Assembly: GCF_034119845.1 (NCBI RefSeq)
Contig: NZ_CP139420.1
Location: 1,652,001-1,716,000, forward strand
Direction of reading: 5' to 3'
DNA from: Flavobacterium sp. NG2
GTDB taxonomy: Bacteria; Bacteroidota; Bacteroidia; Flavobacteriales; Flavobacteriaceae
DNA length: 64,000 bases
The number at the start of each line of letters is the position of its first letter. Positions within the stretch are counted from its first letter, which is position 1. Of this stretch, positions 1 through 64,000 are shown one piece after another. A program made the translations under genes and the position numbers. The notes beneath the pieces are model-generated. The model saw only the letters and a program-made list of their open reading frames with translations, had not been told where the DNA came from and ran no database searches.

Positions 1-400
1 AATATTGGTTTGAAGCCGAAGCAGTTTGCCAAATTTCTTGCGAACGAAAATGCGAGCGATTAGCTTCAGGATATCCTACATTTTGAATAACAGATAAATG
101 TCCGTTTTGTAACATTTGAGCAAATCCTTTAAGTGCAGGATGAAATGCCATTCCTTTATCTGCGCCTATCACTTCTTCTTTTGATAATGCGATTTTTGGA
201 CGTAAAAAGTAATAATTAGGATCCTGATAAGGGATAAAGGTATTTAATCCATCGTTTCCACCATTAAGTTGTACAAAAACAACAGATTGTTCACCTATAA
301 CTAAGTTTTGTTGTGAGCCAAAGGCATGTAGGAAGTCAGGTAAAAGTAAAGAACCACCAGTAAAAGTTCCTGTTAAGGCTAAAAAGTTTCTTCTGTTCAT
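1..400 (-). CDS. DUF1501 family secreted protein (N-terminal part, runs off window)
   Basis: The reverse strand from 400 is open to the window edge and encodes about 133 residues beginning MNRRNFLALTG, a twin-arginine-like leader (R3-R4 followed by a hydrophobic stretch and small residues). The next part, with VVFVQLNGGNDGLNT, matches the start of the DUF1501 family, which includes predicted alkaline-phosphatase-fold secreted proteins. The stop lies outside the window. A DUF1800 gene ends only 10 bp upstream, so the two are probably cotranscribed; this pairing is common in Bacteroidota and Planctomycetes. The biochemical role is not established. Confidence 0.85.
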   Translation of the reverse strand, partial: MNRRNFLALTGTFTGGSLLLPDFLHAFGSQQNLVIGEQSVVFVQLNGGNDGLNTFIPYQDPNYYFLRPKIALSKEEVIGADKGMAFHPALKGFAQMLQNGHLSVIQNVGYPEANRSHFRSQEIWQTASASNQY

Positions 401-410
401 GATGATTGGA

Positions 411-1796
411 TTAAATTAATTGAAATTCAGGAAGTTTTATCATGTTGCTGAATAATCTCAAAACGGCCTGATCAGCATTTTTGGCATTTTCGTCAAAATC
501 ATATTTTAAGATAGATTCAAAATCTTTTTGACTGCTTTCGTCCACCTGAAAAAGTAATCTATCAGACAATTGCGCAATGATTTGTTTGTTGTTTCCTTTG
601 GTCCAGTCCAAATGCACAGGGACTTCCTTCATTTTAGGACTGTCCATTTTTGATGGATCTTTGAGTAGTTTTTGATTTAATATTCTACCATTTGTAAGGA
701 TATACGAAAGATTGTTTCTCTGTAAATACATTTGTGAAGTAAGCCAAGATTTTCCGCCATCCCAACCTTTCACATTGGGCTGGTTGAATAAATCCATATT
801 TTGTTGTTTCGCAAAATTTGCTATAAAGGCATTGTTTTTAATGTCTATATTTAATTCTGAGATTAACTGTAAACTGTATTCTAATGGATTTTTAATTTTA
901 GAACCAGCAGTATTTTTATCGAATTCTTCGGTGAAAATTTTGGTCAATAATGGTTTGATTTCAAAGTTTACTGATCTAAAATAGTCTCCGTAATAGGTTA
1001 CTAATTTTTCATTAGGCTCATCATATATAAACCATTTTAGGATTTTTCGAGTTACAAAATAAGGGATGTTTTTTTGTTCGAAAATAATATCTACCATTTC
1101 GTCAATTTTGAAAACTCCTTTCTTTCCAAAATAAATAATCGGGTCATTGTCTTCTTCTCTTTTGCGGTATGTTGCTTTGTCTTCGCCAATGCCAAGACCG
1201 GCTAAACCTTTAGCGCCATTTTGAATGTCATCTTCGGTGTAATTGCCTATTCCGATGGTGAAAAGTTCTAATAATTCACGGCTTAAATTTTCGTTTATTT
1301 TCCCTTTTTTATTATCGGTGTTGTCTAAGTAACGAACCACAGCGTTAGATTGTACGATTTGTTTGGTTAGTTCTTTGAAGTTTCCAAAAGCATGTTCTCG
1401 TAAAATTTGGTTGTGCTGAAAAATCCAATAATTTACTTTTACTTTTTGATAGGTGGCTACATAATGATTGTGCCAAAAGCAAACCATTTTTTCTTTTAAA
1501 GGAAATTCGTCGTTTAGCATTTTATCAATCCACCATGACTTCATTTCGACATTTGTACTGTTGCTAGCTTTTAGAAGCATTTTTTTTGCTTCGCCATCAG
1601 CATCTTTGGCCATTTGACGCATTTCCTTTAATTCAGCAAAAGTTTTAGGGCTATCTGCTAAAAATAAGGGAATGTTATTATCAAAAGGGACACGAAATGA
1701 TTGTTCTAAGAATTTTTTTATTCCTAAGTTTTCAATTGTTGATGCCTGTTTATTAGAAAAACCTAATCGGAGCGACCAAAGTGAATTTCGATTCAT
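411..1796 (-). CDS. DUF1800 family protein
   Basis: A 461-aa protein starting MNRNSLWSLRLGF. It shows the DUF1800 pattern: an early helical region, the KMVCFWHNHY motif (around residue 103), then NENLSRELLELFTIGIGNYTEDD, written here only as a pattern of NxNxxRELLELFTxGxG, and YTEDDIQNGAKGLAG. The length is normal for the family. It lies directly upstream of the DUF1501 gene on the same strand, and the pair is usually conserved together. The function is unknown; an envelope or export role is often assumed because the partner is secreted. No clear signal peptide is visible at its own N terminus. Confidence 0.85.
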   Translation of the reverse strand: MNRNSLWSLRLGFSNKQASTIENLGIKKFLEQSFRVPFDNNIPLFLADSPKTFAELKEMRQMAKDADGEAKKMLLKASNSTNVEMKSWWIDKMLNDEFPLKEKMVCFWHNHYVATYQKVKVNYWIFQHNQILREHAFGNFKELTKQIVQSNAVVRYLDNTDNKKGKINENLSRELLELFTIGIGNYTEDDIQNGAKGLAGLGIGEDKATYRKREEDNDPIIYFGKKGVFKIDEMVDIIFEQKNIPYFVTRKILKWFIYDEPNEKLVTYYGDYFRSVNFEIKPLLTKIFTEEFDKNTAGSKIKNPLEYSLQLISELNIDIKNNAFIANFAKQQNMDLFNQPNVKGWDGGKSWLTSQMYLQRNNLSYILTNGRILNQKLLKDPSKMDSPKMKEVPVHLDWTKGNNKQIIAQLSDRLLFQVDESSQKDFESILKYDFDENAKNADQAVLRLFSNMIKLPEFQLI

Positions 1797-1917
1797 AATT
1801 GTTTAGATTTTTTGGTTGGTAAATCCGTTTTTCTTTTTAAATCACAATTAATTTAATGAGTAAAAAGAAGACTTTGTTAATTGGTTGTTCTATAGGATGC
1901 TAAATTGAGATAAAGGT

Positions 1918-2322
1918 TTAATCAATTGGATTCTTTTTTATTATACCACTTAAGTGAACACGTAAGGCTTCAACAGAGATACTTATTTCCCAAAAAGACA
2001 AACCTAAGGAGATGAGTAGGCCTAATAAACTAAACCCAAAAAAGTAAAGTGCAAAAAGGGATTGCTCTATAAATAATAATAACATTGCAAATACAGAAAG
2101 GAATAAACTACATACGCCAAATAGTTGCATGTATCGGATGAGTGTGAGACGAAGATTTAGGTTTTTTATTTCTAACAAGATGATTTTACTTTCCTCTTTT
2201 TCATAAGTATCTTTAAGTCCCCTTACAATGGTTGCAACGGTTAAAAAACGATTTGTATAGGCTAACAATATTAAGGAGGTTGCAGAAAAGAGTAAGGCTG
2301 GAGTTTCAATTTCAAGTGTCAT
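1918..2322 (-). CDS. DUF2721 family small membrane protein
   Basis: A 134-aa protein starting MTLEIETPALLFSATS, with three hydrophobic segments (about residues 8-25, 70-92 and 95-118) and a charged linker containing REK-like heptads. This resembles the DUF2721 family of small integral membrane proteins. The reading frame is open further upstream to 2418, but that extension would run through the terminator hairpin of lpdA (2401-2428), so the ATG at 2322 is preferred. Function unknown. Confidence 0.7.
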   Translation of the reverse strand: MTLEIETPALLFSATSLILLAYTNRFLTVATIVRGLKDTYEKEESKIILLEIKNLNLRLTLIRYMQLFGVCSLFLSVFAMLLLFIEQSLFALYFFGFSLLGLLISLGLSFWEISISVEALRVHLSGIIKKNPID

Positions 2323-2400
2323 AGTTTTGTTTTTAGGATGTCTAATGTACCAAATTTCGGGATTCTTTATTGAAAAAGAAATATTTGTAATAAACAAAAA

Positions 2401-2428
2401 AATCCGACTTGTTTTCACAAATCGGATT
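2401..2428 (-). terminator. Terminator downstream of lpdA
   Basis: AATCCGA (2401-2407) pairs with TCGGATT (2422-2428). On the reverse strand the hairpin is followed by a run of T. It lies about 60 bp after the lpdA stop codon. Confidence 0.75.
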
Positions 2429-2443
2429 TTGATATAATATACT

Positions 2444-2471
2444 GTAGAGTAACACTGCAGCGCGTCTCTAC
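2444..2471. repeat. Degenerate GTAGAG...CTCTAC palindrome (REP-like)
   Basis: GTAGAG (2444-2449) and CTCTAC (2466-2471) flank ACTGCAGCGCGT. This resembles the dispersed intergenic palindrome with GTAGAGACGC arms around a CTGCAG centre found in many bacterial genomes (recalled, not searched). The left arm is damaged. It sits between the lpdA stop and its terminator. Confidence 0.5.
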
Positions 2472-2484
2472 GTAGCGCTTTATT

Positions 2485-3873
2485 TTATAAGTGGATTACC
2501 TCACCATAAGCGTCAGCAACAGCTTCCATAACCGCTTCACTCATTGTTGGGTGTGGGTGAATTGCTTTAAGGATTTCGTGACCAGTAGTTTCTAGTTTAC
2601 GAGCTACAACTGCTTCAGCAATCATATCTGTTACACCAGCACCAATCATGTGGCATCCTAACCATTCTCCGTATTTTGCATCAAAGATTACTTTTACAAA
2701 ACCATCAGAATTTCCAGAAGCTTGTGCTTTTCCAGAAGCTGAGAATGGGAATTTACCAATTTTCAAATCGTATCCTTTTTCTTTAGCTTGTTTTTCAGTC
2801 AAACCTACAGAAGCAATTTCAGGAGTAGCATAAGTACAACCTGGTACGTTTCCGTAATCAATTGGGTCTACGTGCATTCCTGCAATTTTTTCAACACAGT
2901 TGATTCCTTCTGCAGAAGCTACGTGAGCCAAAGCCTGTCCAGGAGTTACATCACCAATAGCGTAGTAACCTGGAATATTTGTAGCATTGTAAGCGTTAAC
3001 TAAAATTTTATCTCTATCAGTAACAATACCTACTTCTTCTAAACCAATGTTTTCAATGTTAGTTTTGATACCAACAGCAGAAAGTAAAATTTCAGCCTCA
3101 AGAACTTCTTCTCCTTTAGCTGTTTTTACAAATGCTTTAACTCCATTTCCAGAAGTGTCAATGCGCTCTACTGAAGAATTGGTCATCACTTTAATACCTG
3201 CTTTTTTCAAAGATTTTTCAAATTGTTTTGAGATATCTTCATCTTCAACAGGTACAACGTTTGGCATAAATTCTACAATAGTAACCTCAGTTCCCATAGA
3301 ATTGTAAAAATGTGCAAACTCAACTCCAATTGCTCCAGAACCAACGATGATCATTGATTTAGGTTGTTTTGGTAAAGTCATTGCTTGACGGTAACCAATA
3401 ACTTTTACACCATCTTGTGGTAAGTTAGGCAACTCACGAGAGCGAGCTCCTGTAGCAATAATAATATGGTCAGCACTATATTCAGTAACTTTATTGTCTT
3501 TATCTGTAACGTCAATTTTTTTACCTGGTTTTAGTTTACCAAAACCATTAATCACGTCAATTTTATTTTTTTTCATCAAGAAAGTAACTCCCTTACTCAT
3601 TCCTTCAGCAACCGAACGGCTACGTTGAACTACAGCTGGGAAATCCTTGTCGAATGAAGAAACAGTCAATCCGTAATCAGAAGCATGTTTTAGATAATCA
3701 AAAACTTGAGCTGATTTTAATAAAGCTTTGGTAGGGATACATCCCCAGTTCAAGCAAACACCTCCTAAGTTTTCTTTTTCAACTACGGCAACTTTAAACC
3801 CTAATTGTGATGCTCTAATGGCAGTTACATATCCGCCTGGTCCACTTCCTAAAACAATAACGTCGTATTTCAT
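2485..3873 (-). CDS. lpdA: Dihydrolipoyl dehydrogenase (E3)
   Basis: A 462-aa flavoprotein that reoxidises dihydrolipoamide in the 2-oxoacid dehydrogenase and glycine-cleavage complexes, passing electrons to NAD. Visible are the FAD-binding GSGPGGYVTA motif at residues 9-18, the redox-active disulfide in GGVCLNWGCIPTK (residues 38-50), the NAD-binding GSGAIGVEFA motif near residue 178, the second FAD motif in YAIGDVT near 308, and the C-terminal active-site HPHPTMSEA near 440. Length and order are normal for the family. The gene is monocistronic, with its own promoter box and terminator. Confidence 0.97.
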   Translation of the reverse strand: MKYDVIVLGSGPGGYVTAIRASQLGFKVAVVEKENLGGVCLNWGCIPTKALLKSAQVFDYLKHASDYGLTVSSFDKDFPAVVQRSRSVAEGMSKGVTFLMKKNKIDVINGFGKLKPGKKIDVTDKDNKVTEYSADHIIIATGARSRELPNLPQDGVKVIGYRQAMTLPKQPKSMIIVGSGAIGVEFAHFYNSMGTEVTIVEFMPNVVPVEDEDISKQFEKSLKKAGIKVMTNSSVERIDTSGNGVKAFVKTAKGEEVLEAEILLSAVGIKTNIENIGLEEVGIVTDRDKILVNAYNATNIPGYYAIGDVTPGQALAHVASAEGINCVEKIAGMHVDPIDYGNVPGCTYATPEIASVGLTEKQAKEKGYDLKIGKFPFSASGKAQASGNSDGFVKVIFDAKYGEWLGCHMIGAGVTDMIAEAVVARKLETTGHEILKAIHPHPTMSEAVMEAVADAYGEVIHL

Positions 3874-3961
3874 TTTTTTGCTATTTTATATTTAATGCTT
3901 AAGATCAACTTGCTTGAACAACTGTTTTTTTAAATTGGTTGTTACAATTGTAATGCGATTG

Positions 3962-3969
3962 CGAAATTA
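3962..3969 (-). promoter_or_regulatory. Possible lpdA -7 box
   Basis: The reverse strand reads TAATTTCG, one mismatch from the Bacteroidota consensus TAnnTTTG, about 90 bp before the lpdA ATG. No good -33 TTG was identified. The rest of the 333-bp gap between lpdA and the lyase (3874-4206) is AT-rich and shows nothing else recognisable. Confidence 0.4.
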
Positions 3970-4206
3970 CGGATTTATTTTAAAAGTTGATTTAAAACTT
4001 TATGGATTTACTAATTTATAGGGTTATTTCACAGAGATTCTTAGGAAAGTGAAATTTTTGGATTGAATGTTGATTTCATTTTTAAAATTTAAATCAAATA
4101 TTTTCGAGACTATTTTTATTTATAAAAAAAATTATCACAATTTCAGTTTTTATTCACTTAAATATGTTGTTTTTTTTTGCTTTTTTTGTGGTAAACCAAT
4201 TTAACT

Positions 4207-6474
4207 ATGAATTTATCCAAAAAACTTTTGCCTTATGTTTTCTTATTGCTGTGTTTAAGTACATACGCACAAACGAATATTTCTAAGGATGCTATAATTG
4301 ACACTAAATCCTTAGTGAATTATTTGAATGAAGAGACTAAAAATAATTTGTTGTCTCAAAACAAAGATACTGAAGCTGTCCTAGCTGCTTATTTTAGAGA
4401 GAAATTTTCGGAACGTTACTTTTATGATTGGAGACAATTTGAAAACCGATTCGAAGCCTACAATAAATTGTATGATAACCAATCTTCCCATAAAGAAAGA
4501 GCGGCAGACCATATGCAGAAATTTAAGGATTCTACTCATTGGCAACTTCCATTTAATTATTTAAACGGAGAGGCTGTTAACGCTTATGCCTTGAGACATT
4601 TGGCGAGACAACATAAAATGGTTGATGTAGGGTTTGAATATTTCTATACTAAAAAGGACCCTAAGTATATTCGTTATTTCACTAACCAACTGTCTTCATT
4701 GAATGATGCCTTAAATGCTAGAAAGTTTGAAACCATGGAAAGTGGTAATGGCGTTTATGAGGTGTTTAGAACAGGGTATAGAGTGTTAAACTGGTTAACG
4801 ATTCATAATATGTTTTTAGGGCAAAAGGACTATTCTGATAAAGATCAATTAGTAACTATCGCTACTTTGTTACAGCATGGTCAAGACTTATATGAAAACA
4901 ATGCTGAATTTACACCAGGGAATCACCAGACTAGAGGTATGTCAGCTTTGGCAATGCTTTCGATTCTTTTTAGAGATTTTGAAGGAACAGAGTTATGGAA
5001 TCAAAGAGCGATGCTACGTTTAGAGGAACACCTTACTAAAGAGGTAAATCCTGATGGATTTCAATTTGAGCGTTCTGTCCATTATCATATTAGTGATATC
5101 GAAACCTATTTTTATGTGTATCAATTAGCTCAAAGGAGTAATGTTCAGGTGAGTAAAACTTGGGAGCAATCATTGAAGAAATTATTTTCGACCTTAGTTA
5201 AAATTGCTTATCCAGATAAATCAGCACCTGTTTTACAAGATGATACTAATGAACCTTGGGCAGAGAAAAATGATATTTCGGGAGCCGTTACTTTAGGATA
5301 TTTGTTGTTTAATGATCCTGAATTTGGTTTTCTAGCTACGAACCATGTCGACAACCAAATTTATTGGTTTGTAAGCGGGAAGCAAATGGAACAACTGAAT
5401 TCTATTTCTAAACAACAACCTTCTTTTAAGTCTGTTGAATTGCCCGAAACGAAATATTATATAATGAGAGAAGGATGGGAAGCCAATAATAAAATGATGA
5501 TTATAAGTGCAGGTTTGGATAAAGATAAGCCAGACCATCAGCATGGTGATATGTTGGGAGTGCAAGCAATGGCTAATGGGAATGTTATTTTGCCAAATTA
5601 TCAGGTGCGCTATTCATTACCAGATTTTGAGTTTTTTAAAAATTCGATGGTTAAAAATGTAGCCCTTGTAGATGATGAATTGCAAGGTAAAAATTGGACT
5701 GGAAATGCCGGTGGTAGTGGATTTGGTCAATACAAACAATTGCCAAAACCTAAAACAATAGCATGGAAAACGAATGTGAATTATGACTTTTTTGCTGGTA
5801 GTCATGATGGCTTTGAAAATGTAGGTGTAAGCTACTCTAGGCAGGTACTTTTTGTTAAGAATGGATTTTGGATAGTAAAAGACAACTTCAATTCTGATAA
5901 AACTCATGATTTTAAGCAAGTATGGCAAGGTCATTACACAACCGAAGACGGTCCAAATTTAGTTAGAGCCAATTTTCCTGATGCTAGTGGGTGTGATATT
6001 TTACAATTGAATCCAGCTGACAGAGTTCTTAATGCAGGAACTAGAGGGAAAGAATGGACTGTTGTTTCAAAATCAAATAGTTCTAATTTTAATTTCATAA
6101 CCGTTATTTATCCTTATAAAGGGTACAGTAATAGTCTTGATGCAAAAAAAGTTGCTTCAATTGTTGATGGTTGGAAAGTAAACAATCTTTCTTTTCAAGC
6201 AAAAGGAGATGATTTGAAGTCGCTTTCGAAAGAAAGGGAAGCTTATCTGTTTAATTTGAAAGAAGTTACAATTGACGGAATATCTGTTGGTTTTTCAAAT
6301 CAAACAGATGTGTTTGTTGTTTCGGAAAAAGAAAAAATTACAATCCATGCTATTGGAGTGGCTAATTCTGATGTAAAAATATTAGGTGCTAAAGTATCTC
6401 AATTAAATGGTGTTTCGGTAAAAGCTAAGGCTGTTTTAAAACCAGGAGATATTCTGGTGTTGGAAAAGAAATAA
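4207..6474 (+). CDS. Heparinase II/III-type polysaccharide lyase
   Basis: A 755-aa secreted protein with a cleavable signal peptide ending near TYAQ (residue 22). The N-terminal half is an alpha-helical toroid type region containing NHQTRG (N239-H240) and FERSVHYH (E288-H294). The C-terminal half is beta-rich with DHQHGD (D443-D448), where heparinase II/III families carry their metal-binding and catalytic His/Asp. It should cleave uronic-acid-containing polysaccharide by beta-elimination, but the substrate cannot be read from sequence (PL12, PL15, PL17 and PL21 share this architecture). No SusC/SusD pair or other carbohydrate enzyme adjoins it, so it is not in an evident polysaccharide utilisation locus. 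Confidence 0.8.
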   Translation: MNLSKKLLPYVFLLLCLSTYAQTNISKDAIIDTKSLVNYLNEETKNNLLSQNKDTEAVLAAYFREKFSERYFYDWRQFENRFEAYNKLYDNQSSHKERAADHMQKFKDSTHWQLPFNYLNGEAVNAYALRHLARQHKMVDVGFEYFYTKKDPKYIRYFTNQLSSLNDALNARKFETMESGNGVYEVFRTGYRVLNWLTIHNMFLGQKDYSDKDQLVTIATLLQHGQDLYENNAEFTPGNHQTRGMSALAMLSILFRDFEGTELWNQRAMLRLEEHLTKEVNPDGFQFERSVHYHISDIETYFYVYQLAQRSNVQVSKTWEQSLKKLFSTLVKIAYPDKSAPVLQDDTNEPWAEKNDISGAVTLGYLLFNDPEFGFLATNHVDNQIYWFVSGKQMEQLNSISKQQPSFKSVELPETKYYIMREGWEANNKMMIISAGLDKDKPDHQHGDMLGVQAMANGNVILPNYQVRYSLPDFEFFKNSMVKNVALVDDELQGKNWTGNAGGSGFGQYKQLPKPKTIAWKTNVNYDFFAGSHDGFENVGVSYSRQVLFVKNGFWIVKDNFNSDKTHDFKQVWQGHYTTEDGPNLVRANFPDASGCDILQLNPADRVLNAGTRGKEWTVVSKSNSSNFNFITVIYPYKGYSNSLDAKKVASIVDGWKVNNLSFQAKGDDLKSLSKEREAYLFNLKEVTIDGISVGFSNQTDVFVVSEKEKITIHAIGVANSDVKILGAKVSQLNGVSVKAKAVLKPGDILVLEKK

Positions 6475-6481
6475 TCTGATT

Positions 6482-6522
6482 AAAACAAAAGAGGGAATGT
6501 ATTGCATTCCCTCTTTTGTTTT
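6482..6522. terminator. Bidirectional terminator (lyase / ABC exporter)
   Basis: An 18-bp perfect inverted repeat: AAAACAAAAGAGGGAATG (6482-6499) with its complement at 6505-6522 and a 5-nt loop. A/T runs on both sides serve the convergent genes ending at 6474 and 6533. Confidence 0.9.
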
Positions 6523-6532
6523 GTATAATAGT

Positions 6533-8287
6533 TTAGTTTGCAACCGAAAACTGCGAATCGTATAAGTTTTTGTAATAACCAGATTCTTTGTCAATCAATT
6601 CTTGATGGGTTCCTTGTTCTACAATCAAACCTTGATCCATTACAACAATTTTATCAGCATTTACGATAGTTGCTAAACGATGCGCAATTACTATAGACGT
6701 TCTACCTTGCGTAATAGTTTCCGTTGCTCGTTGTATTAATTCTTCAGAATAAGTATCGATAGATGAAGTTGCTTCGTCCAAAATCAAAATACTCGGATTA
6801 CTCACATAAGCACGTAAAAAAGCAATCAATTGACGCTGACCTGATGACAACATCACACCTCTTTCTTTTACATCAAAATCATAATTATCTGGTAAGCTCA
6901 TAATGAAATCATGAACGCCAATTTCTTTTGCTGCTTTGTAAACATCTTCTCTGGAAATTTCAGGGTTGTTCAGGGTGATGTTGTTGTAAATAGTATCGGC
7001 AAAAAGAAACACATCTTGCAAAACTACTGCAATTTGCTTGCGTAACGAACTCAATGTGTAGTTTTCAATATTATGATTGTCAATACAAATCGTTCCCTCG
7101 TTGATTTCGTAAAAACGATTCAATAAGTTGATAATTGTAGATTTTCCTGCACCTGTGGAGCCTACAATTGCAATAGTGTCACCAGCGTTGACTTCGAGAT
7201 AGATACCTTTTATGACTTCTTCATTTGGGATATAACCAAAATGAACCTTTTTAAAAGAGATAGCACCATCAAAAACTGGCGCTTCTACTTTTCCTGTATC
7301 TTGAATTTGGTCTTGAGTGTCTAGGATTTCAAACACACGATTAGCAGCAATCATTCCCAGTTGCATCTCGTTGAACTTATCCGCAATTTGACGCAAAGGG
7401 TTGAACAACATTCCAATAAACATAGTGTACGAGAATAAATCACCAAAAGTGGTAAAATTGTCGCCATTTAAGATTTTTATACCCCCATACAAAACCACAA
7501 AACCCAAAGTCAGCGAAGAAATAATATCGGCAATTGGGAAGAAAATCGAGTTGTATAAAATGGTTTTAATCCAAGCCGTTTTATGTTTGTGATTGATTTC
7601 TTTAAATTTATCTGATTCAATAGTCTCGCGATTAAACAATTGCACGATTTTCATACCTGTCACACGCTCTTGTACAAAGGTGTTCATGTTAGCAATTTCG
7701 GCACGTACTTCCTCAAAGGCTATCTGCATTTTACGTTGAAAAATTCTAGTAAAATAAACTAATATAGGCATGGCAATAATTACAATCCATGTCAGTTTCC
7801 AGTTCATATAAAGCATAAAACCAAGTACTACCACCATTTTCATCAGGTCACTGATAATCATGAAAAGACCTTGACTAAAAATACGAGCAATGGCTTCAAT
7901 GTCAGAAACTGAACGGGTTACGAGCTGTCCTACAGGAACCAAATCAAAATATTTCATCCTAAAACTTAGAATGTGTTTAAAGAGCTTGACTCTAATGTCC
8001 TTGACGATATCTTGCCCCAGCCAGTTTGCCCAATACACAAAGTAAAACTGTGAAAAAACCTCCAGTAGCAATACAATCCCCATTAAAGTGATGTACATCA
8101 AGAGTCCGTTAGCGTCTTCGGTTTGAATGTAGCCATCCACTGTTTGCTTCAATAAATACGGGCGTAAAGCCGCAAAAACGGATAATGAAATGGCAAAAAC
8201 CACCACGCCATTAAATCGCCATTGATAAGGTTTGGTGTAAACTAAAATTCGTTTAAATAATCGTATGTCAAATGCTTTTGCTTTCAT
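6533..8287 (-). CDS. ABC exporter, fused permease and ATPase
   Basis: A 584-aa half-transporter. A six-helix type I exporter domain occupies roughly residues 20-310. The ATPase follows, with Walker A GSTGAGKST (near 376), signature LSSGQRQ (near 479), Walker B ILILDEATS and the H-loop IAHRL near 535. It belongs to the MsbA/MdlB-like multidrug and lipid exporter group and would act as a homo- or heterodimer in the inner membrane. The signature has SSGQ rather than SGGQ, which is common in this subgroup. The substrate is unknown; a second, distinct exporter of the same superfamily lies at 27794. Confidence 0.9.
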   Translation of the reverse strand: MKAKAFDIRLFKRILVYTKPYQWRFNGVVVFAISLSVFAALRPYLLKQTVDGYIQTEDANGLLMYITLMGIVLLLEVFSQFYFVYWANWLGQDIVKDIRVKLFKHILSFRMKYFDLVPVGQLVTRSVSDIEAIARIFSQGLFMIISDLMKMVVVLGFMLYMNWKLTWIVIIAMPILVYFTRIFQRKMQIAFEEVRAEIANMNTFVQERVTGMKIVQLFNRETIESDKFKEINHKHKTAWIKTILYNSIFFPIADIISSLTLGFVVLYGGIKILNGDNFTTFGDLFSYTMFIGMLFNPLRQIADKFNEMQLGMIAANRVFEILDTQDQIQDTGKVEAPVFDGAISFKKVHFGYIPNEEVIKGIYLEVNAGDTIAIVGSTGAGKSTIINLLNRFYEINEGTICIDNHNIENYTLSSLRKQIAVVLQDVFLFADTIYNNITLNNPEISREDVYKAAKEIGVHDFIMSLPDNYDFDVKERGVMLSSGQRQLIAFLRAYVSNPSILILDEATSSIDTYSEELIQRATETITQGRTSIVIAHRLATIVNADKIVVMDQGLIVEQGTHQELIDKESGYYKNLYDSQFSVAN

Positions 8288-8320
8288 TGTTTAGGAGCAT
8301 AACGCTCTGTTTTTATAATT

Positions 8321-8398
8321 ACGTCCAGTCCTGCTGTTCGCTTTAATCTTTTTATTTTTAAAGAAAAATAAAAAGGATTTCCGCTGCCATCAGGGCTA
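8321..8398 (-). repeat. Structured dispersed repeat, copy A
   Basis: Read on the reverse strand: TAGCCCTGATGGCAGCGG, then a 12-bp perfect hairpin (arms at 8348-8359 and 8364-8375, loop AAAG), then AAAGCGAACAGCAGGACT. The flanks match copy B at 23216-23290, but the hairpin arms are unrelated in sequence. It lies between the ABC exporter start and truA. Whether it is transcribed is unknown. Confidence 0.75.
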
Positions 8399-8429
8399 AT
8401 TAATATCGTTTTTATTTTCAAAAAGTCAT

Positions 8430-8471
8430 CTCCCAACTTCCCACTTCTAACTTCCCACTTCTACCTTCACA
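8430..8471. repeat. Six heptanucleotide units (CTTCCCA/CTTCTAA)
   Basis: Consecutive 7-bp units: CTCCCAA, CTTCCCA, CTTCTAA, CTTCCCA, CTTCTAC, CTTCACA. The last unit overlaps the truA stop codon (8467-8469). Related 7-bp units occur at 14903-14930 and 15008-15035. Confidence 0.8.
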
Positions 8472-9201
8472 AATAAGGGTATTCAATCTTTGTCAAATAC
8501 AAACCATGAGCGGGGACTGAAAATCCAGCTTTTTCTCGGTTTTTTCCAATGATGATGTTTTCAAAATCCTCTAAATTGATTTTGTGCATACCAATATTTA
8601 CCAAAGTTCCCACAATTGCGCGCACCATATTTCTCAAAAAACGATTGGCTGATATGGTAAAAATAAGTTGGTTGTTTTCTTCTTTCCAGTAGGCCTCAAA
8701 AATCGTGCAATCAAAAGTGTTTACATCCGTATTGACTTTTGAAAAACATTGAAAATCGGTGTGATTTAAAAGAATTTTAGCTGCTTTGTTCATCAAATCG
8801 ACATCAAGTTTTTGATTTAGATACCAACTTTGTTCATGTGAAAAAGCGTCTTTAAAGTTATTTATATGATATTGATAAGTTCTCTTAGTAGCATCAAATC
8901 GTGAATGTGCTTCGTCGTCAACTTGTAAAACTTTATAAATAACAATGTCTTTTGGCAAATAAGAATTGAGTTTATAAACGAGCTTGTCGCCGTCAATAGG
9001 GGTGTTATAGTCAAAATGCGCATACATTTCGCGTGCATGAACACCTGTGTCTGTTCGGCCTGCTCCCATAATATTGATTTCAGTGCCTAGTATTACAGAT
9101 AAAGCCTTATTGAGTGTTTCTTGTACCGAAGCGGCATTGGGTTGGAATTGCCAACCGTGATAGTGCGTTCCGTTATAAGCTAGTTTTATAAAATATCTCA
9201 A
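8467..9201 (-). CDS. truA: tRNA pseudouridine(38-40) synthase
   Basis: TruA isomerises uridines 38-40 in the anticodon arm of tRNAs. The 244-aa protein has the catalytic Asp in GAGRTDTGVHA (D51) and the family's RNFLRNMVR-type motif (here NRFLRNMVRAIVGTL). A TTG start at 9201 (LRYFIKLAYNGT) is preferred over the longer TTG at 9231, because the -7 box TACCTTTG at 9229-9236 overlaps that longer start and known TruA proteins begin at this point. The 3' end runs into a heptanucleotide repeat tract. Confidence 0.92.
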   Translation of the reverse strand: MRYFIKLAYNGTHYHGWQFQPNAASVQETLNKALSVILGTEINIMGAGRTDTGVHAREMYAHFDYNTPIDGDKLVYKLNSYLPKDIVIYKVLQVDDEAHSRFDATKRTYQYHINNFKDAFSHEQSWYLNQKLDVDLMNKAAKILLNHTDFQCFSKVNTDVNTFDCTIFEAYWKEENNQLIFTISANRFLRNMVRAIVGTLVNIGMHKINLEDFENIIIGKNREKAGFSVPAHGLYLTKIEYPYL

Positions 9202-9228
9202 GTGTTTAGTCTCAAAGTTTAAGAGTTT

Positions 9229-9236
9229 CAAAGGTA
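9229..9236 (-). promoter_or_regulatory. truA -7 box
   Basis: The reverse strand reads TACCTTTG, an exact TAnnTTTG match, 28 bp before the preferred TTG start at 9201. It decides between the two candidate starts. Confidence 0.6.
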
Positions 9237-9368
9237 CAAAGTTTTTGTGTTGTGAAAAGGTTAAAATTTTCGGGTTACAAAGTCATAACGGTAAAGGAGT
9301 AAAGCGATCCAAATCTAATATATCTGATAAGTCAAAATAATTTTCTGCTTTCAGACTTTTCAACTTAG

Positions 9369-9376
9369 TATCTTTG
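9369..9376 (+). promoter_or_regulatory. -7 box of the YfcE-like gene
   Basis: TATCTTTG, an exact TAnnTTTG match, 37 bp before the ATG at 9413. A TTG inside this box opens a longer ORF, which is therefore unlikely to be the true start. Confidence 0.6.
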
Positions 9377-9412
9377 CGACTTAGAACCTTAGTGCCACAT
9401 GCCTTTTTTGAA

Positions 9413-9910
9413 ATGAAAAAAATCCTCTTACTTTCAGATACACATAGTCATATTGATGACACGATTTTAAAATACGTTGCTCAGGCCGATGAAGTTTGGC
9501 ATGCAGGAGATATTGGGGATTTGGCTGTGACTGATAGTTTGAAAAAACTAAAACCATTACGTGCCGTTTATGGAAATATTGATAATGCACAAGCTCGATT
9601 AGAATTTCCGTTACACAACCGTTTTATGTGTGAAGGGGTCGATGTGTGGATGACTCATATCGGGGGGTATCCTGGGAAGTATAATCCCAATATTCGTACT
9701 GAAATAACGGAAAATCCACCTAAGCTGTTTATTTGTGGACATTCCCATATTTTGAAGGTTCAGTTTGATAAAAAACTCAATTTATTGCATATGAATCCGG
9801 GAGCTTGTGGTAAAAGTGGTTTTCATCAAGTACGAACGATGTTGCGATTTGTTATTGATGGGGATAAGATTAAAGATTTAGAAATTGTAGAAATCGGGAA
9901 AAGAGTTTGA
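9413..9910 (+). CDS. YfcE/MJ0936-type metallophosphoesterase
   Basis: A 165-aa protein beginning MKKILLLSDTHSH, which is the first metal-binding motif (DxH). It is followed by HAGDIGD, YGNIDN, MTHIGGYP and CGHSHIL, the standard order of two-metal calcineurin-like phosphodiesterases of the YfcE/MJ0936 family. The physiological substrate is unknown. Start chosen at ATG 9413, which puts the DTH motif at the usual position. The stop at 9910 abuts the stop of the convergent histidine kinase gene (9911) with no space for a separate terminator. Confidence 0.9.
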   Translation: MKKILLLSDTHSHIDDTILKYVAQADEVWHAGDIGDLAVTDSLKKLKPLRAVYGNIDNAQARLEFPLHNRFMCEGVDVWMTHIGGYPGKYNPNIRTEITENPPKLFICGHSHILKVQFDKKLNLLHMNPGACGKSGFHQVRTMLRFVIDGDKIKDLEIVEIGKRV

Positions 9911-11608
9911 TTATTTTTTTTGAGCAATAGGTACTTTAATATGGATAGTAGTGCCTACGTTGATGGTTGATTTAATGCGAATTTTACCGTCCATATTTTT
10001 GATACGGGCACGAATTTGATTGAGTCCGAAACCTTCAATGATGTTGAATTTTTTGGTGTCAAAACCTCGGCCGTTGTCAATAATTTTTATTAATAATTCA
10101 TCTTTTTTTTCAATAAGATTTAATTGAGCTTGACTGGCATGACTGTGTTTGATAATGTTGTTTAAGAGCTCAGTGATGATGAAGTACATTTTTAATTCGA
10201 AATCTTCATTATACCTTTTTTTAATATTTATGGTACTTAAGTATTCAAATTGTAAATGGGAATTGGAGTTTTTTTCACATAAATCTTGAAGTGCGTAATA
10301 AAGTCCAAAACGTGTCAGTAAGGAAGGGATAAGTTCGTGTGAAAGGTCTCTTACTTTATCATGGGCTTCTTTTAAAATAGACTTAGTTTTACTTAATTCA
10401 TCGGATTGGATTTTATTTTTGGCATTAAAAACACTTAAATGCATATCTGCAGAGGATAATAAAGCACTGATATTGTCGTGTAAAAAAGAGGCTATTTTTT
10501 TGCGTTCAAGTTCCTGGCCGCTCACTGTAGCATTGATGATGTTACGTTGGATTTTGCTTTGAACGTCTTTAAGTTTGTTTTTTTGTTTCAATTTGGTGTT
10601 TTGAAAGAAAAAATAAAAAATAATAATAATGATAATCAAAGCAGAAATGATGATAATACTAATGCGTTTATTTCGGGTTTGATTTTCAATCATCAATTGC
10701 TCTTTGGTTTTGAATTTGGATTCAATGGTGTCGATTTCTCTTTTGTATTCATCGAGTTCTAAATTGATGCCAGCAACATTTGCTTTTTTTAGCTTGTCGT
10801 CATTGTTTATTTCTTTTGTAAGAGCATTGTAGCGTTCGAGATTCTCGAAAGCTTTTTGAAAGTTTTTAGTTTTAGAAAGGAATTTTGAATATTCTAAATG
10901 GGTAAAAGATAAATCGGATTTGTCACTTTCTTTTTGTCCAATGCGTATTGCTTTTTCAAAGTAACCTATGGCTTTTTGAGAGTTATTGTAATGACTGTGA
11001 TACATTCCATTTAACATGTTCAGGGCGACATCAGTATTTGAATTCCCATGTTTAGGATGGTATTTGTTGATGAAATTTAAATAGGGTAAGCCATTTTCAA
11101 ATTGACCAATATCAAAATAAGCCCAAGTGATGTTCAGTTTGGTAAAGATAATTTGTGAGGAATCTTTAATTTTATTGGAAAATGAAAGTGATTTTTTGTA
11201 GTGATAAATTCCTTTTTTGTATTCTTTTTTGTCAAAGCAATAGATGTTTGCTAAATTGTTATTGAGCCAATTTTTTAATTTATTGTTGTTTGTCCGTTCT
11301 GCATAAAACAGTCCCTTTTTATAATAGAAAAAAGCTTTTTCAAATTCAGTAAGTTGGTCAAAATTGGCTGCAATGGTGTTGTATGAATTGGCAATTAGGT
11401 TGTCGTCATTTAAGGCGATTGCTTCTTTTAGAGCTTGTCTTGATTTAATTAATGACTCTTCATGTTTTCCTTCAAGCATTAACTTTGTAGCATGCTTAAC
11501 ATCTGCTTCTGCTTTTTGTTTTAAAATGGAGTCGTTTTGTGAAAATGAAATAGTACTAGAGAGAACTAGTAGTAGAAATAGGAAAAGTGTATTTCTAATT
11601 GATTTCAT
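9911..11608 (-). CDS. TPR-containing sensor histidine kinase (NarX/LiaS-type)
   Basis: A 565-aa protein. A signal peptide or first TM segment is at residues 5-23, a TPR-rich periplasmic region at about 35-290, a single TM segment at 316-335 (an Ile run), then a HisKA_3-type dimerisation domain with the phosphoacceptor in SFLHDNIS (H377), and a HATPase with the N-box ELLNNIIKHS and G-box DNGRGFD. It should autophosphorylate and pass phosphate to the response regulator encoded just upstream (11648-12310). Periplasmic TPR repeats as the sensor domain are typical of Bacteroidota kinases of this class. The signal is unknown. Confidence 0.88.
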   Translation of the reverse strand: MKSIRNTLFLFLLLVLSSTISFSQNDSILKQKAEADVKHATKLMLEGKHEESLIKSRQALKEAIALNDDNLIANSYNTIAANFDQLTEFEKAFFYYKKGLFYAERTNNNKLKNWLNNNLANIYCFDKKEYKKGIYHYKKSLSFSNKIKDSSQIIFTKLNITWAYFDIGQFENGLPYLNFINKYHPKHGNSNTDVALNMLNGMYHSHYNNSQKAIGYFEKAIRIGQKESDKSDLSFTHLEYSKFLSKTKNFQKAFENLERYNALTKEINNDDKLKKANVAGINLELDEYKREIDTIESKFKTKEQLMIENQTRNKRISIIIISALIIIIIIFYFFFQNTKLKQKNKLKDVQSKIQRNIINATVSGQELERKKIASFLHDNISALLSSADMHLSVFNAKNKIQSDELSKTKSILKEAHDKVRDLSHELIPSLLTRFGLYYALQDLCEKNSNSHLQFEYLSTINIKKRYNEDFELKMYFIITELLNNIIKHSHASQAQLNLIEKKDELLIKIIDNGRGFDTKKFNIIEGFGLNQIRARIKNMDGKIRIKSTINVGTTIHIKVPIAQKK

Positions 11609-11647
11609 AAATGAAGGGTATCTTGCCGGTTTTTTAGAACTAGGGAT

Positions 11648-12310
11648 TTAATCCGTGATTAAATTATTTTTAATAGCAAATTTTACAATACTTATAGTGT
11701 TTTTGGCTTTTAGTTTTTTGAGGATGTTTTTTCGATGTGTTTCAACAGTGTTGACACTGATGGATAATATTTCACTCATTTCCTTGCCGCTATATTCTAA
11801 AGATATTAACGTGATGATTTCAATTTCACGTTCGGTTAATGATTTTGCAATGGTATTTTTTTGTTTAATTGAATTAGGGATATTTTGTGTCGCTTTTGCA
11901 AAAATACTTTCCCTTACTAAATCACAATAATATTTTTCTCCATTATGAACGGACTGAATTGCTTCAACAATGTTTTCACTCGCAGATCGTTTGGATAAAT
12001 AACCTGAAGCGCCAAGATTCATGACTTCTTTAATGATTTTTAAATCGTCATAGCTTGATAGAATAATTACTTTGCAAGGGAATCCTTTTTCGTTAAATTC
12101 TTTAAGTACTTCTAGACCATCTTTTTTAGGCATACTAATATCAAGAATGAGAATATGTGTTTTATTTGCTTTGACATCATCATAAAGTGTAGTTCCGTCC
12201 AAAGAAAATCCCACTACATCATAGTTTGAAATAGTGTTAAGTAAGTTTTTCATACCATCGATTAAGACATGATGGTCATCAGCTAAGTGAATGCGTATTT
12301 TTTCTTCCAT
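11648..12310 (-). CDS. LuxR/NarL-family response regulator
   Basis: A 220-aa regulator. The receiver domain has the acidic pair D11-D12, phosphoacceptor D57 (LILDISM) and the conserved Lys near 106. A C-terminal LuxR-type helix-turn-helix starts at about 155 (LTEREIEIITLIS, then SVNTVETHRKNILKKL). The gene is 39 bp upstream of the TPR histidine kinase on the same strand, so the two form a two-component system. Targets cannot be deduced. A TAnnTTTG box precedes it at 12330-12337. Confidence 0.93.
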   Translation of the reverse strand: MEEKIRIHLADDHHVLIDGMKNLLNTISNYDVVGFSLDGTTLYDDVKANKTHILILDISMPKKDGLEVLKEFNEKGFPCKVIILSSYDDLKIIKEVMNLGASGYLSKRSASENIVEAIQSVHNGEKYYCDLVRESIFAKATQNIPNSIKQKNTIAKSLTEREIEIITLISLEYSGKEMSEILSISVNTVETHRKNILKKLKAKNTISIVKFAIKNNLITD

Positions 12311-12329
12311 TTTCAGGATATGATTTCTT

Positions 12330-12337
12330 CAAATTTA
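12330..12337 (-). promoter_or_regulatory. -7 box of the two-component operon
   Basis: The reverse strand reads TAAATTTG, an exact TAnnTTTG match, 20 bp before the response regulator ATG. No TTG was seen at -33. Confidence 0.5.
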
Positions 12338-12506
12338 GTAAAATAAACGCTATGATTATCTAGGGATTTGTACTATTTCGAGAATGAGTATTATGAAATT
12401 AGTTGTTCTAATGTGTGCTTTTTAGTGTAATAGTCTGGTATTGAGATTGAAATAGTGGAATTTTGAGAGGAAATTAAAGTAGGTTCTGCAATCTTTGGAT
12501 ACAAAA

Positions 12507-12532
12507 AAACCCGAATCATATGATTCGGGTTT
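12507..12532 (-). terminator. Terminator of the DUF4293 gene
   Basis: AAACCCGAATCA (12507-12518) pairs with TGATTCGGGTTT (12521-12532), with a T run following on the reverse strand. Confidence 0.85.
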
Positions 12533-12562
12533 CCTTCGCACTAATAAACTAAGTTTATAGGT

Positions 12563-12976
12563 TTATCTCAATCTATCCACAGATTTTACAAGATCTTCGT
12601 CCTTTTTGATGGCCTTATTAGCAAGTACTAATAATACGATAGTGACAATAGGAAGAAACATCCCAATACCTTTCTCTGAAACGAATACCGTTTCTCCAGA
12701 TAAGTTTAGCGAACGATATACAAACAATCCTAATAAAATTAAATTTAATATGATATTCAATCTGCCTAGTACAAATTGAGTTTGTCTTTTTTTATACGAT
12801 ATGATACTGATGATGCTAAGCGTTGTACTTAGTCCTAATAAAACAACATAAAGTTGACTTTGCATAAAATAGAAATTTTCACCATTATTTAATGTCCATA
12901 AAGGAAAAATAAAAGGTAAGATTCCTGTCGTTACAAAGGCAAGTAGTAGGTATATGGTTTGTATTCTTTGTATCAT
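12563..12976 (-). CDS. DUF4293 family membrane protein
   Basis: A 137-aa protein with four predicted TM helices (about residues 5-25, 40-60, 70-90 and 103-122), starting MIQRIQTIYLLLAF. This N terminus is characteristic of DUF4293, a family restricted to Bacteroidota. It lies divergently upstream of rho, an arrangement I recall as common in Flavobacteriia. Function unknown. Confidence 0.8.
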   Translation of the reverse strand: MIQRIQTIYLLLAFVTTGILPFIFPLWTLNNGENFYFMQSQLYVVLLGLSTTLSIISIISYKKRQTQFVLGRLNIILNLILLGLFVYRSLNLSGETVFVSEKGIGMFLPIVTIVLLVLANKAIKKDEDLVKSVDRLR

Positions 12977-13160
12977 TTATTCAAAAATTGTGTCACAAAA
13001 ATATATTTTCTTTTTTAAAAATACTATTGTATCATTAAATTTTATTCGTATTATTGCATAACAATACCGTAAGCACTTCATACTGCGGTCTATTCAAAGT
13101 TATAAAAAATACTACCTATCTTTTTTGTGTTTCCAAATTAATTAAATTCAAAGAACATTC

Positions 13161-14900
13161 ATGTTTGAAATTTCTGCATTAAAAGAAATGAAGCTTGCTG
13201 AGCTTCAAGAAATAGCAAAAGCTGCTAAAACAATAAAATTCAATGGTGTAAAAAAAGAGACCCTAATTGGTCTTATTTTGGAACATCAAGCTTCAAATAA
13301 CGCTAACTCAGTTCCTGATGTTAAAGCGGAAGCAGCTACGGAAGCTGAAAAATCTAAAAGGGTACGTATACAACCTGCGAAAAAGGTGGCTATTCAAAAA
13401 GCAGGGAATAAACCAGCAGTTGCAAAAGAGGTTTCTAATGCTGAAACTGCACCGATTGTAGAAACTGAGGTAGTGAATGAGGGAGAGGCAAAAAAAGATT
13501 CGAATGAGGAATCTGTTGATTCGACTAGAAAAGGACCTAAAATTGTAAAATTTAGTAAGTCGGCATACGAAAAGAAAATAGCATTAAAGAAAGAGAAAGA
13601 AGAAACTAAGGTGGTTTCTAATGAAGGTGAAGAGGTAGCTGAAAACACTGCTTCGGAAGTTGCTGAAACGACTGTTTCTGCTAAAAAGAATAACCCTAAT
13701 CAAGCTAATAAGCAAAATCAAAATCAAAACCAAAATCCTAATTTTAAAAACAAGAAAAATAATTTTAGAGATGCTGATTTTGAATTTGATGGAATAATTG
13801 AAAGTGAAGGAGTATTGGAAATGATGCCTGATGGCTATGGTTTCTTACGTTCTTCGGATTATAATTACTTAGCTTCTCCAGATGATATTTATTTGTCAAC
13901 TTCGCAAATTCGTTTGTTTGGATTAAAAACAGGGGATACTGTAAAAGGAGTGGTAAGACCTCCGAAAGAAGGCGAGAAATTTTTCCCTTTAGTTCGTGTA
14001 CTTAAGATTAATGGTCATGATCCTCAAGTAGTACGTGATAGAATATCATTTGAGCATTTAACGCCCGTTTTTCCTTCTGAAAAATTCAAATTGGCCGAAA
14101 GACAAAGTACTATTTCAACTCGAATTATCGATTTGTTTTCTCCAATAGGAAAAGGACAACGTGGTATGATTGTAGCACAGCCTAAAACGGGTAAAACTAT
14201 GTTGCTGAAAGAAATTGCGAACGCAATTGCAGCCAATCATCCAGAGGTGTATTTAATCGTGTTGCTTATTGACGAACGTCCAGAGGAGGTTACAGATATG
14301 CAACGTTCTGTACGTGGAGAAGTAATTGCTTCTACTTTTGATAGAGAGCCTCAAGAACATGTAAAAATTGCAAATATCGTTCTAGAAAAATCAAAAAGAT
14401 TAGTAGAATGTGGGCATGATGTAGTGATTCTATTAGATTCTATTACACGTTTAGCTCGTGCATATAATACGGTTCAACCAGCGTCTGGAAAGGTTTTGAG
14501 TGGAGGTGTTGATGCTAATGCTTTACAGAAACCAAAACGCTTTTTTGGAGCGGCTAGAAATGTAGAGAATGGTGGTTCGTTGAGTATTATCGCAACTGCT
14601 TTGACTGAAACAGGTTCTAAAATGGATGAGGTTATCTTTGAGGAATTCAAAGGAACAGGAAATATGGAATTGCAATTGGATCGTAAAATTGCTAACAAAC
14701 GAATTTTCCCTGCGATTGACTTGACGTCTTCTAGTACTCGTCGTGATGACATGCTTTTGGATGAGAATACTTTACAAAGAATGTGGATTATGCGTAAGTA
14801 TTTGTCAGATATGAATCCAATAGAAGCAATGGACTTTATTAATGATCGTTTTAGAAAAACCAGAAATAATGAAGAGTTTCTAATTTCTATGAATGACTAA
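13161..14900 (+). CDS. rho: Transcription termination factor Rho
   Basis: A 579-aa ATP-dependent RNA helicase that ends transcription of untranslated RNA. The Rho N-terminal helical domain is at residues 5-40 ([14 protein letters not shown]). A low-complexity Lys/Glu/Asn/Gln-rich insert follows at about 45-205, ending in an Asn-Gln tract. The cold-shock-like RNA-binding domain is at 210-285 ([12 protein letters not shown]). The RecA-like ATPase carries Walker A PKTGKT (P341-T346), the Walker B region [16 protein letters not shown] and the arginine-finger region. The insert accounts for the length beyond the roughly 420 aa of E. coli Rho and is usual in Bacteroidota. Confidence 0.97.
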
Positions 14901-14902
14901 TT

Positions 14903-14930
14903 AAGTTAGAAGTTAGAAGTTAGAAGTGGG
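14903..14930. repeat. Heptanucleotide repeat AAGTTAG x3 + AAGTGGG
   Basis: Three perfect AAGTTAG units and one AAGTGGG unit directly after the rho stop codon. On the opposite strand they read CTAACTT/CCCACTT, the same two unit types as the tract at 8430-8471. Confidence 0.85.
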
Positions 14931-14967
14931 GCAGGTTGCCATCCCTGAAAATTTAATTATAAAATAT

Positions 14968-15007
14968 AGCATAAAAAAAATCCTCGATTCGAGGATTTTT
15001 TTATGCT
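14968..15007. terminator. Bidirectional terminator (rho / RsmB-like)
   Basis: An almost perfect palindrome: AGCATA, A-run, ATCCTCGA, then TCGAGGAT, T-run, TATGCT. It serves the convergent ends of rho and the methyltransferase gene. Confidence 0.93.
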
Positions 15008-15035
15008 AAACTTCTAATTCTAACTTTTAACTTTT
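15008..15035. repeat. Degenerate heptanucleotide tract at the RsmB-like 3' end
   Basis: AACTTCT, AATTCTA, ACTTTTA and ACTTTTC repeat with a 7-bp period. The tract contains the stop codon (15020-15022) and last codons of the methyltransferase gene. Related to the tracts at 8430 and 14903. Confidence 0.55.
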
Positions 15036-16240
15036 CGTTCTAATAAAGCCATATAGAAACCGTCAAAACCAGACTCGTGAGCTAGTATTTTATGGTCTTT
15101 AATAAAAGTGAATTCTTTACCTATATCAGTAGTTAAAAAGCGCTCAACTTGTTCTTGATTTTCCGATGGAAGGACCGAGCAAGTTGCGTACACTAATTTT
15201 CCGCCTGGTTTAACAATTTTAGAATAACTTTCTAAAACCTCTGACTGAATTTTACGAATGTTATCGATGAATTCAGGTTTCAATTTCCATTTAGCGTCTG
15301 GGTTTCTTTTTAGAACACCTAAACCACTACAGGGAGCATCAATCAAAACTCGGTCAGCAGTTCCGTGCAATCTTTTGATTACTTTAGTGCTATCGATTAT
15401 ACGGTATTCAATATTGAAAACACCATCACGTTTTGCTCTAATTTTTAATTGCTTCAATTTGCTTTCATACAAGTCCATCGCAATTAATTGCCCTTTGTTT
15501 TCCATCAAAGCCGCAATGTGTAATGATTTTCCACCTGCACCCGCACAAGTATCAACTACTCTCATTCCTGGTTTTACATCTAGGTAGCTTGCTACTAATT
15601 GTGAATTAGCATCTTGAACCTCAAAGAAACCTTGTTTGAAAACATCAGTCATAAAGACATTTGCTCTTTCTTTAAGTACTAGAGCTTCCGGTTGGTCAGG
15701 TAAGGCTTCAGTTTCGATATCTAAGTCCATTAATACGGCCCTTAAATTTTCTTTTGTAGTCTTTAGAGTGTTGGTTCTTAGAATTACTTTGGCAGGTTGA
15801 TTTTGAGCAGCAATTTCTTTTGCCCAAACCTCTTCACCTAATTCTTTAACACCAAGTTCGTCCATCCAATCAGGAATAGATTCTTTGATAGCTCTTGTTT
15901 TTGATAATTCGTCAAAACGCCCTTTGATTTTTCTCTCAGGAGTTCCTTCTAGTTGACGCCAATCTGGAATTGGGTAGCCTCTTAATACGGCCCAAACAGA
16001 AAACATTCTCCATAAATTATCGCGGTCAAAAGGTTCTTTGACCTCGGCAACTTCGGCATATAATCGTTTCCAACGTACGATTTCGTAGATGGTTTCGGCA
16101 ACAAATTTACGATCGGAACTTCCCCATCTTTTGTCCTTTTTTAATGCTCTTGCAACCACTTTATCGGCATATTCTCCTTCGTTAAAAATAGCGTTTAAGG
16201 AGTCAATAGTGGTATATACTAAATTTCTATGTAATCTCAT
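15020..16240 (-). CDS. RsmB/NOP-family RNA m5C methyltransferase
   Basis: A 406-aa protein. The N-terminal NusB/RsmB-like helical part is at residues 1-150. The SAM-binding Rossmann domain has motif I VDTCAGAGGKSLH (near 236), motif IV IDAPCSGLGVL (Cys in PCSG) and motif VI YATCSV (catalytic TCS Cys). It should methylate C5 of cytidine in rRNA or tRNA; whether the target is 16S C967 (RsmB) or another site is not decidable here. It is convergent with rho and shares its terminator. Confidence 0.9.
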   Translation of the reverse strand: MRLHRNLVYTTIDSLNAIFNEGEYADKVVARALKKDKRWGSSDRKFVAETIYEIVRWKRLYAEVAEVKEPFDRDNLWRMFSVWAVLRGYPIPDWRQLEGTPERKIKGRFDELSKTRAIKESIPDWMDELGVKELGEEVWAKEIAAQNQPAKVILRTNTLKTTKENLRAVLMDLDIETEALPDQPEALVLKERANVFMTDVFKQGFFEVQDANSQLVASYLDVKPGMRVVDTCAGAGGKSLHIAALMENKGQLIAMDLYESKLKQLKIRAKRDGVFNIEYRIIDSTKVIKRLHGTADRVLIDAPCSGLGVLKRNPDAKWKLKPEFIDNIRKIQSEVLESYSKIVKPGGKLVYATCSVLPSENQEQVERFLTTDIGKEFTFIKDHKILAHESGFDGFYMALLERKVKS

Positions 16241-16257
16241 TTTAATTAATTGAGCCG

Positions 16258-16265
16258 CAAAGGTA
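16258..16265 (-). promoter_or_regulatory. -7 box of the RsmB-like gene
   Basis: The reverse strand reads TACCTTTG, an exact TAnnTTTG match, 18 bp before the ATG at 16240. Confidence 0.55.
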
Positions 16266-16330
16266 GTATTAATTGATTTGAAAGTTTAATTTTTAAATAC
16301 TGAATGTTGAAATAATCTTTTATGAACAAA

Positions 16331-16357
16331 AAAAACACTGTTTTGAACAGTGTTTTT
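16331..16357 (-). terminator. Terminator of kup
   Basis: AAAAACACTG (16331-16340) pairs with CAGTGTTTTT (16348-16357) and lies 22 bp after the kup stop. Confidence 0.85.
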
Positions 16358-16378
16358 TGTATTGAGATATTGTATTGA

Positions 16379-18340
16379 TTATTCTACACGAGTAAGTCCA
16401 ACGATTTCTGGAGCATGAAGCACCATTGGAAATTTTTCTATTTTCACAGAACTACTATCTAAACCAAAGGCTCTTTCTTCGGATAAACTTAGTTTTTTGA
16501 TAAAGAAATAAGAGTTCATTACTATTTTTTCATACCATCTTAAGTCGCTATCGTTAGAAAGGAATTTCTCTGATAAAACAAATTTAAAGTCTCCTAAGAT
16601 GTTGTTTTTATTCAAAGATTCATATCTGCTGGTGATATCTACTTCGCCGTTATGAACCATGTCTTTGATTACCTCTTTAAACATAAGGTTAATTTTGGTT
16701 GGTTCTCTAAAGCCTAAGTTAAAATCGATACGGTATAAATCGTCCTTTAAGATTTCGGTAACACGATATTCTGTTTTATAAGGTTCTGATAAGATATTTA
16801 CATGTACAAACCAATAAATGTCGGCTCTTTTAGGCCTTTTTTGGAGGATAGAATACATTACTTTTTCCTCAATTTCATCGGAGCGATTGGCATTGGTCAT
16901 ATAAACCAAATGGGTTGCGTATTTTGGAATGGTTAAATCGGCACTTAGTTCTGATAATACTTTTTTATAATCTTCAATTTTGACAATTTTAGTATAGCTT
17001 TTATTGATTTTTTTAGCCATAAACCAAATAGTCATTACTGATATCAGAATCATTGCGATTATCAAGGTAACATAACCTCCCTCGGCAAATTTGGTTACAT
17101 TGGCAATGAAGAAACTAAATTCAATTAAGATGTAGATTGTTATCAATGGAACCATAAAGTATAATTTTACCCTTTTCATAATTAAATAAAAATTGAGTAA
17201 AATAGTGGTCATAATCATGCATAGAACAATGGCTAATCCATATGCATGCTCCATGTTACTTGATTCTTCAAAGTGAATAACAATGCCCACACATCCTAAA
17301 AATAATAACCAGTTGATAGAAGGAATGTATAGTTGTCCTTTTAATTCTGTTGGATATTTTATTTTTACTTTTGGCCAAAAATTTAATCTCATGGCTTCGT
17401 TTATCAGCGTAAAAGAGCCACTGATTAAGGCTTGAGATGCAATAACAGCTGCAAGTGTTGCAATCACAATTCCAAAAGGTTTGAACCAATCGGCCATGAT
17501 AAGGTAAAAAGGGTTTCCGTTTTGACCTCCTAATGATTGCAATGTTTCGCCTTCATGATGAATAAGAAACGCCGCCTGTCCAAAATAATTCAACAGCAAA
17601 GTCATTTTTACAAAAATCCAACTAATTCGGATGTTTTTACGCCCGCAGTGACCCATGTCTGAATACAATGCTTCAGCTCCTGTAGTACATAAGAAAACCA
17701 GTCCTAAAACAAAAAAACCTTCGGGATGTATGTTTAATAGATGGTAAGCGTAGTAAGGGTTGAATGCTTTAACTACTTCGGGATGTTTTGATATTTGAAT
17801 TAATCCAAGAATACCTAACATACTGAACCAAATAAGCATCATGGGAGCGAAAAATTTACCCACTAGTTTGGTTCCGAATTGTTGAATGGTAAATAAGACT
17901 AGTAAAATCCCGATTACAATTGGGATGGTATTTATTTCAGGGTAGAATGTTTTAATTCCTTCGACAGCAGAGGATACTGAGATAGGAGGGGTGATGATAC
18001 CGTCAGCCAATAACGCACTTCCTCCAATAATCGCGGGGACAATAAGCCATTTAATTTTAGTTTTTTTAACCAAAGCATAAAGGGCAAAAATCCCTCCTTC
18101 GCCGTGATTATCAGCACTTAAAGTTATCCAGACATATTTGATTGTAGTTTGTAGGGTTAGTGTCCAGAAAACACAAGAGATACCTCCTAAGACAATATCC
18201 GTATTAATGGTATGGTCGCCTAGAATGGCTTTCATAACATACAGAGGTGAAGTTCCTATATCTCCGTAAATAATACCTAATGTTATTAATAAACCACCTA
18301 ATGTTAATTTAGAATGTAAATCCCTATGCGATGTGCTCAT
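16379..18340 (-). CDS. kup: Low-affinity K+ uptake transporter Kup
   Basis: A 653-aa inner-membrane K+/H+ symporter of the KUP/HAK/KT family. The start LGGLLITLGIIYGDIGTSPLYVM is shown here by its key GDIGTSPLY motif (near residues 24-32). About twelve TM helices follow to residue 450, including GGSALLADGIITPP and FLCTTGAEALYSDMGH, then a 200-aa cytoplasmic tail. Length and motifs are normal. It is monocistronic, with a TAnnTTTG box at 18362-18369 and its own terminator. Confidence 0.96.
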   Translation of the reverse strand: MSTSHRDLHSKLTLGGLLITLGIIYGDIGTSPLYVMKAILGDHTINTDIVLGGISCVFWTLTLQTTIKYVWITLSADNHGEGGIFALYALVKKTKIKWLIVPAIIGGSALLADGIITPPISVSSAVEGIKTFYPEINTIPIVIGILLVLFTIQQFGTKLVGKFFAPMMLIWFSMLGILGLIQISKHPEVVKAFNPYYAYHLLNIHPEGFFVLGLVFLCTTGAEALYSDMGHCGRKNIRISWIFVKMTLLLNYFGQAAFLIHHEGETLQSLGGQNGNPFYLIMADWFKPFGIVIATLAAVIASQALISGSFTLINEAMRLNFWPKVKIKYPTELKGQLYIPSINWLLFLGCVGIVIHFEESSNMEHAYGLAIVLCMIMTTILLNFYLIMKRVKLYFMVPLITIYILIEFSFFIANVTKFAEGGYVTLIIAMILISVMTIWFMAKKINKSYTKIVKIEDYKKVLSELSADLTIPKYATHLVYMTNANRSDEIEEKVMYSILQKRPKRADIYWFVHVNILSEPYKTEYRVTEILKDDLYRIDFNLGFREPTKINLMFKEVIKDMVHNGEVDITSRYESLNKNNILGDFKFVLSEKFLSNDSDLRWYEKIVMNSYFFIKKLSLSEERAFGLDSSSVKIEKFPMVLHAPEIVGLTRVE

Positions 18341-18361
18341 GAAGTATTTTTAATAATGCGT

Positions 18362-18369
18362 CAAATTTA
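18362..18369 (-). promoter_or_regulatory. kup -7 box
   Basis: The reverse strand reads TAAATTTG, an exact TAnnTTTG match, 22 bp before the kup ATG. Confidence 0.5.
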
Positions 18370-18415
18370 CTCTTTTTAAATAAAATAGCTCGAATTATTT
18401 TAAAAAAGAACAAAA

Positions 18416-18442
18416 AAAACACGGTCTGTTAAACCGTGTTTT
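18416..18442 (-). terminator. Terminator of the Ser-rich protein gene
   Basis: AAAACACGGT (18416-18425) pairs with ACCGTGTTTT (18433-18442), just after the stop at 18461 on the reverse strand. Confidence 0.8.
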
Positions 18443-18460
18443 ATACTAGAATTTATTGTA

Positions 18461-19783
18461 TTAATTTCGTCTATTACCTACGCTATTTGATGACGAACCA
18501 CGACCATTATCTTGGGATTTCATTTCTCTTGATGAACTAGGTCTACTTTCTGAAGATCTACTTTGACTTGGTGCAGATTGTGGTGCAGCTTGTCTAGCAG
18601 AACTACTTTTGTTTTGTGAGTAGTCTCTAGAGCTAGATGATGGTTGCGGACTATACTCTCTGGATGAACTGCTCTTGTTTTGTGAGTAGTCTCTCGAACT
18701 TGGTGACGATTGTGAGCTATATCCTCTTGTTGAACTACTTTTATTTTGTGAATAATCTCTTGAGCTAGATGATGATTGCGGGCTGTACTCTCTGGACGAA
18801 CTACTTTTATTTTGTGAGTAGTCTCTCGAACTTGGTGACGATTGTGAACTATATCCTCTTGTTGAACTATTTTTATTTTGTGAATAATCTCTTGAACTTT
18901 GTGGAGCAGACTCTCTTGAGGTGCTACTTCTGTTTTGAGAATAATTTCTCGAACTACTAGAACTTCCAGAATATGGAGATGTGTATCTTGATGTACCATT
19001 TCGGTATGCGTCACTTTCATTTCTAGAACTTAAACTTCTAGAGCTTCTTCTTTGATCTAGTTCGTAACGATTGTTCACTGAGGAATTACGTCTTGAAAAA
19101 CTTTGTTCTGGGTATAAGCGAGCGTATCCATTAGAACGTCTACTACTATATAAAACTGGAGCGTAATTACTTCTTCTATAGTTTACATAGTTGTAACTAT
19201 TATTAAAGTTTATAGACACATGAATATTAGAACGGTATCTGTAAATTGGATAAGGTCTCCATGCATAATAATAACTTGGGTAATAGTTCCAGTACCAGCT
19301 TGATACATAAGGACGGTAATTACTCACGCAGAATGAAGCATAAATAAGAGGGGAGCTATAATATACAGGCTCGTATATGTAATTTGGTCCGTATAAGTAC
19401 TCGTTACCAACAAATTGTACCTGAATTCGGTTGTAATTATCGCGTTCAACATCAATAGTCGCTACGTCTTGATATACATCACGATCTAGTACAGATTGAA
19501 TGATAATTAAGTGGGTGTTACGATCAACAGTTTCGATAACACGTAAGTAATCAACTTGGTTGTCGTAATTCAAATCCAAATTTGAAATTTGAATTTTAGG
19601 GTCGTTTAGTCTTCTTTCGAAATCTTGTAAGTTACGTGAATCACCAAAAATAGAAGCTACTGCTCTTAGGTCTAAATTATCGCTGATTTCATCGTTCATG
19701 GCATTTACACTTCCGTATTGTGCTTGCATTTGCATGGCAAAAAAGAAAGTCAATAAGCTCGCTATTATAGTTTTAGTTTTCAT
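18461..19783 (-). CDS. Secreted Ser/Tyr/Arg-rich repeat protein
   Basis: A 440-aa protein starting MKTKTIIASLLTFFFAMQMQAQ, a clear signal peptide. The start at ATG 19783 is preferred over an upstream in-frame start, which would prefix 21 residues and spoil the leader. Residues about 30-120 form a compact domain (LDLRAVASIFGDSRNLQDFERRLND...), seen in other Flavobacterium hypothetical proteins. A Tyr/Trp/Pro-rich stretch follows (PYVSSWYWNYYPSYYY), then a disordered C-terminal half with five 22-residue repeats of RDYSQNKSSS type. Function unknown; an envelope or extracellular role is inferred from the signal peptide and composition. Confidence 0.7.
   Translation of the reverse strand: MKTKTIIASLLTFFFAMQMQAQYGSVNAMNDEISDNLDLRAVASIFGDSRNLQDFERRLNDPKIQISNLDLNYDNQVDYLRVIETVDRNTHLIIIQSVLDRDVYQDVATIDVERDNYNRIQVQFVGNEYLYGPNYIYEPVYYSSPLIYASFCVSNYRPYVSSWYWNYYPSYYYAWRPYPIYRYRSNIHVSINFNNSYNYVNYRRSNYAPVLYSSRRSNGYARLYPEQSFSRRNSSVNNRYELDQRRSSRSLSSRNESDAYRNGTSRYTSPYSGSSSSSRNYSQNRSSTSRESAPQSSRDYSQNKNSSTRGYSSQSSPSSRDYSQNKSSSSREYSPQSSSSSRDYSQNKSSSTRGYSSQSSPSSRDYSQNKSSSSREYSPQPSSSSRDYSQNKSSSARQAAPQSAPSQSRSSESRPSSSREMKSQDNGRGSSSNSVGNRRN
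18565..18895 (-). repeat. Five 66-bp coding repeats with 132-bp higher-order pattern
   Basis: The codons for RDYS recur exactly every 66 bp (forward-strand anchors at about 18621, 18687, 18753, 18819 and 18885). Alternate units are more alike (TRGYSSQSSP versus SREYSPQSSS), giving a 132-bp higher-order period. The last unit has diverged to ARQAAPQSAP. Confidence 0.85.
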
Positions 19784-19850
19784 AATTGGTGAATTAGAAT
19801 TGAATATTTTTAAATATCCAATTACTGTGCCAAGAAATAAAAACAACCCA

Positions 19851-19923
19851 AAATTCCAAATTCCAAATTACAAATCCCAAATCCTAAATCCCAAATCCTA
19901 AATCCCAAATCCCAAATTCCAAA
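19851..19923. repeat. Heptanucleotide array (AAATCCC)n, ten units
   Basis: Ten consecutive 7-bp units of AAATCCC, AAATCCT, AAATTCC or AAATTAC plus a trailing AAA. The array lies between the PPK2 stop and the promoter region of the Ser-rich protein gene. The same words occur at 40811-40852 and 49650-49679. Confidence 0.9.
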
Positions 19924-19930
19924 CCTGAAA

Positions 19931-20803
19931 CTACTTCAACTGCGCTTTATACATCGCAAAATTCATTTTGACCTTTTCATCAAGTTCGGGCTCTTTAATA
20001 TCGGTGTATTGTTGCATTTCTTCCCAAATAATTTGAGCAACAATGTAGCGAGCCATGTCTTTATCATCAGCAGGGACAATATACCAAGGAGCGTTATCAG
20101 TAGCGGTTTTGTTAATAGCTTCTTCATAGTATTGCATATATTCATCCCAATGTTCTCGTTCTTTCAAGTCGCCAGGCGAAAATTTCCAATGATGTTCTTC
20201 ATTTTCGAGTCGGCGCAAAAGACGGGTACGTTGCTCTTCTTTACTGAGGTTTAGGAAGAATTTTAAAACTATCGTTCCGTTTTGTGAAATATGTTTTTCA
20301 AAATTAGTAATCTGCTCCATGCGGTTTTCCCAAAATTGAGGAGTTATGTCTTCGACGGTTTCAATGCCGGGCAGATTTTCATTCATAATGTATTCAGGAT
20401 GCACACGTGTTACCAAAACATTCTCATAGTGCGTACGGTTAAAAATGGCAAATTTTCCTTTTTCAGGCAATGCCATATAATGCCGCCACAAATAATCATG
20501 TTTCAATTCATTAGAGTTGGGTGTTTTAAAACTATGTACCACTACGCCACGTGAATTAAATTCCTTAAAAACTTCCCGAATCAAACTATCCTTTCCTGCG
20601 GTGTCCATTCCTTGTAAACAAATTAAAACGCCGTATTGATTATGGGCATACATCACATCTTGTAAAGCGCTCAGTTTTTCACGGACTCCGTCAAGTTTGT
20701 CTTCCTTGTCATCATCACTAGCTTTATTATTTAAGTCGGTTGGAAAATCTTTCAGTTGTATAGGGGCTGTTACTTTAAAATGATTAGGGTCAATTGATTT
20801 CAT
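19931..20803 (-). CDS. Polyphosphate kinase 2 family protein
   Basis: A 290-aa PPK2-type phosphotransferase that uses polyphosphate to phosphorylate nucleotides (AMP or ADP). It shows Walker A GMDTAGKD (G65-D72), the Walker B-like FNRTHYE (F121-E127) followed by VLVTRVHPE, and the lid region with arginines RTRLLRRLE near 215. Length is typical of single-domain PPK2. Substrate class (AMP or NDP) is not assigned. No ppk1 or ppx lies nearby. It ends 8 bp before the heptanucleotide array. Confidence 0.92.
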   Translation of the reverse strand: MKSIDPNHFKVTAPIQLKDFPTDLNNKASDDDKEDKLDGVREKLSALQDVMYAHNQYGVLICLQGMDTAGKDSLIREVFKEFNSRGVVVHSFKTPNSNELKHDYLWRHYMALPEKGKFAIFNRTHYENVLVTRVHPEYIMNENLPGIETVEDITPQFWENRMEQITNFEKHISQNGTIVLKFFLNLSKEEQRTRLLRRLENEEHHWKFSPGDLKEREHWDEYMQYYEEAINKTATDNAPWYIVPADDKDMARYIVAQIIWEEMQQYTDIKEPELDEKVKMNFAMYKAQLK

Positions 20804-21101
20804 ATTAATTTGTTTTTTGTCAATTCAATATCAGTAGATGTGTTTATAATTAGATTTTGGTGTAATCAAAGTCAGAAAAACTAAAGATACTTTTTTAGGA
20901 GCAATTTCCGGCTTTTCCTTGCAATACATTTTTAAGGAATTGGATTTTTTTAGGTTACTATAGGAGTTTCTAGAAAAAAAATAATTCCTATTCTCTACAG
21001 TTTTACTTCAAACAGGGTTCGCTGAAGACTTGTAAAAATAAATGCATGGAGAAGTAATTGATGCTCCGATTAAACTTTAATGTGTAGTAAACAGCAAAAG
21101 T
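20804..21101. other. Intergenic region with a fragmentary dispersed repeat
   Basis: Between ppk2 and the L,D-transpeptidase gene. At 20896-20928 the text TAGGAGCAATTTCCGGCTTT resembles one end of the structured repeat seen at 8321-8398 (TCCnGCT and AAT in register), with no matching second half. No ORF or other signal was recognised in the rest. Confidence 0.4.
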
Positions 21102-21136
21102 AAATCCCACAAGTAATTATGAACCTTGTGGGATTT
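21102..21136 (-). terminator. Terminator of the L,D-transpeptidase gene
   Basis: A perfect 12-bp stem: AAATCCCACAAG (21102-21113) with CTTGTGGGATTT (21125-21136), 36 bp after the stop. Confidence 0.85.
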
Positions 21137-21171
21137 TGATAGAATTCGTTAGAAAAAAACGAATACAGAAG

Positions 21172-22068
21172 TTATTTATGTTGTGCTATAAGCTTACTGT
21201 TTTTCTGTTCTTTTATGATGGATGCAAGATTAAGCTTTATCAAATTGGCCAATTCATGCTCTGAAATTTCTAAAGCATCGGGATTTTTAACCATTTGTAA
21301 CCAAGGTTTAGGGGCTTTAAAATCATATTTTCCAAAAACAATTACTGGAGTTCCTTTAGCTTTTATGTTTTCAGTATCTGCAAGAACCCATTGGTCTGCC
21401 CAATCATATAGAAAACGGGCATCTTTTTCACGCAATCGTAAACAAGAATGTGAAGCAGGATATCCAGGTAATTCATATTGATGAAAACCAACACCTAATT
21501 TATTTTCAATATTGAAATTCCATTTTAACTCCCATTCATCATTAAAGGTACTTGTGGTTTCTTCTGCTTTCCAATTAGTGAAAAATAAACCGGTGGGAGT
21601 GGGGTCTTTTTCTCGCCCCATATTTGTTGGGCCTGTATAAACCAATGTTCCGTTTTTATAAGCAGCAAAAGTTTGGGTTGGATAAGAAAAGAAAATAATT
21701 TTTGAAATGTTTTTTAGCGCTTCTAATTGTAATGGAAAGGGTAAATAATCTTCTCGTTTACCTTCAAAAGTAGTAGGGATGATAATCGAATCCATTTTCT
21801 TGATATTAGAAGCATCTGTTCTGTTCAAATCCATGACGATTGTCATTTTAACATCGTCTTTTTCATTAGCATTTAACCAAGTCTTAGTTGGTGCCATTTG
21901 ATAAGAAACTCCTTTTAGTTTGTCACGATGTTCAATAGTGATGCTATCTTCTTCATTAGTTACAATTGAATTTTGCTTAGCATCATTTTTTTTACAAGAA
22001 GCTAAAAGTACTAATATGCATATCAGTGTTATGATATTGATAAAAACGAGCGAAATTGATTTTTTCAT
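21172..22068 (-). CDS. L,D-transpeptidase (YkuD domain) lipoprotein
   Basis: A 298-aa protein. The lipobox LLASC (Cys near residue 25) ends an N-terminal signal, so it is probably a lipoprotein facing the periplasm. The YkuD catalytic region is visible as VGFHQYELPG, then SHSCLRL with the nucleophilic Cys, preceded by a YTGPTNMGREKDPTPTG substrate-loop region. Such enzymes form 3-3 peptidoglycan cross-links or attach proteins to peptidoglycan. Ser replaces the usual Gly in the HGC position (SHSC), a frequent Bacteroidota variant. Monocistronic. Confidence 0.85.
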   Translation of the reverse strand: MKKSISLVFINIITLICILVLLASCKKNDAKQNSIVTNEEDSITIEHRDKLKGVSYQMAPTKTWLNANEKDDVKMTIVMDLNRTDASNIKKMDSIIIPTTFEGKREDYLPFPLQLEALKNISKIIFFSYPTQTFAAYKNGTLVYTGPTNMGREKDPTPTGLFFTNWKAEETTSTFNDEWELKWNFNIENKLGVGFHQYELPGYPASHSCLRLREKDARFLYDWADQWVLADTENIKAKGTPVIVFGKYDFKAPKPWLQMVKNPDALEISEHELANLIKLNLASIIKEQKNSKLIAQHK

Positions 22069-22320
22069 GAGTTGCGTTTTATTGGTTATAGCTGTAAGCC
22101 ATTAGACTGTTGTAATTCGGATTATTTTATTTGGTTTTCTGTTCCAATTAATACTGTTGCTTACAAGACTTAGAATTTTATATTTCAAAGTTCCCGTTTT
22201 TCCTCATTTAGTTTGTTATATAATTTTTACGAAATGTTATTGAATTTTAAGAAAGGCTCTTTGTTTTAAAATTATCATTTATTTCACACTTGGCGTAATG
22301 ACTAGGTTTATTGAATAGCT

Positions 22321-22328
22321 TAACTTTG
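22321..22328 (+). promoter_or_regulatory. -7 box of the SDR gene
   Basis: TAACTTTG, an exact TAnnTTTG match, 27 bp before the ATG at 22355. Confidence 0.5.
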
Positions 22329-22354
22329 TTTTCGAACTAAAAAATGAAATTAAG

Positions 22355-23071
22355 ATGATTGATTTGAAAAATAAAAATGCACTAATAACAGGGGCAGGGA
22401 AAGGAATAGGAAAAGCAATCGCAATCGCTTTGGCAAAAGAAGGGGTCAACGTTATTTTAGTTGCCAGAACTCAAGAAGATATTGATAATGTTGCATTAAA
22501 AGTACGTTCTCTAAGAGTCAAAGCATTGGCTTTAACCGCTGATGTGTCAGACAATGAATCAGTGAAAACTGCTGTCGATAAGGCTTTGTCTGAATTTGGG
22601 AGCATTGATATTTTAATCAATAACGCTGGAATTGCTGCTTTTGGCAAATTCTTAGATATGGAAACGACAGATTGGGAGCGCATTATTCAAGTGAATTTAA
22701 TGGGGACTTATTATGTAACCCGTGCAGTTTTACCTAATATGATTGAAAGACAAACAGGGGATATTATCAATATTTCCTCGACTGCAGGATTGAATGGAAA
22801 TGCAATGACAAGTGCTTATAGTGCTTCAAAATTTGCGGTTTTAGGTTTAACGGATTCATTGATGCAGGAAGTACGCAAGCATAATGTACGAGTTACGGCT
22901 TTAATTCCAAGTACAGTTGCTACTGATATGGCCAAAGAATTAAATATTGTAGGCGACAATGCGGATAAAATCATGCAAGCCGAAGATATTGCTGAGTTGA
23001 TAATCGCACAGTTAAAATTAAATAAACGCGTATTCATTAAGAATAGTAGCATTTGGACAACGAATCCGTAA
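22355..23071 (+). CDS. Short-chain dehydrogenase, FabG-like
   Basis: A 238-aa NAD(P)-dependent oxidoreductase with the classical SDR layout: TGAGKGIG (T12-G19), NNAG (N89-G92), catalytic S142, and Y155/K159 in YSASK. The best resemblance is to 3-oxoacyl-ACP reductases, and the length fits. The gene stands alone, not within a fatty-acid operon, so FabG itself is not claimed. A 15-bp-stem terminator follows. Confidence 0.88.
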
Positions 23072-23121
23072 ATTAAGTTTTAAAGGTTCTAAGCATCTAA
23101 GTCGAAAGAATATTTTTAAAG

Positions 23122-23177
23122 CCATTAAGAATTAAGAAAAGTTAAGTTAGAACTTAATGATACTTAATTCTTAATGG
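23122..23177 (+). terminator. Long-stem terminator of the SDR gene
   Basis: CCATTAAGAATTAAG (23122-23136) pairs perfectly with 23163-23177, followed by seven T. The loop contains a second small hairpin (TTAAGTT/AACTTAA). The word ATTAAGAAAAGTTAAG inside it recurs at 49583-49598. Confidence 0.8.
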
Positions 23178-23215
23178 TTTTTTTATTTGTACCTAAAATT
23201 TTATTCGTTGTTTTT

Positions 23216-23290
23216 TAGCCCTGATAGAAGCGGTATCCTTGTGGCGGCAGGCGTTAAGCCGCCACAAGATATAGCGGATAGCAGGAGGGA
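23216..23290 (+). repeat. Structured dispersed repeat, copy B
   Basis: TAGCCCTGATAGAAGCGG, then a perfect 11-bp hairpin CTTGTGGCGGC/GCCGCCACAAG (arms 23238-23248 and 23258-23268), then ATATAGCGGATAGCAGGA. The flanks align with copy A (8321-8398, opposite strand), but the arms are unrelated. It lies between the SDR terminator and the sigma-factor gene. Confidence 0.8.
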
Positions 23291-23403
23291 TGTTTCATAA
23301 ATGCAGCTTATAATGTGCTCCAAAAAAACTTTTTTTAAATTATTTTCATTTCGCTCCCAACCTTTTTTGTTTATTTACGCTCTTTACTATTAAAGACCTT
23401 ATT

Positions 23404-23940
23404 GTGATAAACGAAAATCTAATAATAGCCTGTAAAAAGATGCAACGTGATGCCCAGCGTCAGGTGTATGAGCAACTAGCGCCTAAACTCTATGCGAGTT
23501 GTAAACGCTATCTCAAACAGGATGAAGAAATTGAGGAAGCTCTAGCGGATGCATTTTATACCATTTTCACAAAAATAGACCAATTGAAAGAATTGGGTGC
23601 TTTTGAAGCGTGGGCACGAAAAATTGCAGTCAATCAGTGTTTGGCTAGATTAAAGAAAAAGAACAACTTTAATATGTATCTCGATGATGTGCATGCACTT
23701 TCGCAACCGTTTACCGATGAAGTCACTAATTTAGAAGAAGAAGATTTACTCGATTTATTAAATCACATTCCCGAAGGATGCAAAACGGTTTTTAATCTTT
23801 TTGTGATTGAAGGTTATGGGCACAAAGAAATAGGGCAAATGCTCCAAATTTCGGAAGGGACATCCAAATCACAATTGAATGCCGCCAAAACCAAGTTGAA
23901 GGAATTAGTAAATGCTCTTTATTACAAAAAATCGAATTAG
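23404..23940 (+). CDS. ECF-type RNA polymerase sigma factor
   Basis: A 178-aa sigma-70 family factor. Region 2 is at about residues 15-85 (LKQDEEIEEALADAFYTIFTKI as the -10/core-binding helix, then FEAWARKIAVNQCLARLKKK), and region 4 at about 115-170 with the helix-turn-helix GHKEIGQMLQISEGTSKSQLNAAKTKLKEL. A GTG start at 23404 gives MINENLIIACKKM, the usual start of this subfamily. It is followed after 2 bp by a membrane-anchored, probably anti-sigma protein, and should direct transcription in response to an envelope signal. Confidence 0.92.
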   Translation: MINENLIIACKKMQRDAQRQVYEQLAPKLYASCKRYLKQDEEIEEALADAFYTIFTKIDQLKELGAFEAWARKIAVNQCLARLKKKNNFNMYLDDVHALSQPFTDEVTNLEEEDLLDLLNHIPEGCKTVFNLFVIEGYGHKEIGQMLQISEGTSKSQLNAAKTKLKELVNALYYKKSN

Positions 23941-23942
23941 TC

Positions 23943-24869
23943 ATGGACAATCAAGATAAAATCATAAACAAAATCAAGGAAGCGGCTCACAATGCCGAGC
24001 ACCAAGACTTTCCAGGAATGGATAAGCTTTGGTCACGAATTGAAGATAAATTGGACCAAAAAGCATTGGAAACCAAATCGAAGGTTTGGAAGAAGCTAGC
24101 GATTGCAGCTTCTATCTTATTATTAGTTTCATTAGGCTACCAATTAAGCAAACCAAATTCGATTGCTGTTGAAAAAGAAAGTCCAATAGTTACAGTAGAT
24201 TCAGTAGTTAAACCTAATCCCAAACCAATTGAAAAAGCAATTGTTTCGGCAGAAATTGATACTGTGGCTGTTGCCAAAGTGATTAAAAAAACACAAACCG
24301 TTGTTGTTACTAAAGACGAGAAAAATGAAGTTGTTGCCCTTCAAGAAGCTGTTGCTACTCCAGAAGAAAAAGAGAAGGAGCTGAAAAAGGCTGATTTGAA
24401 CAGACAAAAAGCCAAAAGTACACAGTTCAATCGCGGTAAAATCTACGATGCTGTTGAAGTAACAAGTGCTTATGGAAAAGCTGTAGCACCCGAAACTGTA
24501 GCAGAATCTTTAGCAAAACCAATAAGTGCTGCCGCTCCATTAGTGGTGATGAACGGAAAACTCATGTCGGGCGCTAATTATAAGACAGTTAAAGAAGCTA
24601 AAAAAGAAATAATTGCCAATCTGGATGATGAAGAGGTTGATTCTCTAATTGTATTAAAAGAACCTTTGTACATCATAAATGGTGTTGAATATAGTGAAGC
24701 ATCTCTTTTTGGAACAAACCCAACGAGCCCTTATGCACCGCTGAATAAACAGAAAATTGTCACTCTAGAAATCTTGCAAAACGAGGAAGCGACTGATAAA
24801 TATGGTGATAAAGGAAAAAAAGGAGTGGTCATTATCACAACTGAAAATGGAAAGCCATTACCAAAATAG
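23943..24869 (+). CDS. Putative anti-sigma factor with a C-terminal TonB-plug motif
   Basis: A 308-aa protein. The cytoplasmic N-terminal part (1-48) is charged, with a helical anti-sigma-like stretch FPGMDKLWSRIEDKLDQ. One TM helix is at about 50-67, followed by a long Lys/Glu/Val-rich periplasmic linker and a C-terminal module PLYIINGVEY...KYGDKGKKGVVIITT. This module matches the core of the SusC-type plug domain (PLYIxDGV ... YGxxGxxGVVxITT). The 2-bp gap to the sigma gene implies co-translation and an anti-sigma role; this is inferred. No zinc-finger anti-sigma motif (HxxxCxxC) is present. Confidence 0.75.
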   Translation: MDNQDKIINKIKEAAHNAEHQDFPGMDKLWSRIEDKLDQKALETKSKVWKKLAIAASILLLVSLGYQLSKPNSIAVEKESPIVTVDSVVKPNPKPIEKAIVSAEIDTVAVAKVIKKTQTVVVTKDEKNEVVALQEAVATPEEKEKELKKADLNRQKAKSTQFNRGKIYDAVEVTSAYGKAVAPETVAESLAKPISAAAPLVVMNGKLMSGANYKTVKEAKKEIIANLDDEEVDSLIVLKEPLYIINGVEYSEASLFGTNPTSPYAPLNKQKIVTLEILQNEEATDKYGDKGKKGVVIITTENGKPLPK

Positions 24870-24890
24870 AAATTAAATACAGAAAGTTAA

Positions 24891-25074
24891 ACATAGATTG
24901 CACAGATTCTCACAGATTTTTTTAAGCGATGCATAGCTTTTAAAAATTCTTTTAATCCTTGAATTCTGTAGCTAAAAAATAATTCTAACATTTTAAAAAT
25001 TATTGCCATGAAAAGTTTAAAACTTATTTCATTAGCCCTAACTATGCTTTTTTCTGTCGTCAGTTTTGGGCAGG
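24891..25074 (+). repeat. Duplicated leader plus signal-peptide segment, copy 1
   Basis: This stretch, containing CACAGATTCTCACAG, GATGCATAGCTTTTAAAAA and the first 23 codons of the 111-aa gene, recurs with few differences 461 bp downstream (25352-25535). Both non-coding and coding parts are included. Confidence 0.9.
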
Positions 25075-25343
25075 AACAATCAATAATTGGAGAAGGTAAT
25101 ACAATAAAAAAGGATACTACTGTTTCTCAAAAAGCAGAAATCAGAATTTGTGTACCTTCTAGAAATAGTATTCAACCGTTATATGTTGTAAATGGTGTTT
25201 TTCGTTCGAATATTGATGATTTAGATCCGAAAGAAGTAGTTTCTTTTGAAATTCTTAAAGATGCTAAAGCAAATTCCCTTTATGGAGACAAAGCCAAAAA
25301 TGGAGTTGTATTGATTAATACGAAAAAGAAAACTAAAAAATAA
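25008..25343 (+). CDS. Small secreted plug-only protein
   Basis: A 111-aa protein. The signal peptide MKSLKLISLALTMLFSVVSF ends at GQ (residue 22). After a short linker comes a single plug-like module PLYVVNGVF ... EILKDAKANSLYGDKAKNGVVLINT, which is nearly the whole mature protein. There is no beta-barrel, no carboxypeptidase-like domain and no TonB box. The leader and signal peptide are near-identical to those of the vWA gene 461 bp downstream, so it may be a truncated duplicate of that gene or a dedicated small partner. Function unknown. Confidence 0.75.
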   Translation: MKSLKLISLALTMLFSVVSFGQEQSIIGEGNTIKKDTTVSQKAEIRICVPSRNSIQPLYVVNGVFRSNIDDLDPKEVVSFEILKDAKANSLYGDKAKNGVVLINTKKKTKK

Positions 25344-25351
25344 AATTAAAA

Positions 25352-25535
25352 CACAGATTATACAGATTCTCACAGGTTTTTTTAAGTGATGCATAGCTTT
25401 TAAAAATCCTTTTAATCCTTAAAATCTGTGGCTAAAAAAAATCACTAACATTTTAAAAAACTACTGCCATGAAAAGTCAAAAACTAATTTCATTAGCCCT
25501 AACTATGTTTTTTTCTGTCCTAAGTTTTGGACAAG
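25352..25535 (+). repeat. Duplicated leader plus signal-peptide segment, copy 2
   Basis: See copy 1 at 24891-25074. In this copy CACAGATT (near 25357) and AATCTGTG (near 25424) could pair around a loop of about 60 nt. Confidence 0.9.
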
Positions 25536-27616
25536 AAATCACAATTACAGGAACCGTTATTGATGATACGAATCTCCCATTAGCAGGGGTAAGCATTATT
25601 GTCAAAGAAACTCAAAAAGGAACTCAGACCGATTTTAACGGTAAATATTCCATTCCAGTCAAAAAAGGTGACCATCTTACTTTTGCATACATCGGCTATA
25701 ATTCTCAAACGATAAAAGTGGGAAGTTCGAATGTTATCAATGTAAAAATGGTATCGGCAGCAAATTCACTTGATGAAGTGGTTGTAGTAGGGTATGCAAC
25801 TCAGAAAAAAAAGGATTTTACAGGTTCAGTAATGCAAGTGAGGAGTGAAGCTGTCGAAAGGTATTCTAGATCCAATGCGCAACAAGCACTACAAGGAAAA
25901 GTGGCTGGAGTCGCTGTGAGCGCTAACCAAGTGTACGCTTCGCCTTCGATAATGATTCGTGGGATTTCGACCACTAACGGGAATAATTCCCCGTTATATA
26001 TAATTGATGGTGTACCGTATGAAAACGAACCTAAATTAGATCCCAAAAATATTAAATCTGTAGATGTGTTAAAAGACGCTTCATCTTCTACAATTTATGG
26101 CAATAGAGCAAGTAATGGTGTCGTAATGATAACGACCCAAAATGGCGATTTTAAGGGGATGACCGAAAAAGAGTTGAGAACAAAATTGGATGCCATCAAT
26201 ATCAATCCAAGTCCAACGCCTAATCAAGAAGACTATGAGAATTTTGTCGAAAATCAGTTTGAAACGCCAAAGTCAGCACCTCTTTCGACTTTTTCAATTG
26301 ATGTGGACAATGCATCTTATACTAACATCCGACGCTTTATCAACAACGGTCAAGCAGTTCCTAAAGATGCCGTACGTATCGAAGAAATGATGAATTTCTT
26401 TAAGTATTCTTATCCACAACCTACTGACAAACATCCATTTTCTATCAATACAGAATACAGTGATTGTCCTTGGAATCCGAAACATCAGTTATTGAAAATA
26501 GGCTTACAGGGAAAAAATATTCCAACGGAAAGTTTGCCAGCATCTAATCTTGTTTTTCTGATTGATGTATCAGGCTCGATGAATAGTGCTAATAAATTGC
26601 CCTTGCTAAAACAATCTTTGAAAATTTTAGTAAACGAATTGCGAAAAGAGGATAAAGTAGCAATTGTAGTGTATGCAGGAGCGGCTGGATTGGTTTTGCC
26701 GCCAACAACTGGAGACCAAAAACAAACCATTATTGACGCACTTGACAAATTAAATGCGGGTGGAAGTACTGCAGGTGGTGCAGGAATTGATTTGGCATAC
26801 AAAACCGCTTTGGGGCATTTTATCAAAGGAGGAAATAATCGTGTCATTCTTGCAACAGATGGTGATTTTAATGTAGGTAGTTCGTCAAACAAAGACATGG
26901 AAAGTTTGATTGAAGAGAAACGAAAATCAGGTGTTTTCTTGACTTGTCTAGGCTACGGAATGGGAAATTACAAAGACAGTAAAATGGAAATTCTTGCCAA
27001 TAAAGGGAACGGAAACTATGCATATATCGATAACATCCAGGAAGCGAATCGTTTTTTAGGGAAAGAATTCAAAGGGTCTATGTTTGCTATCGCCAAAGAT
27101 GTAAAAATCCAAATTGAATTTAACCCTAAACACGTCCAATCGTATCGATTGATTGGGTACGAAAACAGAAAATTACGTCCCGAAGATTTTAAAAACGATG
27201 CCATAGATGCTGGAGAATTAGGGAGCGGTCATACGGTTACAGCTTTATACGAAATCATTCCAACAGGGATTGAAAGCACCTATAGCTTGCCTGATTTGAA
27301 ATATACCAATACGACTAATGTAGCAAATTACAATAATGAATTGGCGACGATTAAATTTCGCTATAAAAAACCTGATGGAGAGAATAGTATTGAAATGATT
27401 CAAACCATTAATGACAAAACGATTGCTTTAAAAGCAGCGTCTGAAGATTTTAAATTCACCACGGCTGTAGCTTGGTTTGGCTTGAAGTTGAGAGATTCTA
27501 AGTTGGTTTCTGATAAAGACACACAATCTATTTTGGCTTTGGCCAAAAAAGGAATTTCAAAAGATGTGGATGGATATAAAGCCGAGCTCGTTCGATTGGT
27601 GGAAACCGTGCAGTAA
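25469..27616 (+). CDS. vWA protein with CarboxypepD-like and TonB-plug domains
   Basis: A 715-aa secreted protein. The signal peptide is at 1-22. A CarboxypepD_reg-like beta-sandwich (ITGTVIDDTNLPLAGVSI) occupies about 24-100. A SusC-type plug with VVVVGYATQKKKDFTG, PLYIIDGVPYE and TIYGNRASNGVVMITT occupies about 100-225. A YfbK-type vWF N-terminal region is at 245-340 (FSIDVDNASYTNIRRF). The vWA domain carries the MIDAS motif DVSGSMNS (D365) at about 360-535, and a DUF3520-like region follows to the end. There is no barrel. Metal-dependent ligand or protein binding is expected. It is the last gene of the sigma/anti-sigma/plug cluster. Confidence 0.85.
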   Translation: MKSQKLISLALTMFFSVLSFGQEITITGTVIDDTNLPLAGVSIIVKETQKGTQTDFNGKYSIPVKKGDHLTFAYIGYNSQTIKVGSSNVINVKMVSAANSLDEVVVVGYATQKKKDFTGSVMQVRSEAVERYSRSNAQQALQGKVAGVAVSANQVYASPSIMIRGISTTNGNNSPLYIIDGVPYENEPKLDPKNIKSVDVLKDASSSTIYGNRASNGVVMITTQNGDFKGMTEKELRTKLDAININPSPTPNQEDYENFVENQFETPKSAPLSTFSIDVDNASYTNIRRFINNGQAVPKDAVRIEEMMNFFKYSYPQPTDKHPFSINTEYSDCPWNPKHQLLKIGLQGKNIPTESLPASNLVFLIDVSGSMNSANKLPLLKQSLKILVNELRKEDKVAIVVYAGAAGLVLPPTTGDQKQTIIDALDKLNAGGSTAGGAGIDLAYKTALGHFIKGGNNRVILATDGDFNVGSSSNKDMESLIEEKRKSGVFLTCLGYGMGNYKDSKMEILANKGNGNYAYIDNIQEANRFLGKEFKGSMFAIAKDVKIQIEFNPKHVQSYRLIGYENRKLRPEDFKNDAIDAGELGSGHTVTALYEIIPTGIESTYSLPDLKYTNTTNVANYNNELATIKFRYKKPDGENSIEMIQTINDKTIALKAASEDFKFTTAVAWFGLKLRDSKLVSDKDTQSILALAKKGISKDVDGYKAELVRLVETVQ

Positions 27617-27646
27617 ATACTATTGAAATATAATCGTAGTAAAAAA

Positions 27647-27678
27647 GAGTGCGTCTGAAAATGTTTCATGGCGCACTT
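27647..27678 (+). terminator. Weak terminator after the vWA gene
   Basis: GAGTGCG (27647-27653) can pair with CGCACTT (27672-27678) around an 18-nt loop, followed by ATTTTTG. Only moderately convincing. Confidence 0.45.
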
Positions 27679-27711
27679 ATTTTTGTAGGTATATGCTTAT
27701 TTTGTTTTAGC

Positions 27712-27742
27712 TAGTTTTAAAACTATTTTAATTTTATCTTTG
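27712..27742 (+). promoter_or_regulatory. Promoter of the MsbA-like exporter
   Basis: TTG (27712-27714), 20 bp, TATCTTTG (27735-27742): a full match to the Bacteroidota -33/-7 consensus, 51 bp before the ATG. Confidence 0.75.
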
Positions 27743-27793
27743 CACAAAAATAGAGACCTAGATTTGGGTTGTTTTTTAATCTAAAGTTATTCA

Positions 27794-29626
27794 ATGAAAA
27801 ATTTTAAACGCTTTTTAAAGTACTTAATACCCCATAAAAGAAATTTAATTATTAGTATAATCTTCAATGTTTTATACGCTTTTTTTTCAGCCATTTCGAT
27901 GCTTTCACTTTTTCCTTTGATGAAAGTTTTGTTCTCGGATAGTAAAAAAGTACATGTAAAGCCAGTTTATAAAGGTTTTGAAAGTTTAGATAAACAATTT
28001 CTAGAAGATTCATTGAACTACTTTATAACTCACAATACAGAAAGCAATGGGCCTCTGAGTACCTTGATTTGGATGGTCGTATTTGTGCTTACTACTTTTT
28101 TATTAAAGAATCTTTTCAACTTTATTTCGATAGTATATATGACCTATTTGAATAATGGAATTTTAAAAGATTTGAGAAATGATGTGTATCAAAAAGTGAT
28201 TAGCTTACCCGTATCTTTTTTCTCAAATGAAAGAAAAGGAGATTTGATTTCAAGAATGACTTCTGACATTAATACGATAAAAAGTGCTTTTTTAAGTATT
28301 TTAATGATGGTAAGTGAACCACTTACCATTGTTTTTACGTTAGCGTCAATGGTATTTATTAGTTGGAAATTGACCATTTTTGTTTTTGTTTTCCTTCCTG
28401 TTTCTGGGTTTTTAATTTCCAAGATGAGTAAGTCAATTAAAAGCCAATCAGGGGATATTTTCTCTTTAGAAGGTCATTTGCTATCTGATATTGAAGAAAC
28501 TTTAGGGGGAATAAAAGTGATTAAAAACTTTACTTCTGAGAATTTTTTCAAAAGACGTTATTATAAATCCACAGAGCACATCAATAATCTGAATAATAAA
28601 ATTGGTGCCAAAATGAGTTTGGCAGGTCCCATGAGTGAGTTTTTAGGGATTTTTGTTATTTCAATTTTGTTAGTTTATGGTGGAACATTAGTTTTGATTG
28701 ATGGTACCATGAGTGGAAGTGCTTTTATTGCTTATATGGGATTAGCCTATCAAATATTGACACCAGCCAAATCAATTACAAAAGCGAATCAAGCCTTAAT
28801 GGGAGGAAATGCCGCTTATGAGCGAGTTGCATTTATTTTAGACGCAACCAATCCATTAGAAGATAATCCTAATGCTATAGAGATAACTGAATTTAAAAGT
28901 GAAATAAAATTTACTAATGTTTCGTTCAAGTACGATTCGGAATATGTTTTGAGAGATTTCAATCTAACAGTTCCAAAAGGGAAACGAGTAGCATTGGTAG
29001 GAGAGTCAGGAAGTGGGAAGTCGACATTAGCGAATTTAGTGACTCGATTGTATGATGTTACTGAAGGAACCATCACTTTTGACGGTGTAAATATTAAGGA
29101 TGTTACCACCAATTCTTTAAGAAAACAGATGGGAATTGTGGCGCAGGATTCCATTTTGTTTAATGACACAATTGCAAATAATATTTCATTGAGTATTGAC
29201 GATCCGAGTATGGATGCTATTGTGAGTGCTGCAAAAGTGGCCAATGCACATAATTTTATTTCGGAGTTTCCAGAGCAATACAACAGTCCTGTTGGTGATG
29301 GAGGAGGAATGTTATCAGGAGGTCAACGTCAACGTGTAGCTATCGCTAGAGCCGTTATGAAAAACCCTCCGATTATGATTCTGGATGAAGCAACATCTGC
29401 CTTAGATACAGAATCAGAAAAATTGGTTCAAGTTGGTCTAGAAAATATGATGGAAAATAGAACCTCAATTGTTATTGCACACCGTTTATCAACGATTCAA
29501 AACGCTGATTTAATTGTGGTCATGAGTAAAGGTAGAATTGTTGAGCAAGGGACACATGAGGAGTTGATTAGAATGAACGGTAATTATGCCAATTTAGTTA
29601 ATTTGCAAACTTTAGAGGTGAATTAA
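27794..29626 (+). CDS. MsbA-like lipid/LPS ABC exporter
   Basis: A 610-aa half-transporter. Six TM helices lie in residues 15-330. The ATPase has Walker A GESGSGKST (near 404), signature LSGGQRQ (near 512), Walker B PIMILDEATSALD and the H-loop IAHRL. Unlike the exporter at 6533 it has a longer first periplasmic segment with KVHVKPVYKGF. Its position as the first gene of a run of glycosyltransferases supports a role in flipping lipid A-core or another lipid-linked glycan across the inner membrane; this is inference from context. Confidence 0.88.
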   Translation: MKNFKRFLKYLIPHKRNLIISIIFNVLYAFFSAISMLSLFPLMKVLFSDSKKVHVKPVYKGFESLDKQFLEDSLNYFITHNTESNGPLSTLIWMVVFVLTTFLLKNLFNFISIVYMTYLNNGILKDLRNDVYQKVISLPVSFFSNERKGDLISRMTSDINTIKSAFLSILMMVSEPLTIVFTLASMVFISWKLTIFVFVFLPVSGFLISKMSKSIKSQSGDIFSLEGHLLSDIEETLGGIKVIKNFTSENFFKRRYYKSTEHINNLNNKIGAKMSLAGPMSEFLGIFVISILLVYGGTLVLIDGTMSGSAFIAYMGLAYQILTPAKSITKANQALMGGNAAYERVAFILDATNPLEDNPNAIEITEFKSEIKFTNVSFKYDSEYVLRDFNLTVPKGKRVALVGESGSGKSTLANLVTRLYDVTEGTITFDGVNIKDVTTNSLRKQMGIVAQDSILFNDTIANNISLSIDDPSMDAIVSAAKVANAHNFISEFPEQYNSPVGDGGGMLSGGQRQRVAIARAVMKNPPIMILDEATSALDTESEKLVQVGLENMMENRTSIVIAHRLSTIQNADLIVVMSKGRIVEQGTHEELIRMNGNYANLVNLQTLEVN

Positions 29627-29666
29627 TAGAAAATCTCAAAAGGAAATTTTGAAAAACTAATTATTG

Positions 29667-30791
29667 ATGAAAATAATTCTTGATCCTCAGGTTTTTAATA
29701 TGCAAACTTACGGTGGTATCTCTAGATATTATGCCGAAGTTTTTAGTCGTCTTAATAAAAGAAAAGAATTGTCGATTACACTACCTATTTATAGTTCTAA
29801 TAATGTTTATGTTGCGGACACTGGTTTGATAATGAAAGAAAAAAAACTAATAAATTCTTTGGTTAAAACTTTAAATTTTATTGGGATTAGTACTCGATCG
29901 TTAAGTAGAAAAATAAGTGAAAAACAAGTAAAAGAACCTTTTAAGGATTCTAATTTTGATTTGTTTGTTCCCACTTATTATAATCCGTATTTTTTGGAAT
30001 TTATAGGAGACAAACCTTTCGTCTTGACAGTTTATGATATGATACATGAAATTATGCCTCAATATTTTGTAGGAGACCCTTGGAATGTGACTATTAATAA
30101 AAAAATACTAATAGAAAAAGCAACTAAAATTATTGCAGTTTCAAATAATACTAAAAAAGATATTCTTAAAGTTTACCCACAAATTGATGAATCCAAAATT
30201 GAAGTAATTCACCATGGGAGTTCGATTAAAATAAATGATAATTTAGTTGTAGACTTACCTGATAATTATATTTTATTCGTAGGGTCAAGAGATAATTATA
30301 AAAATTTTCGCTTTTTAGTTGAGGCAATAAAAGAGTTGTTAGTCAATGATTCAACATTAAAATTAATTTGTGCTGGAGGAGGAAAATTTAAAGAAGATGA
30401 ATTAGTATTTATTAAGCAGTTAGGACTTCAAAATAAAGTTGAACAAAGATATTTTGAAGAGGAAGAATTAGGCCTATTCTATAAAAAAGCCCGTTGTTTC
30501 GTTTTTCCTTCGATGTATGAAGGTTTTGGAATTCCTGTTCTAGAATCTATGGCATGTGGGTGTCCAATAGTTTTATCTAATTGTAGTTCTTTTCCAGAAG
30601 TTGCTGGTGAGGCAGGGATTTTTTTTGATGTTTCTAGTAAAAAGGATTTAAAAGAAAAGATTGCTTTGGTTTTAAGTGATGAAAAATTTAGAAACGAGCA
30701 TATTTTAAAGGGGATAGAGCGTATAAAACAATTTAGTTGGGAAACTGCCGCTTCACGATGTTTTGATTTGTATAAAAGAGCTATTAATTAA
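29667..30791 (+). CDS. GT4-type glycosyltransferase
   Basis: A 374-aa GT-B fold enzyme. The N-terminal acceptor domain begins MKIILDPQVFNMQTYGGISR, and the C-terminal donor domain has FVGSRDNYKNF and the EX7E-like motif SMYEGFGIPVLESMACG near residue 286. It should transfer a sugar from a nucleotide-sugar with retention in surface-glycan assembly. Start chosen at ATG 29667; a TTG one codon earlier is unneeded. It lies 40 bp after the exporter and 11 bp before the next GT2 gene. Confidence 0.9.
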   Translation: MKIILDPQVFNMQTYGGISRYYAEVFSRLNKRKELSITLPIYSSNNVYVADTGLIMKEKKLINSLVKTLNFIGISTRSLSRKISEKQVKEPFKDSNFDLFVPTYYNPYFLEFIGDKPFVLTVYDMIHEIMPQYFVGDPWNVTINKKILIEKATKIIAVSNNTKKDILKVYPQIDESKIEVIHHGSSIKINDNLVVDLPDNYILFVGSRDNYKNFRFLVEAIKELLVNDSTLKLICAGGGKFKEDELVFIKQLGLQNKVEQRYFEEEELGLFYKKARCFVFPSMYEGFGIPVLESMACGCPIVLSNCSSFPEVAGEAGIFFDVSSKKDLKEKIALVLSDEKFRNEHILKGIERIKQFSWETAASRCFDLYKRAIN

Positions 30792-30802
30792 GGATTGATT
30801 AG

Positions 30803-31669
30803 ATGGAGAAGAAAAGTTCCCGTATACCAGAAGCTAGTAATACAATTAAGCTTACTATAATTACAATTAATTATAATAATAATATAGGATTGATTAAAAC
30901 CATTGAAAGCGTTATTAATCAGACTTGGACTGACTTTGAATTTATTATTATAGATGGAGGAAGTACGGATGAAAGCTTGGCGACTATTCGAAAGTATGAA
31001 AAACACATCAATTACTGGGTTTCTGAAAAAGACAGAGGTGTCTATGATGCATTAAATAAAGGAATTCAATTGGCTAGGGGGACTTATGTTAATTTTATGA
31101 ACAGTGGAGATTTCTTTTTTAATAATACTATATTGGAAGAAATTCATCATAAATTTAAGGAATCTATAGGTATTTTGTATGGTGATTCATTTTATTTCAA
31201 TCAAGAAGGGTATGATAGGGTAGAAAAAACACCTTCACAATTATCATTCTCCCATTTTTTTAATTCAGGAATTAATCATCAAGCAAGTTTTATAAAAAGA
31301 GAATTATTTTTTAAGTATTTTATGTATAACATAGAATACAAAATATGTTCAGATTGGGAGTTTTTCATTTATGTTTTATGTAAGAAAAATGAAACTTATG
31401 AGCATCTGCAAAAAACAATTTGCTATTATGATTTCTCAGGGATTTCTGCCGTATCTGAAAATTTACATTTGTACTACCAAGAACGAGAATTAATAATGAA
31501 AAAGCATTTTCCGCTTTTTTATGATGATTTTGTGTCGTATAATACATTGGTAGATAGAAGGATTAAGAAGGTGTTTAGGATAAGTAAAAATAAGATACTT
31601 TGGCGCATTTTAAAATTTTGGATATCTATTTTCCTTCTTGTATTGCCAAAAAATAGAGTATCTATATAG
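30803..31669 (+). CDS. GT2 family glycosyltransferase (tandem paralogue 1)
   Basis: A 288-aa GT-A enzyme: LTIITINYNNNIGL start, SVINQTW, EFIIIDGGSTD, then SEKDRGVYDALNKG and FMNSGDFF (DxD equivalent is the SGD) in the WcaA-like subgroup. The next gene (31751) is a clear paralogue, sharing INYWVSE, GVY-A-NK and FMNSGD in register, so the pair arose by tandem duplication. Part of the glycan cluster operon; acceptor and donor unknown. Confidence 0.9.
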   Translation: MEKKSSRIPEASNTIKLTIITINYNNNIGLIKTIESVINQTWTDFEFIIIDGGSTDESLATIRKYEKHINYWVSEKDRGVYDALNKGIQLARGTYVNFMNSGDFFFNNTILEEIHHKFKESIGILYGDSFYFNQEGYDRVEKTPSQLSFSHFFNSGINHQASFIKRELFFKYFMYNIEYKICSDWEFFIYVLCKKNETYEHLQKTICYYDFSGISAVSENLHLYYQERELIMKKHFPLFYDDFVSYNTLVDRRIKKVFRISKNKILWRILKFWISIFLLVLPKNRVSI

Positions 31670-31750
31670 TTACGACAAACTCCTTTTTGCATAATTATAT
31701 TTTATTCTATTTAAAGAAAGGGGATTTGTGAAATATTAAGTTTTTAAAAA

Positions 31751-32569
31751 ATGAGTCATAAAGTTTCGGTAATTACCATAAATTATAATAACAAAGTAGG
31801 TTTAGAGAAAACTATTCAAAGTGTTATAAATCAAACTTGGTTAGGTTTTGAATATATTATTATTGACGGAGCCAGTACTGATGGGAGTAAAAAGTTGATT
31901 GAGCGATATTCAGATAAAATAAATTACTGGGTTTCAGAGCCTGATACAGGAGTGTATAATGCCATGAATAAAGCAATTAAGGTAGCAAATGGCGATTTTG
32001 TTATTTTTATGAATAGTGGAGATACTTTTTATGAAAATAGTATCCTAGAAAAAGTAAATCCTTTATTAACTGATCAATATGATATTTATTATGGTGATAA
32101 TTATAAAGTAAAGCCAAGTTCAAAGCGAAAAAAAAACTATCCTGAAAAATTGTCGTTTGCTTTCTTTTATTCTAGTTGTATCAATCATCAGTCAACATTC
32201 ATCAGAAGGAAAATGTTTTATGATTACTTTTTATATAATGAAGAATATAGAATTGTATCTGATTGGGAGTTTTTTATTTATACTATATGTGTAGAAAATA
32301 GACCTTATAAATATTTGCAAATGACTATTAGTAATTATGATTTTACAGGTATTTCATCTTTGGATAAATACAGGCATATTGCAAAACAAGAAAAAGTAGC
32401 TGTTTTTGATAAATATTTTCCAATGTTTATTGAGGATTTTGATAAAGTAAGTGATATCAAATCAAAAAGAATACAACAGGTTTTATACATTAAAAACTTT
32501 AAAACTCCATGGAAAGTTTTCAAAGGGATTATTAATTTTTTGGCACTATTTAGTTCCAAAAAAGGTTAG
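31751..32569 (+). CDS. GT2 family glycosyltransferase (tandem paralogue 2)
   Basis: A 272-aa protein with the same layout as its neighbour: VSVITINYNNKVGL, SVINQTW, YIIIDGASTDGS, SEPDTGVYNAMNKA, FMNSGDTF, and a C-terminal SDWEFFIYTICV shared in position with SDWEFFIYVLC of paralogue 1. It shares its expected role in surface-glycan synthesis. The 81-bp gap from paralogue 1 has no clear promoter. Confidence 0.9.
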   Translation: MSHKVSVITINYNNKVGLEKTIQSVINQTWLGFEYIIIDGASTDGSKKLIERYSDKINYWVSEPDTGVYNAMNKAIKVANGDFVIFMNSGDTFYENSILEKVNPLLTDQYDIYYGDNYKVKPSSKRKKNYPEKLSFAFFYSSCINHQSTFIRRKMFYDYFLYNEEYRIVSDWEFFIYTICVENRPYKYLQMTISNYDFTGISSLDKYRHIAKQEKVAVFDKYFPMFIEDFDKVSDIKSKRIQQVLYIKNFKTPWKVFKGIINFLALFSSKKG

Positions 32570-33090
32570 TTGCAAAGTTGAAAATATTTTTATTGTTTAA
32601 TTTTTCATTGGTGGTATTGCAAAAATAAACGGAAGTAATTTGAATAATAGTAGTTTTAGTCCTTAATAAATTGCTTATTTGATATTAATTTCTAGTATTT
32701 TTTAGGGTAGGAATTTATTGCGTAATTTCGCGAATTATAAAGTCTTTTTTATAACGACTTTTTGATTAAAGAAAATCTAGGATATTGATAATTTAACGTG
32801 TAATCTTATAATAAGAATTTAATTCTCGTAATTCTTTAGATAGATTTAAGAAGTTTCATTTGATAATTTTTTATGCATTATAATGGTTTTATTTGAAAGT
32901 TGTATTATTAAAAGTATTGTTTTATAAAGTTGAACATGTAAAGTGAAACAAAATAATTACTTATTTTTTATATAACAAGTTTTTGAATATGGAATTTAGT
33001 ATTCACTTTTTTTGGACTTTCAAAGTTTCAGTCCTTGAAGAGTGAGGGATTTGATAAGTGTCAAATTCTATTTATTTTAAAAGTTAAATA
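32570..33090. other. AT-rich intergenic gap in the glycan cluster
   Basis: 521 bp without a supported ORF. A weak hairpin AAAGTC/GACTTT followed by T lies near 32739-32763 and could end transcription from the GT2 pair. Nothing else was recognised; the gap may be the residue of a lost gene. Confidence 0.4.
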
Positions 33091-33984
33091 ATGAAGAAAA
33101 TTCATGTAGGTTTTCTCCTTTCATATGATTATGAAAAATTAAAAATGTCTATTCCGCCTGTTTATAGCGCAGCAGACAAGATTTTTATTGCAGAGGATAT
33201 TAATAAAAAAACGTGGTCTGGCAATGAATTTGAAGTTGACGATTCTTTTTATGAATGGTTAAAAGAATTAGATGTAGATAACAAAATAGAAATTTACAGA
33301 GATAATTTCTATATTCCTGAATTGACAGCTATCCAAAATGACACAAGAGAACGTCATTTACTTTCTTTAAAAATGGGGATTGGAAATTGGTTGATTCAAA
33401 TTGATAGTGATGAATATTTTATCGACTTTGGTAGCTTTGTTCAAAATATAAAAAAATATAATCATTATTTAGATAACCCCGAGAAAAACAAAGTACAGTT
33501 TGCATGCTTTTGGTTAATAATTTATAAGTATACAGATAAAGGTATATTATATGTAAATAAACCAATGAAGTCTGTTTTTGCAACTAACTATCCTAATTAT
33601 AAATGCGCAAGAAGAACTAACGAAAGGACAATTTATTTTGATAATTTAGTACTTCATGAGTCAATTGCACGTACAGAAGAGCAGCTGTTATATAAACTTG
33701 AGAATTGGGGGCATAGTAATGAAGTGGATAAGAATTTTCTAGAAAAATGGAAAATGATTGATGACACGAACTATAGTCAATTTGAAAACTTTTATTATGT
33801 TGAACCAGAACGTTGGAAAAAATTAGATTATTTGCCAACTAGAGAAATTTCTGAAATAAAGAAAATAATGGTTTCTGAATCTAAACTTAAAATTTCTAAG
33901 ATTTTTTTGTTTTCTAAAAATTTTGGGCAATGGTTTAAATTTATCTGGAAAAAAAGTAATTCAAATTTTGAACATTATTTTTAA
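33091..33984 (+). CDS. Glycosyltransferase-like protein
   Basis: A 297-aa protein starting MKKIHVGFLLSYDYEKL. The central stretch GIGNWLIQIDSDEYFIDF has the D-x-D/E pattern of GT-A enzymes that read donor sugars with a metal (compare the FDLDE motif of the GT2 proteins at 35892 and 37038). Followed by ERHLLSLKMG-type helices and a basic C terminus. I do not recognise a named family. Its place between other glycosyltransferases supports a role in glycan synthesis. Confidence 0.6.
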   Translation: MKKIHVGFLLSYDYEKLKMSIPPVYSAADKIFIAEDINKKTWSGNEFEVDDSFYEWLKELDVDNKIEIYRDNFYIPELTAIQNDTRERHLLSLKMGIGNWLIQIDSDEYFIDFGSFVQNIKKYNHYLDNPEKNKVQFACFWLIIYKYTDKGILYVNKPMKSVFATNYPNYKCARRTNERTIYFDNLVLHESIARTEEQLLYKLENWGHSNEVDKNFLEKWKMIDDTNYSQFENFYYVEPERWKKLDYLPTREISEIKKIMVSESKLKISKIFLFSKNFGQWFKFIWKKSNSNFEHYF

Positions 33985-34013
33985 ATTGTATTCATTTTTT
34001 AGAAAACAAATCT

Positions 34014-34037
34014 CTACGAATGCGTAGGTTCTTTTTT
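34014..34037 (+). terminator. Possible terminator after the GT-like gene
   Basis: CTACG (34014-34018) pairs with CGTAG (34023-34027), followed by seven T at 34031-34037. The short stem makes it tentative. Confidence 0.45.
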
Positions 34038-34166
34038 TAGTATTTGTTTACGGTTTGATTTATGCTTTTAAGAGTTAGTATTGCGAAGTCTTATTAATTT
34101 GAAATTAGAATAAGATTTAATATGGTTGGGAGTTTTAATAAAAAAAATGGTATATTTTTTTAGTGA

Positions 34167-34173
34167 CTCATAG
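34167..34173. repeat. Left target-site duplication of the IS
   Basis: CTCATAG here and again at 35817-35823, directly outside the terminal inverted repeats. If the repeats are drawn one base longer at each end, the duplication is TCATA (5 bp). Confidence 0.75.
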
Positions 34174-34212
34174 GCACATTCAGAAGTAAGCCTACTTTTT
34201 TGCAAGAAATAA

Positions 34213-34253
34213 AAAAATGACCAAATTTTAGAGTTTCAAAATTGGTCATTTTT
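34213..34253. terminator. IS-internal terminator, transposase 3' side
   Basis: AAAAATGACCAA (34213-34224) pairs with TTGGTCATTTTT (34242-34253), downstream of the transposase stop. Confidence 0.75.
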
Positions 34254-34339
34254 ATTTTTCACGGACTCTGATGTATCAAAAAAGTCTTTTTTAGGTATTG
34301 ACTAGACGCACGTTCTCCACGGAGGTGTTTTTTGTTTTT

Positions 34340-35026
34340 TTAGGCTGCTAAAATTTGTTGCTGCTTGAGAATTCTTCTTCCTATTTCCAGGGCATTTCCT
34401 GTATGTATTCCGAAGAAGATCCAAAGCATTTCACTTTTTTGGGTTTTGGCTTTTATCTTTTTTAGATTGTAATGTTCTTTCTCTTTTCCAAAACTTCCTT
34501 CTAATCGAGTGGAGCGTTCTTTTTTGATTTCTTTAGCTAAGATTTTACGCTGTTCTTCATTTTTGCCAGCTTTTCCTTTTCGCACAAAATCGGTTTGGAT
34601 GTTGTTTGAAGTGGTGAATGTTCGATTTTTATTGGTGGCATAAATTGCATCAGCACCAAGCATTTTTACTTTAGTTTTGGTTAAGTTTTGAGCGCAAAAA
34701 ACCGTGCTTTGAAGACGTGTACCTTCATTGAAAGCTCTGTACTGAATATGTTCTATAAAATTAATTCCATCAATTTGGATTTTGTTGACTTTGGCTCCAA
34801 ATTCAACTTGTTTTACTTCCTTACCTCTTACAATAGGTCTAATATAGCTTTTACTAATACTTATTATTCTATCTGGAACACTTTTGCCTGTTTTAAAAAT
34901 TTGAGACTGTTGTTGATACACCTTAGCGATTAGAGAACGTTGGTTTTTGTATTTTTTAGTAGCTTCAAAAGAATTTTGATTCTCAATTTTATTGAGTTCA
35001 GCGTTAAGTTTGTACAATAATTTCAA
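34340..35026 (-). pseudogene. Transposase, C-terminal part (frame 2)
   Basis: A 228-aa segment with LKLLYKLNAELNKIE, the second catalytic Asp region MLGADAIYATN and the Glu region TRLEGSFGKEKEHYNL of a DDE transposase. It has no credible start of its own (TTG only). The frame is open upstream to 35074, overlapping the end of the N-terminal ORF. Adding one A to the A6 run at 35071-35076 (reverse strand) would join both parts into a 453-aa protein reading YSKKRKKQSKHRTKV across the joint. Confidence 0.8.
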
Positions 35027-35037
35027 CAGTCCTCTGG

Positions 35038-35700
35038 TTACTTTTGTACGGTGTTTTGATTGCTTTTTTCTTTTTTAGAATATTCATTATAGCGTCTACA
35101 CCAATCCAAATACTTGGTTCTTGGTAACTTGATTTTTAACATACCACATAAGGCTTCCATTTGTTTGTAATTCCATTGTACGCATTCCCATAGTAGTTTT
35201 TGATTAGTTGGAAAGCGTACCTCGCTTTCGTAACAAGTGGCATCGGTAAAAATTTTATCCAAATCACTCATAAATGGAATCCAGTTTTTAGCTAATATTT
35301 CTTGACTCTTTCGAATATTTAAACCTTTGGAGAGTTCCATTCTGATTTGGCTCACGATTTTAAAATTAGTCAGGGGCTTGTCTATAGGAATTAGAATGTC
35401 GCAAAAAAACTGCATGAAAATATTACCGTTCAAAAGCTCAATAAGTTTTTTATCCGAGCAACCGTAGTAATTTTTTAACATCATCAGGGCAATCTTACCC
35501 TTGGGACTAAAATAACAATGAGTCCCTTTGTTAGAATCTTTCAATTTGAAGGCTTGACTAAGCTCAGAAAAAGGCATTGAAAGGTATATTTTACCCAAAT
35601 CCGTTTTTAAAAATTGGGCGTAAAAACTATCAAAATTTTCATTGATAGTAAAAATTGAAAATTTGTATTGAAATTCGCTTAAACGTACTATTTTTGCCAT
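35038..35700 (-). pseudogene. Transposase, N-terminal part (frame 1)
   Basis: A 220-aa segment from ATG 35700 with FSPKGKIALMMLKNYYGCSDKKL (DUF772-like, key GxxxxxMLK-YYG-SD) and the first catalytic Asp in IFTDATCYES followed by FPTNQKLLWE. It stops early at TAA 35038-35040. The joined product would be 453 aa, a normal length for this group. The break may be an indel, programmed slippage or a sequencing error. Confidence 0.8.
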
Positions 35701-35714
35701 CACACTTTAAAAGA

Positions 35715-35754
35715 AAACCCCGTTTTTGACTCGTTTTGAGCAATTTCGGGGTTT
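35715..35754. promoter_or_regulatory. IS-internal hairpin at the transposase 5' end
   Basis: AAACCCCG (35715-35722) pairs with CGGGGTTT (35747-35754), just upstream of the transposase start. Its position fits a terminator that shields the transposase from read-through transcription. Confidence 0.6.
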
Positions 35755-35816
35755 GTTTCTTCTAAAATAATACCTATTTTGCTGAAAAACAACTTTTTGT
35801 GTTATTATGAATGTGC

Positions 35817-35823
35817 CTCATAG
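35817..35823. repeat. Right target-site duplication of the IS
   Basis: CTCATAG, identical to 34167-34173. Confidence 0.75.
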
Positions 35824-35891
35824 TTGATTATTATGTTTTTTCTTTAATAGGTAGAAATGACTACAAGCCATTTTAGACTTTGTAATCTAAT

Positions 35892-36647
35892 TTAATTAAT
35901 TTCCTTATGCTTCATAGATAGTTTTATGTATCTATTGTATACTGAAGAAGCATGGAGGTAAGCTAGAATAAAACCTTCTTTTCCATCTAAAAAGCCTAAG
36001 CGGTAGATGTATTGCCATAAAAAACGATAGCAAGGACGTATAAAAAAATGATAAACATTTGGTTTTACCCCTTTGTTATAAAGTGTTTCAGCTTGTAAAT
36101 CACTATATAAATTTAGTTTTTGTTTGTAAGTGTCAAAATTTTTATAGCTATAATGATCAACACTTTCCTTTAATTGTCCTACACGATGACTAGTTGTAAT
36201 ACCTTCATGGACTAAATTGCCATTGTATTTCCCCATTTGTTTGTTAAATACTCGGATAGCTTTGTCTGATTGCCATCCTCCATATTTTATATGTTTGCCA
36301 AGAAAGTAAAAATTTCTCTTGACTTTGTATGCCTTATAGTTATTAGGTTGTGAGATAGCATTTACTATTTCGGTTCTTAATTTTGGTGAGATGATTTCAT
36401 CCAAGTCGAAAAATACAATCCAATCGTTTTTGGCCTGTTCAATGGCAAAATTTCGTTGGCTTGAAAAATCTTCAAATTTATTTTGAATGACTTTAACACC
36501 TAATTCTGTTGCTAGTTTTACTGTAGCATCGGTACTAAAGGAATCAATAAAGATAATTTCATCAACAAAATCTAAACTTTCCACATACCTTTTTATGTTT
36601 GTTTCTTCGTTTAGAGTTATGGCTAATGCAGTAATCTTAGGTCTCAA
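35892..36647 (-). CDS. GT2 glycosyltransferase, LPS-core KdtX/WaaE-like
   Basis: A 251-aa GT-A enzyme: ITALAITLNEETNIKRYVESL, DEIIFIDSFSTDAT, SQRNFAIEQAKNDWIVFFDLDE, then KYGGWQSDKAIRVF and VHEGI. This layout is typical of the WaaE/KdtX group that adds beta-linked sugars to the LPS inner core. The only start in register is TTG at 36647, with a TAnnTTTG box (36683-36690) about 36 bp before it. A second gene of the same group faces the other way at 37038. Confidence 0.85.
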   Translation of the reverse strand: MRPKITALAITLNEETNIKRYVESLDFVDEIIFIDSFSTDATVKLATELGVKVIQNKFEDFSSQRNFAIEQAKNDWIVFFDLDEIISPKLRTEIVNAISQPNNYKAYKVKRNFYFLGKHIKYGGWQSDKAIRVFNKQMGKYNGNLVHEGITTSHRVGQLKESVDHYSYKNFDTYKQKLNLYSDLQAETLYNKGVKPNVYHFFIRPCYRFLWQYIYRLGFLDGKEGFILAYLHASSVYNRYIKLSMKHKEIN

Positions 36648-36682
36648 ATTAGTTTGGTTTCTATTTGTTAGAATGTTGTTCG

Positions 36683-36690
36683 CAAATGTA
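36683..36690 (-). promoter_or_regulatory. -7 box of the 35892-36647 gene
   Basis: The reverse strand reads TACATTTG, an exact TAnnTTTG match. It supports the otherwise unusual TTG start at 36647. Confidence 0.5.
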
Positions 36691-36982
36691 ATATTTTTTT
36701 TTAATTAATGTATTTAGTATGTGCGTTAATGAAGAGGCTGCCACTATATTTAGGGTTTTGCCAATTTTTTTTAAAAAATCAAGGTGAGTACCATTCACTA
36801 GTGGAATTTGTATTCATTGTTTATTATTTCTAAAGTGTTGTTGATTCACTCATATTTATTAAATCCTTATGATGATTTTGTATCTGTTTTTATTTGTAAT
36901 GAGGGTTTTTAATTGAGTTTGTCTAGCGCTAATGTTTTGCTTAAAGGGCTGGAAAATACTCAAATTTAAATAATTGTTTCAT

Positions 36983-37013
36983 TTGATATTGACGAAAAAT
37001 AAAGATACTTTTG
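36983..37013 (+). promoter_or_regulatory. Promoter of the 37038 GT2 gene
   Basis: TTG (36983-36985), 20 bp, TACTTTTG (37006-37013): a full consensus match, 24 bp before the ATG. Confidence 0.75.
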
Positions 37014-37037
37014 TTTTCAATTAATTAATGAATTACA

Positions 37038-37790
37038 ATGGCGATAAGCGGACTAGTGATTACTTATAATGAAGAGAAAATGATAGGAAAGTGTATTGAT
37101 GCACTTTTTGAAGTTTGTGATGAGGTGATTATTGTAGATTCATTGAGTAAGGACAGAACGGTTGAAATTGCTCAAGAAAAAGGTGTCAAGGTAATTTCAC
37201 AATCATTTTTAGGAGATGGTCCACAGCGTATTGTAGGGCTTCCTCACTGTAAAAATGATTGGATTTTAAATCTTGATGCAGATGAGTTTTTGGATGCAGA
37301 TGCCAAAGATTTTATGAAGAAAGGAAGTTTTTATACTTCCGATTTTGATGCTTATAGTTTTAAAACAAAAAATTTTTTACAAGATAAAATAATCAATTTC
37401 GCAGGTTGGTATCCTGATAGAAAAGTTCGTTTTTTTAATAAAAACACCGCTTCACCTTCTAAAGATATTGTTCATCAAAAGGTTGTCTATACCAAGTTAC
37501 ATAAGCTTAATGTTCATTTATTGCATTATGGAAGTAATTCATTTTTTCAAATAATTGATAAAAAAAATCAATATGCACAATGGAATGCGGAACAACTTTA
37601 TGGTCAAGGAAAACGTGTTTCTACTTTTAAGCCAGTTTTAAATGGTTTGGTTTCTTTTATTAGATGTTATTTCTTTAAAAAAGGGATTCTAAACGGTATT
37701 GATGGTTTGACGATTTCGCTTACACAAGGCTATTTTTCATATATTAAATATGCCAATTTAGTGCAACTACAGAAAATAAATAAAAAATAA
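37038..37790 (+). CDS. GT2 glycosyltransferase, WaaE-like
   Basis: A 250-aa protein of the same subgroup as 35892-36647: SGLVITYNEEKMIGKCIDAL, DEVIIVDSLSKDRT, DWILNLDADEFLD (the DxD region), AGWYPDRKVRFFNK and VHQKVVY. It should add a sugar in the LPS core or a related glycan. It is transcribed alone from its own consensus promoter and converges on the GT4/GT9 pair. Confidence 0.85.
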   Translation: MAISGLVITYNEEKMIGKCIDALFEVCDEVIIVDSLSKDRTVEIAQEKGVKVISQSFLGDGPQRIVGLPHCKNDWILNLDADEFLDADAKDFMKKGSFYTSDFDAYSFKTKNFLQDKIINFAGWYPDRKVRFFNKNTASPSKDIVHQKVVYTKLHKLNVHLLHYGSNSFFQIIDKKNQYAQWNAEQLYGQGKRVSTFKPVLNGLVSFIRCYFFKKGILNGIDGLTISLTQGYFSYIKYANLVQLQKINKK

Positions 37791-37839
37791 AAAAGATTGA
37801 TTGCAGTTTAAGCAGCTTTTTGATTCATTGATTTTTCTG

Positions 37840-38955
37840 CTATCTCGCACTTACCTCTAAATAACAATCCATGTATTGCTGGGCGATAATTTCGTCATTG
37901 AACTTTTGTACAAATTCAAATCCCTTTTGAGTTATTTCTAGCCTTTTTTGTGGGTCATTGAGTAAATAGGTAATTGCCTCTTGTAATTGATTTACGTTTG
38001 TAGGGTCTATATAAATAGAATCAGGGCCACCAGCCTCTGGAAATACGCCTGAATTAGTGGTAATAACTGCTGTGTTAGAATACAAAGCCTCAATAATCGG
38101 TATTCCAAACCCTTCAAATATAGATGGGTAAATGAAAATATCGGCCAATTGATATAAAATGGCTAATTCTTTTGAGGTTAATTTTTTTAAAAAAAGTACT
38201 TTGTTTTCTAGTTGATGCTCTTTAATGTACTGATGTAGTTTTTTGGTGTAGGCTGTTTCTTTCCCCACAAGTACGAGTGTAGTATCAATGTCTTTGATAG
38301 CCTTTACGATGATTAGGGCATTTTTTCGTTCTTCAATGGTACCTACATTTAGAATAAATTTTTTCGGTAAATTAAAATTTTGACGTACTTCCTCTTTTTC
38401 TTCAAGACTGTATTTTTGTTTAAAAACTTCTTGGCAGCCTTGGTAGATCACTTTGATTTTATCCGATTTAATGTTGAAAAACTGGATAATGTCTTCTTTA
38501 GTTTGTTGACTTATGGCAATGACTAAATCTGCGTTTTGGGTAGCTTTTTTGAATTTTAGAAAATGTATTTTTCGGTCAAAGTGAGAGTATAGTTCAGGAT
38601 AGCGAACAAAAATTAAATCGTGAATGGTGACAATACTTTTGATGTTTTTGGATTTTAAACTAAAAGGTAATTCCCCTGATAATCCGTGAAAAATTTCAAT
38701 GTTGTCTCTTACTAAATCATTTGTAATGGCTTTTTGTCTCCAGTAATTTTTGAACTTTTTATAGATTGAGCTTGGGTTTTTCTCGATAACAATTCCGCCA
38801 ACAAGAGAATTGTTGTCTAGGGTTGGTTTTGGGTTGTATAAAAAATAGTTGTTTTGGGGATACTGTTTGCTCAAAATCCGAATTAAATCTCGGCAATAGT
38901 TTCCTAATCCAGTATTGTTATGAAAAAAACGTTTTGCTTCAAATCCGATGTTCAT
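37840..38955 (-). CDS. GT4-type glycosyltransferase
   Basis: A 371-aa GT-B enzyme. It begins MNIGFEAKRFFHNNTGLGNYC, with TIHDLIFVRYPELYS and AISQQTKEDI typical of mannosyltransferase-like GT4 proteins, and the donor motif SIFEGFGIPIIEALYS near residue 286. Its start codon overlaps the stop of the GT9 gene upstream (shared base 38955), so the two are translationally coupled. Confidence 0.9.
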   Translation of the reverse strand: MNIGFEAKRFFHNNTGLGNYCRDLIRILSKQYPQNNYFLYNPKPTLDNNSLVGGIVIEKNPSSIYKKFKNYWRQKAITNDLVRDNIEIFHGLSGELPFSLKSKNIKSIVTIHDLIFVRYPELYSHFDRKIHFLKFKKATQNADLVIAISQQTKEDIIQFFNIKSDKIKVIYQGCQEVFKQKYSLEEKEEVRQNFNLPKKFILNVGTIEERKNALIIVKAIKDIDTTLVLVGKETAYTKKLHQYIKEHQLENKVLFLKKLTSKELAILYQLADIFIYPSIFEGFGIPIIEALYSNTAVITTNSGVFPEAGGPDSIYIDPTNVNQLQEAITYLLNDPQKRLEITQKGFEFVQKFNDEIIAQQYMDCYLEVSAR

Positions 38956-39980
38956 TATTTAGTGCAATTATGGATTAAAAATGCCTTCAATTGATTCGTG
39001 AAAAGTGTAGGCTCAAATTTTTCATACGCCTGTTCTTCAGGTAGGAAATCATGTAAATGTACTGATATATTTGTAGTTTCGTTCTCAAACATATTCCAAT
39101 CTTGTTTAGGTACACTAGGAGCAAATATAGTAAAAGTAGGGATGTCTAATGCTTTTGCCATATTAGTGGCACCTCCTTCATTACCTATCAATGCTTCGCA
39201 AAGACTTGTTAAGGCTAGGAATTTCCTAATGTCATTTTGATAAACATCTAAGAATATATTTTTTTGAGTTTCTGGATTACTCAGGTTGTATATTTCTTCA
39301 GCAATTGGTTTTTGGTCAGGCATATAGTTGAAAAGCAGCTGTGCGTTTGTGTTTTGACAAATGTAATCGAGTACTTTTGCCATATAATGTAGTGGGTATG
39401 TTTTAAAGTCTCTACTGCCCACAGCGCTAATCATTATGATTGGTTTGTTGATGTCAATGTTATTTTGAATTAAATATTCTTTGGCATCATTTTTTTCACT
39501 TTCGCTAAGAACAATTTTGGGTTTGTAAATTTTAAAATCAATTCCCAGTGGTTTTAGTAAAAGCATCCTGTGCTCTATAGCTGTTGTAGCATTAGAAAAT
39601 GAAATTTTGTTTCTTTCTAGGCTATGAGTGTACAGGAGTTTGGAGTATAATTTATTAAAAGTAATTTTTATTTTAGCGCCTGATAACCAACCAATCAAAA
39701 CACTGTTAGGTTTGCCATAAGCATCTACGACTATATCATATTTTTCTTTTCGTATTTTGAAAAGAAAAGATAAAAATTTAAAGCTTTTTTTTCGAGTCTC
39801 TTCGTCTAGGATAATTAGTTTGTCATAAAAAGGATTTTTATCTACAACGGCAAAGCTGTTTGGGTATATGAGGTAGTGTAATTCGCTTGAAGGGTATTTT
39901 TCTTTAAGTGCTTCTAGCAAAATTGTACTAGTAAGAACATCACCAATTCTTTTCTTTTGTATGATTAAAATTTTCTTCAT
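38955..39980 (-). CDS. GT9 heptosyltransferase-like protein
   Basis: A 341-aa GT-B enzyme starting MKKILIIQKKRIGDVLTST, the hallmark of ADP-heptose:LPS heptosyltransferases (RIGDVL). The donor-site region is CEALIGNEGGATNMAKALDIPTFTIF, shown here by its G-N-E/D-G-G/S-x-x-H/N-x-A pattern. Together with the coupled GT4 enzyme and the divergent kinase-like gene it argues that this part of the cluster makes LPS core. The donor is not proven to be heptose. Confidence 0.9.
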   Translation of the reverse strand: MKKILIIQKKRIGDVLTSTILLEALKEKYPSSELHYLIYPNSFAVVDKNPFYDKLIILDEETRKKSFKFLSFLFKIRKEKYDIVVDAYGKPNSVLIGWLSGAKIKITFNKLYSKLLYTHSLERNKISFSNATTAIEHRMLLLKPLGIDFKIYKPKIVLSESEKNDAKEYLIQNNIDINKPIIMISAVGSRDFKTYPLHYMAKVLDYICQNTNAQLLFNYMPDQKPIAEEIYNLSNPETQKNIFLDVYQNDIRKFLALTSLCEALIGNEGGATNMAKALDIPTFTIFAPSVPKQDWNMFENETTNISVHLHDFLPEEQAYEKFEPTLFTNQLKAFLIHNCTK

Positions 39981-39991
39981 ATAACTATTTC

Positions 39992-40022
39992 TTGCCGCAA
40001 AGTTCTATTTTTTATACTTTTA
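39992..40022 (+). promoter_or_regulatory. Promoter of the LPS-kinase-like gene
   Basis: TTG (39992-39994), 20 bp, TACTTTTA (40015-40022; last base differs from TAnnTTTG). It lies upstream of the GTG at 40046 and would overlap any start at 39992. Confidence 0.55.
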
Positions 40023-40045
40023 AACCAAAATTAATATTCCCTATC

Positions 40046-40807
40046 GTGCAAATCACTGTTCATAAACATTATAAAGAAAAAGAAGTGCTTGTTCCTCAGT
40101 TAATTGAAGGTTTTTCTGATAGCGGTGATTTGATAATGCAAGGTACTAGAAACATCATTAAGTCCAATATTCTCGGGGAGGAAAAAGTAGTTATCAAGTT
40201 TTTTCAAAAACCAGGGCTTTTTAAATCTGTTATTTATTCTTTTTTTAGAAGTACTAAGGCCAAGCGTTCTTTTGAGTATGCGAACTATCTTTTGGAATAT
40301 AATATTCCAACGCCATTTCCTATAGCGTATGTTGAAGAAAAAAGCGGTTTAGGTTTGCTTCAGGATAGTTATTACATCTGTGAAAATATTGATTATGATT
40401 TTACTTTTCGAGAGTTGATTCATAATCCATTATTTCCAGAACGAAATATAATCTTAGAACAGTTTACTGACTTTACGTTTAAAATGCATCAGGCAAGAGT
40501 GAATTTTTTAGACCATTCGCCAGGGAATACCTTAATTGTTAAAAGAGGTGCAGGGGAATATGATTTCTATTTAATTGATTTGAACCGAATGAAATTTGAA
40601 ACCTTATCTATCGAAGCCCGAATGGATAATTTCAAGAAGATGTGGCTCTCCAAAACCATGGTTAAAGTCATTGCCAAAAAATATGCTGACTTGAGTGGAG
40701 AAAATGAAGAAAAACTACAGCAGTTATTACTCAAAAAAACAATTGCATTCAAAGCGAAGACTACAAGGAAAAAATACTTGAAAAGAAAGTTAAGAATAAT
40801 GAAATAG
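40046..40807 (+). CDS. Kdo/LPS-core kinase-like protein (WaaP/KdkA type)
   Basis: A 253-aa small protein-kinase-fold enzyme. It has EKVVIKFFQKP (Lys of the ATP site), a catalytic-loop region LDHSPGNTLI (D and N equivalents) and DFYLIDLNRMKF (metal-binding D). Such proteins phosphorylate sugars of the LPS inner core. GTG at 40046 (then QITVHKHYKEKE) is preferred over a TTG at 39992, because a promoter box lies between and the family starts with this strand; the longer form would add 18 residues. A basic tail (KRKLRIMK) fits membrane association. Confidence 0.75.
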   Translation: MQITVHKHYKEKEVLVPQLIEGFSDSGDLIMQGTRNIIKSNILGEEKVVIKFFQKPGLFKSVIYSFFRSTKAKRSFEYANYLLEYNIPTPFPIAYVEEKSGLGLLQDSYYICENIDYDFTFRELIHNPLFPERNIILEQFTDFTFKMHQARVNFLDHSPGNTLIVKRGAGEYDFYLIDLNRMKFETLSIEARMDNFKKMWLSKTMVKVIAKKYADLSGENEEKLQQLLLKKTIAFKAKTTRKKYLKRKLRIMK

Positions 40808-40810
40808 AAA

Positions 40811-40852
40811 AAATCCCAAATCCTAAAGTATTTACTTTGGAATTTGGGATTT
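40811..40852. terminator. Bidirectional terminator built of AAATCCC-type words
   Basis: AAATCCCAAATCCTAAAGTA (40811-40830) pairs with 40833-40852 with two mismatches, between the convergent LPS-kinase-like gene and dapD. The words are those of the heptanucleotide array at 19851-19923. Confidence 0.75.
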
Positions 40853-40872
40853 AAAATATTGGGATTTAAAAT

Positions 40873-41712
40873 TTACACCGCAACATCATATTCTCTTAAC
40901 GCATTGTTCAATGACGTTTTCAAATCAGTAGATGGTTTACGAGTACCAATGATTAATGCACAAGGTACTTGGTATTCACCAGCAGCAAATTTTTTAGTAT
41001 AACTTCCAGGAATAACTACTGAACGAGCAGGAACAAAACCTTTCATTTCCACTGGCTCATCACCTGTAATATCAATAATTTTAGTAGAGGCAGTCAAACA
41101 TACGTTAGCACCTAGAACCGCTTCTTTACCTACGTGAACACCTTCAACAACAATACATCTTGAACCTACAAACGCACCATCTTCAATGATAACTGGAGCA
41201 GCTTGTAATGGCTCTAAAACACCACCAATACCTACACCACCACTCAAGTGAACGTCTTTTCCAATTTGTGCACAGCTACCTACAGTAGCCCAAGTGTCTA
41301 CCATTGTTCCAGCATCAACATAAGCACCAATGTTTACATAACTAGGCATCATGATTACACCGCTTGAAATGAATGAACCATAACGAGCCGAAGCTCCAGG
41401 AACCACACGAACACCTTTTTCAGCATAGTCTTTTTTCAATTCCATTTTGTCATGGTATTCAAAAATTCCAGCTTCCCAAGTTTCCATTTTTTGAATAGGG
41501 AAATACATAACCACCGCTTTCTTTACCCATTCGTTTACTTGCCAGGAGCCTGTACTGAGCGAAGTCGAAGTATCTGCTTTTGGTTCAGCTACACGTAATT
41601 TTCCAGAGTCAAGTAATTCAATAACTTCTCTAATCGCGTTAGTTGTAGTTTCTTCTTGTAACAAAGCTCTGTTTTCCCAAGCTTGTTCTATAATTGTTTG
41701 TAAGTTGCTCAT
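40873..41712 (-). CDS. dapD: Tetrahydrodipicolinate N-succinyltransferase
   Basis: DapD acylates tetrahydrodipicolinate with succinyl-CoA in lysine/meso-DAP synthesis. The 279-aa protein has an N-terminal helical domain and a left-handed beta-helix with hexapeptide repeats (VNIGAYVDAGTMVDTWATVGS, GVGIGGVLEPLQ, IIEDGAFVGS; shown as key positions). Residues around 47-56 (DTSTSLSTGS) look like an insert: they are encoded by a GAGCGAAGTCGAAG-type repeat (41552-41573), and the protein resumes at WQVNEWVKKA. The repeat is in frame, so the gene is probably functional. Confidence 0.95.
   Translation of the reverse strand: MSNLQTIIEQAWENRALLQEETTTNAIREVIELLDSGKLRVAEPKADTSTSLSTGSWQVNEWVKKAVVMYFPIQKMETWEAGIFEYHDKMELKKDYAEKGVRVVPGASARYGSFISSGVIMMPSYVNIGAYVDAGTMVDTWATVGSCAQIGKDVHLSGGVGIGGVLEPLQAAPVIIEDGAFVGSRCIVVEGVHVGKEAVLGANVCLTASTKIIDITGDEPVEMKGFVPARSVVIPGSYTKKFAAGEYQVPCALIIGTRKPSTDLKTSLNNALREYDVAV
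41552..41573. repeat. REP-like repeat inside dapD
   Basis: GTACTGAGCGAAGTCGAAGT, close to the CACTGAGCGAAGTCGAAGTG-type repeat that is dispersed in many bacterial intergenic regions (recalled, not searched). Here it is translated as part of DapD. Confidence 0.65.
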
Positions 41713-41731
41713 GTTTTTATTTAATTTTTGG

Positions 41732-41759
41732 CAAAGATAGACTTTTTACCCAAAAGCAA
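41732..41759 (-). promoter_or_regulatory. dapD promoter
   Basis: On the reverse strand: TTG (41759-41757), 17 bp, TATCTTTG (41739-41732), 19 bp before the ATG. A full consensus match. Confidence 0.75.
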
Positions 41760-41823
41760 AAAGTGAAAGTTTTTCCAAAATGTTAGTTTTTTTTAGCTTT
41801 ATTATTTTAAAACTATAATTCTT

Positions 41824-41831
41824 TATCTTTG
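41824..41831 (+). promoter_or_regulatory. ruvX -7 box
   Basis: TATCTTTG, an exact TAnnTTTG match, 15 bp before the ATG at 41847. It overlaps an in-frame upstream TTG, which is therefore not the start. Confidence 0.65.
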
Positions 41832-41846
41832 AAAAAAAATAAAGCA

Positions 41847-42263
41847 ATGCCAAGAATACTCTCCATAGACTACGGTCAAAAACGCACTGGAATTGCAGTT
41901 ACTGACGAATTTCAAATCATCGCTTCGGGTTTGACCACCATTCCGAGTGCTACAGTTATCGATTTTTTAAAAGATTATTTTTCGAAAGAAAAAGTCGAAT
42001 TAGTACTTATTGGCGAACCCAAACAAATGAACGGAGAACCTTCTCAAAGTGCTTCGATAATCAAGGGATTTGTGACGCATTTTACCAATCATTTCCCAGA
42101 TATGAAAGTGGTCAGAATGGACGAACGCTTTACTTCTAAAATGGCTTTTCAGACTATGATCGATAGTGGTTTGAGTAAAAAACAACGTCAAAATAAAGCT
42201 TTAATTGACGAGATTTCGGCCACCATTATGCTTCAAGATTATTTGTCTCAAAAAAGATTTTAA
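41847..42263 (+). CDS. ruvX: Putative Holliday junction resolvase / pre-16S rRNA nuclease
   Basis: A 138-aa RNase H-fold nuclease of the YqgF family. MPRILSIDYGQKRTGIAV carries the first catalytic Asp, followed by LIGEPKQMNGEPSQSA and, near the end, MDERFTSKMA and LIDEISATIMLQDYL with the remaining acidic residues. YqgF proteins act in 16S rRNA 5' maturation and possibly junction resolution. It is divergent from dapD and 21 bp upstream of the lactonase gene. Confidence 0.93.
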   Translation: MPRILSIDYGQKRTGIAVTDEFQIIASGLTTIPSATVIDFLKDYFSKEKVELVLIGEPKQMNGEPSQSASIIKGFVTHFTNHFPDMKVVRMDERFTSKMAFQTMIDSGLSKKQRQNKALIDEISATIMLQDYLSQKRF

Positions 42264-42284
42264 GATTAGCAATAAGAGATCATT

Positions 42285-43331
42285 ATGAATGCTATTTTTT
42301 ATATAGGAAGTTATACTGAAATGTTAGCTCCTGATTTTGGGGGACACGGTGACGGAATCTACTCGGTGAGTTTAAATACAGACATCGGCGAAGTAAATGT
42401 TTTACATCGCTTTCAAGCTCGCAACCCTAGTTATTTAGCTATCAGTGATGATAAAAAATATTTGTATTCCGTTACTGAAGTTATCTATGAAAAAGGACCT
42501 AAAATTCAAGCCTTTGAAATTCAAGAAGATTACTCTTTGCAATTTGTAAATGAATTGCCTATAGAAGGAAGTTTGCCTTGTCATATTACTTATGCTAATA
42601 ATTGTTTGTTAGTAAGTTGTTATGGTTCAGGAAATGTATTGTCATTCCCTACAGGGGATTCAGGAGTGCTTTTAGAGAATGTTTCCAATAATTATCATTC
42701 GGGTTCGAGTGTTAATCCTTTGCGACAAGAAGGCCCTCATGCTCATCAAGCCGTTTTTTCTGCAAAAGAGAGTAAGGTATATGTTCCTGATTTAGGAATT
42801 GACACAGTCAAAGTATACAAATTCAATGATGGTATTTTGTCTGAATTAATCTCCGAAGAAATTTTTCTAACCAAGGGGTTTGGACCTCGCCATATGGTAT
42901 TTAATAAGCAAGGAAATTTAGGTTATTTGGTAAACGAATTAACAGCCGAAGTTTCGGTTTTAAAATCAGTGGATCAAAAATTTGTACAAATAAAAAGCTA
43001 TACGTCATTACCAGATGATTTTAACGCTACACCGAGTGCTTCGGCAATTAGAATGCATCCCAATGGAGAATTTCTATATGTAGGTAACAGAACATTGGAT
43101 GCCATAACCGTTTTTAAAATCGAAGGTGAAGCTTTGAAGTTGGTAGGATATAAAAAGATGTCTGGAAAAACTGTGCGAGAATTTAATATTTCACCCGATG
43201 GGAAATGGCTTGTTGCTTGTTTGCAAGATTCGGATATTGTGACTGTTTATGAAATTTATTCAAATGGAGCGTTGTTTGAAAAACAAACTATAGACACGGT
43301 TAAGTCACCTGTTTGTGTTTGTTTTGTGTAA
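42285..43331 (+). CDS. YbhE-type lactonase, beta-propeller
   Basis: A 348-aa seven-bladed beta-propeller starting MNAIFYIGSYTEM, with SYLAISDDKKYLYSV, GPHAHQAVFS, GFGPRHMVFN and MHPNGEFLYVGNR, the usual blade motifs of the 6-phosphogluconolactonase (YbhE/Pgl) and 3-carboxymuconate cyclase family. Whether the substrate is 6-phosphogluconolactone is not decided by sequence. No signal peptide. It follows ruvX with a short gap and may be cotranscribed. Confidence 0.82.
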   Translation: MNAIFYIGSYTEMLAPDFGGHGDGIYSVSLNTDIGEVNVLHRFQARNPSYLAISDDKKYLYSVTEVIYEKGPKIQAFEIQEDYSLQFVNELPIEGSLPCHITYANNCLLVSCYGSGNVLSFPTGDSGVLLENVSNNYHSGSSVNPLRQEGPHAHQAVFSAKESKVYVPDLGIDTVKVYKFNDGILSELISEEIFLTKGFGPRHMVFNKQGNLGYLVNELTAEVSVLKSVDQKFVQIKSYTSLPDDFNATPSASAIRMHPNGEFLYVGNRTLDAITVFKIEGEALKLVGYKKMSGKTVREFNISPDGKWLVACLQDSDIVTVYEIYSNGALFEKQTIDTVKSPVCVCFV

Positions 43332-43554
43332 CGGATACCTCTTTTTTTTAGTTGAATTTACTCAACTGATGTGTTTGTAATGTTTCGTTTATCCTTTTTT
43401 TAGGATTTGGAATTTTTTCCGTTTTAGAGTTTTAAAAAAAAAATGTTTGGCTCTAAATTGACTTGGCTTATTATTCTCTGTTAAAAGTGATTATCATAGT
43501 GATAAATGTAACTATTTAGTCCCCAAATAGTGTTTTAATTATGGGAATAACAAG

Positions 43555-43562
43555 TATCTTTG
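43555..43562 (+). promoter_or_regulatory. mqo -7 box
   Basis: TATCTTTG, an exact TAnnTTTG match, 19 bp before the ATG at 43581. Confidence 0.65.
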
Positions 43563-43580
43563 CATTTTTAAAATTTTATT

Positions 43581-45074
43581 ATGCCTGATACAACCATACG
43601 TTCGAGTAGTGATGTAGTTCTTATTGGAGCTGGAATCATGAGTGCCACTCTTGGCTTAATTCTAAAAGAATTACAACCAGATTTAACTATTGATATTTAC
43701 GAAAGATTAGACAAAGCAGCTGCTGAAAGTTCTGATGCATGGAATAATGCAGGGACAGGTCATTCTGCTTTTTGTGAATTGAATTATACTCCTGAAGGAA
43801 AAAATGGAAGCATTGATCCTAAAAAAGCAATCAGTATTGCTGAATCTTTTGAGGTTTCTAGACAATTTTGGGCTTATTTAGTACAACAAGACAAAGTATC
43901 TTCTCCTGAAAATTTTATAAAAAGAATCCCTCATATTAGTTTTGTTTGGGGAGATAAAAATGTAGGCTATCTTAAGAAAAGATACGAAGCTTTACAGGCT
44001 AATCCGCTTTTCAAAGACATGCTGTATAGTGAGGATTTTTCTAAATTAAAAGAATGGATGCCTCTTGTGATGGAAGGTCGTAAAGAGTCGGAAAAAGTAG
44101 CTGGAACTACTATGGCTATTGGAACCGATGTTAATTTTGGGCAATTAACAAGAGATATGTTTGCTCATTTGGCAAAAATGAATGGAGTGAATATGTTTTT
44201 TAATCACGAGGTTAAAAAATTAAGACAAAGAGAGGATAAGTCATGGAGGATAAAAATTAAAAACTTAGCTAATGGAGTAACAAGAAAAGCTTACACTAAA
44301 TTTGTATTTATTGGTGCAGGTGGAGGTTCGTTACATTTATTAGAAAAAGCAGATATTCCTGAAGGAAAAGGTTTTGGTGGTTTCCCAGTAAGCGGACAAT
44401 GGTTGAAATGTACTAATCCTGAGGTTATCGCACAACACGAATCAAAAGTGTATGGAAAAGCGAGCGTAGGTGCGCCGCCTATGTCTGTTCCTCATATTGA
44501 TTCAAGAATGATTAATGGAGAGAAGCAATTATTGTTTGGTCCTTTTGCTGGTTTTTCAACTCGATTCTTGAAAAATGGTAAATATTCTGATTTACCAAAA
44601 TCGATTCAATTAGACAATATTGTTCCTATGGTGATTGCGGGATATAAAAATATTCCATTAACTAAATATTTGATTGAGCAAGTTAGACAATCTCCTGAAG
44701 ATAGAATGAAAGCGTTGAGAGAATATGTTCCAGGAGCAAAATCATCAGATTGGGTTCTAGAACGCGCTGGGCAAAGAGTTCAAGTAATCAAGAAAGATGA
44801 AAAAGAAGGCGGAAAATTAGAATTTGGAACCGAGGTAATTACTTCTGGTGACGGAACCTTATCTGTTTTATTAGGTGCTTCTCCGGGTGCTTCAACAGCG
44901 GTTTCTATTATGATAGATGTGATAGGAAGATGTTACAAGGAGCAAATGAAAACGGCTGAATGGCAACAAAAGTTCAAAGAAATGATTCCTTCTTACGGTC
45001 AGGCTTTAAATGAGAATCCTGATTTATTAGAAAAAATTAGAAAAGAAACGGCTGAAGTTTTGAAGCTAAAATAA
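43581..45074 (+). CDS. mqo: Malate:quinone oxidoreductase
   Basis: A 497-aa FAD-dependent, membrane-associated TCA enzyme that oxidises malate to oxaloacetate and reduces quinone. It has the dinucleotide motif VLIGAGIMSATLG (near residue 13-25), WNNAGTGHSA, FIGAGGGSLHLLE, and a C-terminal LLGASPGASTAVSIM. All match the Mqo family in order and length. It is monocistronic between a -7 box and a bidirectional terminator. Confidence 0.96.
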   Translation: MPDTTIRSSSDVVLIGAGIMSATLGLILKELQPDLTIDIYERLDKAAAESSDAWNNAGTGHSAFCELNYTPEGKNGSIDPKKAISIAESFEVSRQFWAYLVQQDKVSSPENFIKRIPHISFVWGDKNVGYLKKRYEALQANPLFKDMLYSEDFSKLKEWMPLVMEGRKESEKVAGTTMAIGTDVNFGQLTRDMFAHLAKMNGVNMFFNHEVKKLRQREDKSWRIKIKNLANGVTRKAYTKFVFIGAGGGSLHLLEKADIPEGKGFGGFPVSGQWLKCTNPEVIAQHESKVYGKASVGAPPMSVPHIDSRMINGEKQLLFGPFAGFSTRFLKNGKYSDLPKSIQLDNIVPMVIAGYKNIPLTKYLIEQVRQSPEDRMKALREYVPGAKSSDWVLERAGQRVQVIKKDEKEGGKLEFGTEVITSGDGTLSVLLGASPGASTAVSIMIDVIGRCYKEQMKTAEWQQKFKEMIPSYGQALNENPDLLEKIRKETAEVLKLK

Positions 45075-45100
45075 TAGAATTATTACCTAGTAATAGTTGT

Positions 45101-45131
45101 AAATCCCATTAGTTGTAGGCTAATGGGATTT
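45101..45131. terminator. Bidirectional terminator (mqo / FUSC)
   Basis: A perfect 12-bp stem AAATCCCATTAG (45101-45112) with CTAATGGGATTT (45120-45131). The FUSC stop codon lies inside the right arm. Confidence 0.9.
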
Positions 45132-47354
45132 TTTATAGGTATCTATTAACTGTTTTGTTGTTTTAACAATAGTATCTGATAAGTTGTTGAGCCAAATCAG
45201 CTGTTCAATAACAAGTTGTACTTCTTGCATTTTAAGTAAAAACGACATTTCGTTTAGGTCGTGTTCTGTATTTAATTCTCTTGATTGAATATTTTTTAAC
45301 TCGCTGAGATTCTCATTTGTTAAGTCGGCATCAGTTAAATCCTTTTTGCTTTCAACTGCGTTTTCTTTTAATAGTGAAATAGCAAAATCTAGTTTTTTAA
45401 TAATTTGCTCAATAGCCTTGTTGAAAGAATCTGAAGCTTTGGTGGTTTTGTGTGATTGTGTATACGTTCCTAAAGAAGCAGCTGATGATAATAGAGCATG
45501 ATTCAAAACAGTCAACTTGTAAAAAAGCGAGAGGTTGTTTTGTTTGGATTTAGGCTCTTGAAGCATTCGTTGGAATGACGCCATTAAATTACCCACTTCA
45601 ATAAAAGATGTATTTCGGGCTAATCGATAGGAGGGTGTTACGGCACCTTTGTTGTTGTATAAAACAGAAATCTCTTTGAGGTAATTGCGATTCGCTTCGA
45701 TGGATTTTTCTAAATATTCAGGGACATTGAAAAATTCCCAACTAGGCCAAAGGAAATAATTTGCTAAAATCGCTAAAATTGCTCCCACAATTGTGTCTAA
45801 AATGCGATACTGAATGAGGTTGTCCATATCCGGTGTCAAAATTGCGAAAATGAAAATGACATGAATAGTAATAAAGGTAGTGCCTATCTTATAATTGCTA
45901 GGGTTGAATGAAAAGCCTAAAATCATCGCTAGGATACACAAAACTCCTATGATAGTGGTGTTAGGGATTATAGATAGTAAACTAAAGGCAATAAATCCAC
46001 CGACTAGGGTTCCGATGAATCTGTGGTAGGTACGTTCTTTGGTTAGACCATAACCTGGTCTCATAATAACGACAATGGTTAGTATAATCCAATAAACGTT
46101 TTGAAATGGGAGAACTTTTCCTATCATATAACCGATAAGAATAGTAATCGTAATTCGGACTGAATGTCTGAAGATAGTTGATGAAAAACTAAAATTTTCT
46201 ATCAAGGTATTAATTGGGTAATAGTGATGTTGTATTAGTTTTTCTAAGTCTTTGTCTCTTCCGTTTAAGTCTTTAAGTTGTACGGTTTTGGTAAAGGCTC
46301 TTTCTAATATTTTTATTTTTTCGACTTGTTTTTCGGCATAATCAAGCATTGTTGTAAGCATTAAAACACCTTCAATAGATTTGGTTTTGCCCAAATCATT
46401 TTTGTATTGTTGAATAGCGTCTTTATAATGATGTAAATCTTCAATTAAGTTGAGCTTTGATTTATAAGGTGTTTTGTTTAGAATACTAGCAGATAAATGC
46501 TTTAAACTTTTGGCAAGATTGTAGGCTAAATTTTGGTACGTAATTAAAACGATTGGATGGTTGTCAAATTTTTGATGTAATTTATTATGGTCGAAAGATG
46601 TTGAAAGGGCTAGTTCCATGATTTCGACCAAGGAAATAAAGGACAGTAGCATCTTTCGGTTTTGATTGGAGGAACCATAATTTGTTCTGTTCCTGACAAG
46701 GATATCTCTAATGTTTTCGTGAATGGTATTTAGTTCAACTTGTACCTGTAATTGTTTTTTGGTGATGTCTTTCCTATTTGAATTAAGTTCCCACAAATCT
46801 CCTCTTAGCTTTAAATAGGAAGAGGTGTGTGACATGCATTCCGCTATTTGTAATTCGATATAACGATTTGGACGGATGTAGTGAAACAAAATAGAAATGA
46901 TCAAATAAAAGAGTCCGCCGCTTAGCAATAGTCCTGCATGCTTTAAGATTTCCTCAAAACCAGTATTCAAATGGGAAAAAGATAGTGAAATTGAGAGTAG
47001 GCCAGAGAAAGCGACCATAGTGGCACGTTGGTCGTAAACGGCTAACATTGAGACTAAAAAGATTAGACCTGTTAAAACAGGATAAAAAATCAAGGGATAG
47101 GGATGGGATAAATTGATGATTAAATTAACTCCCGAAACAATTAAACTAGTGACAACTAATCCATTTATTTTGTGTTTAAGGTTGCTAGGAACATCACTTG
47201 GAAATACAAAAAAAGCACCTAGGGCTATGGTAATTCCAATTCTAATATTGCCTAAGTAATTAAAAAGCAAAACCGAAAAGACACCTGCTATCGTTATTTT
47301 TAAGGCATTTGTGAAATTAGTACTGTCTTTGAATTTCTGTATTTTAGAAATCAT
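45120..47354 (-). CDS. FUSC family membrane protein (YccS-like)
   Basis: A 744-aa protein with two hydrophobic blocks of several TM helices (about residues 15-160 and 395-530) separated by long cytoplasmic helical regions. The second block has PFQNVYWIILTIVVIMRPGYGLTKERTYHRFIGTLVGG, shown by its key RPGYG-x6-R-x3-G-T pattern, which is diagnostic of the FUSC/YccS/aromatic-acid exporter group. The transported compound is unknown. A TACTTTTG box precedes the gene. Confidence 0.85.
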   Translation of the reverse strand: MISKIQKFKDSTNFTNALKITIAGVFSVLLFNYLGNIRIGITIALGAFFVFPSDVPSNLKHKINGLVVTSLIVSGVNLIINLSHPYPLIFYPVLTGLIFLVSMLAVYDQRATMVAFSGLLSISLSFSHLNTGFEEILKHAGLLLSGGLFYLIISILFHYIRPNRYIELQIAECMSHTSSYLKLRGDLWELNSNRKDITKKQLQVQVELNTIHENIRDILVRNRTNYGSSNQNRKMLLSFISLVEIMELALSTSFDHNKLHQKFDNHPIVLITYQNLAYNLAKSLKHLSASILNKTPYKSKLNLIEDLHHYKDAIQQYKNDLGKTKSIEGVLMLTTMLDYAEKQVEKIKILERAFTKTVQLKDLNGRDKDLEKLIQHHYYPINTLIENFSFSSTIFRHSVRITITILIGYMIGKVLPFQNVYWIILTIVVIMRPGYGLTKERTYHRFIGTLVGGFIAFSLLSIIPNTTIIGVLCILAMILGFSFNPSNYKIGTTFITIHVIFIFAILTPDMDNLIQYRILDTIVGAILAILANYFLWPSWEFFNVPEYLEKSIEANRNYLKEISVLYNNKGAVTPSYRLARNTSFIEVGNLMASFQRMLQEPKSKQNNLSLFYKLTVLNHALLSSAASLGTYTQSHKTTKASDSFNKAIEQIIKKLDFAISLLKENAVESKKDLTDADLTNENLSELKNIQSRELNTEHDLNEMSFLLKMQEVQLVIEQLIWLNNLSDTIVKTTKQLIDTYKKSH

Positions 47355-47372
47355 AATATTAAGGAATAATTA

Positions 47373-47380
47373 CAAAAGTA
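47373..47380 (-). promoter_or_regulatory. -7 box of the FUSC gene
   Basis: The reverse strand reads TACTTTTG, an exact TAnnTTTG match, 18 bp before the ATG. Confidence 0.5.
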
Positions 47381-47483
47381 TGAATTGTTCGATGGATAAG
47401 TAATAAAATTGAAGATAGAAATTGAGAAATTGTTAAAAAGTGTCAATTATATACTAGAGAATAGTCCTTGTCTATTTTTTTAC

Positions 47484-47491
47484 TATTTTTG
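47484..47491 (+). promoter_or_regulatory. def -7 box
   Basis: TATTTTTG, an exact TAnnTTTG match, 64 bp before the ATG at 47556. The nearest TTG upstream is only 13 bp away, so the -33 element is unclear. Confidence 0.5.
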
Positions 47492-47555
47492 CCATCCATG
47501 CCGAATTTAGGTTGATTGAATTCATAGTGTGTGGAATAAAATTAAAAAAATAACA

Positions 47556-48143
47556 ATGATTTTACCAATTATAGGTTACGGTGATCCAGTATTGAGAAAA
47601 GTAGGAGCAGCAATTACACCTGAATATCCTAATTTGAAGGAAACAATTGCGAATATGTACGAAACAATGTATAATGCATCTGGAGTAGGACTAGCAGCGC
47701 CACAGGTTGGATTGGCATTGCGATTGTTTGTAGTTGATACAACACCATTTAGTGATGATGAAGATCTTGATGCAGCTGAACAAAATAAAATGAAAGGCTT
47801 CAAAAGAACTTTTATCAATGCTAAAATGATCAAGGAAGATGGAGAAGAATGGGTTTTTAATGAAGGTTGTTTGAGTATTCCAGATGTTCGTGAAGATGTT
47901 TATCGCAATGAAAGAATCACTATTGAATATTGTGAAGAAGATTTTGTGGTAAAAACAGAAGTTTTTGACGGTTTGATTGCGAGAGTAATCCAACATGAAT
48001 ACGATCATATTGAAGGAATTTTGTTTACGGATAAAATATCATCTTTAAAAAAGCGTTTGATTCAGAAAAAACTAAAAAATATCTTAGAAGGAAAAACGTT
48101 CCAAGATTACAGAATGAAGTTTTTTGGTAAAAAAGGAAGGTAG
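47556..48143 (+). CDS. def: Peptide deformylase
   Basis: A 195-aa metalloenzyme that removes the formyl group from nascent N-formylmethionine. All three motifs are present: GVGLAAPQVG (43-52), EGCLSIP (103-109, metal Cys105) and QHEYDHIEG (146-154, metal His147/His151 and catalytic Glu148). ATG 47556 is chosen; an upstream GTG would add nine residues outside the family pattern. It heads a def-DUF5606-mazG run on one strand. Confidence 0.97.
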   Translation: MILPIIGYGDPVLRKVGAAITPEYPNLKETIANMYETMYNASGVGLAAPQVGLALRLFVVDTTPFSDDEDLDAAEQNKMKGFKRTFINAKMIKEDGEEWVFNEGCLSIPDVREDVYRNERITIEYCEEDFVVKTEVFDGLIARVIQHEYDHIEGILFTDKISSLKKRLIQKKLKNILEGKTFQDYRMKFFGKKGR

Positions 48144-48205
48144 ATTTTTATTCTTTCGAGCATCGTAGTTAAAAAGAAATATTAAAATAAGTAAAAAATA
48201 TAAAA

Positions 48206-48682
48206 ATGAATTTAGAAAAAATATTATCTATTTCTGGGAAACCAGGTTTATATGTATTAAGAGTACAAACTCGTAGTGGTTTTGTAGCAGAGTCATTATC
48301 AGATGGAAAAAAAATAACAGTAAGCTTAAAAAGTAATGTGAGTTTGTTGTCAGAGATTTCTATTTACACTTATGATGGAGAAACACCATTAACTGAAATT
48401 ATGACTCTAATTGCAGCAAAACATGAAAACGGACCTGCTATTTCTCATAAAGAAGATAATGCTACTTTGTTAGCTTATTTTAAAGAAATTTTGCCTACTT
48501 ATGATGAAGATAGAGTATATGCTTCAGATGTAAAGAAAATTTTAAACTGGTACAATACGTTACAAGCAAAAGGATTGGTAGTTGCTGAAGCTCCTAAAGC
48601 AGAAGAAACAGCTGAGGCAGCTGTTGAAGCTGATGTGCCAGTGGCTGAAGCTCCAAAGAAAACTAAAAAAGTAAAAGAGTAA
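48206..48682 (+). CDS. DUF5606 family protein
   Basis: A 158-aa protein starting MNLEKILSISGKPGLYVL. An N-terminal beta-rich domain (RTRSGFVAESLSDGKKI) is followed by a helical part and an Ala/Glu-rich tail ending in KKTKKVKE. This matches DUF5606, a Bacteroidota family usually found between def and mazG. It is soluble with no signal peptide, and its function is unknown. A strong terminator follows. Confidence 0.82.
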   Translation: MNLEKILSISGKPGLYVLRVQTRSGFVAESLSDGKKITVSLKSNVSLLSEISIYTYDGETPLTEIMTLIAAKHENGPAISHKEDNATLLAYFKEILPTYDEDRVYASDVKKILNWYNTLQAKGLVVAEAPKAEETAEAAVEADVPVAEAPKKTKKVKE

Positions 48683-48702
48683 AATCTTATTCCTTTAGAA
48701 AT

Positions 48703-48737
48703 AAATCCTGCAATCTTAAATTGAGATTGCAGGATTT
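48703..48737 (+). terminator. Terminator after the DUF5606 gene
   Basis: A perfect 14-bp stem AAATCCTGCAATCT (48703-48716) with its complement at 48724-48737, ending in T-rich sequence. Confidence 0.9.
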
Positions 48738-48763
48738 CTTATTTTTACGCAAAACCTATTTTG

Positions 48764-49537
48764 ATGAACACACGAGAAACCCAATTAAAAGCTTTTGATC
48801 GATTATTGACCATTATGGATGAATTGCGTGAGCAATGTCCTTGGGACAAAAAGCAAACTATGCAAAGCCTTCGGCATCTCACCATTGAAGAAACTTATGA
48901 ACTAGGTGATGCTATCTTGGATAATGATTTGAATGAAGTCAAAAAAGAATTAGGTGACTTACTATTACATATTGTTTTCTATGCTAAAATAGGAAGTGAG
49001 ACCAAGGATTTTGATATGGCTGATGTATGTAATGATATTTGTGAAAAGCTGATTCATCGTCATCCTCATATTTATAGTGATACAGTAGTGAAAGACGAAG
49101 AGGAAGTCAAACAGAATTGGGAAAAACTAAAACTCAAAGAAGGGAAAAAATCCGTTTTGGAAGGTGTACCAAGGAGTTTACCGGCCTTAGTAAAAGCGAG
49201 CCGAATTCAAGATAAAGTAAAAGGAGTAGGTTTTGATTGGGAGGAGCCACAACAGGTTTGGGAAAAAGTGCAAGAAGAGTTGGCTGAATTGCAAGTCGAA
49301 GTAGCTTCAGGTAATCAAGATAAAATGGAAGCCGAATTTGGTGACGTTTTGTTTTCCATGATCAATTACGCCCGCTTTTTGAATATCAACCCTGAGGATG
49401 CCTTAGAACGAACCAATAAAAAATTCATTAAGCGTTTTCAATACCTAGAAAGCAAAGCTGGCGAATTAGGGAAGCCACTAATGGATATGACTTTGGCTGA
49501 AATGGATGTTTTCTGGGAAGAAGCTAAGAGACTTTAA
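48764..49537 (+). CDS. mazG: Nucleoside triphosphate pyrophosphohydrolase MazG
   Basis: A 257-aa tandem MazG enzyme that hydrolyses NTPs to NMP and PPi. The first domain has CPWDKKQT, LTIEETYELGDAI and KKELGDLLLHIVFYAKI with the metal-binding Glu/Asp set. The second repeats the pattern in EELAELQVEV and EAEFGDVLFSMINYARF. ATG 48764 is preferred to a TTG one codon earlier. Length is typical. Confidence 0.95.
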   Translation: MNTRETQLKAFDRLLTIMDELREQCPWDKKQTMQSLRHLTIEETYELGDAILDNDLNEVKKELGDLLLHIVFYAKIGSETKDFDMADVCNDICEKLIHRHPHIYSDTVVKDEEEVKQNWEKLKLKEGKKSVLEGVPRSLPALVKASRIQDKVKGVGFDWEEPQQVWEKVQEELAELQVEVASGNQDKMEAEFGDVLFSMINYARFLNINPEDALERTNKKFIKRFQYLESKAGELGKPLMDMTLAEMDVFWEEAKRL

Positions 49538-49581
49538 AACTAATGAAGTTACAATAAAACAAAACATTTTTTTTCCATTAA

Positions 49582-49616
49582 AATTAAGAAAAGTTAAGTC
49601 TTAACTTTTCTTAATT
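49582..49616. terminator. Long inverted repeat after mazG
   Basis: AATTAAGAAAAGTTAAG (49582-49598) pairs perfectly with 49600-49616. A T-run follows on the forward strand. The left arm matches the loop of the SDR terminator at 23128-23143. Confidence 0.75.
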
Positions 49617-49649
49617 TCTTCTTTTTTAAATACCGTAAAGGTCTTTATT

Positions 49650-49679
49650 GGAATTTGGGATTTAAAAAATTTGGAATTT
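49650..49679. repeat. GGAATTTGGGATTT/TTTGGAATTT words
   Basis: Reverse-complement words of the AAATCCC/AAATTCC units at 19851-19923, here between mazG and the sulfatase 3' end. Confidence 0.6.
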
Positions 49680-49684
49680 CTCTT

Positions 49685-51028
49685 TTATAAGTTCGTTTTC
49701 AAGAGCCTAAGCTGTGTGAGATTTTGTTGAGCTTCAGTATTTGAGGTGTTTGATATTAGATTGTTTTGCTCAAAAGGATCAGTGCTAAGTTTGAATAAAT
49801 ATTCCGTTCCGTTTTCTAAGTGAATGAGTTTGTAATTAGTATTTCTGATGGTATAGCCATCAGTAGAAGGGGAGGATTGGCCAAATTGCTCCGTATAAAC
49901 ATAGGTTCTTTTTGAAGCATTCGCATTGGAGAAAAGTGGAGAAATGCTAATTCCATCCATATAATTTCCGTTTCCAGCTCCTGCAATTTCAGCAAAAGTG
50001 GGAAATAAATCCTGTGCTTGTACTAAGGCAGTTTCAACTACATTTTTTCGCGTTACGTTTTTACCGCTAATAATCAAAGGTGTGTTAATTCCGCCTTGAA
50101 AAAGAGTACTTTTTGTACCATTAGCAGTGTAAGGAGCTTGGGCAACTTGTCCAGGTGTACCATTGTCTCCCATAATGACAAAAACGGTGTTTTCTTTTTG
50201 TGTTGGAGTAAGGGATGAGATTAAGCGACCAATTTCTTTATCCATTGCCTCAATAGCAGCTAAATAATAGGTGTAGCGGTTGGCATTTATAGTAGCCGTA
50301 TTATCAGATAATGATTGATTCGAAATTAGATTCAAAGGTGGTCTATGAAAAGGAGTATGGGGCGCATTAAAAGCTAACCATAAAAAGAAAGGTTTGCTTT
50401 GTTGTTTTATCCAATTCACAGAACTGTCTACTAATTGCGTAGTGGCATAAGTTGTTACAGTTTGTTGTGTTCCATTTGTTGTTTGAGTCCAATTATAATA
50501 ATCTTGGACAGCTCCAGTTAAAATTCCAGAGAAATAATTGATTCCAAAGCTTTCAGGGGCGGTCAAATTATTGTTGGCGCTTACATGCCATTTTCCCACC
50601 AAAGCAGTTGCATATTTATTAGCTGTTTTATCATTAATATATTTTTGGATAATTGTTTCAGTCGATTGTAAAGTAGCGGTAGGAGGTATTTGTACGCCTC
50701 CAAGTCCTGTTCTAAAGCTATATTTTCCTGTTAGTATTGACGCTCTTGTAGGTGTGCATACTGGATTAGTCCAGAAATTAATAAAGCTAATTCCATCCTT
50801 AGCCAAAGCATCAATATTTGGTGTGGTTGCTTTTGTTCCTGTAATTCCAGGGTAATTTCCAAAAACATCCCAACCCATATCATCAATCAAAATAAAAATA
50901 ATATTAGGGGTAGTTGTAGGTGAGACTGTAATAGGTGTTGTGCCAGAATCGTTTTGGCTACTAGAACAAGAGGTCACGGATTGTGCTAAAAGCAAAGAAG
51001 TAATTATAAGAGGAAGTAAATATTTCAT
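49685..51028 (-). CDS. S1-family sulfatase, lipoprotein
   Basis: A 447-aa formylglycine-dependent sulfatase. The signal and lipobox end at VTSC (Cys21), so it is probably anchored on the cell envelope. The metal ligands D49-D50 (LIDDMG) and the modification motif CTPTR (Cys91, to be oxidised to formylglycine) are followed by GKWHVS and FLWLAFNAPHTPFH. It removes sulfate esters, probably from polysaccharides or glycosaminoglycans. The substrate is unknown and no lyase adjoins it. An anaerobic maturase (anSME) must be encoded elsewhere. A remnant of a second sulfatase lies upstream. Confidence 0.9.
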   Translation of the reverse strand: MKYLLPLIITSLLLAQSVTSCSSSQNDSGTTPITVSPTTTPNIIFILIDDMGWDVFGNYPGITGTKATTPNIDALAKDGISFINFWTNPVCTPTRASILTGKYSFRTGLGGVQIPPTATLQSTETIIQKYINDKTANKYATALVGKWHVSANNNLTAPESFGINYFSGILTGAVQDYYNWTQTTNGTQQTVTTYATTQLVDSSVNWIKQQSKPFFLWLAFNAPHTPFHRPPLNLISNQSLSDNTATINANRYTYYLAAIEAMDKEIGRLISSLTPTQKENTVFVIMGDNGTPGQVAQAPYTANGTKSTLFQGGINTPLIISGKNVTRKNVVETALVQAQDLFPTFAEIAGAGNGNYMDGISISPLFSNANASKRTYVYTEQFGQSSPSTDGYTIRNTNYKLIHLENGTEYLFKLSTDPFEQNNLISNTSNTEAQQNLTQLRLLKTNL

Positions 51029-51117
51029 AATGCAGATAGTGTTTTTATATTGATTTATAGTGTCCTAATTTTATGATTTAGCTATAGAATAGCTACGAAA
51101 GTTAGCTTTTTTTAAGT

Positions 51118-51252
51118 TTAGAACTTATAAACTCCTTTTATAAGCTTTAAGAGGTTCAGATTTTCTTGAGCCTCAATAGATAAATGGTGTGGAATTAAAT
51201 TGAATTTTTCATTTATATTTTTTATAAATTCCTTAATACGTTTTCTCTTTGA
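51118..51252 (-). pseudogene. Sulfatase C-terminal remnant
   Basis: The reverse strand from 51252 to the TAA at 51118-51120 reads about 44 codons, including NLIPHHLSIEAQENLNLLKL. This lines up with the C terminus of the intact neighbouring sulfatase (NLISNTSNTEAQQNLTQLRL). No start or upstream domains remain; a stop lies just before it. It is too short to be a gene. Confidence 0.6.
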
Positions 51253-51336
51253 CTAGTAGGTACTAAAATAGTTTAATTGCTTCGATTAAATAAAGAGGAA
51301 GTACGTTTCATATCATCAAATGAGGTTTTAAAAGTA

Positions 51337-51344
51337 TATTTTTG
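51337..51344 (+). promoter_or_regulatory. -7 box of the alpha/beta hydrolase gene
   Basis: TATTTTTG, an exact TAnnTTTG match, 16 bp before the preferred TTG start at 51361. Transcription from here could not include the longer ORF start at 51277. Confidence 0.6.
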
Positions 51345-51360
51345 CAAAAAAAAGAATCAA

Positions 51361-52182
51361 TTGATAAACTATATTATTTACGAAAACAAGACCTCAGATG
51401 AATGGGTGACTTTTGTTCATGGTGCTGGAGGAAGTTCGTCTATTTGGTTCAAACAAATTAGAGATTTTAAAAAAGATTACAATCTATTGCTATTGGATCT
51501 TCGTGGTCATGGAGATTCAAAAAAGGGAAATGAATATGCTACGGAAAAACAATATACGTTTTCAGCCATAGCGAATGATATTCTGGAAGTATTGGACTTT
51601 CTTAAAATCGAAAAATCTCATTTTGTAGGGATTTCATTGGGTACTATATTGATTAGGCAACTAGCAGAAATGCACCCTCAACGTGTTCAGTGTATGATTT
51701 TGGGAGGTGCTATTTTAAAATTGAATCTGCGCTCTCAAATTTTAATGAAATTAGGGAATATGTTTAAATATGTTTTGCCATACTTAATACTTTACCGCTT
51801 TTTTGCTTTTGTGATTATGCCCAAAAAAAATCACAAACAAGCGCGTCTCATTTTTATAAATGAAGCTAAAAAATTATACCAAAAAGAATTTATAAAATGG
51901 TTCAAACTGACAGCAACGATTAATCCGCTGTTAAGAAGATTTCGACAAGAGGAACTAGATATTCCAGCCTTGTATGTGATGGGGGAAGAAGATTATATGT
52001 TTCTGCCTTATGTTATTCAGCAAGTAAAATTACATGCTAGAACGGCTAATCTAGTAGTAATAGCACACTCAGGTCATGTTGTAAATGTAGAGAAATCAAC
52101 TATGTTTAATGAAGTGGTTCTCTCTTTTTTGAGTCATAAAAAAAATGCCGACATCCAGAGGACGTCGGCATCTATTAACTAA
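51361..52182 (+). CDS. Alpha/beta hydrolase
   Basis: A 273-aa hydrolase from TTG 51361 (then INYIIYENK). It has the oxyanion-region HGAGGSS, LLLDLRGHGDS, the nucleophile elbow VGISLGT (Ser in G-x-S-x-G), a late Asp in YVMGEEDYM and His in AHSGHVVN. The start at 51361 follows the promoter box; the longer ORF (to 51277) would add 28 poorly conserved residues. Its last codons run through a terminator hairpin (52145-52171), so the C terminus KNADIQRTSASIN is hairpin-encoded. Substrate unknown. Confidence 0.82.
   Translation: MINYIIYENKTSDEWVTFVHGAGGSSSIWFKQIRDFKKDYNLLLLDLRGHGDSKKGNEYATEKQYTFSAIANDILEVLDFLKIEKSHFVGISLGTILIRQLAEMHPQRVQCMILGGAILKLNLRSQILMKLGNMFKYVLPYLILYRFFAFVIMPKKNHKQARLIFINEAKKLYQKEFIKWFKLTATINPLLRRFRQEELDIPALYVMGEEDYMFLPYVIQQVKLHARTANLVVIAHSGHVVNVEKSTMFNEVVLSFLSHKKNADIQRTSASIN
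52145..52171 (+). terminator. Terminator hairpin inside the end of the hydrolase CDS
   Basis: ATGCCGAC (52145-52152) pairs with GTCGGCAT (52164-52171), extendable by TCC/GGA past one mismatch. It lies before the stop codon (52180-52182). Confidence 0.65.
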
Positions 52183-52360
52183 CCAAAACCAAATAATAAA
52201 TAACCAATTCATTACATTGCAAAGATGCTTCAGAAAAGTAAGTAATGTTGTTAAAATTTAGTTATTACTTTGTTGGATATAAGTTAACTTTTTTAACAGC
52301 AACTATTTTTCTGCGTTAAGTATTTGAAGTGTAGTTGTTTGTGGTTTTGTGAAATAAAAA

Positions 52361-52381
52361 ATGCTAGCAAATTGCTAGCAT
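52361..52381 (-). terminator. Terminator of purU
   Basis: ATGCTAGCA (52361-52369) pairs with TGCTAGCAT (52373-52381), and a T-run follows on the reverse strand. Confidence 0.85.
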
Positions 52382-52407
52382 CTTTTATTCTTATGTTTGA
52401 TGAGGTA

Positions 52408-53262
52408 TTAGTAAAAAACAACTGTTTTGTTACAGTAGATCATCATTTTTCTTTCAGAATGTAGTTTAATGGCTCTTGCTAGGACGATTCGTTCTAAATC
52501 TTTTCCTTTCATGATAAAATCCTCTACAGAATTAATATGCGATACGCGGCTGATGTCTTGGTCAATAATTGGACCTTCATCAAGTTCTTCAGTTACATAA
52601 TGACTAGTGGCGCCTATAATTTTTACACCTCTCTTAAAAGCGGAATGATATGGTTTTGCCCCTGGAAATGCAGGTAAAAAGGAATGATGAATGTTGATGA
52701 TTTTGTTTTCGTATAATGCAATCAAGCGAGGTGTGATGATTTGCATATAACGAGCAAGAACAATAAAATCAATATTATATTCTTTAAGTAATTCGATTTG
52801 TCTTTTTTCACCCTCTTCTTTAATGTCTTTGGTAAAAGGGACATGATAAAACGGAATATTGAATTGCTCTGCAATTGGTCTTAAATCTTCGTGATTACTG
52901 ATGATTAAAGGTATTTCTACATGCAATTCGCCAGAGCTATAACGACCTAGGATATCATAGAGACAATGGGTGTATTTGGAAACAAATAATCCCATTTTAG
53001 GTTTTCTGTCTTTATTGTAAAACTCCCATGACATATTAAATTCGGTTGCAATGGTAGTTTTGAAATCTTCTTTTACAGAAATTAAATCGTAAGCAGGATT
53101 GGTAAGTTCACACTCTAGTCTCATAAAGAATACATTTTGTATGGTATCTACATGTTGATCTAGGTAAGTAATATTTCCTTCTACTTTTAGGATAAAATTA
53201 GTCACTGCAGCAATAATACCTTTTTGGTCTTTACAGTGAATAAGTAGGGTGAAATGTTGCAT
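52408..53262 (-). CDS. purU: Formyltetrahydrofolate deformylase
   Basis: PurU hydrolyses 10-formyl-THF to formate and THF, balancing the C1 pool. The 284-aa protein has an N-terminal ACT domain (LLIHCKDQKGIIAAV) and a C-terminal formyltransferase-like hydrolase domain with ARYMQIITP, INIHHSFLPAFPGAKPY (active His) and GATSHYVTEELDEGPII (active Asp). Length and order are normal. It lies downstream of the DUF4197 gene on the same strand with a 50-bp gap. Confidence 0.95.
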   Translation of the reverse strand: MQHFTLLIHCKDQKGIIAAVTNFILKVEGNITYLDQHVDTIQNVFFMRLECELTNPAYDLISVKEDFKTTIATEFNMSWEFYNKDRKPKMGLFVSKYTHCLYDILGRYSSGELHVEIPLIISNHEDLRPIAEQFNIPFYHVPFTKDIKEEGEKRQIELLKEYNIDFIVLARYMQIITPRLIALYENKIINIHHSFLPAFPGAKPYHSAFKRGVKIIGATSHYVTEELDEGPIIDQDISRVSHINSVEDFIMKGKDLERIVLARAIKLHSERKMMIYCNKTVVFY

Positions 53263-53312
53263 GTTTATCTTGTGTTAAAAATAAAAATTGAGCGGTTGAA
53301 ATTTGATTTAAA

Positions 53313-54020
53313 TTATTTTTTATCCTGCATAGCAAATACCTTTTGTAATAGTGTAGAGGTTCTTGCGCTTAAATTGGTTCTAATATCTTTTTCTTCTACG
53401 GCTATCATCTTGAATACACCACTCATTGCTTGATTGGTTACATAATCATTCAAATCAGGATTTACTTTACTAACCAGAGGTAAGCTGTTATATTTAGTGA
53501 TAATATTTGACCATACTTTATCGGCACCTACTTTACTAAACGAATTTTTAACAACAGGGTTAAACTTAGCGTACAATGCAGTTGAAGTAGTGTTTTGTAA
53601 ATAGGAAGTAGCTGAGTTTTCACTCCCCATCAAGATACCTCGTGCATCATTGAAGGACATGTTTTTTACAGCACTCACAAAAATAGGACTCGCTTCTTTA
53701 ACGGCGTCCTCAGCAGCACGGTTAAGAGCTTTAATTCCTTCGTCAGCAAGAGAACTAAGACCAACTTTACGTAAACCCGAATCTACTTTCTGTAATTCAG
53801 CTGGAAGTAAGATTTTAACAGCGGCATTTTTATAAAATCCATCCGTAGCAGTCAATTTACTTACTTGTTTTGTGATTCCGTTGTTTAAGGCCTCTTTAAG
53901 ACCACTTGCTATATCAATTGAGTTTACGCCTTGTGATTGTGGTAATTGAGCAATTACTTGATTCATTTCTGCACAGCTAAAAAAGGTAAATGCGATTATT
54001 ATGGTAAAAATTTTTTTCAT
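53313..54020 (-). CDS. DUF4197 family lipoprotein
   Basis: A 235-aa protein. The signal and lipobox are MKKIFTIIIAFTFFSC (Cys near residue 16), followed by SQGVNSIDIASGLKEALNNGI and a mostly helical remainder, as in DUF4197. The family is widespread among Bacteroidota and Proteobacteria and uncharacterised. A TAnnTTTG box precedes it; it may be cotranscribed with purU. Confidence 0.82.
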   Translation of the reverse strand: MKKIFTIIIAFTFFSCAEMNQVIAQLPQSQGVNSIDIASGLKEALNNGITKQVSKLTATDGFYKNAAVKILLPAELQKVDSGLRKVGLSSLADEGIKALNRAAEDAVKEASPIFVSAVKNMSFNDARGILMGSENSATSYLQNTTSTALYAKFNPVVKNSFSKVGADKVWSNIITKYNSLPLVSKVNPDLNDYVTNQAMSGVFKMIAVEEKDIRTNLSARTSTLLQKVFAMQDKK

Positions 54021-54042
54021 GTCATTTTCTATTTGTTAGTCC

Positions 54043-54050
54043 CAAAAATA
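54043..54050 (-). promoter_or_regulatory. -7 box of DUF4197(-purU)
   Basis: The reverse strand reads TATTTTTG, an exact TAnnTTTG match, 22 bp before the ATG. The remaining 351-bp gap to the PKS-like gene is AT-rich with nothing else recognised. Confidence 0.5.
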
Positions 54051-54371
54051 CTATTATTATTAAAAAAAAAGCCTATTCTCATTTAGTATTATAAAAATTA
54101 TGTTTGATGGGATTTTTTTAATAAAAAAGCTTAAAATGGGTGTATTTGTAAGTTGTTGATATGTAGCGGTTTGTTGTTTTTGTGTGTTTCATGTTTTAGT
54201 GTGAGTTGGTGAAGTTTTAACTATTTGAAAATCAGAATAATATGATAAATCGAAGTTTTGTTAATACACTATAAATCAATGTTTTGTGATTTTATTTATT
54301 GATTTGTTTTAGTTTGTTTTTTATTTTGAAACTTTTGTCTTAAATTTAATAGACTTTTTAAGTTTTGTGTT

Positions 54372-55592
54372 ATGAAAAAAGTGATACTTTCTAATTTTCA
54401 TCCTATTCAAGTCGGGAAATTAATCGACCAGGCGAAGCTTAATCAGTATACTAAATTTCTATATTATCATTTTCAAAACTTACCCCAAATTGAAAAGGCG
54501 GAATCGGAGGAAATTACTAACGAAGCAGTTTCATTTGATTTTATTTCAGATCATGTAGATAAATATACAGTTTCCCGCGAAAATATTAATAGCAGACAAT
54601 GCATCATATTCGAGGGAGTTGAGGATTTTATTGATACTATTTTTGATGTTAGTTCTCCATCTGAATATAGATTCCCAAAAGGTTTTGAGGTGATAGGTGG
54701 TCATTCTTTTGGTCCTAAAATTGAGATGCGGATGGGGTGGTTTAAGGAAAAAATGGGATTCGTTTTTGACCATTTTTACACCAAAAACACAACTAAACCT
54801 GAAAATTTAATTCATGTTACTTGTTCTGGATATTCCTCTCCTAGTGTGGCTCAAGAAGCTGTTATAGAAAGAAAATGGGATACAGTTCAAGTCACTCATT
54901 CCTATCATATGGGATGTTATGGAGCTTTTCCTGCTATTCGTACTGCTTATAGCTTAATTTGTGCGAGTGCTTATAATGGAAGAGCTGATGTGGTTCATAC
55001 AGAATTATTATCAGTACACTTGAATTTGACAGAATTCTCACCTCCCAATACGATGATTTGCTCTCTTTTTGCAGATGGATTTATTGGCTATTCTCTTTAT
55101 GAAGAAGAAGCTTTTTTTAATGACGATAAGATAATAGAGAAAAAAGGATTAAGAATTTTAGCGTTTCATGAGGTTATTATACCAGATTCATTAGAAGATA
55201 TGTCTTGGGATTTGGGAGAATATAATTTTTTAATGACACTTTCTAAACGTGTTCCTGTTTTTATCCGTAAAAATATTAAAGCATTTTTAACCACTCTTTG
55301 TGAGAAGGGAAATGTAAGTCTTGAAAATCAAAAAGAAGAAATGCATTTTGCCATTCATCCTGGTGGTCCTAAAATTATTGATTATGTAGTTGGAGAGTTA
55401 GGACTGGAAAATGAACAAGCGCATTGGTCTTACGAGGTGTTGAGGATTCATGGGAATATGTCATCAGCCACTATACCTCATATTTTAGATAAAATTATAG
55501 AGGATCCTAATATCGAATCGGGTAAAAAAATAGTAGCAATGGCGTTTGGACCTGGACTTACTGCAACAGGCTTATTGCTAGAGAAATTATGA
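54372..55592 (+). CDS. Type III PKS / KAS III-like condensing enzyme
   Basis: A 406-aa thiolase-fold protein with a complete Cys-His-Asn triad: Cys182 in MGCYGAFP, His329 in IHPGGP and Asn362 in HGNMSSAT. MGCYGA, IHPGGPKI and the GPGLTATG near the C terminus are closest to chalcone-synthase-like type III PKS and long-chain KAS III enzymes. It should condense an acyl primer with malonyl units. The N-terminal 90 residues (EKAESEEITNEAVSF) are unusual and unassigned. It is transcribed alone, with no acyl carrier, cyclase or methyltransferase beside it, so the product is unknown. Confidence 0.72.
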   Translation: MKKVILSNFHPIQVGKLIDQAKLNQYTKFLYYHFQNLPQIEKAESEEITNEAVSFDFISDHVDKYTVSRENINSRQCIIFEGVEDFIDTIFDVSSPSEYRFPKGFEVIGGHSFGPKIEMRMGWFKEKMGFVFDHFYTKNTTKPENLIHVTCSGYSSPSVAQEAVIERKWDTVQVTHSYHMGCYGAFPAIRTAYSLICASAYNGRADVVHTELLSVHLNLTEFSPPNTMICSLFADGFIGYSLYEEEAFFNDDKIIEKKGLRILAFHEVIIPDSLEDMSWDLGEYNFLMTLSKRVPVFIRKNIKAFLTTLCEKGNVSLENQKEEMHFAIHPGGPKIIDYVVGELGLENEQAHWSYEVLRIHGNMSSATIPHILDKIIEDPNIESGKKIVAMAFGPGLTATGLLLEKL

Positions 55593-56849
55593 TTTTATCA
55601 AAGAACCGATGGTCTCATATATAGTTACATTTTGACAAGTTCAAAGGGACTTGATAAAATTAACTCTAAATTAATCTCTTTCTAAGTGGTGTCTTAATCA
55701 AACTTTTTTCAAATAGAATAATCCAAATTTTTCTGTATTGCCTATTAGTGTAATTATTAAATTATTCAGCACTAATTTTTTTGGTAATATATAATGATGT
55801 TAACTTTGTCAGGATGAACTTATCGAAGTCCTTTTCAGATAAACTTTTTATTGGATCTGATTTCTGGCTATTTTTATTACAAAAAAGATTCTTTTATTTT
55901 CCTTATTTAGAGCCTATAATCCGTGGCTCTTTTTTTATTTGATACCTTATTCTTTTTTAGATATTCAAATTTAATTTTTTTTTTGTAGAATAATTTTAGC
56001 TTATTTTTTGTGCTAATTATTTATCATAAATTTTTGTTAATATTTATGCTTAGAATTTCTGTTGCTGCTTTTTTCAAGAAATAATTCTATTTTTTTTCTA
56101 ATTATTACTTTGATGATTTTTTATTAAAAATGTAAATTATTATTATCCAAAATCTTATTATAAATGAGATTAATATCATTTTATATTTTGTTAATTAACA
56201 TAAAATTATGATTAGTTTTTAATTGATAGTTTTATTCTTAATAAATTGATTATCAGTAATTTAACCAACTTTTTTGTAGTTTTTTTTTATTTTCATAAGA
56301 TATGACTTACTCGTTTCTTCTCCTTGTCGACATTAGTGGTATTTAATCTTGTTTGTATGTCTTTTTTTTTTCATTTATGGTATTCTACTTAACTTTGAAT
56401 CAATGGGTTAAGGATTTGTTGTTTACTTAGGATCCTTATTTTCGAGCCATTTGGTCAATATATGCATACGCCACGAACTGCATATTCAATTTATAAAAAT
56501 TGTTAGTAATAAAAACTACAATTATGAAAACATTTTTTTAAATTTTATTTTATACTATACATTTTTAGATTGACTGAAAACTTCAAATATTTTTTTTGAA
56601 GATTGTTTGTTTACAGGTTTTCTTCCCCAAGTTTGAAAACTATGGTTGTAATCTACCCAATTTATTTTCTTTTTATTTCGTAGCCATTTTATTAAATGGC
56701 GTATATACAATTTATATATAGTGTTATTCTATTTAATGAATAACTGTTTTTTACAGACGGATAACTTCATTTTGTAATGAAGGGGACATGGTCCAAATCT
56801 TATAATTACCTACAAAAAATATTACTTATGACATAAAAATACTTTTATT
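55593..56849. other. 1257-bp AT-rich non-coding region before the giant secreted protein
   Basis: No supported ORF. It holds an inverted repeat just after the PKS-like stop (TTTTATCAA/TTGATAAAA, 55593-55659), a terminator at 55909-55937, and three short hairpins in the likely leader of the downstream gene: CTTCAAA/TTTGAAG (56581-56601), GCCATTT/AAATGGC (56693-56710) and CTTCATT/AATGAAG (56765-56782). No clean TAnnTTTG box was assigned. Confidence 0.55.
55909..55937 (+). terminator. Rho-independent terminator in the long gap
   Basis: AGAGCC (55909-55914), 10-nt loop, GGCTCT (55925-55930), then seven T. It lies 317 bp after the nearest upstream stop codon. Confidence 0.7.
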
Positions 56850-59800
56850 ATGAAAAAAAATATTTTTTCTAAGAAAAAAAAGGTGAAAGAATACTGTTTC
56901 ACCTGTTCATGGCTGACAGGTCTATTGAGTTTTTTAGGGACGAGTACGTTTACTAAAAAGCTCATTTTTTATACCATGTTGTCCTTATTCCTATTTAGTC
57001 AGAATATAACCCAAGCGCAACTCGTAGGGAGCTCTTCGGTTCAGGCTAACTTCGGAATTGATGCAGATGTGTATTCCGATCTGTTGCAATTTCCTAATAT
57101 TGCAACTCCCCCGATTCTTCTGGGTAGTGCAGTAGCTACTGATGACTGGTTTCAAACGAGTTATCCAGGCCCTGGGTTTGGAGTGATAGATCAGGCAACG
57201 CCGCCAGCCAATCCGGCTTCAGACGTAATACCAACTACAGAGAATACAGCTTTTGTGCGTAGACAAGCAATTTTTGCTCCGTCTGCTCCTTTTCCATTTC
57301 CTGTTGTACCTAGTGGAATTCCACCTAATGCTGGACCCTACCTCTGGTTGGATGCCGTATATGGTAGAGATACTTATACAAAAGGAGGTGGTGGAGAAAA
57401 ATCCTATTTTGCAGGTGGGTCAGATAAAAATGCTGCTAATCCTACTACCTGGAGTATTGGAACCTCTGGTAGTGTTCCTGCGAAAGATGATATAATCGAT
57501 GTGTATGCTCATTTAAGAGGGGCAGGGCCTAAAGCACCTACAATGCAAGACCCAAGACCTTTTACTACATTATATGCGTATGCCGCTGCTTCTTTAGTGG
57601 TAACCAATGGGAACAAACATATCGATTTTGAATTTTTTCGTACTGCTTTAGAAACACCAGCAGACTTAACAAATCCGTTGAAAGTAGGGCCTGATGGAGG
57701 TCGTACTGCATTTACTTTTTATCCTAGCACTACAGCTACGCATAATATAGGAGAAGTCGATGTTCCAGGAACGATAATTATTTCGATAGATTATACCAAT
57801 GGAGGTAATATTCCACAAGTTAGAATCAGAGTATGGATGGATGAAGCAGTGTATAATGCTTATGATAATACCAATCCATTTCGTCCTTTTACAGTTGATA
57901 GAACTGTAGCATTCGAAAAAGGAGAGGGTTCTGGTACTTTTGGTTATGCAGCCATTCTGGAAAATGTTGGTAGTACAGATATTTGGGGTAGAGTTAATAT
58001 CAATGCTAGTACGCAAGGGCCGCCTTGGGGAACTTTTGAAGGGTCTGGACCTAGTCTTGTAGGTGACTATCAACCGTTGCAATTTGTTGAAATTGGGATC
58101 AATCTTACTGCCTTCGGATTGGATAAACGTGGAGATCAATCCCCATGTTCTAATATATTAGGTAGTTTGTTAGTAAAAACCAGAAGTAGTGGTGGTGGAC
58201 CTGATAATACCGCTTTCGGTAGTGAGCTGAAAGATTTTGCCGGTCCTTTCTTATTTGGAAATACAGGAACTCCGCCAGTGGTAACCCTTACACCTAAAGC
58301 TGCTTGTGCTGGTGCTGCTGTTAACCTAACTACAGGAGCAACTACAACAGGTGGTGCCATTGAATATTTCACTGATGCAGATCATACTAATAAAATTAAT
58401 AATCCAACAACATATGTGCCAGGGCTAACTCATATTTATGCTCGTTCTGAGAGCTTATCAAATCCAGGATGTTACGGATATGCTGAGTTTGATATCACTG
58501 TGAATGCCATAAATCCAGGAGTAATAGCGGGTAATCAAACACTTTGTAGCCCGTTTGATCCTGCAGCCTTTACTAGTACAACTGCAGCTACTGGTGGTGG
58601 TACAATCAGCTATCAATGGCAAAGTAGTACGACAAGTGCAGTTGCTGGATTCAGTAATATAGGAGGAGCAACTTCCGCTACTTATGACGCACCAGCAGTT
58701 GCTGCTGTGACTTGGTTCCGCAGAGTTGCCACTTCAACCCTAAACGGTGTTGCTTGTCCTGACAACAGTAATGTATTGATGGTTACTCCAAATGCCATAA
58801 ATCCAGGAGTAATAGCGGGTAATCAAACACTTTGTAGTCCGTTTGATCCTGCAGCCTTTACTAGTACAACTTCAGCTACTGGTGGTGGTACAATCAGCTA
58901 CCAATGGCAAAGTAGTACGACAAGTGCAGTTGCTGGATTCAGTAATATAGGAGGAGCTACTTCCGCTGCTTATGATGCGCCAGCAGTTGCTGCCGTGACT
59001 TGGTTCCGCAGAGTTGCCACTTCAACCCTAAACGGTGTTGCTTGTCCTGACAACAGTAATGTATTGATGGTTACTCCAAATGCCATAAATCCAGGAGTAA
59101 TAGCGGGTAATCAAACACTTTGTAGTCCGTTTGATCCTGCAGCCTTTACTAGTACAACTTCAGCTACTGGTGGTGGTACAATCAGCTACCAATGGCAAAG
59201 TAGTACGACAAGTGCAGTTGCTGGATTCAGTAATATAGGAGGAGCTACTTCTGCTACTTATGATGCGCCAGCAGTTGCTGCTGTGACTTGGTTCCGCAGA
59301 GTTGCCACTTCAACCCTAAACGGTGTTGCTTGTCCTGACAACAGTAATGTATTGGTAGTTACTCCAAATGCTATAAATCCAGGAGTAGTTGCAGGTAATC
59401 AGACTTTATGTGTTCCTGGAGATCCTGCAGCCTTTACAAGTACTACTGCAGCTACTGGAGGAGGAACAATCACTTATCAATGGCAAATTAGTACTACAAA
59501 TTGTGATACAGGGTTCTCAAATATCGAAGGAGCTACTTCGGCTACTTATGATGCGCCTACAGTAACTGGAGCTACTTATTTCCGAAGAGTAGCGACATCA
59601 ACACTCAATGGAGTAACCTGTTCTGCAAATAGTAATTGTTTGACAATAACTCCAGAAGAGATACATCCAGGTGAAATCGCAGGTAGTCAAACACTTTGTA
59701 GTCCGTTTGATCCTGTAGCATTTACCAGTGTTACACCAGGTTCTAATAGTGGTACGATTACGTATCAATGGCAAATGAGTACCACAAATTGTGATACTGG

Positions 59801-62690
59801 ATTTAGTAATATCGTGGGTGCTACCTCAGCTACTTATGATGCACCAGTAGTAGCAGTAACAACTTACTACCGCAGAGTGGCTACCACAACACTTAATAAT
59901 ACTCAATGTTCGGCAAACAGTAATTGCTTGACTGTTACTCCAAATGCCATAAATCCAGGAGTAATAGCGGGTAATCAAACACTTTGTAGTCCGTTTGATC
60001 CTGCAGCCTTTACTAGTACAACTTCAGCTACTGGTGGTGGTACAATCAGCTATCAATGGCAAAGTAGTACGACAAGTGCAGTTGCTGGATTCAGTAATAT
60101 AGGAGGAGCTACTTCGGCTACTTATGACGCACCAGCAGTTGCTGCTGTGACTTGGTTCCGCAGAGTTGCCACTTCAACCCTAAACGGTGTTGCTTGTCCT
60201 GACAACAGTAATGTATTGATGGTTACTCCAAATGCCATAAATCCAGGAGTAATAGCGGGTAATCAAACACTTTGTAGTCCGTTTGATCCTGCAGCCTTTA
60301 CTAGTACAACTTCAGCTACTGGTGGTGGTACAATCAGCTACCAATGGCAAAGCAGTACGACAAGTGCAGTTGCTGGATTTAGCAATATAGGAGGAGCTAC
60401 TTCTGCTACTTATGACGCACCAGCAGTTGCTGCTGTGACTTGGTTCCGCAGAGTTGCTACTTCAACCCTAAACGGTGTTGCTTGTCCTGACAACAGTAAT
60501 GTATTGATGGTTACTCCAAATGCCATAAATCCAGGAGTAATAGCGGGTAATCAAACACTTTGTAGTCCGTTTGATCCTGCAGCCTTTACTAGTACAACTG
60601 CAGCTACTGGTGGTGGTACAATCAGCTACCAATGGCAAAGTAGTACGACAAGTGCAGTTGCTGGATTCAGTAATATAGGAGGAGCTACTTCGGCTACTTA
60701 TGACGCACCAGCTGTTGCTGCTGTGACTTGGTTCCGCAGAGTTGCTACTTCAACCCTAAACGGTGTTGCTTGTCCTGACAACAGTAATGTATTGATGGTT
60801 ACTCCAAATGCAATAAATCCAGGAGTAATAGCGGGTAATCAAACACTTTGTAGTCCGTTTGATCCTGCAGCCTTTACTAGTACAACTGCAGCTACTGGTG
60901 GTGGAACAATCAGCTATCAATGGCAAAGTAGTACGACAAGTGCAGTTGCTGGATTTAGTAATATAGGAGGAGCTACTTCCGCTACTTATGACGCACCAGC
61001 AGTTGCTGCTGTGACTTGGTTCCGCAGAGTTGCCACTTCAACCCTAAACGGTGTTGCTTGTCCTGACAACAGTAATGTATTGATGGTTACTCCAAATGCC
61101 ATAAATCCAGGAGTAATAGCAGGTAATCAAACACTTTGTAGTCCGTTTGATCCTGCAGCCTTTACTAGTACAACTTCAGCTACTGGTGGTGGTACAATCA
61201 GCTATCAATGGCAAAGTAGTACGACAAGTGCAGTTGCTGGATTTAGCAATATAGGAGGAGCTACTTCCGCTACTTATGACGCACCAGCAGTTGCTGCTGT
61301 GACTTGGTTCCGCAGAGTTGCCACTTCAACCCTAAACGGTGTTGCTTGTCCTGACAATAGTAATGTATTAGTGGTTACTCCAAATGTTGTTACTCCAGGA
61401 GCTATAGCTGGTAGTCAGACATTATGTATACCAGCTGATCCCGCAGCCTTTACTAGCTCAGTAGCAGGAACTGGAGCAGGAACAGTTACTTACCAATGGC
61501 AAATGAGTACTACAAATTGTGATACAGGGTTCTCAGATATCGGAGGAGCGACTTCGGCTACTTATGATGCACCTGTAGTAGATGTAACAACTTATTTCCG
61601 TAGAGTTACTATATCAACGTTAAACAATGTAATATGTTCTGCAAACAGTAATTGTTTGACTGTAACACCAGAAATTTGTTCAGCGGCGCTATGTACTTAT
61701 ACACAAGGATATTATGGAAATGTAGGAGGTATGTCTTGTGCTCCTGACCTACAAGGTGAGTTCAAACAATACACAACCAAAGAGCTTATTGCTAAAGCTT
61801 TAGCTTCTTATGGTGGTGCCATGTATGTTGGTATAAAAGATGTGAGACATGTGTCTATTATGAATAATGATACAGACATAGCTGCACTGATTGATGTTAT
61901 GCCAGGTGGAGGAGGTAGTAGCGTTCTACCTGCAAATCCTAATGGAGGTTTGTTTTCTATTAATAGTTTACCTGCAACTTTATTGAAAAAAGGTAATATC
62001 AATAATACTTTATTAGCACAAACCATTGCTTTAGGTCTTAACATAGGTATAAACGGTGCACTAGGTGACTTTGAATTAAAAGCAGGTACAATTGCTATAG
62101 CAACTCCAGATGGAGGTTGTGGTTCAGATGTCCCTAAAGCGCGTACTTGTAACCCGGATGGTACTGTTAATAATGAATACAAACGTTATACTATCTCAGC
62201 TAAAGTTGTAGATGCATTGACAACCAAATCAGTTCAAGGATTGTATGCATTAGCGAATCAAGCTTTGGGAGGTGGAAGTACTAACGGATTGTCACTTTCT
62301 GAAATAGCAAGTACTGTTGATTTAATCAATAATGCTTTTGACGAATGTAGAATCTTCGTTGGTTATGATGTTCCTCCAATGGAATGTCCTGTTTTAACTG
62401 ATACTAGTTTAACCTTAAGAACTTCTGATGCAGCTGCATTTACAGCTTATCCAGTTCCGTTCAAAGATCAATTGACTATTAAATATGAATTTGATTATGT
62501 ATCTAGCGTAAAAATTGAAGTATTCAATGCGCAAGGTGTATTAGTTCATACAGTTATAGATCCTAAAGGTTATTTGAACAAAGAGATTACTATTACTCTT
62601 AATACAAATTCTGAGCAAGAGGAAGTGTTCATTGTTCAAATTACTACAGACAGAGGAACATCTATCAAAAAAGTAATGTCCTCGAACTAA
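56850..62690 (+). CDS. Giant T9SS-secreted repeat protein
   Basis: A 1946-aa surface or secreted protein. A basic N terminus is followed by a hydrophobic signal near residues 36-55 ending ...QAQ. Residues about 56-475 form a unique domain, 476-551 an Ig-like/PKD-like segment, and 552-1607 eleven exact 96-residue repeats with Trp and paired Cys (LCSPFD, ACPDN). A Cys-rich unique part follows (CTYTQGYYGNVGGMSC), then a C-terminal type A sorting domain from about residue 1866 (AYPVPFKDQLTI ... VQITT). The domain directs export through the T9SS. A role in adhesion is inferred from the repeats. Confidence 0.88.
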   Translation: MKKNIFSKKKKVKEYCFTCSWLTGLLSFLGTSTFTKKLIFYTMLSLFLFSQNITQAQLVGSSSVQANFGIDADVYSDLLQFPNIATPPILLGSAVATDDWFQTSYPGPGFGVIDQATPPANPASDVIPTTENTAFVRRQAIFAPSAPFPFPVVPSGIPPNAGPYLWLDAVYGRDTYTKGGGGEKSYFAGGSDKNAANPTTWSIGTSGSVPAKDDIIDVYAHLRGAGPKAPTMQDPRPFTTLYAYAAASLVVTNGNKHIDFEFFRTALETPADLTNPLKVGPDGGRTAFTFYPSTTATHNIGEVDVPGTIIISIDYTNGGNIPQVRIRVWMDEAVYNAYDNTNPFRPFTVDRTVAFEKGEGSGTFGYAAILENVGSTDIWGRVNINASTQGPPWGTFEGSGPSLVGDYQPLQFVEIGINLTAFGLDKRGDQSPCSNILGSLLVKTRSSGGGPDNTAFGSELKDFAGPFLFGNTGTPPVVTLTPKAACAGAAVNLTTGATTTGGAIEYFTDADHTNKINNPTTYVPGLTHIYARSESLSNPGCYGYAEFDITVNAINPGVIAGNQTLCSPFDPAAFTSTTAATGGGTISYQWQSSTTSAVAGFSNIGGATSATYDAPAVAAVTWFRRVATSTLNGVACPDNSNVLMVTPNAINPGVIAGNQTLCSPFDPAAFTSTTSATGGGTISYQWQSSTTSAVAGFSNIGGATSAAYDAPAVAAVTWFRRVATSTLNGVACPDNSNVLMVTPNAINPGVIAGNQTLCSPFDPAAFTSTTSATGGGTISYQWQSSTTSAVAGFSNIGGATSATYDAPAVAAVTWFRRVATSTLNGVACPDNSNVLVVTPNAINPGVVAGNQTLCVPGDPAAFTSTTAATGGGTITYQWQISTTNCDTGFSNIEGATSATYDAPTVTGATYFRRVATSTLNGVTCSANSNCLTITPEEIHPGEIAGSQTLCSPFDPVAFTSVTPGSNSGTITYQWQMSTTNCDTGFSNIVGATSATYDAPVVAVTTYYRRVATTTLNNTQCSANSNCLTVTPNAINPGVIAGNQTLCSPFDPAAFTSTTSATGGGTISYQWQSSTTSAVAGFSNIGGATSATYDAPAVAAVTWFRRVATSTLNGVACPDNSNVLMVTPNAINPGVIAGNQTLCSPFDPAAFTSTTSATGGGTISYQWQSSTTSAVAGFSNIGGATSATYDAPAVAAVTWFRRVATSTLNGVACPDNSNVLMVTPNAINPGVIAGNQTLCSPFDPAAFTSTTAATGGGTISYQWQSSTTSAVAGFSNIGGATSATYDAPAVAAVTWFRRVATSTLNGVACPDNSNVLMVTPNAINPGVIAGNQTLCSPFDPAAFTSTTAATGGGTISYQWQSSTTSAVAGFSNIGGATSATYDAPAVAAVTWFRRVATSTLNGVACPDNSNVLMVTPNAINPGVIAGNQTLCSPFDPAAFTSTTSATGGGTISYQWQSSTTSAVAGFSNIGGATSATYDAPAVAAVTWFRRVATSTLNGVACPDNSNVLVVTPNVVTPGAIAGSQTLCIPADPAAFTSSVAGTGAGTVTYQWQMSTTNCDTGFSDIGGATSATYDAPVVDVTTYFRRVTISTLNNVICSANSNCLTVTPEICSAALCTYTQGYYGNVGGMSCAPDLQGEFKQYTTKELIAKALASYGGAMYVGIKDVRHVSIMNNDTDIAALIDVMPGGGGSSVLPANPNGGLFSINSLPATLLKKGNINNTLLAQTIALGLNIGINGALGDFELKAGTIAIATPDGGCGSDVPKARTCNPDGTVNNEYKRYTISAKVVDALTTKSVQGLYALANQALGGGSTNGLSLSEIASTVDLINNAFDECRIFVGYDVPPMECPVLTDTSLTLRTSDAAAFTAYPVPFKDQLTIKYEFDYVSSVKIEVFNAQGVLVHTVIDPKGYLNKEITITLNTNSEQEEVFIVQITTDRGTSIKKVMSSN
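58503..61670 (+). repeat. Eleven tandem 288-bp coding repeats
   Basis: Unit starts at 58503, 58791, 59079, 59367, 59655, 59943, 60231, 60519, 60807, 61095 and 61383 are exactly 288 bp apart (96 codons). Units 1-3 and 6-10 are nearly identical in DNA. Units 4, 5 and 11 are divergent and share the NCDTGF motif. Confidence 0.95.
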
Positions 62691-62712
62691 TTTAAAAAGT
62701 AACCTTAAAATT

Positions 62713-62738
62713 AAAGCATCCGTAATCGCGGGTGCTTT
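62713..62738 (+). terminator. Terminator of the giant protein gene
   Basis: AAAGCATCC (62713-62721) pairs with GGGTGCTTT (62730-62738, one G-T pair), followed by T. Confidence 0.85.
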
Positions 62739-62869
62739 TTTTATGTGTCTAATTTTTAGGGATTTGTGTTGATTGTTCTGAGTGATATGTCAAGTTAATA
62801 AGGCTTGAAATAAACTTTGGCACAATTAATGGATATAGGCTAAACAAATAACTTTAAAAAAAGAAAGCC

Positions 62870-63376
62870 ATGAAAAAGATAATTACCCTTTTAGCTGTTG
62901 TAGGTTTGTTAAGCTTGCAAAGTTGTACCGTAAATGATAATACTCCTGTCGATTATGTTGATCATGATACTATCAGTGAAGTGTTTGAAGTGACTACATC
63001 CTTCAATTCGACCAATAATTATAGTAAAATAATAAATCTTAATCCGGCTATCTTTGCTTCGGATGTAGTTCTTGTGTATCGATTAAGTGGAGTTTATAAT
63101 GGAAGTGATTTATGGAAATTAATGCCTGAGACTTTTTACTTTGATAACGGCACTTTGGATTTTGGATATCGATTTGATTTCTCAAGATATGATATTAATG
63201 TGTATATGGTGGGTAATAATTTACAATCTGTTTCAACCGCATTCAGAAATAATCAGGTCTTAAGAGTAGTGATTGTTCCAGGTAGTTTTTCTAAATCAAT
63301 TAATTTAAATAACTATAATGAAGTTATTGCTGCGCTAAATGTCAAAGAGAAAGATATACAAAAAATAGACTTTTAG
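62870..63376 (+). CDS. Small lipoprotein of unknown function
   Basis: A 168-aa protein with signal and lipobox SLQSC (Cys19), followed by VNDNTPVDYVDHDTISEVF and an otherwise beta-rich sequence. I do not recognise the family. Lipidation implies an outer-membrane or periplasmic location. It has its own gap and terminator, so it is not obviously in an operon with the giant secreted gene. Confidence 0.7.
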   Translation: MKKIITLLAVVGLLSLQSCTVNDNTPVDYVDHDTISEVFEVTTSFNSTNNYSKIINLNPAIFASDVVLVYRLSGVYNGSDLWKLMPETFYFDNGTLDFGYRFDFSRYDINVYMVGNNLQSVSTAFRNNQVLRVVIVPGSFSKSINLNNYNEVIAALNVKEKDIQKIDF

Positions 63377-63398
63377 TAGGTTGAAAATTTGAATAAAA

Positions 63399-63424
63399 AA
63401 AAGAGAGTCAATATGCTCTCTTTT
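63399..63424. terminator. Bidirectional terminator (lipoprotein / TerC)
   Basis: AAAAGAGAG and CTCTCTTTT arms around TCAATATG, with A and T runs on both sides, between convergent genes. Confidence 0.85.
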
Positions 63425-63429
63425 TTTTA

Positions 63430-64000
63430 CTACTTATTTTTTTCTGCTTTTTTATTAGTTCTCAAGGAGACAATTATTCCGACAAAAAGTGATAATGCGA
63501 TAAATCCCAAAGAAGCCCATTCGGGTATTTTAACGAAGTCGTGTATTAGCATTTTGATTCCAACAAAACTTAAAATAGCAATTAAACTATATTCGAGATA
63601 ACTGAATTTTTCCAGCATATTGGCTAAAAAGAAATACATTGAACGCAATCCTAAGATGGCAAAAATATTGGAGCTAAAGACTAAAAAAGGATCAGATGTG
63701 ATGGCTAAAATGGCAGGGACACTATCTAAAGCAAAGATGATATCCATTACTTCAATAACGATAAGTGCTACGAATAAAGGAGTGGCTGCTTTGATATGTC
63801 TTCTTTTTACAAAAAAATGTTCCCCATCAATTTGAGTAGTGATAGGAGTAAGTTTTCGGAGGTAACGATATACAAATGATTTCTTGGGGTTGAATTGTTC
63901 TTCTTCTTCCTTGGAGAAAAGCATTTTTACTGCGGTGTACACTAGAAAAGCACCGAAGAGATAGGTTGTCCAAGTGAATTTATTAATGATGAGAACCCCA
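63430..64000 (-). CDS. TerC family membrane protein (3' part)
   Basis: The reverse frame is open from the window edge to the stop at 63430, about 190 residues. It has VIEVMDIIFALDSVPAILAIT (acidic residues in a TM helix, typical of TerC) and ILGLRSMYFFLANMLEKF. TerC proteins are linked to metal export or membrane-protein metalation, notably Mn2+, and to tellurite resistance. The start is outside the window, so an N-terminal check is not possible. Confidence 0.9.
   Translation of the reverse strand, partial: GVLIINKFTWTTYLFGAFLVYTAVKMLFSKEEEEQFNPKKSFVYRYLRKLTPITTQIDGEHFFVKRRHIKAATPLFVALIVIEVMDIIFALDSVPAILAITSDPFLVFSSNIFAILGLRSMYFFLANMLEKFSYLEYSLIAILSFVGIKMLIHDFVKIPEWASLGFIALSLFVGIIVSLRTNKKAEKNK

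Follow-up and report, generated by a model that had tools for sequence, protein, structure and literature searches.

What kind of element keeps a perfectly paired hairpin at two distant sites when the blocks around it are shared and its arms are not? The window analysed here is a 64,000-nt stretch of the genome of Flavobacterium sp. NG2 (contig NZ_CP139420.1, positions 1,652,001 to 1,716,000). An initial annotation had described two such copies, one on each strand, had read the preserved pairing of wholly different arms as selection for structure, and had left open whether the copies represent a mobile hairpin element or an RNA. It also named Flavo-1 as a possibility and suggested that similar sequence recurs between genes in Flavobacterium. 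Both suggestions proved right, as a cmscan search of Rfam 15 matches the two hairpins to the full model (1–76) of RF01705 (Flavo-1), each above the gathering score of 42 bits for that family. The copies, their shared blocks and their perfect arms lie within 3 nt of where they had been placed.

Fold of the two window copies

The window copies have the sequence and fold of the Flavo-1 RNA motif RF01705 (PMC2864571). The Rfam model spans 76 positions and carries the type sRNA gene; the copies described here add an outer closing helix, P1, and fall into three outer classes. Their arms are exchanged, at the sites compared they keep their place and orientation across species, and IS110 elements use them as a target, none of which is part of that model. 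Flavo-1 is longer than first drawn, with P1 pairing AGC with GCT about 98 nt downstream in both window copies. The features are as follows.

8323-8401, reverse strand: Flavo-1 copy A, 79.3 bits, E 7e-16, long outer class (class II)
8364..8375, read 8375-8364, reverse strand: copy A apical arm, 5' strand CTTTTTATTTTT, by sequence reading
8348..8359, read 8359-8348, reverse strand: copy A apical arm, 3' strand AAAAATAAAAAG, by sequence reading
8395..8397, reverse strand: copy A closing helix P1, 5' strand AGC, from sequence and P1 covariation
8296..8298, reverse strand: copy A closing helix P1, 3' strand GCT, then CC, by sequence reading
8467..9231, reverse strand: tRNA pseudouridine synthase, truA-like (PseudoU_synth_1), upstream of copy A
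6533..8287, reverse strand: ABC transporter with membrane and ATPase domains, downstream of copy A
23213-23292, forward strand: Flavo-1 copy B, 69.6 bits, E 3.3e-13, class II with GC-rich arm
23238..23248, forward strand: copy B apical arm, 5' strand CTTGTGGCGGC, by sequence reading
23258..23268, forward strand: copy B apical arm, 3' strand GCCGCCACAAG, by sequence reading
23217..23219, forward strand: copy B closing helix P1, 5' strand AGC, by sequence reading
23317..23319, forward strand: copy B closing helix P1, 3' strand GCT, by sequence reading
22355..23071, forward strand: short-chain dehydrogenase, upstream of copy B
23404..23940, forward strand: sigma-70 family, ECF-type sigma factor, downstream of copy B

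A model built from copies in other species finds only copies A and B in the window at E < 0.1; two further matches have E values of 0.48 and 0.78. Across the whole NG2 genome (one contig, 4.15 Mb) there are at least 112 Flavo-1 matches at E up to 0.001, a lower bound because 150 of 1180 first-look candidates were scored. At least 42 bits are reached by 103 of them. We read 108 of the 112; the other four score 33.0–36.6 bits.

The copies have a core in common: the P2 stem, an internal loop that is symmetric (AGYG/ARCG), a short stem of A/T pairs in which one C is bulged, and the apical arm. The three outer classes were recognised by eye, and a script that misfiles some copies (for example the truncated copy 1322717) counts 37 in class I (short), 56 in class II (long) and 15 in class III, the last with the signature TGCGTGAGGGAT...ATAGCCCGACCC...CACGCCC. 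P1 closes classes I and II. Nine class II copies in NG2 carry a 5' triplet other than AGC, and in eight the 3' triplet, read by eye, matches it (ACC/GGT in five, AGT/ACT in three); the TGC of copy 2831512 is unmatched. Automatic counts of P1 are weaker than the reading by eye, one of them having skipped 23 copies and misread some, and in the model alignment, which misplaces P1 for class II, 81.3% of cells pair with a G-U:A-C ratio of 17:15.

Of the 2530 cells in an alignment of 106 distinct NG2 copies, 95.4% pair, a figure favoured by the fitting of this alignment to the model; when the partner is slid by one column it falls to 34.8–50.4%. Double changes occur in 712 cells against a shuffled mean of 217. 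A measure of further pair types is no higher in these copies than in shuffles (64 versus 64.3, with 318 of 500 shuffles as high). Individual pairs outside the arm draw on as many as four of the standard pair types, wobble not counted, and the four best rows have 0–1 failures (row 1: UA 50, CG 26, AU 14, GC 13, UG 1, failing 1; row 2: AU 50, GC 35, UA 12, CG 7, failing 1; row 3: CG 75, UA 29, UG 2, failing 0; row 4: GC 100, AU 6, failing 0). Pairing is complete in 39 copies from other species, chosen from the 52 with recognisable ends among 60 fetched from the best-scoring matches listed: all 960 cells pair, double changes number 159, and sliding the partner by one column leaves 44.0–49.5% paired.

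Wobble pairs give the fold a strand. In the NG2 helices P2–P4, without the innermost pair, G-U outnumbers A-C by 15 to 2, indicating that one strand folds, and the 39-copy set has ten G-U and no A-C. Cruder counts in the arms give G-U:A-C ratios of 21:0 (with many arms misparsed), 21:6 and 19:7; by our own sorting, the seven A-C cells of the last count comprise four from class III arms in which the reading crossed the bulged C, two from the internal loop and a single genuine one (copy 43528). We conclude that the Flavo-1 pairing is real, that the fold is under selection, and that the annotated strand in its folded form, RNA or single-stranded DNA, is what selection keeps.

Selection for structure had originally been argued from the arms. 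Their pairing is borne out: arms of at least 9 bp form in 174 of 198 copies, compared with 33 of 198 after shuffling of the interior, so that genome-wide copies with unpaired arms, one outcome that would have spoken against the idea, were not the rule; the other, flanks conserved nowhere else, did not arise either, since the flanking blocks recur in the Flavo-1 copies read. The arms are not in themselves proof of structural selection, however, because they owe their variety partly to the swapping of whole palindromic arms. The claim holds by virtue of the single covarying pairs outside the arm, which arm swapping is unable to yield; some of the arm covariation has this other cause.

Arm exchange and inheritance of sites

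The GC-rich arm of copy B (CTTGTGGCGG...) is present on 46 of the 108 NG2 copies, spread over class I (18), class II (23) and class III (5), and on none of 90 Flavo-1 copies from 12 other genomes. These 46 copies fall into 19 outer haplotypes and have inner types CATC or TATC (31) and AAATC (15); their arm ends are 0.93 alike and their outer parts 0.56, in an ungapped comparison that biases the outer value low. The apical arm is thus an exchangeable unit found on different outer parts. At three orthologous sites the NG2 copy has the GC-rich arm and the Flavo-1 copies of relatives have other arms. One of these, site 558871, retains the less common outer pair CCAG/CTGG in NG2, in relative G007 and, with one base changed, in relative G037, and the NG2 arm is entirely different. 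From such sites we infer that arms are replaced in place. An arm that is itself an independent repeat was rejected, as all 28 matches of its hairpin pattern in the NG2 genome lie inside listed Flavo-1 copies. In their conserved ends, exchangeable or variable inner part and structure when transcribed, modular intergenic repeats of the BOX/NEMIS type presumably resemble Flavo-1.

Other repeats also occur within Flavo-1. A second structured repeat (...GAGCGACCAnnGGAAGCT...) is nested at the hairpin tip in five truA-site loci (L121, L128, L129, L132 and L137) and at NG2 positions 227169-227313. A third (TTACTTCnCn...GGAnTTCAGTGAA) is inserted in one strand near the internal loop in L119, L304 and NG2 454728-454855. 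Further palindromes (CCCTGTCAGGG... and GTCATACTGAGCTTGTCGAAGTA) are centred in the arm at NG2 34297-34407 and 1288072-1288168.

Sites are shared between species. Downstream of truA, the site of copy A, Flavo-1 is found in 15 of 30 genomes of the genus, always in the orientation of truA (15/15), and upstream of truA in 8 of 30, always opposite to it (8/8); where both strands scored, the far better one was taken. By parsimony on the 30-genome tree, presence requires 3 changes at the upstream site and 12 at the downstream site, the latter implying either frequent loss or repeated gain in one orientation. Three more NG2 sites have Flavo-1 in 6 (one of them a degenerate match of 23 bits), 4 and 5 of 11 relatives, so that orientation is constant wherever a copy was found at the five orthologous sites (15/15, 8/8, 6/6, 4/4 and 5/5). 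The site of copy 2928713 has Flavo-1 in 0 of 12 relatives, among which we found no alignable empty site, and this copy may be a recent insertion. At the copy B site the sigma-factor gene is retained in 2 of 29 other loci (L146 and L149), both of which lack Flavo-1 there.

Repeat or small-RNA gene

Since 2010, when Weinberg et al. listed it as probably RNA and not cis-regulatory (PMC2864571), Flavo-1 has been regarded as an RNA whose function is unknown; a 2022 review names it under the heading 'most abundant small RNAs' (PMC9029176). In our view Flavo-1 is probably a dispersed, REP-like hairpin repeat of Bacteroidota and not a discrete small-RNA gene. The tests lean towards one side of the choice that the initial annotation had left open.

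Flavo-1 is intergenic, palindromic, present in many copies and uneven between species. Twelve relatives of the same genus have 4–101 copies each, and eight genomes from other genera of the order have 14 copies, 42 copies and, in six cases, none, with 137 candidates scored per genome in both groups. At class level, under stricter filters and with 36 candidates scored per genome, a match is present in 47 of the 119 genomes sampled and exceeds the cut-off in 30. Of the NG2 copies, 82 of 108 are clear of ORFs called by a simple caller (at least 60 codons); the 26 ORFs overlapped by the others have at most 129 codons in 23 cases and 513, 514 and 526 codons in three. Around the 82 ORF-free copies the neighbouring genes are both antisense in 27, convergent in 23, both sense in 21, divergent in 10 and unknown in 1. 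Three copies, near 2975599, 3059933 and 3082791, sit in 2.5-kb stretches that are 82–95% alike; the neighbours of the one at 3082791 are, by eye, a leucine-rich-repeat gene and a gene for a small membrane protein.

The resemblance to REPs extends further. According to the sections of PMC3733652 on the GTAG and CGTC families, REPs are also dispersed, palindromic and mostly downstream of genes, with copy numbers very uneven between species and G-T pairs in their stems. Flavo-1 differs in length (about 80–140 nt against the 20–40 bp given there for REPs), in its symmetric internal loop, and in that we found neither a GTAG tag nor a flanking RAYT; REP families themselves differ in tag, size and enzyme.

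If Flavo-1 is such a repeat, a folded single strand, DNA or RNA, would be recognised through the internal loop by a putative factor. Copies would spread rarely, and arms would be homogenised between copies in place, by gene conversion or by repair of the hairpin tip templated on another copy. For Flavo-1 itself we found no transposase, excision product or precise empty site.

A less probable alternative, assumed by the sRNA type in Rfam and by the table of Weinberg et al. (PMC2864571), is that Flavo-1 is a functional structured RNA, trans-acting or concerned with processing or stability, made from and selected at each copy. The single-pair covariation and the constant site and orientation at the sites tested would fit such an RNA, and the excess of G-U over A-C in the conserved stems, expected of a selected RNA too, counts against a repeat-only reading. 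In F. psychrophilum several transcribed 5' regions coincide with Flavo-1 matches; yet the same part of that transcriptome study describes the matches as indistinctly sense or antisense, with many outside transcribed regions, and reports no real clue to Flavo-1 function (PMC9723704). Neighbouring genes in every arrangement and a copy number that ranges from 4 to 112 per genome within one genus also argue against an RNA gene. The promoter element TAnnTTTG shows no excess upstream of the 108 NG2 copies (7 matches in 70 nt, against 5 and 10 in control windows), which may count against one as well.

That a Y1 transposase (RAYT/TnpA-REP), for example one of the Bacteroidetes subclass 2.6, mobilises Flavo-1 as a classical REP is very unlikely; genes of that subclass are described in the relevant part of PMC6006769 as flanked by atypical structures. 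The dispersed, palindromic, strand-polar, intergenic and IS-targeted character of Flavo-1 would suit a RAYT, and 12 of the 21 genomes contain Y1 matches, NG2 having six such matches. However, there is no Y1 match in G004, which has 101 Flavo-1 copies, or in G011 (46), G012 (12) and G013 (14). In 20 of 36 Y1 loci, with flanks of up to 1.5 kb, we saw one good Flavo-1 match 1.4 kb away and one weak match, about what the overall density would give; a motif script, which recognised a Y1 protein in only 3 of 20 loci, carries no weight here. The GTAG tag is missing: no class I copy (0 of 36) and just 3 of the 54 class II copies have a G where the tag would begin. As Y1 transposases do not track Flavo-1 and no flanking RAYT was found at the 20 loci searched, we rejected mobilisation by a RAYT.

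We also consider it most improbable that template switching during replication repairs imperfect palindromes, making arms perfect without selection so that only the conserved blocks are constrained. Long arms, for the most part perfect, that are altered as whole units agree with this, as do the other palindromes nested at the tip of copies 34297 and 1288072. But the leftovers of template switching should be G-T and A-C in equal numbers, against the 15:2 observed in P2–P4 (weaker in the cruder counts), and this process leaves unexplained both the single covarying pairs in P2/P3 and the same arm on distant copies.

Other candidates were rejected: a riboswitch, 5'-UTR or other 5' cis-regulatory element, because the downstream gene is co-directional with Flavo-1 in only 31 of 82 ORF-free copies; carriage by phage or plasmid, with one viral contig matching a 25-base pattern and no plasmid match for copy B; and a preference for the lagging strand, with 56 plus-strand and 47 minus-strand copies among 103. 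For the last, dividing the genome into replichores at dnaA or at the point where the skew switches gives P 0.43 in each case; of eleven trial divisions, beginning once more with that at dnaA, one reached P 0.027. In sampled segments of the NG2 genome, GC skew switches near 0.95 and 2.95 Mb, and dnaA lies at position 25.

IS110-family elements at Flavo-1

Upstream of four NG2 Flavo-1 copies lies a stretch of about 1.46 kb that is nearly identical in all of them. The stretch is an IS110-family element (PF01548, 70.2 bits; PF02371, 75.4 bits), whose transposase is matched over its full length five times in the genome. The five near-identical elements, each 1468 bp by script, lie in one orientation at the same dinucleotide (CCCT-AG/CCC of Flavo-1 or its equivalent), and joining the element flanks restores Flavo-1. 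Their loci on the NG2 contig are approximately as follows.

422981-426982: IS110-family copy (L262)
432981-436982: IS110-family copy (L274)
795001-799002: IS110-family copy (L280)
1319832-1323833: IS110-family copy (L285)
1532729-1536730: IS110-family copy (L283)

The non-coding end of the NG2 element holds a guide-like sequence, TTCTATCGGGGC, identical to the left target at 9–10 of 11 positions. The predicted fold of this end places a 12-bp stem round the guide, with an overall z-score of 0.08. We looked for a right-target guide in the IS110 elements and did not find one.

In a scan of named genomes for relatives of the element we considered the best 80 of 147 matches and read the 16 best loci and L357. 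The single copy in Flavobacterium sp. 28A is in Flavo-1 and has the same guide as the NG2 element. Both copies in F. muglaense are in class III Flavo-1, at its 3' end, with guides GTGGTCGGGCT and GTTGTCGGGCT, and all five in Weeksellaceae MIP2422 are in class III. Among the 22 copies read, including the five of NG2, 13 are in Flavo-1, 2 in Flavo-1-like sequence (those of MAG SSA2, judged by eye only), 5 elsewhere (L335, L338, L344, L348 and L347) and 2 at a contig end, where the visible target is not Flavo-1 (L334 and L345). A Flavo-1 match above the Rfam cut-off accompanies 6 of the 13 docked copies (NG2 425735, 434146, 796167 and 1320998; L333 and L336). The target of the fifth NG2 copy matches our own model at E 0.0013. 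The MIP2422 targets score 29.2–38.6 bits, below the cut-off, with E values of 0.0001–0.043, and their rejoined sites are clear by eye; the target in L337 was recognised by eye only.

Guides and targets go together. When 11 distinct guides are compared with their own left targets, 87 of 99 positions agree, against a mean of 62.1 and a maximum of 82 in 50,000 permuted re-pairings; the test counts wobble, allows a one-base shift and takes one guide per element type, related guides are not independent, and it leaves out L348, an element without a recognisable guide. At the sequence level, then, Flavo-1 serves IS110-family elements as a docking site, and where they insert, the Flavo-1 strand is matched by the target guide of a putative bridge RNA. 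The NG2 element is probably RNA-guided. Where the guides of related elements have apparently changed, the insertions lie in a different Flavo-1 class or in targets of another kind.

Distant IS110 relatives (37–40% identity) in genomes G007, G030 and G004 have other targets. The three G030 loci (L266, L276 and L281; 37% identity) place IS110-family elements at GCTAACGTTTTGGGG-like sites, which we take to resemble integron attC sites. In Flavobacterium granuli (L264/L347) a relative lies at the 3' end of an apparent group II intron, with a matching guide GTCTACT and no Rfam match there; that the neighbouring sequence is an intron end is our assumption from its appearance.

There is a close precedent in IS621, which according to the parts of PMC11208160 that concern targeting has a CT core and a left guide and inserts into REPs, themselves targets of the IS110 family. 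IS621 and the NG2 element have in common a DEDD recombinase with PF01548 and PF02371, the CT core, a left-target guide in the non-coding end and a repeat as target, and by our own comparison the IS621 target ATCAGGCCTAC resembles the Flavo-1 reverse strand ATC(A/G)GGGCTA. The NG2 element differs in that its target is Flavo-1, that the guides of its relatives fit another Flavo-1 class or other targets, that its bridge RNA is putative and that no right-target guide was found. The Flavo-1 family was already known; its role as an IS110 landing site is new here, and in the open-licence literature we found no paper on Flavo-1 with IS110, nor on IS110 with Flavobacterium and bridge RNA.

A bolder reading, which we think unlikely, is that of a homing hairpin: a palindromic arm of about 30 nt would copy itself between Flavo-1 elements in place, leaving the outer part untouched until one arm dominates the genome, and the outer part would serve as a shared landing pad for several re-programmed IS110 bridge RNAs.

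With the REP-like repeat as the preferred reading, the view of Flavo-1 shifts from an sRNA gene to a dispersed repeat and IS110 landing site. The exchange of arms in place is a clear puzzle that Flavo-1 raises. Studies of bridge-RNA retargeting could make use of this naturally occurring set of IS110 elements, in which the guides follow the classes of a single repeat. Should Flavo-1 indeed prove to be REP-like, a large number of the 'sRNA genes' annotated in the Bacteroidota would not be genes.
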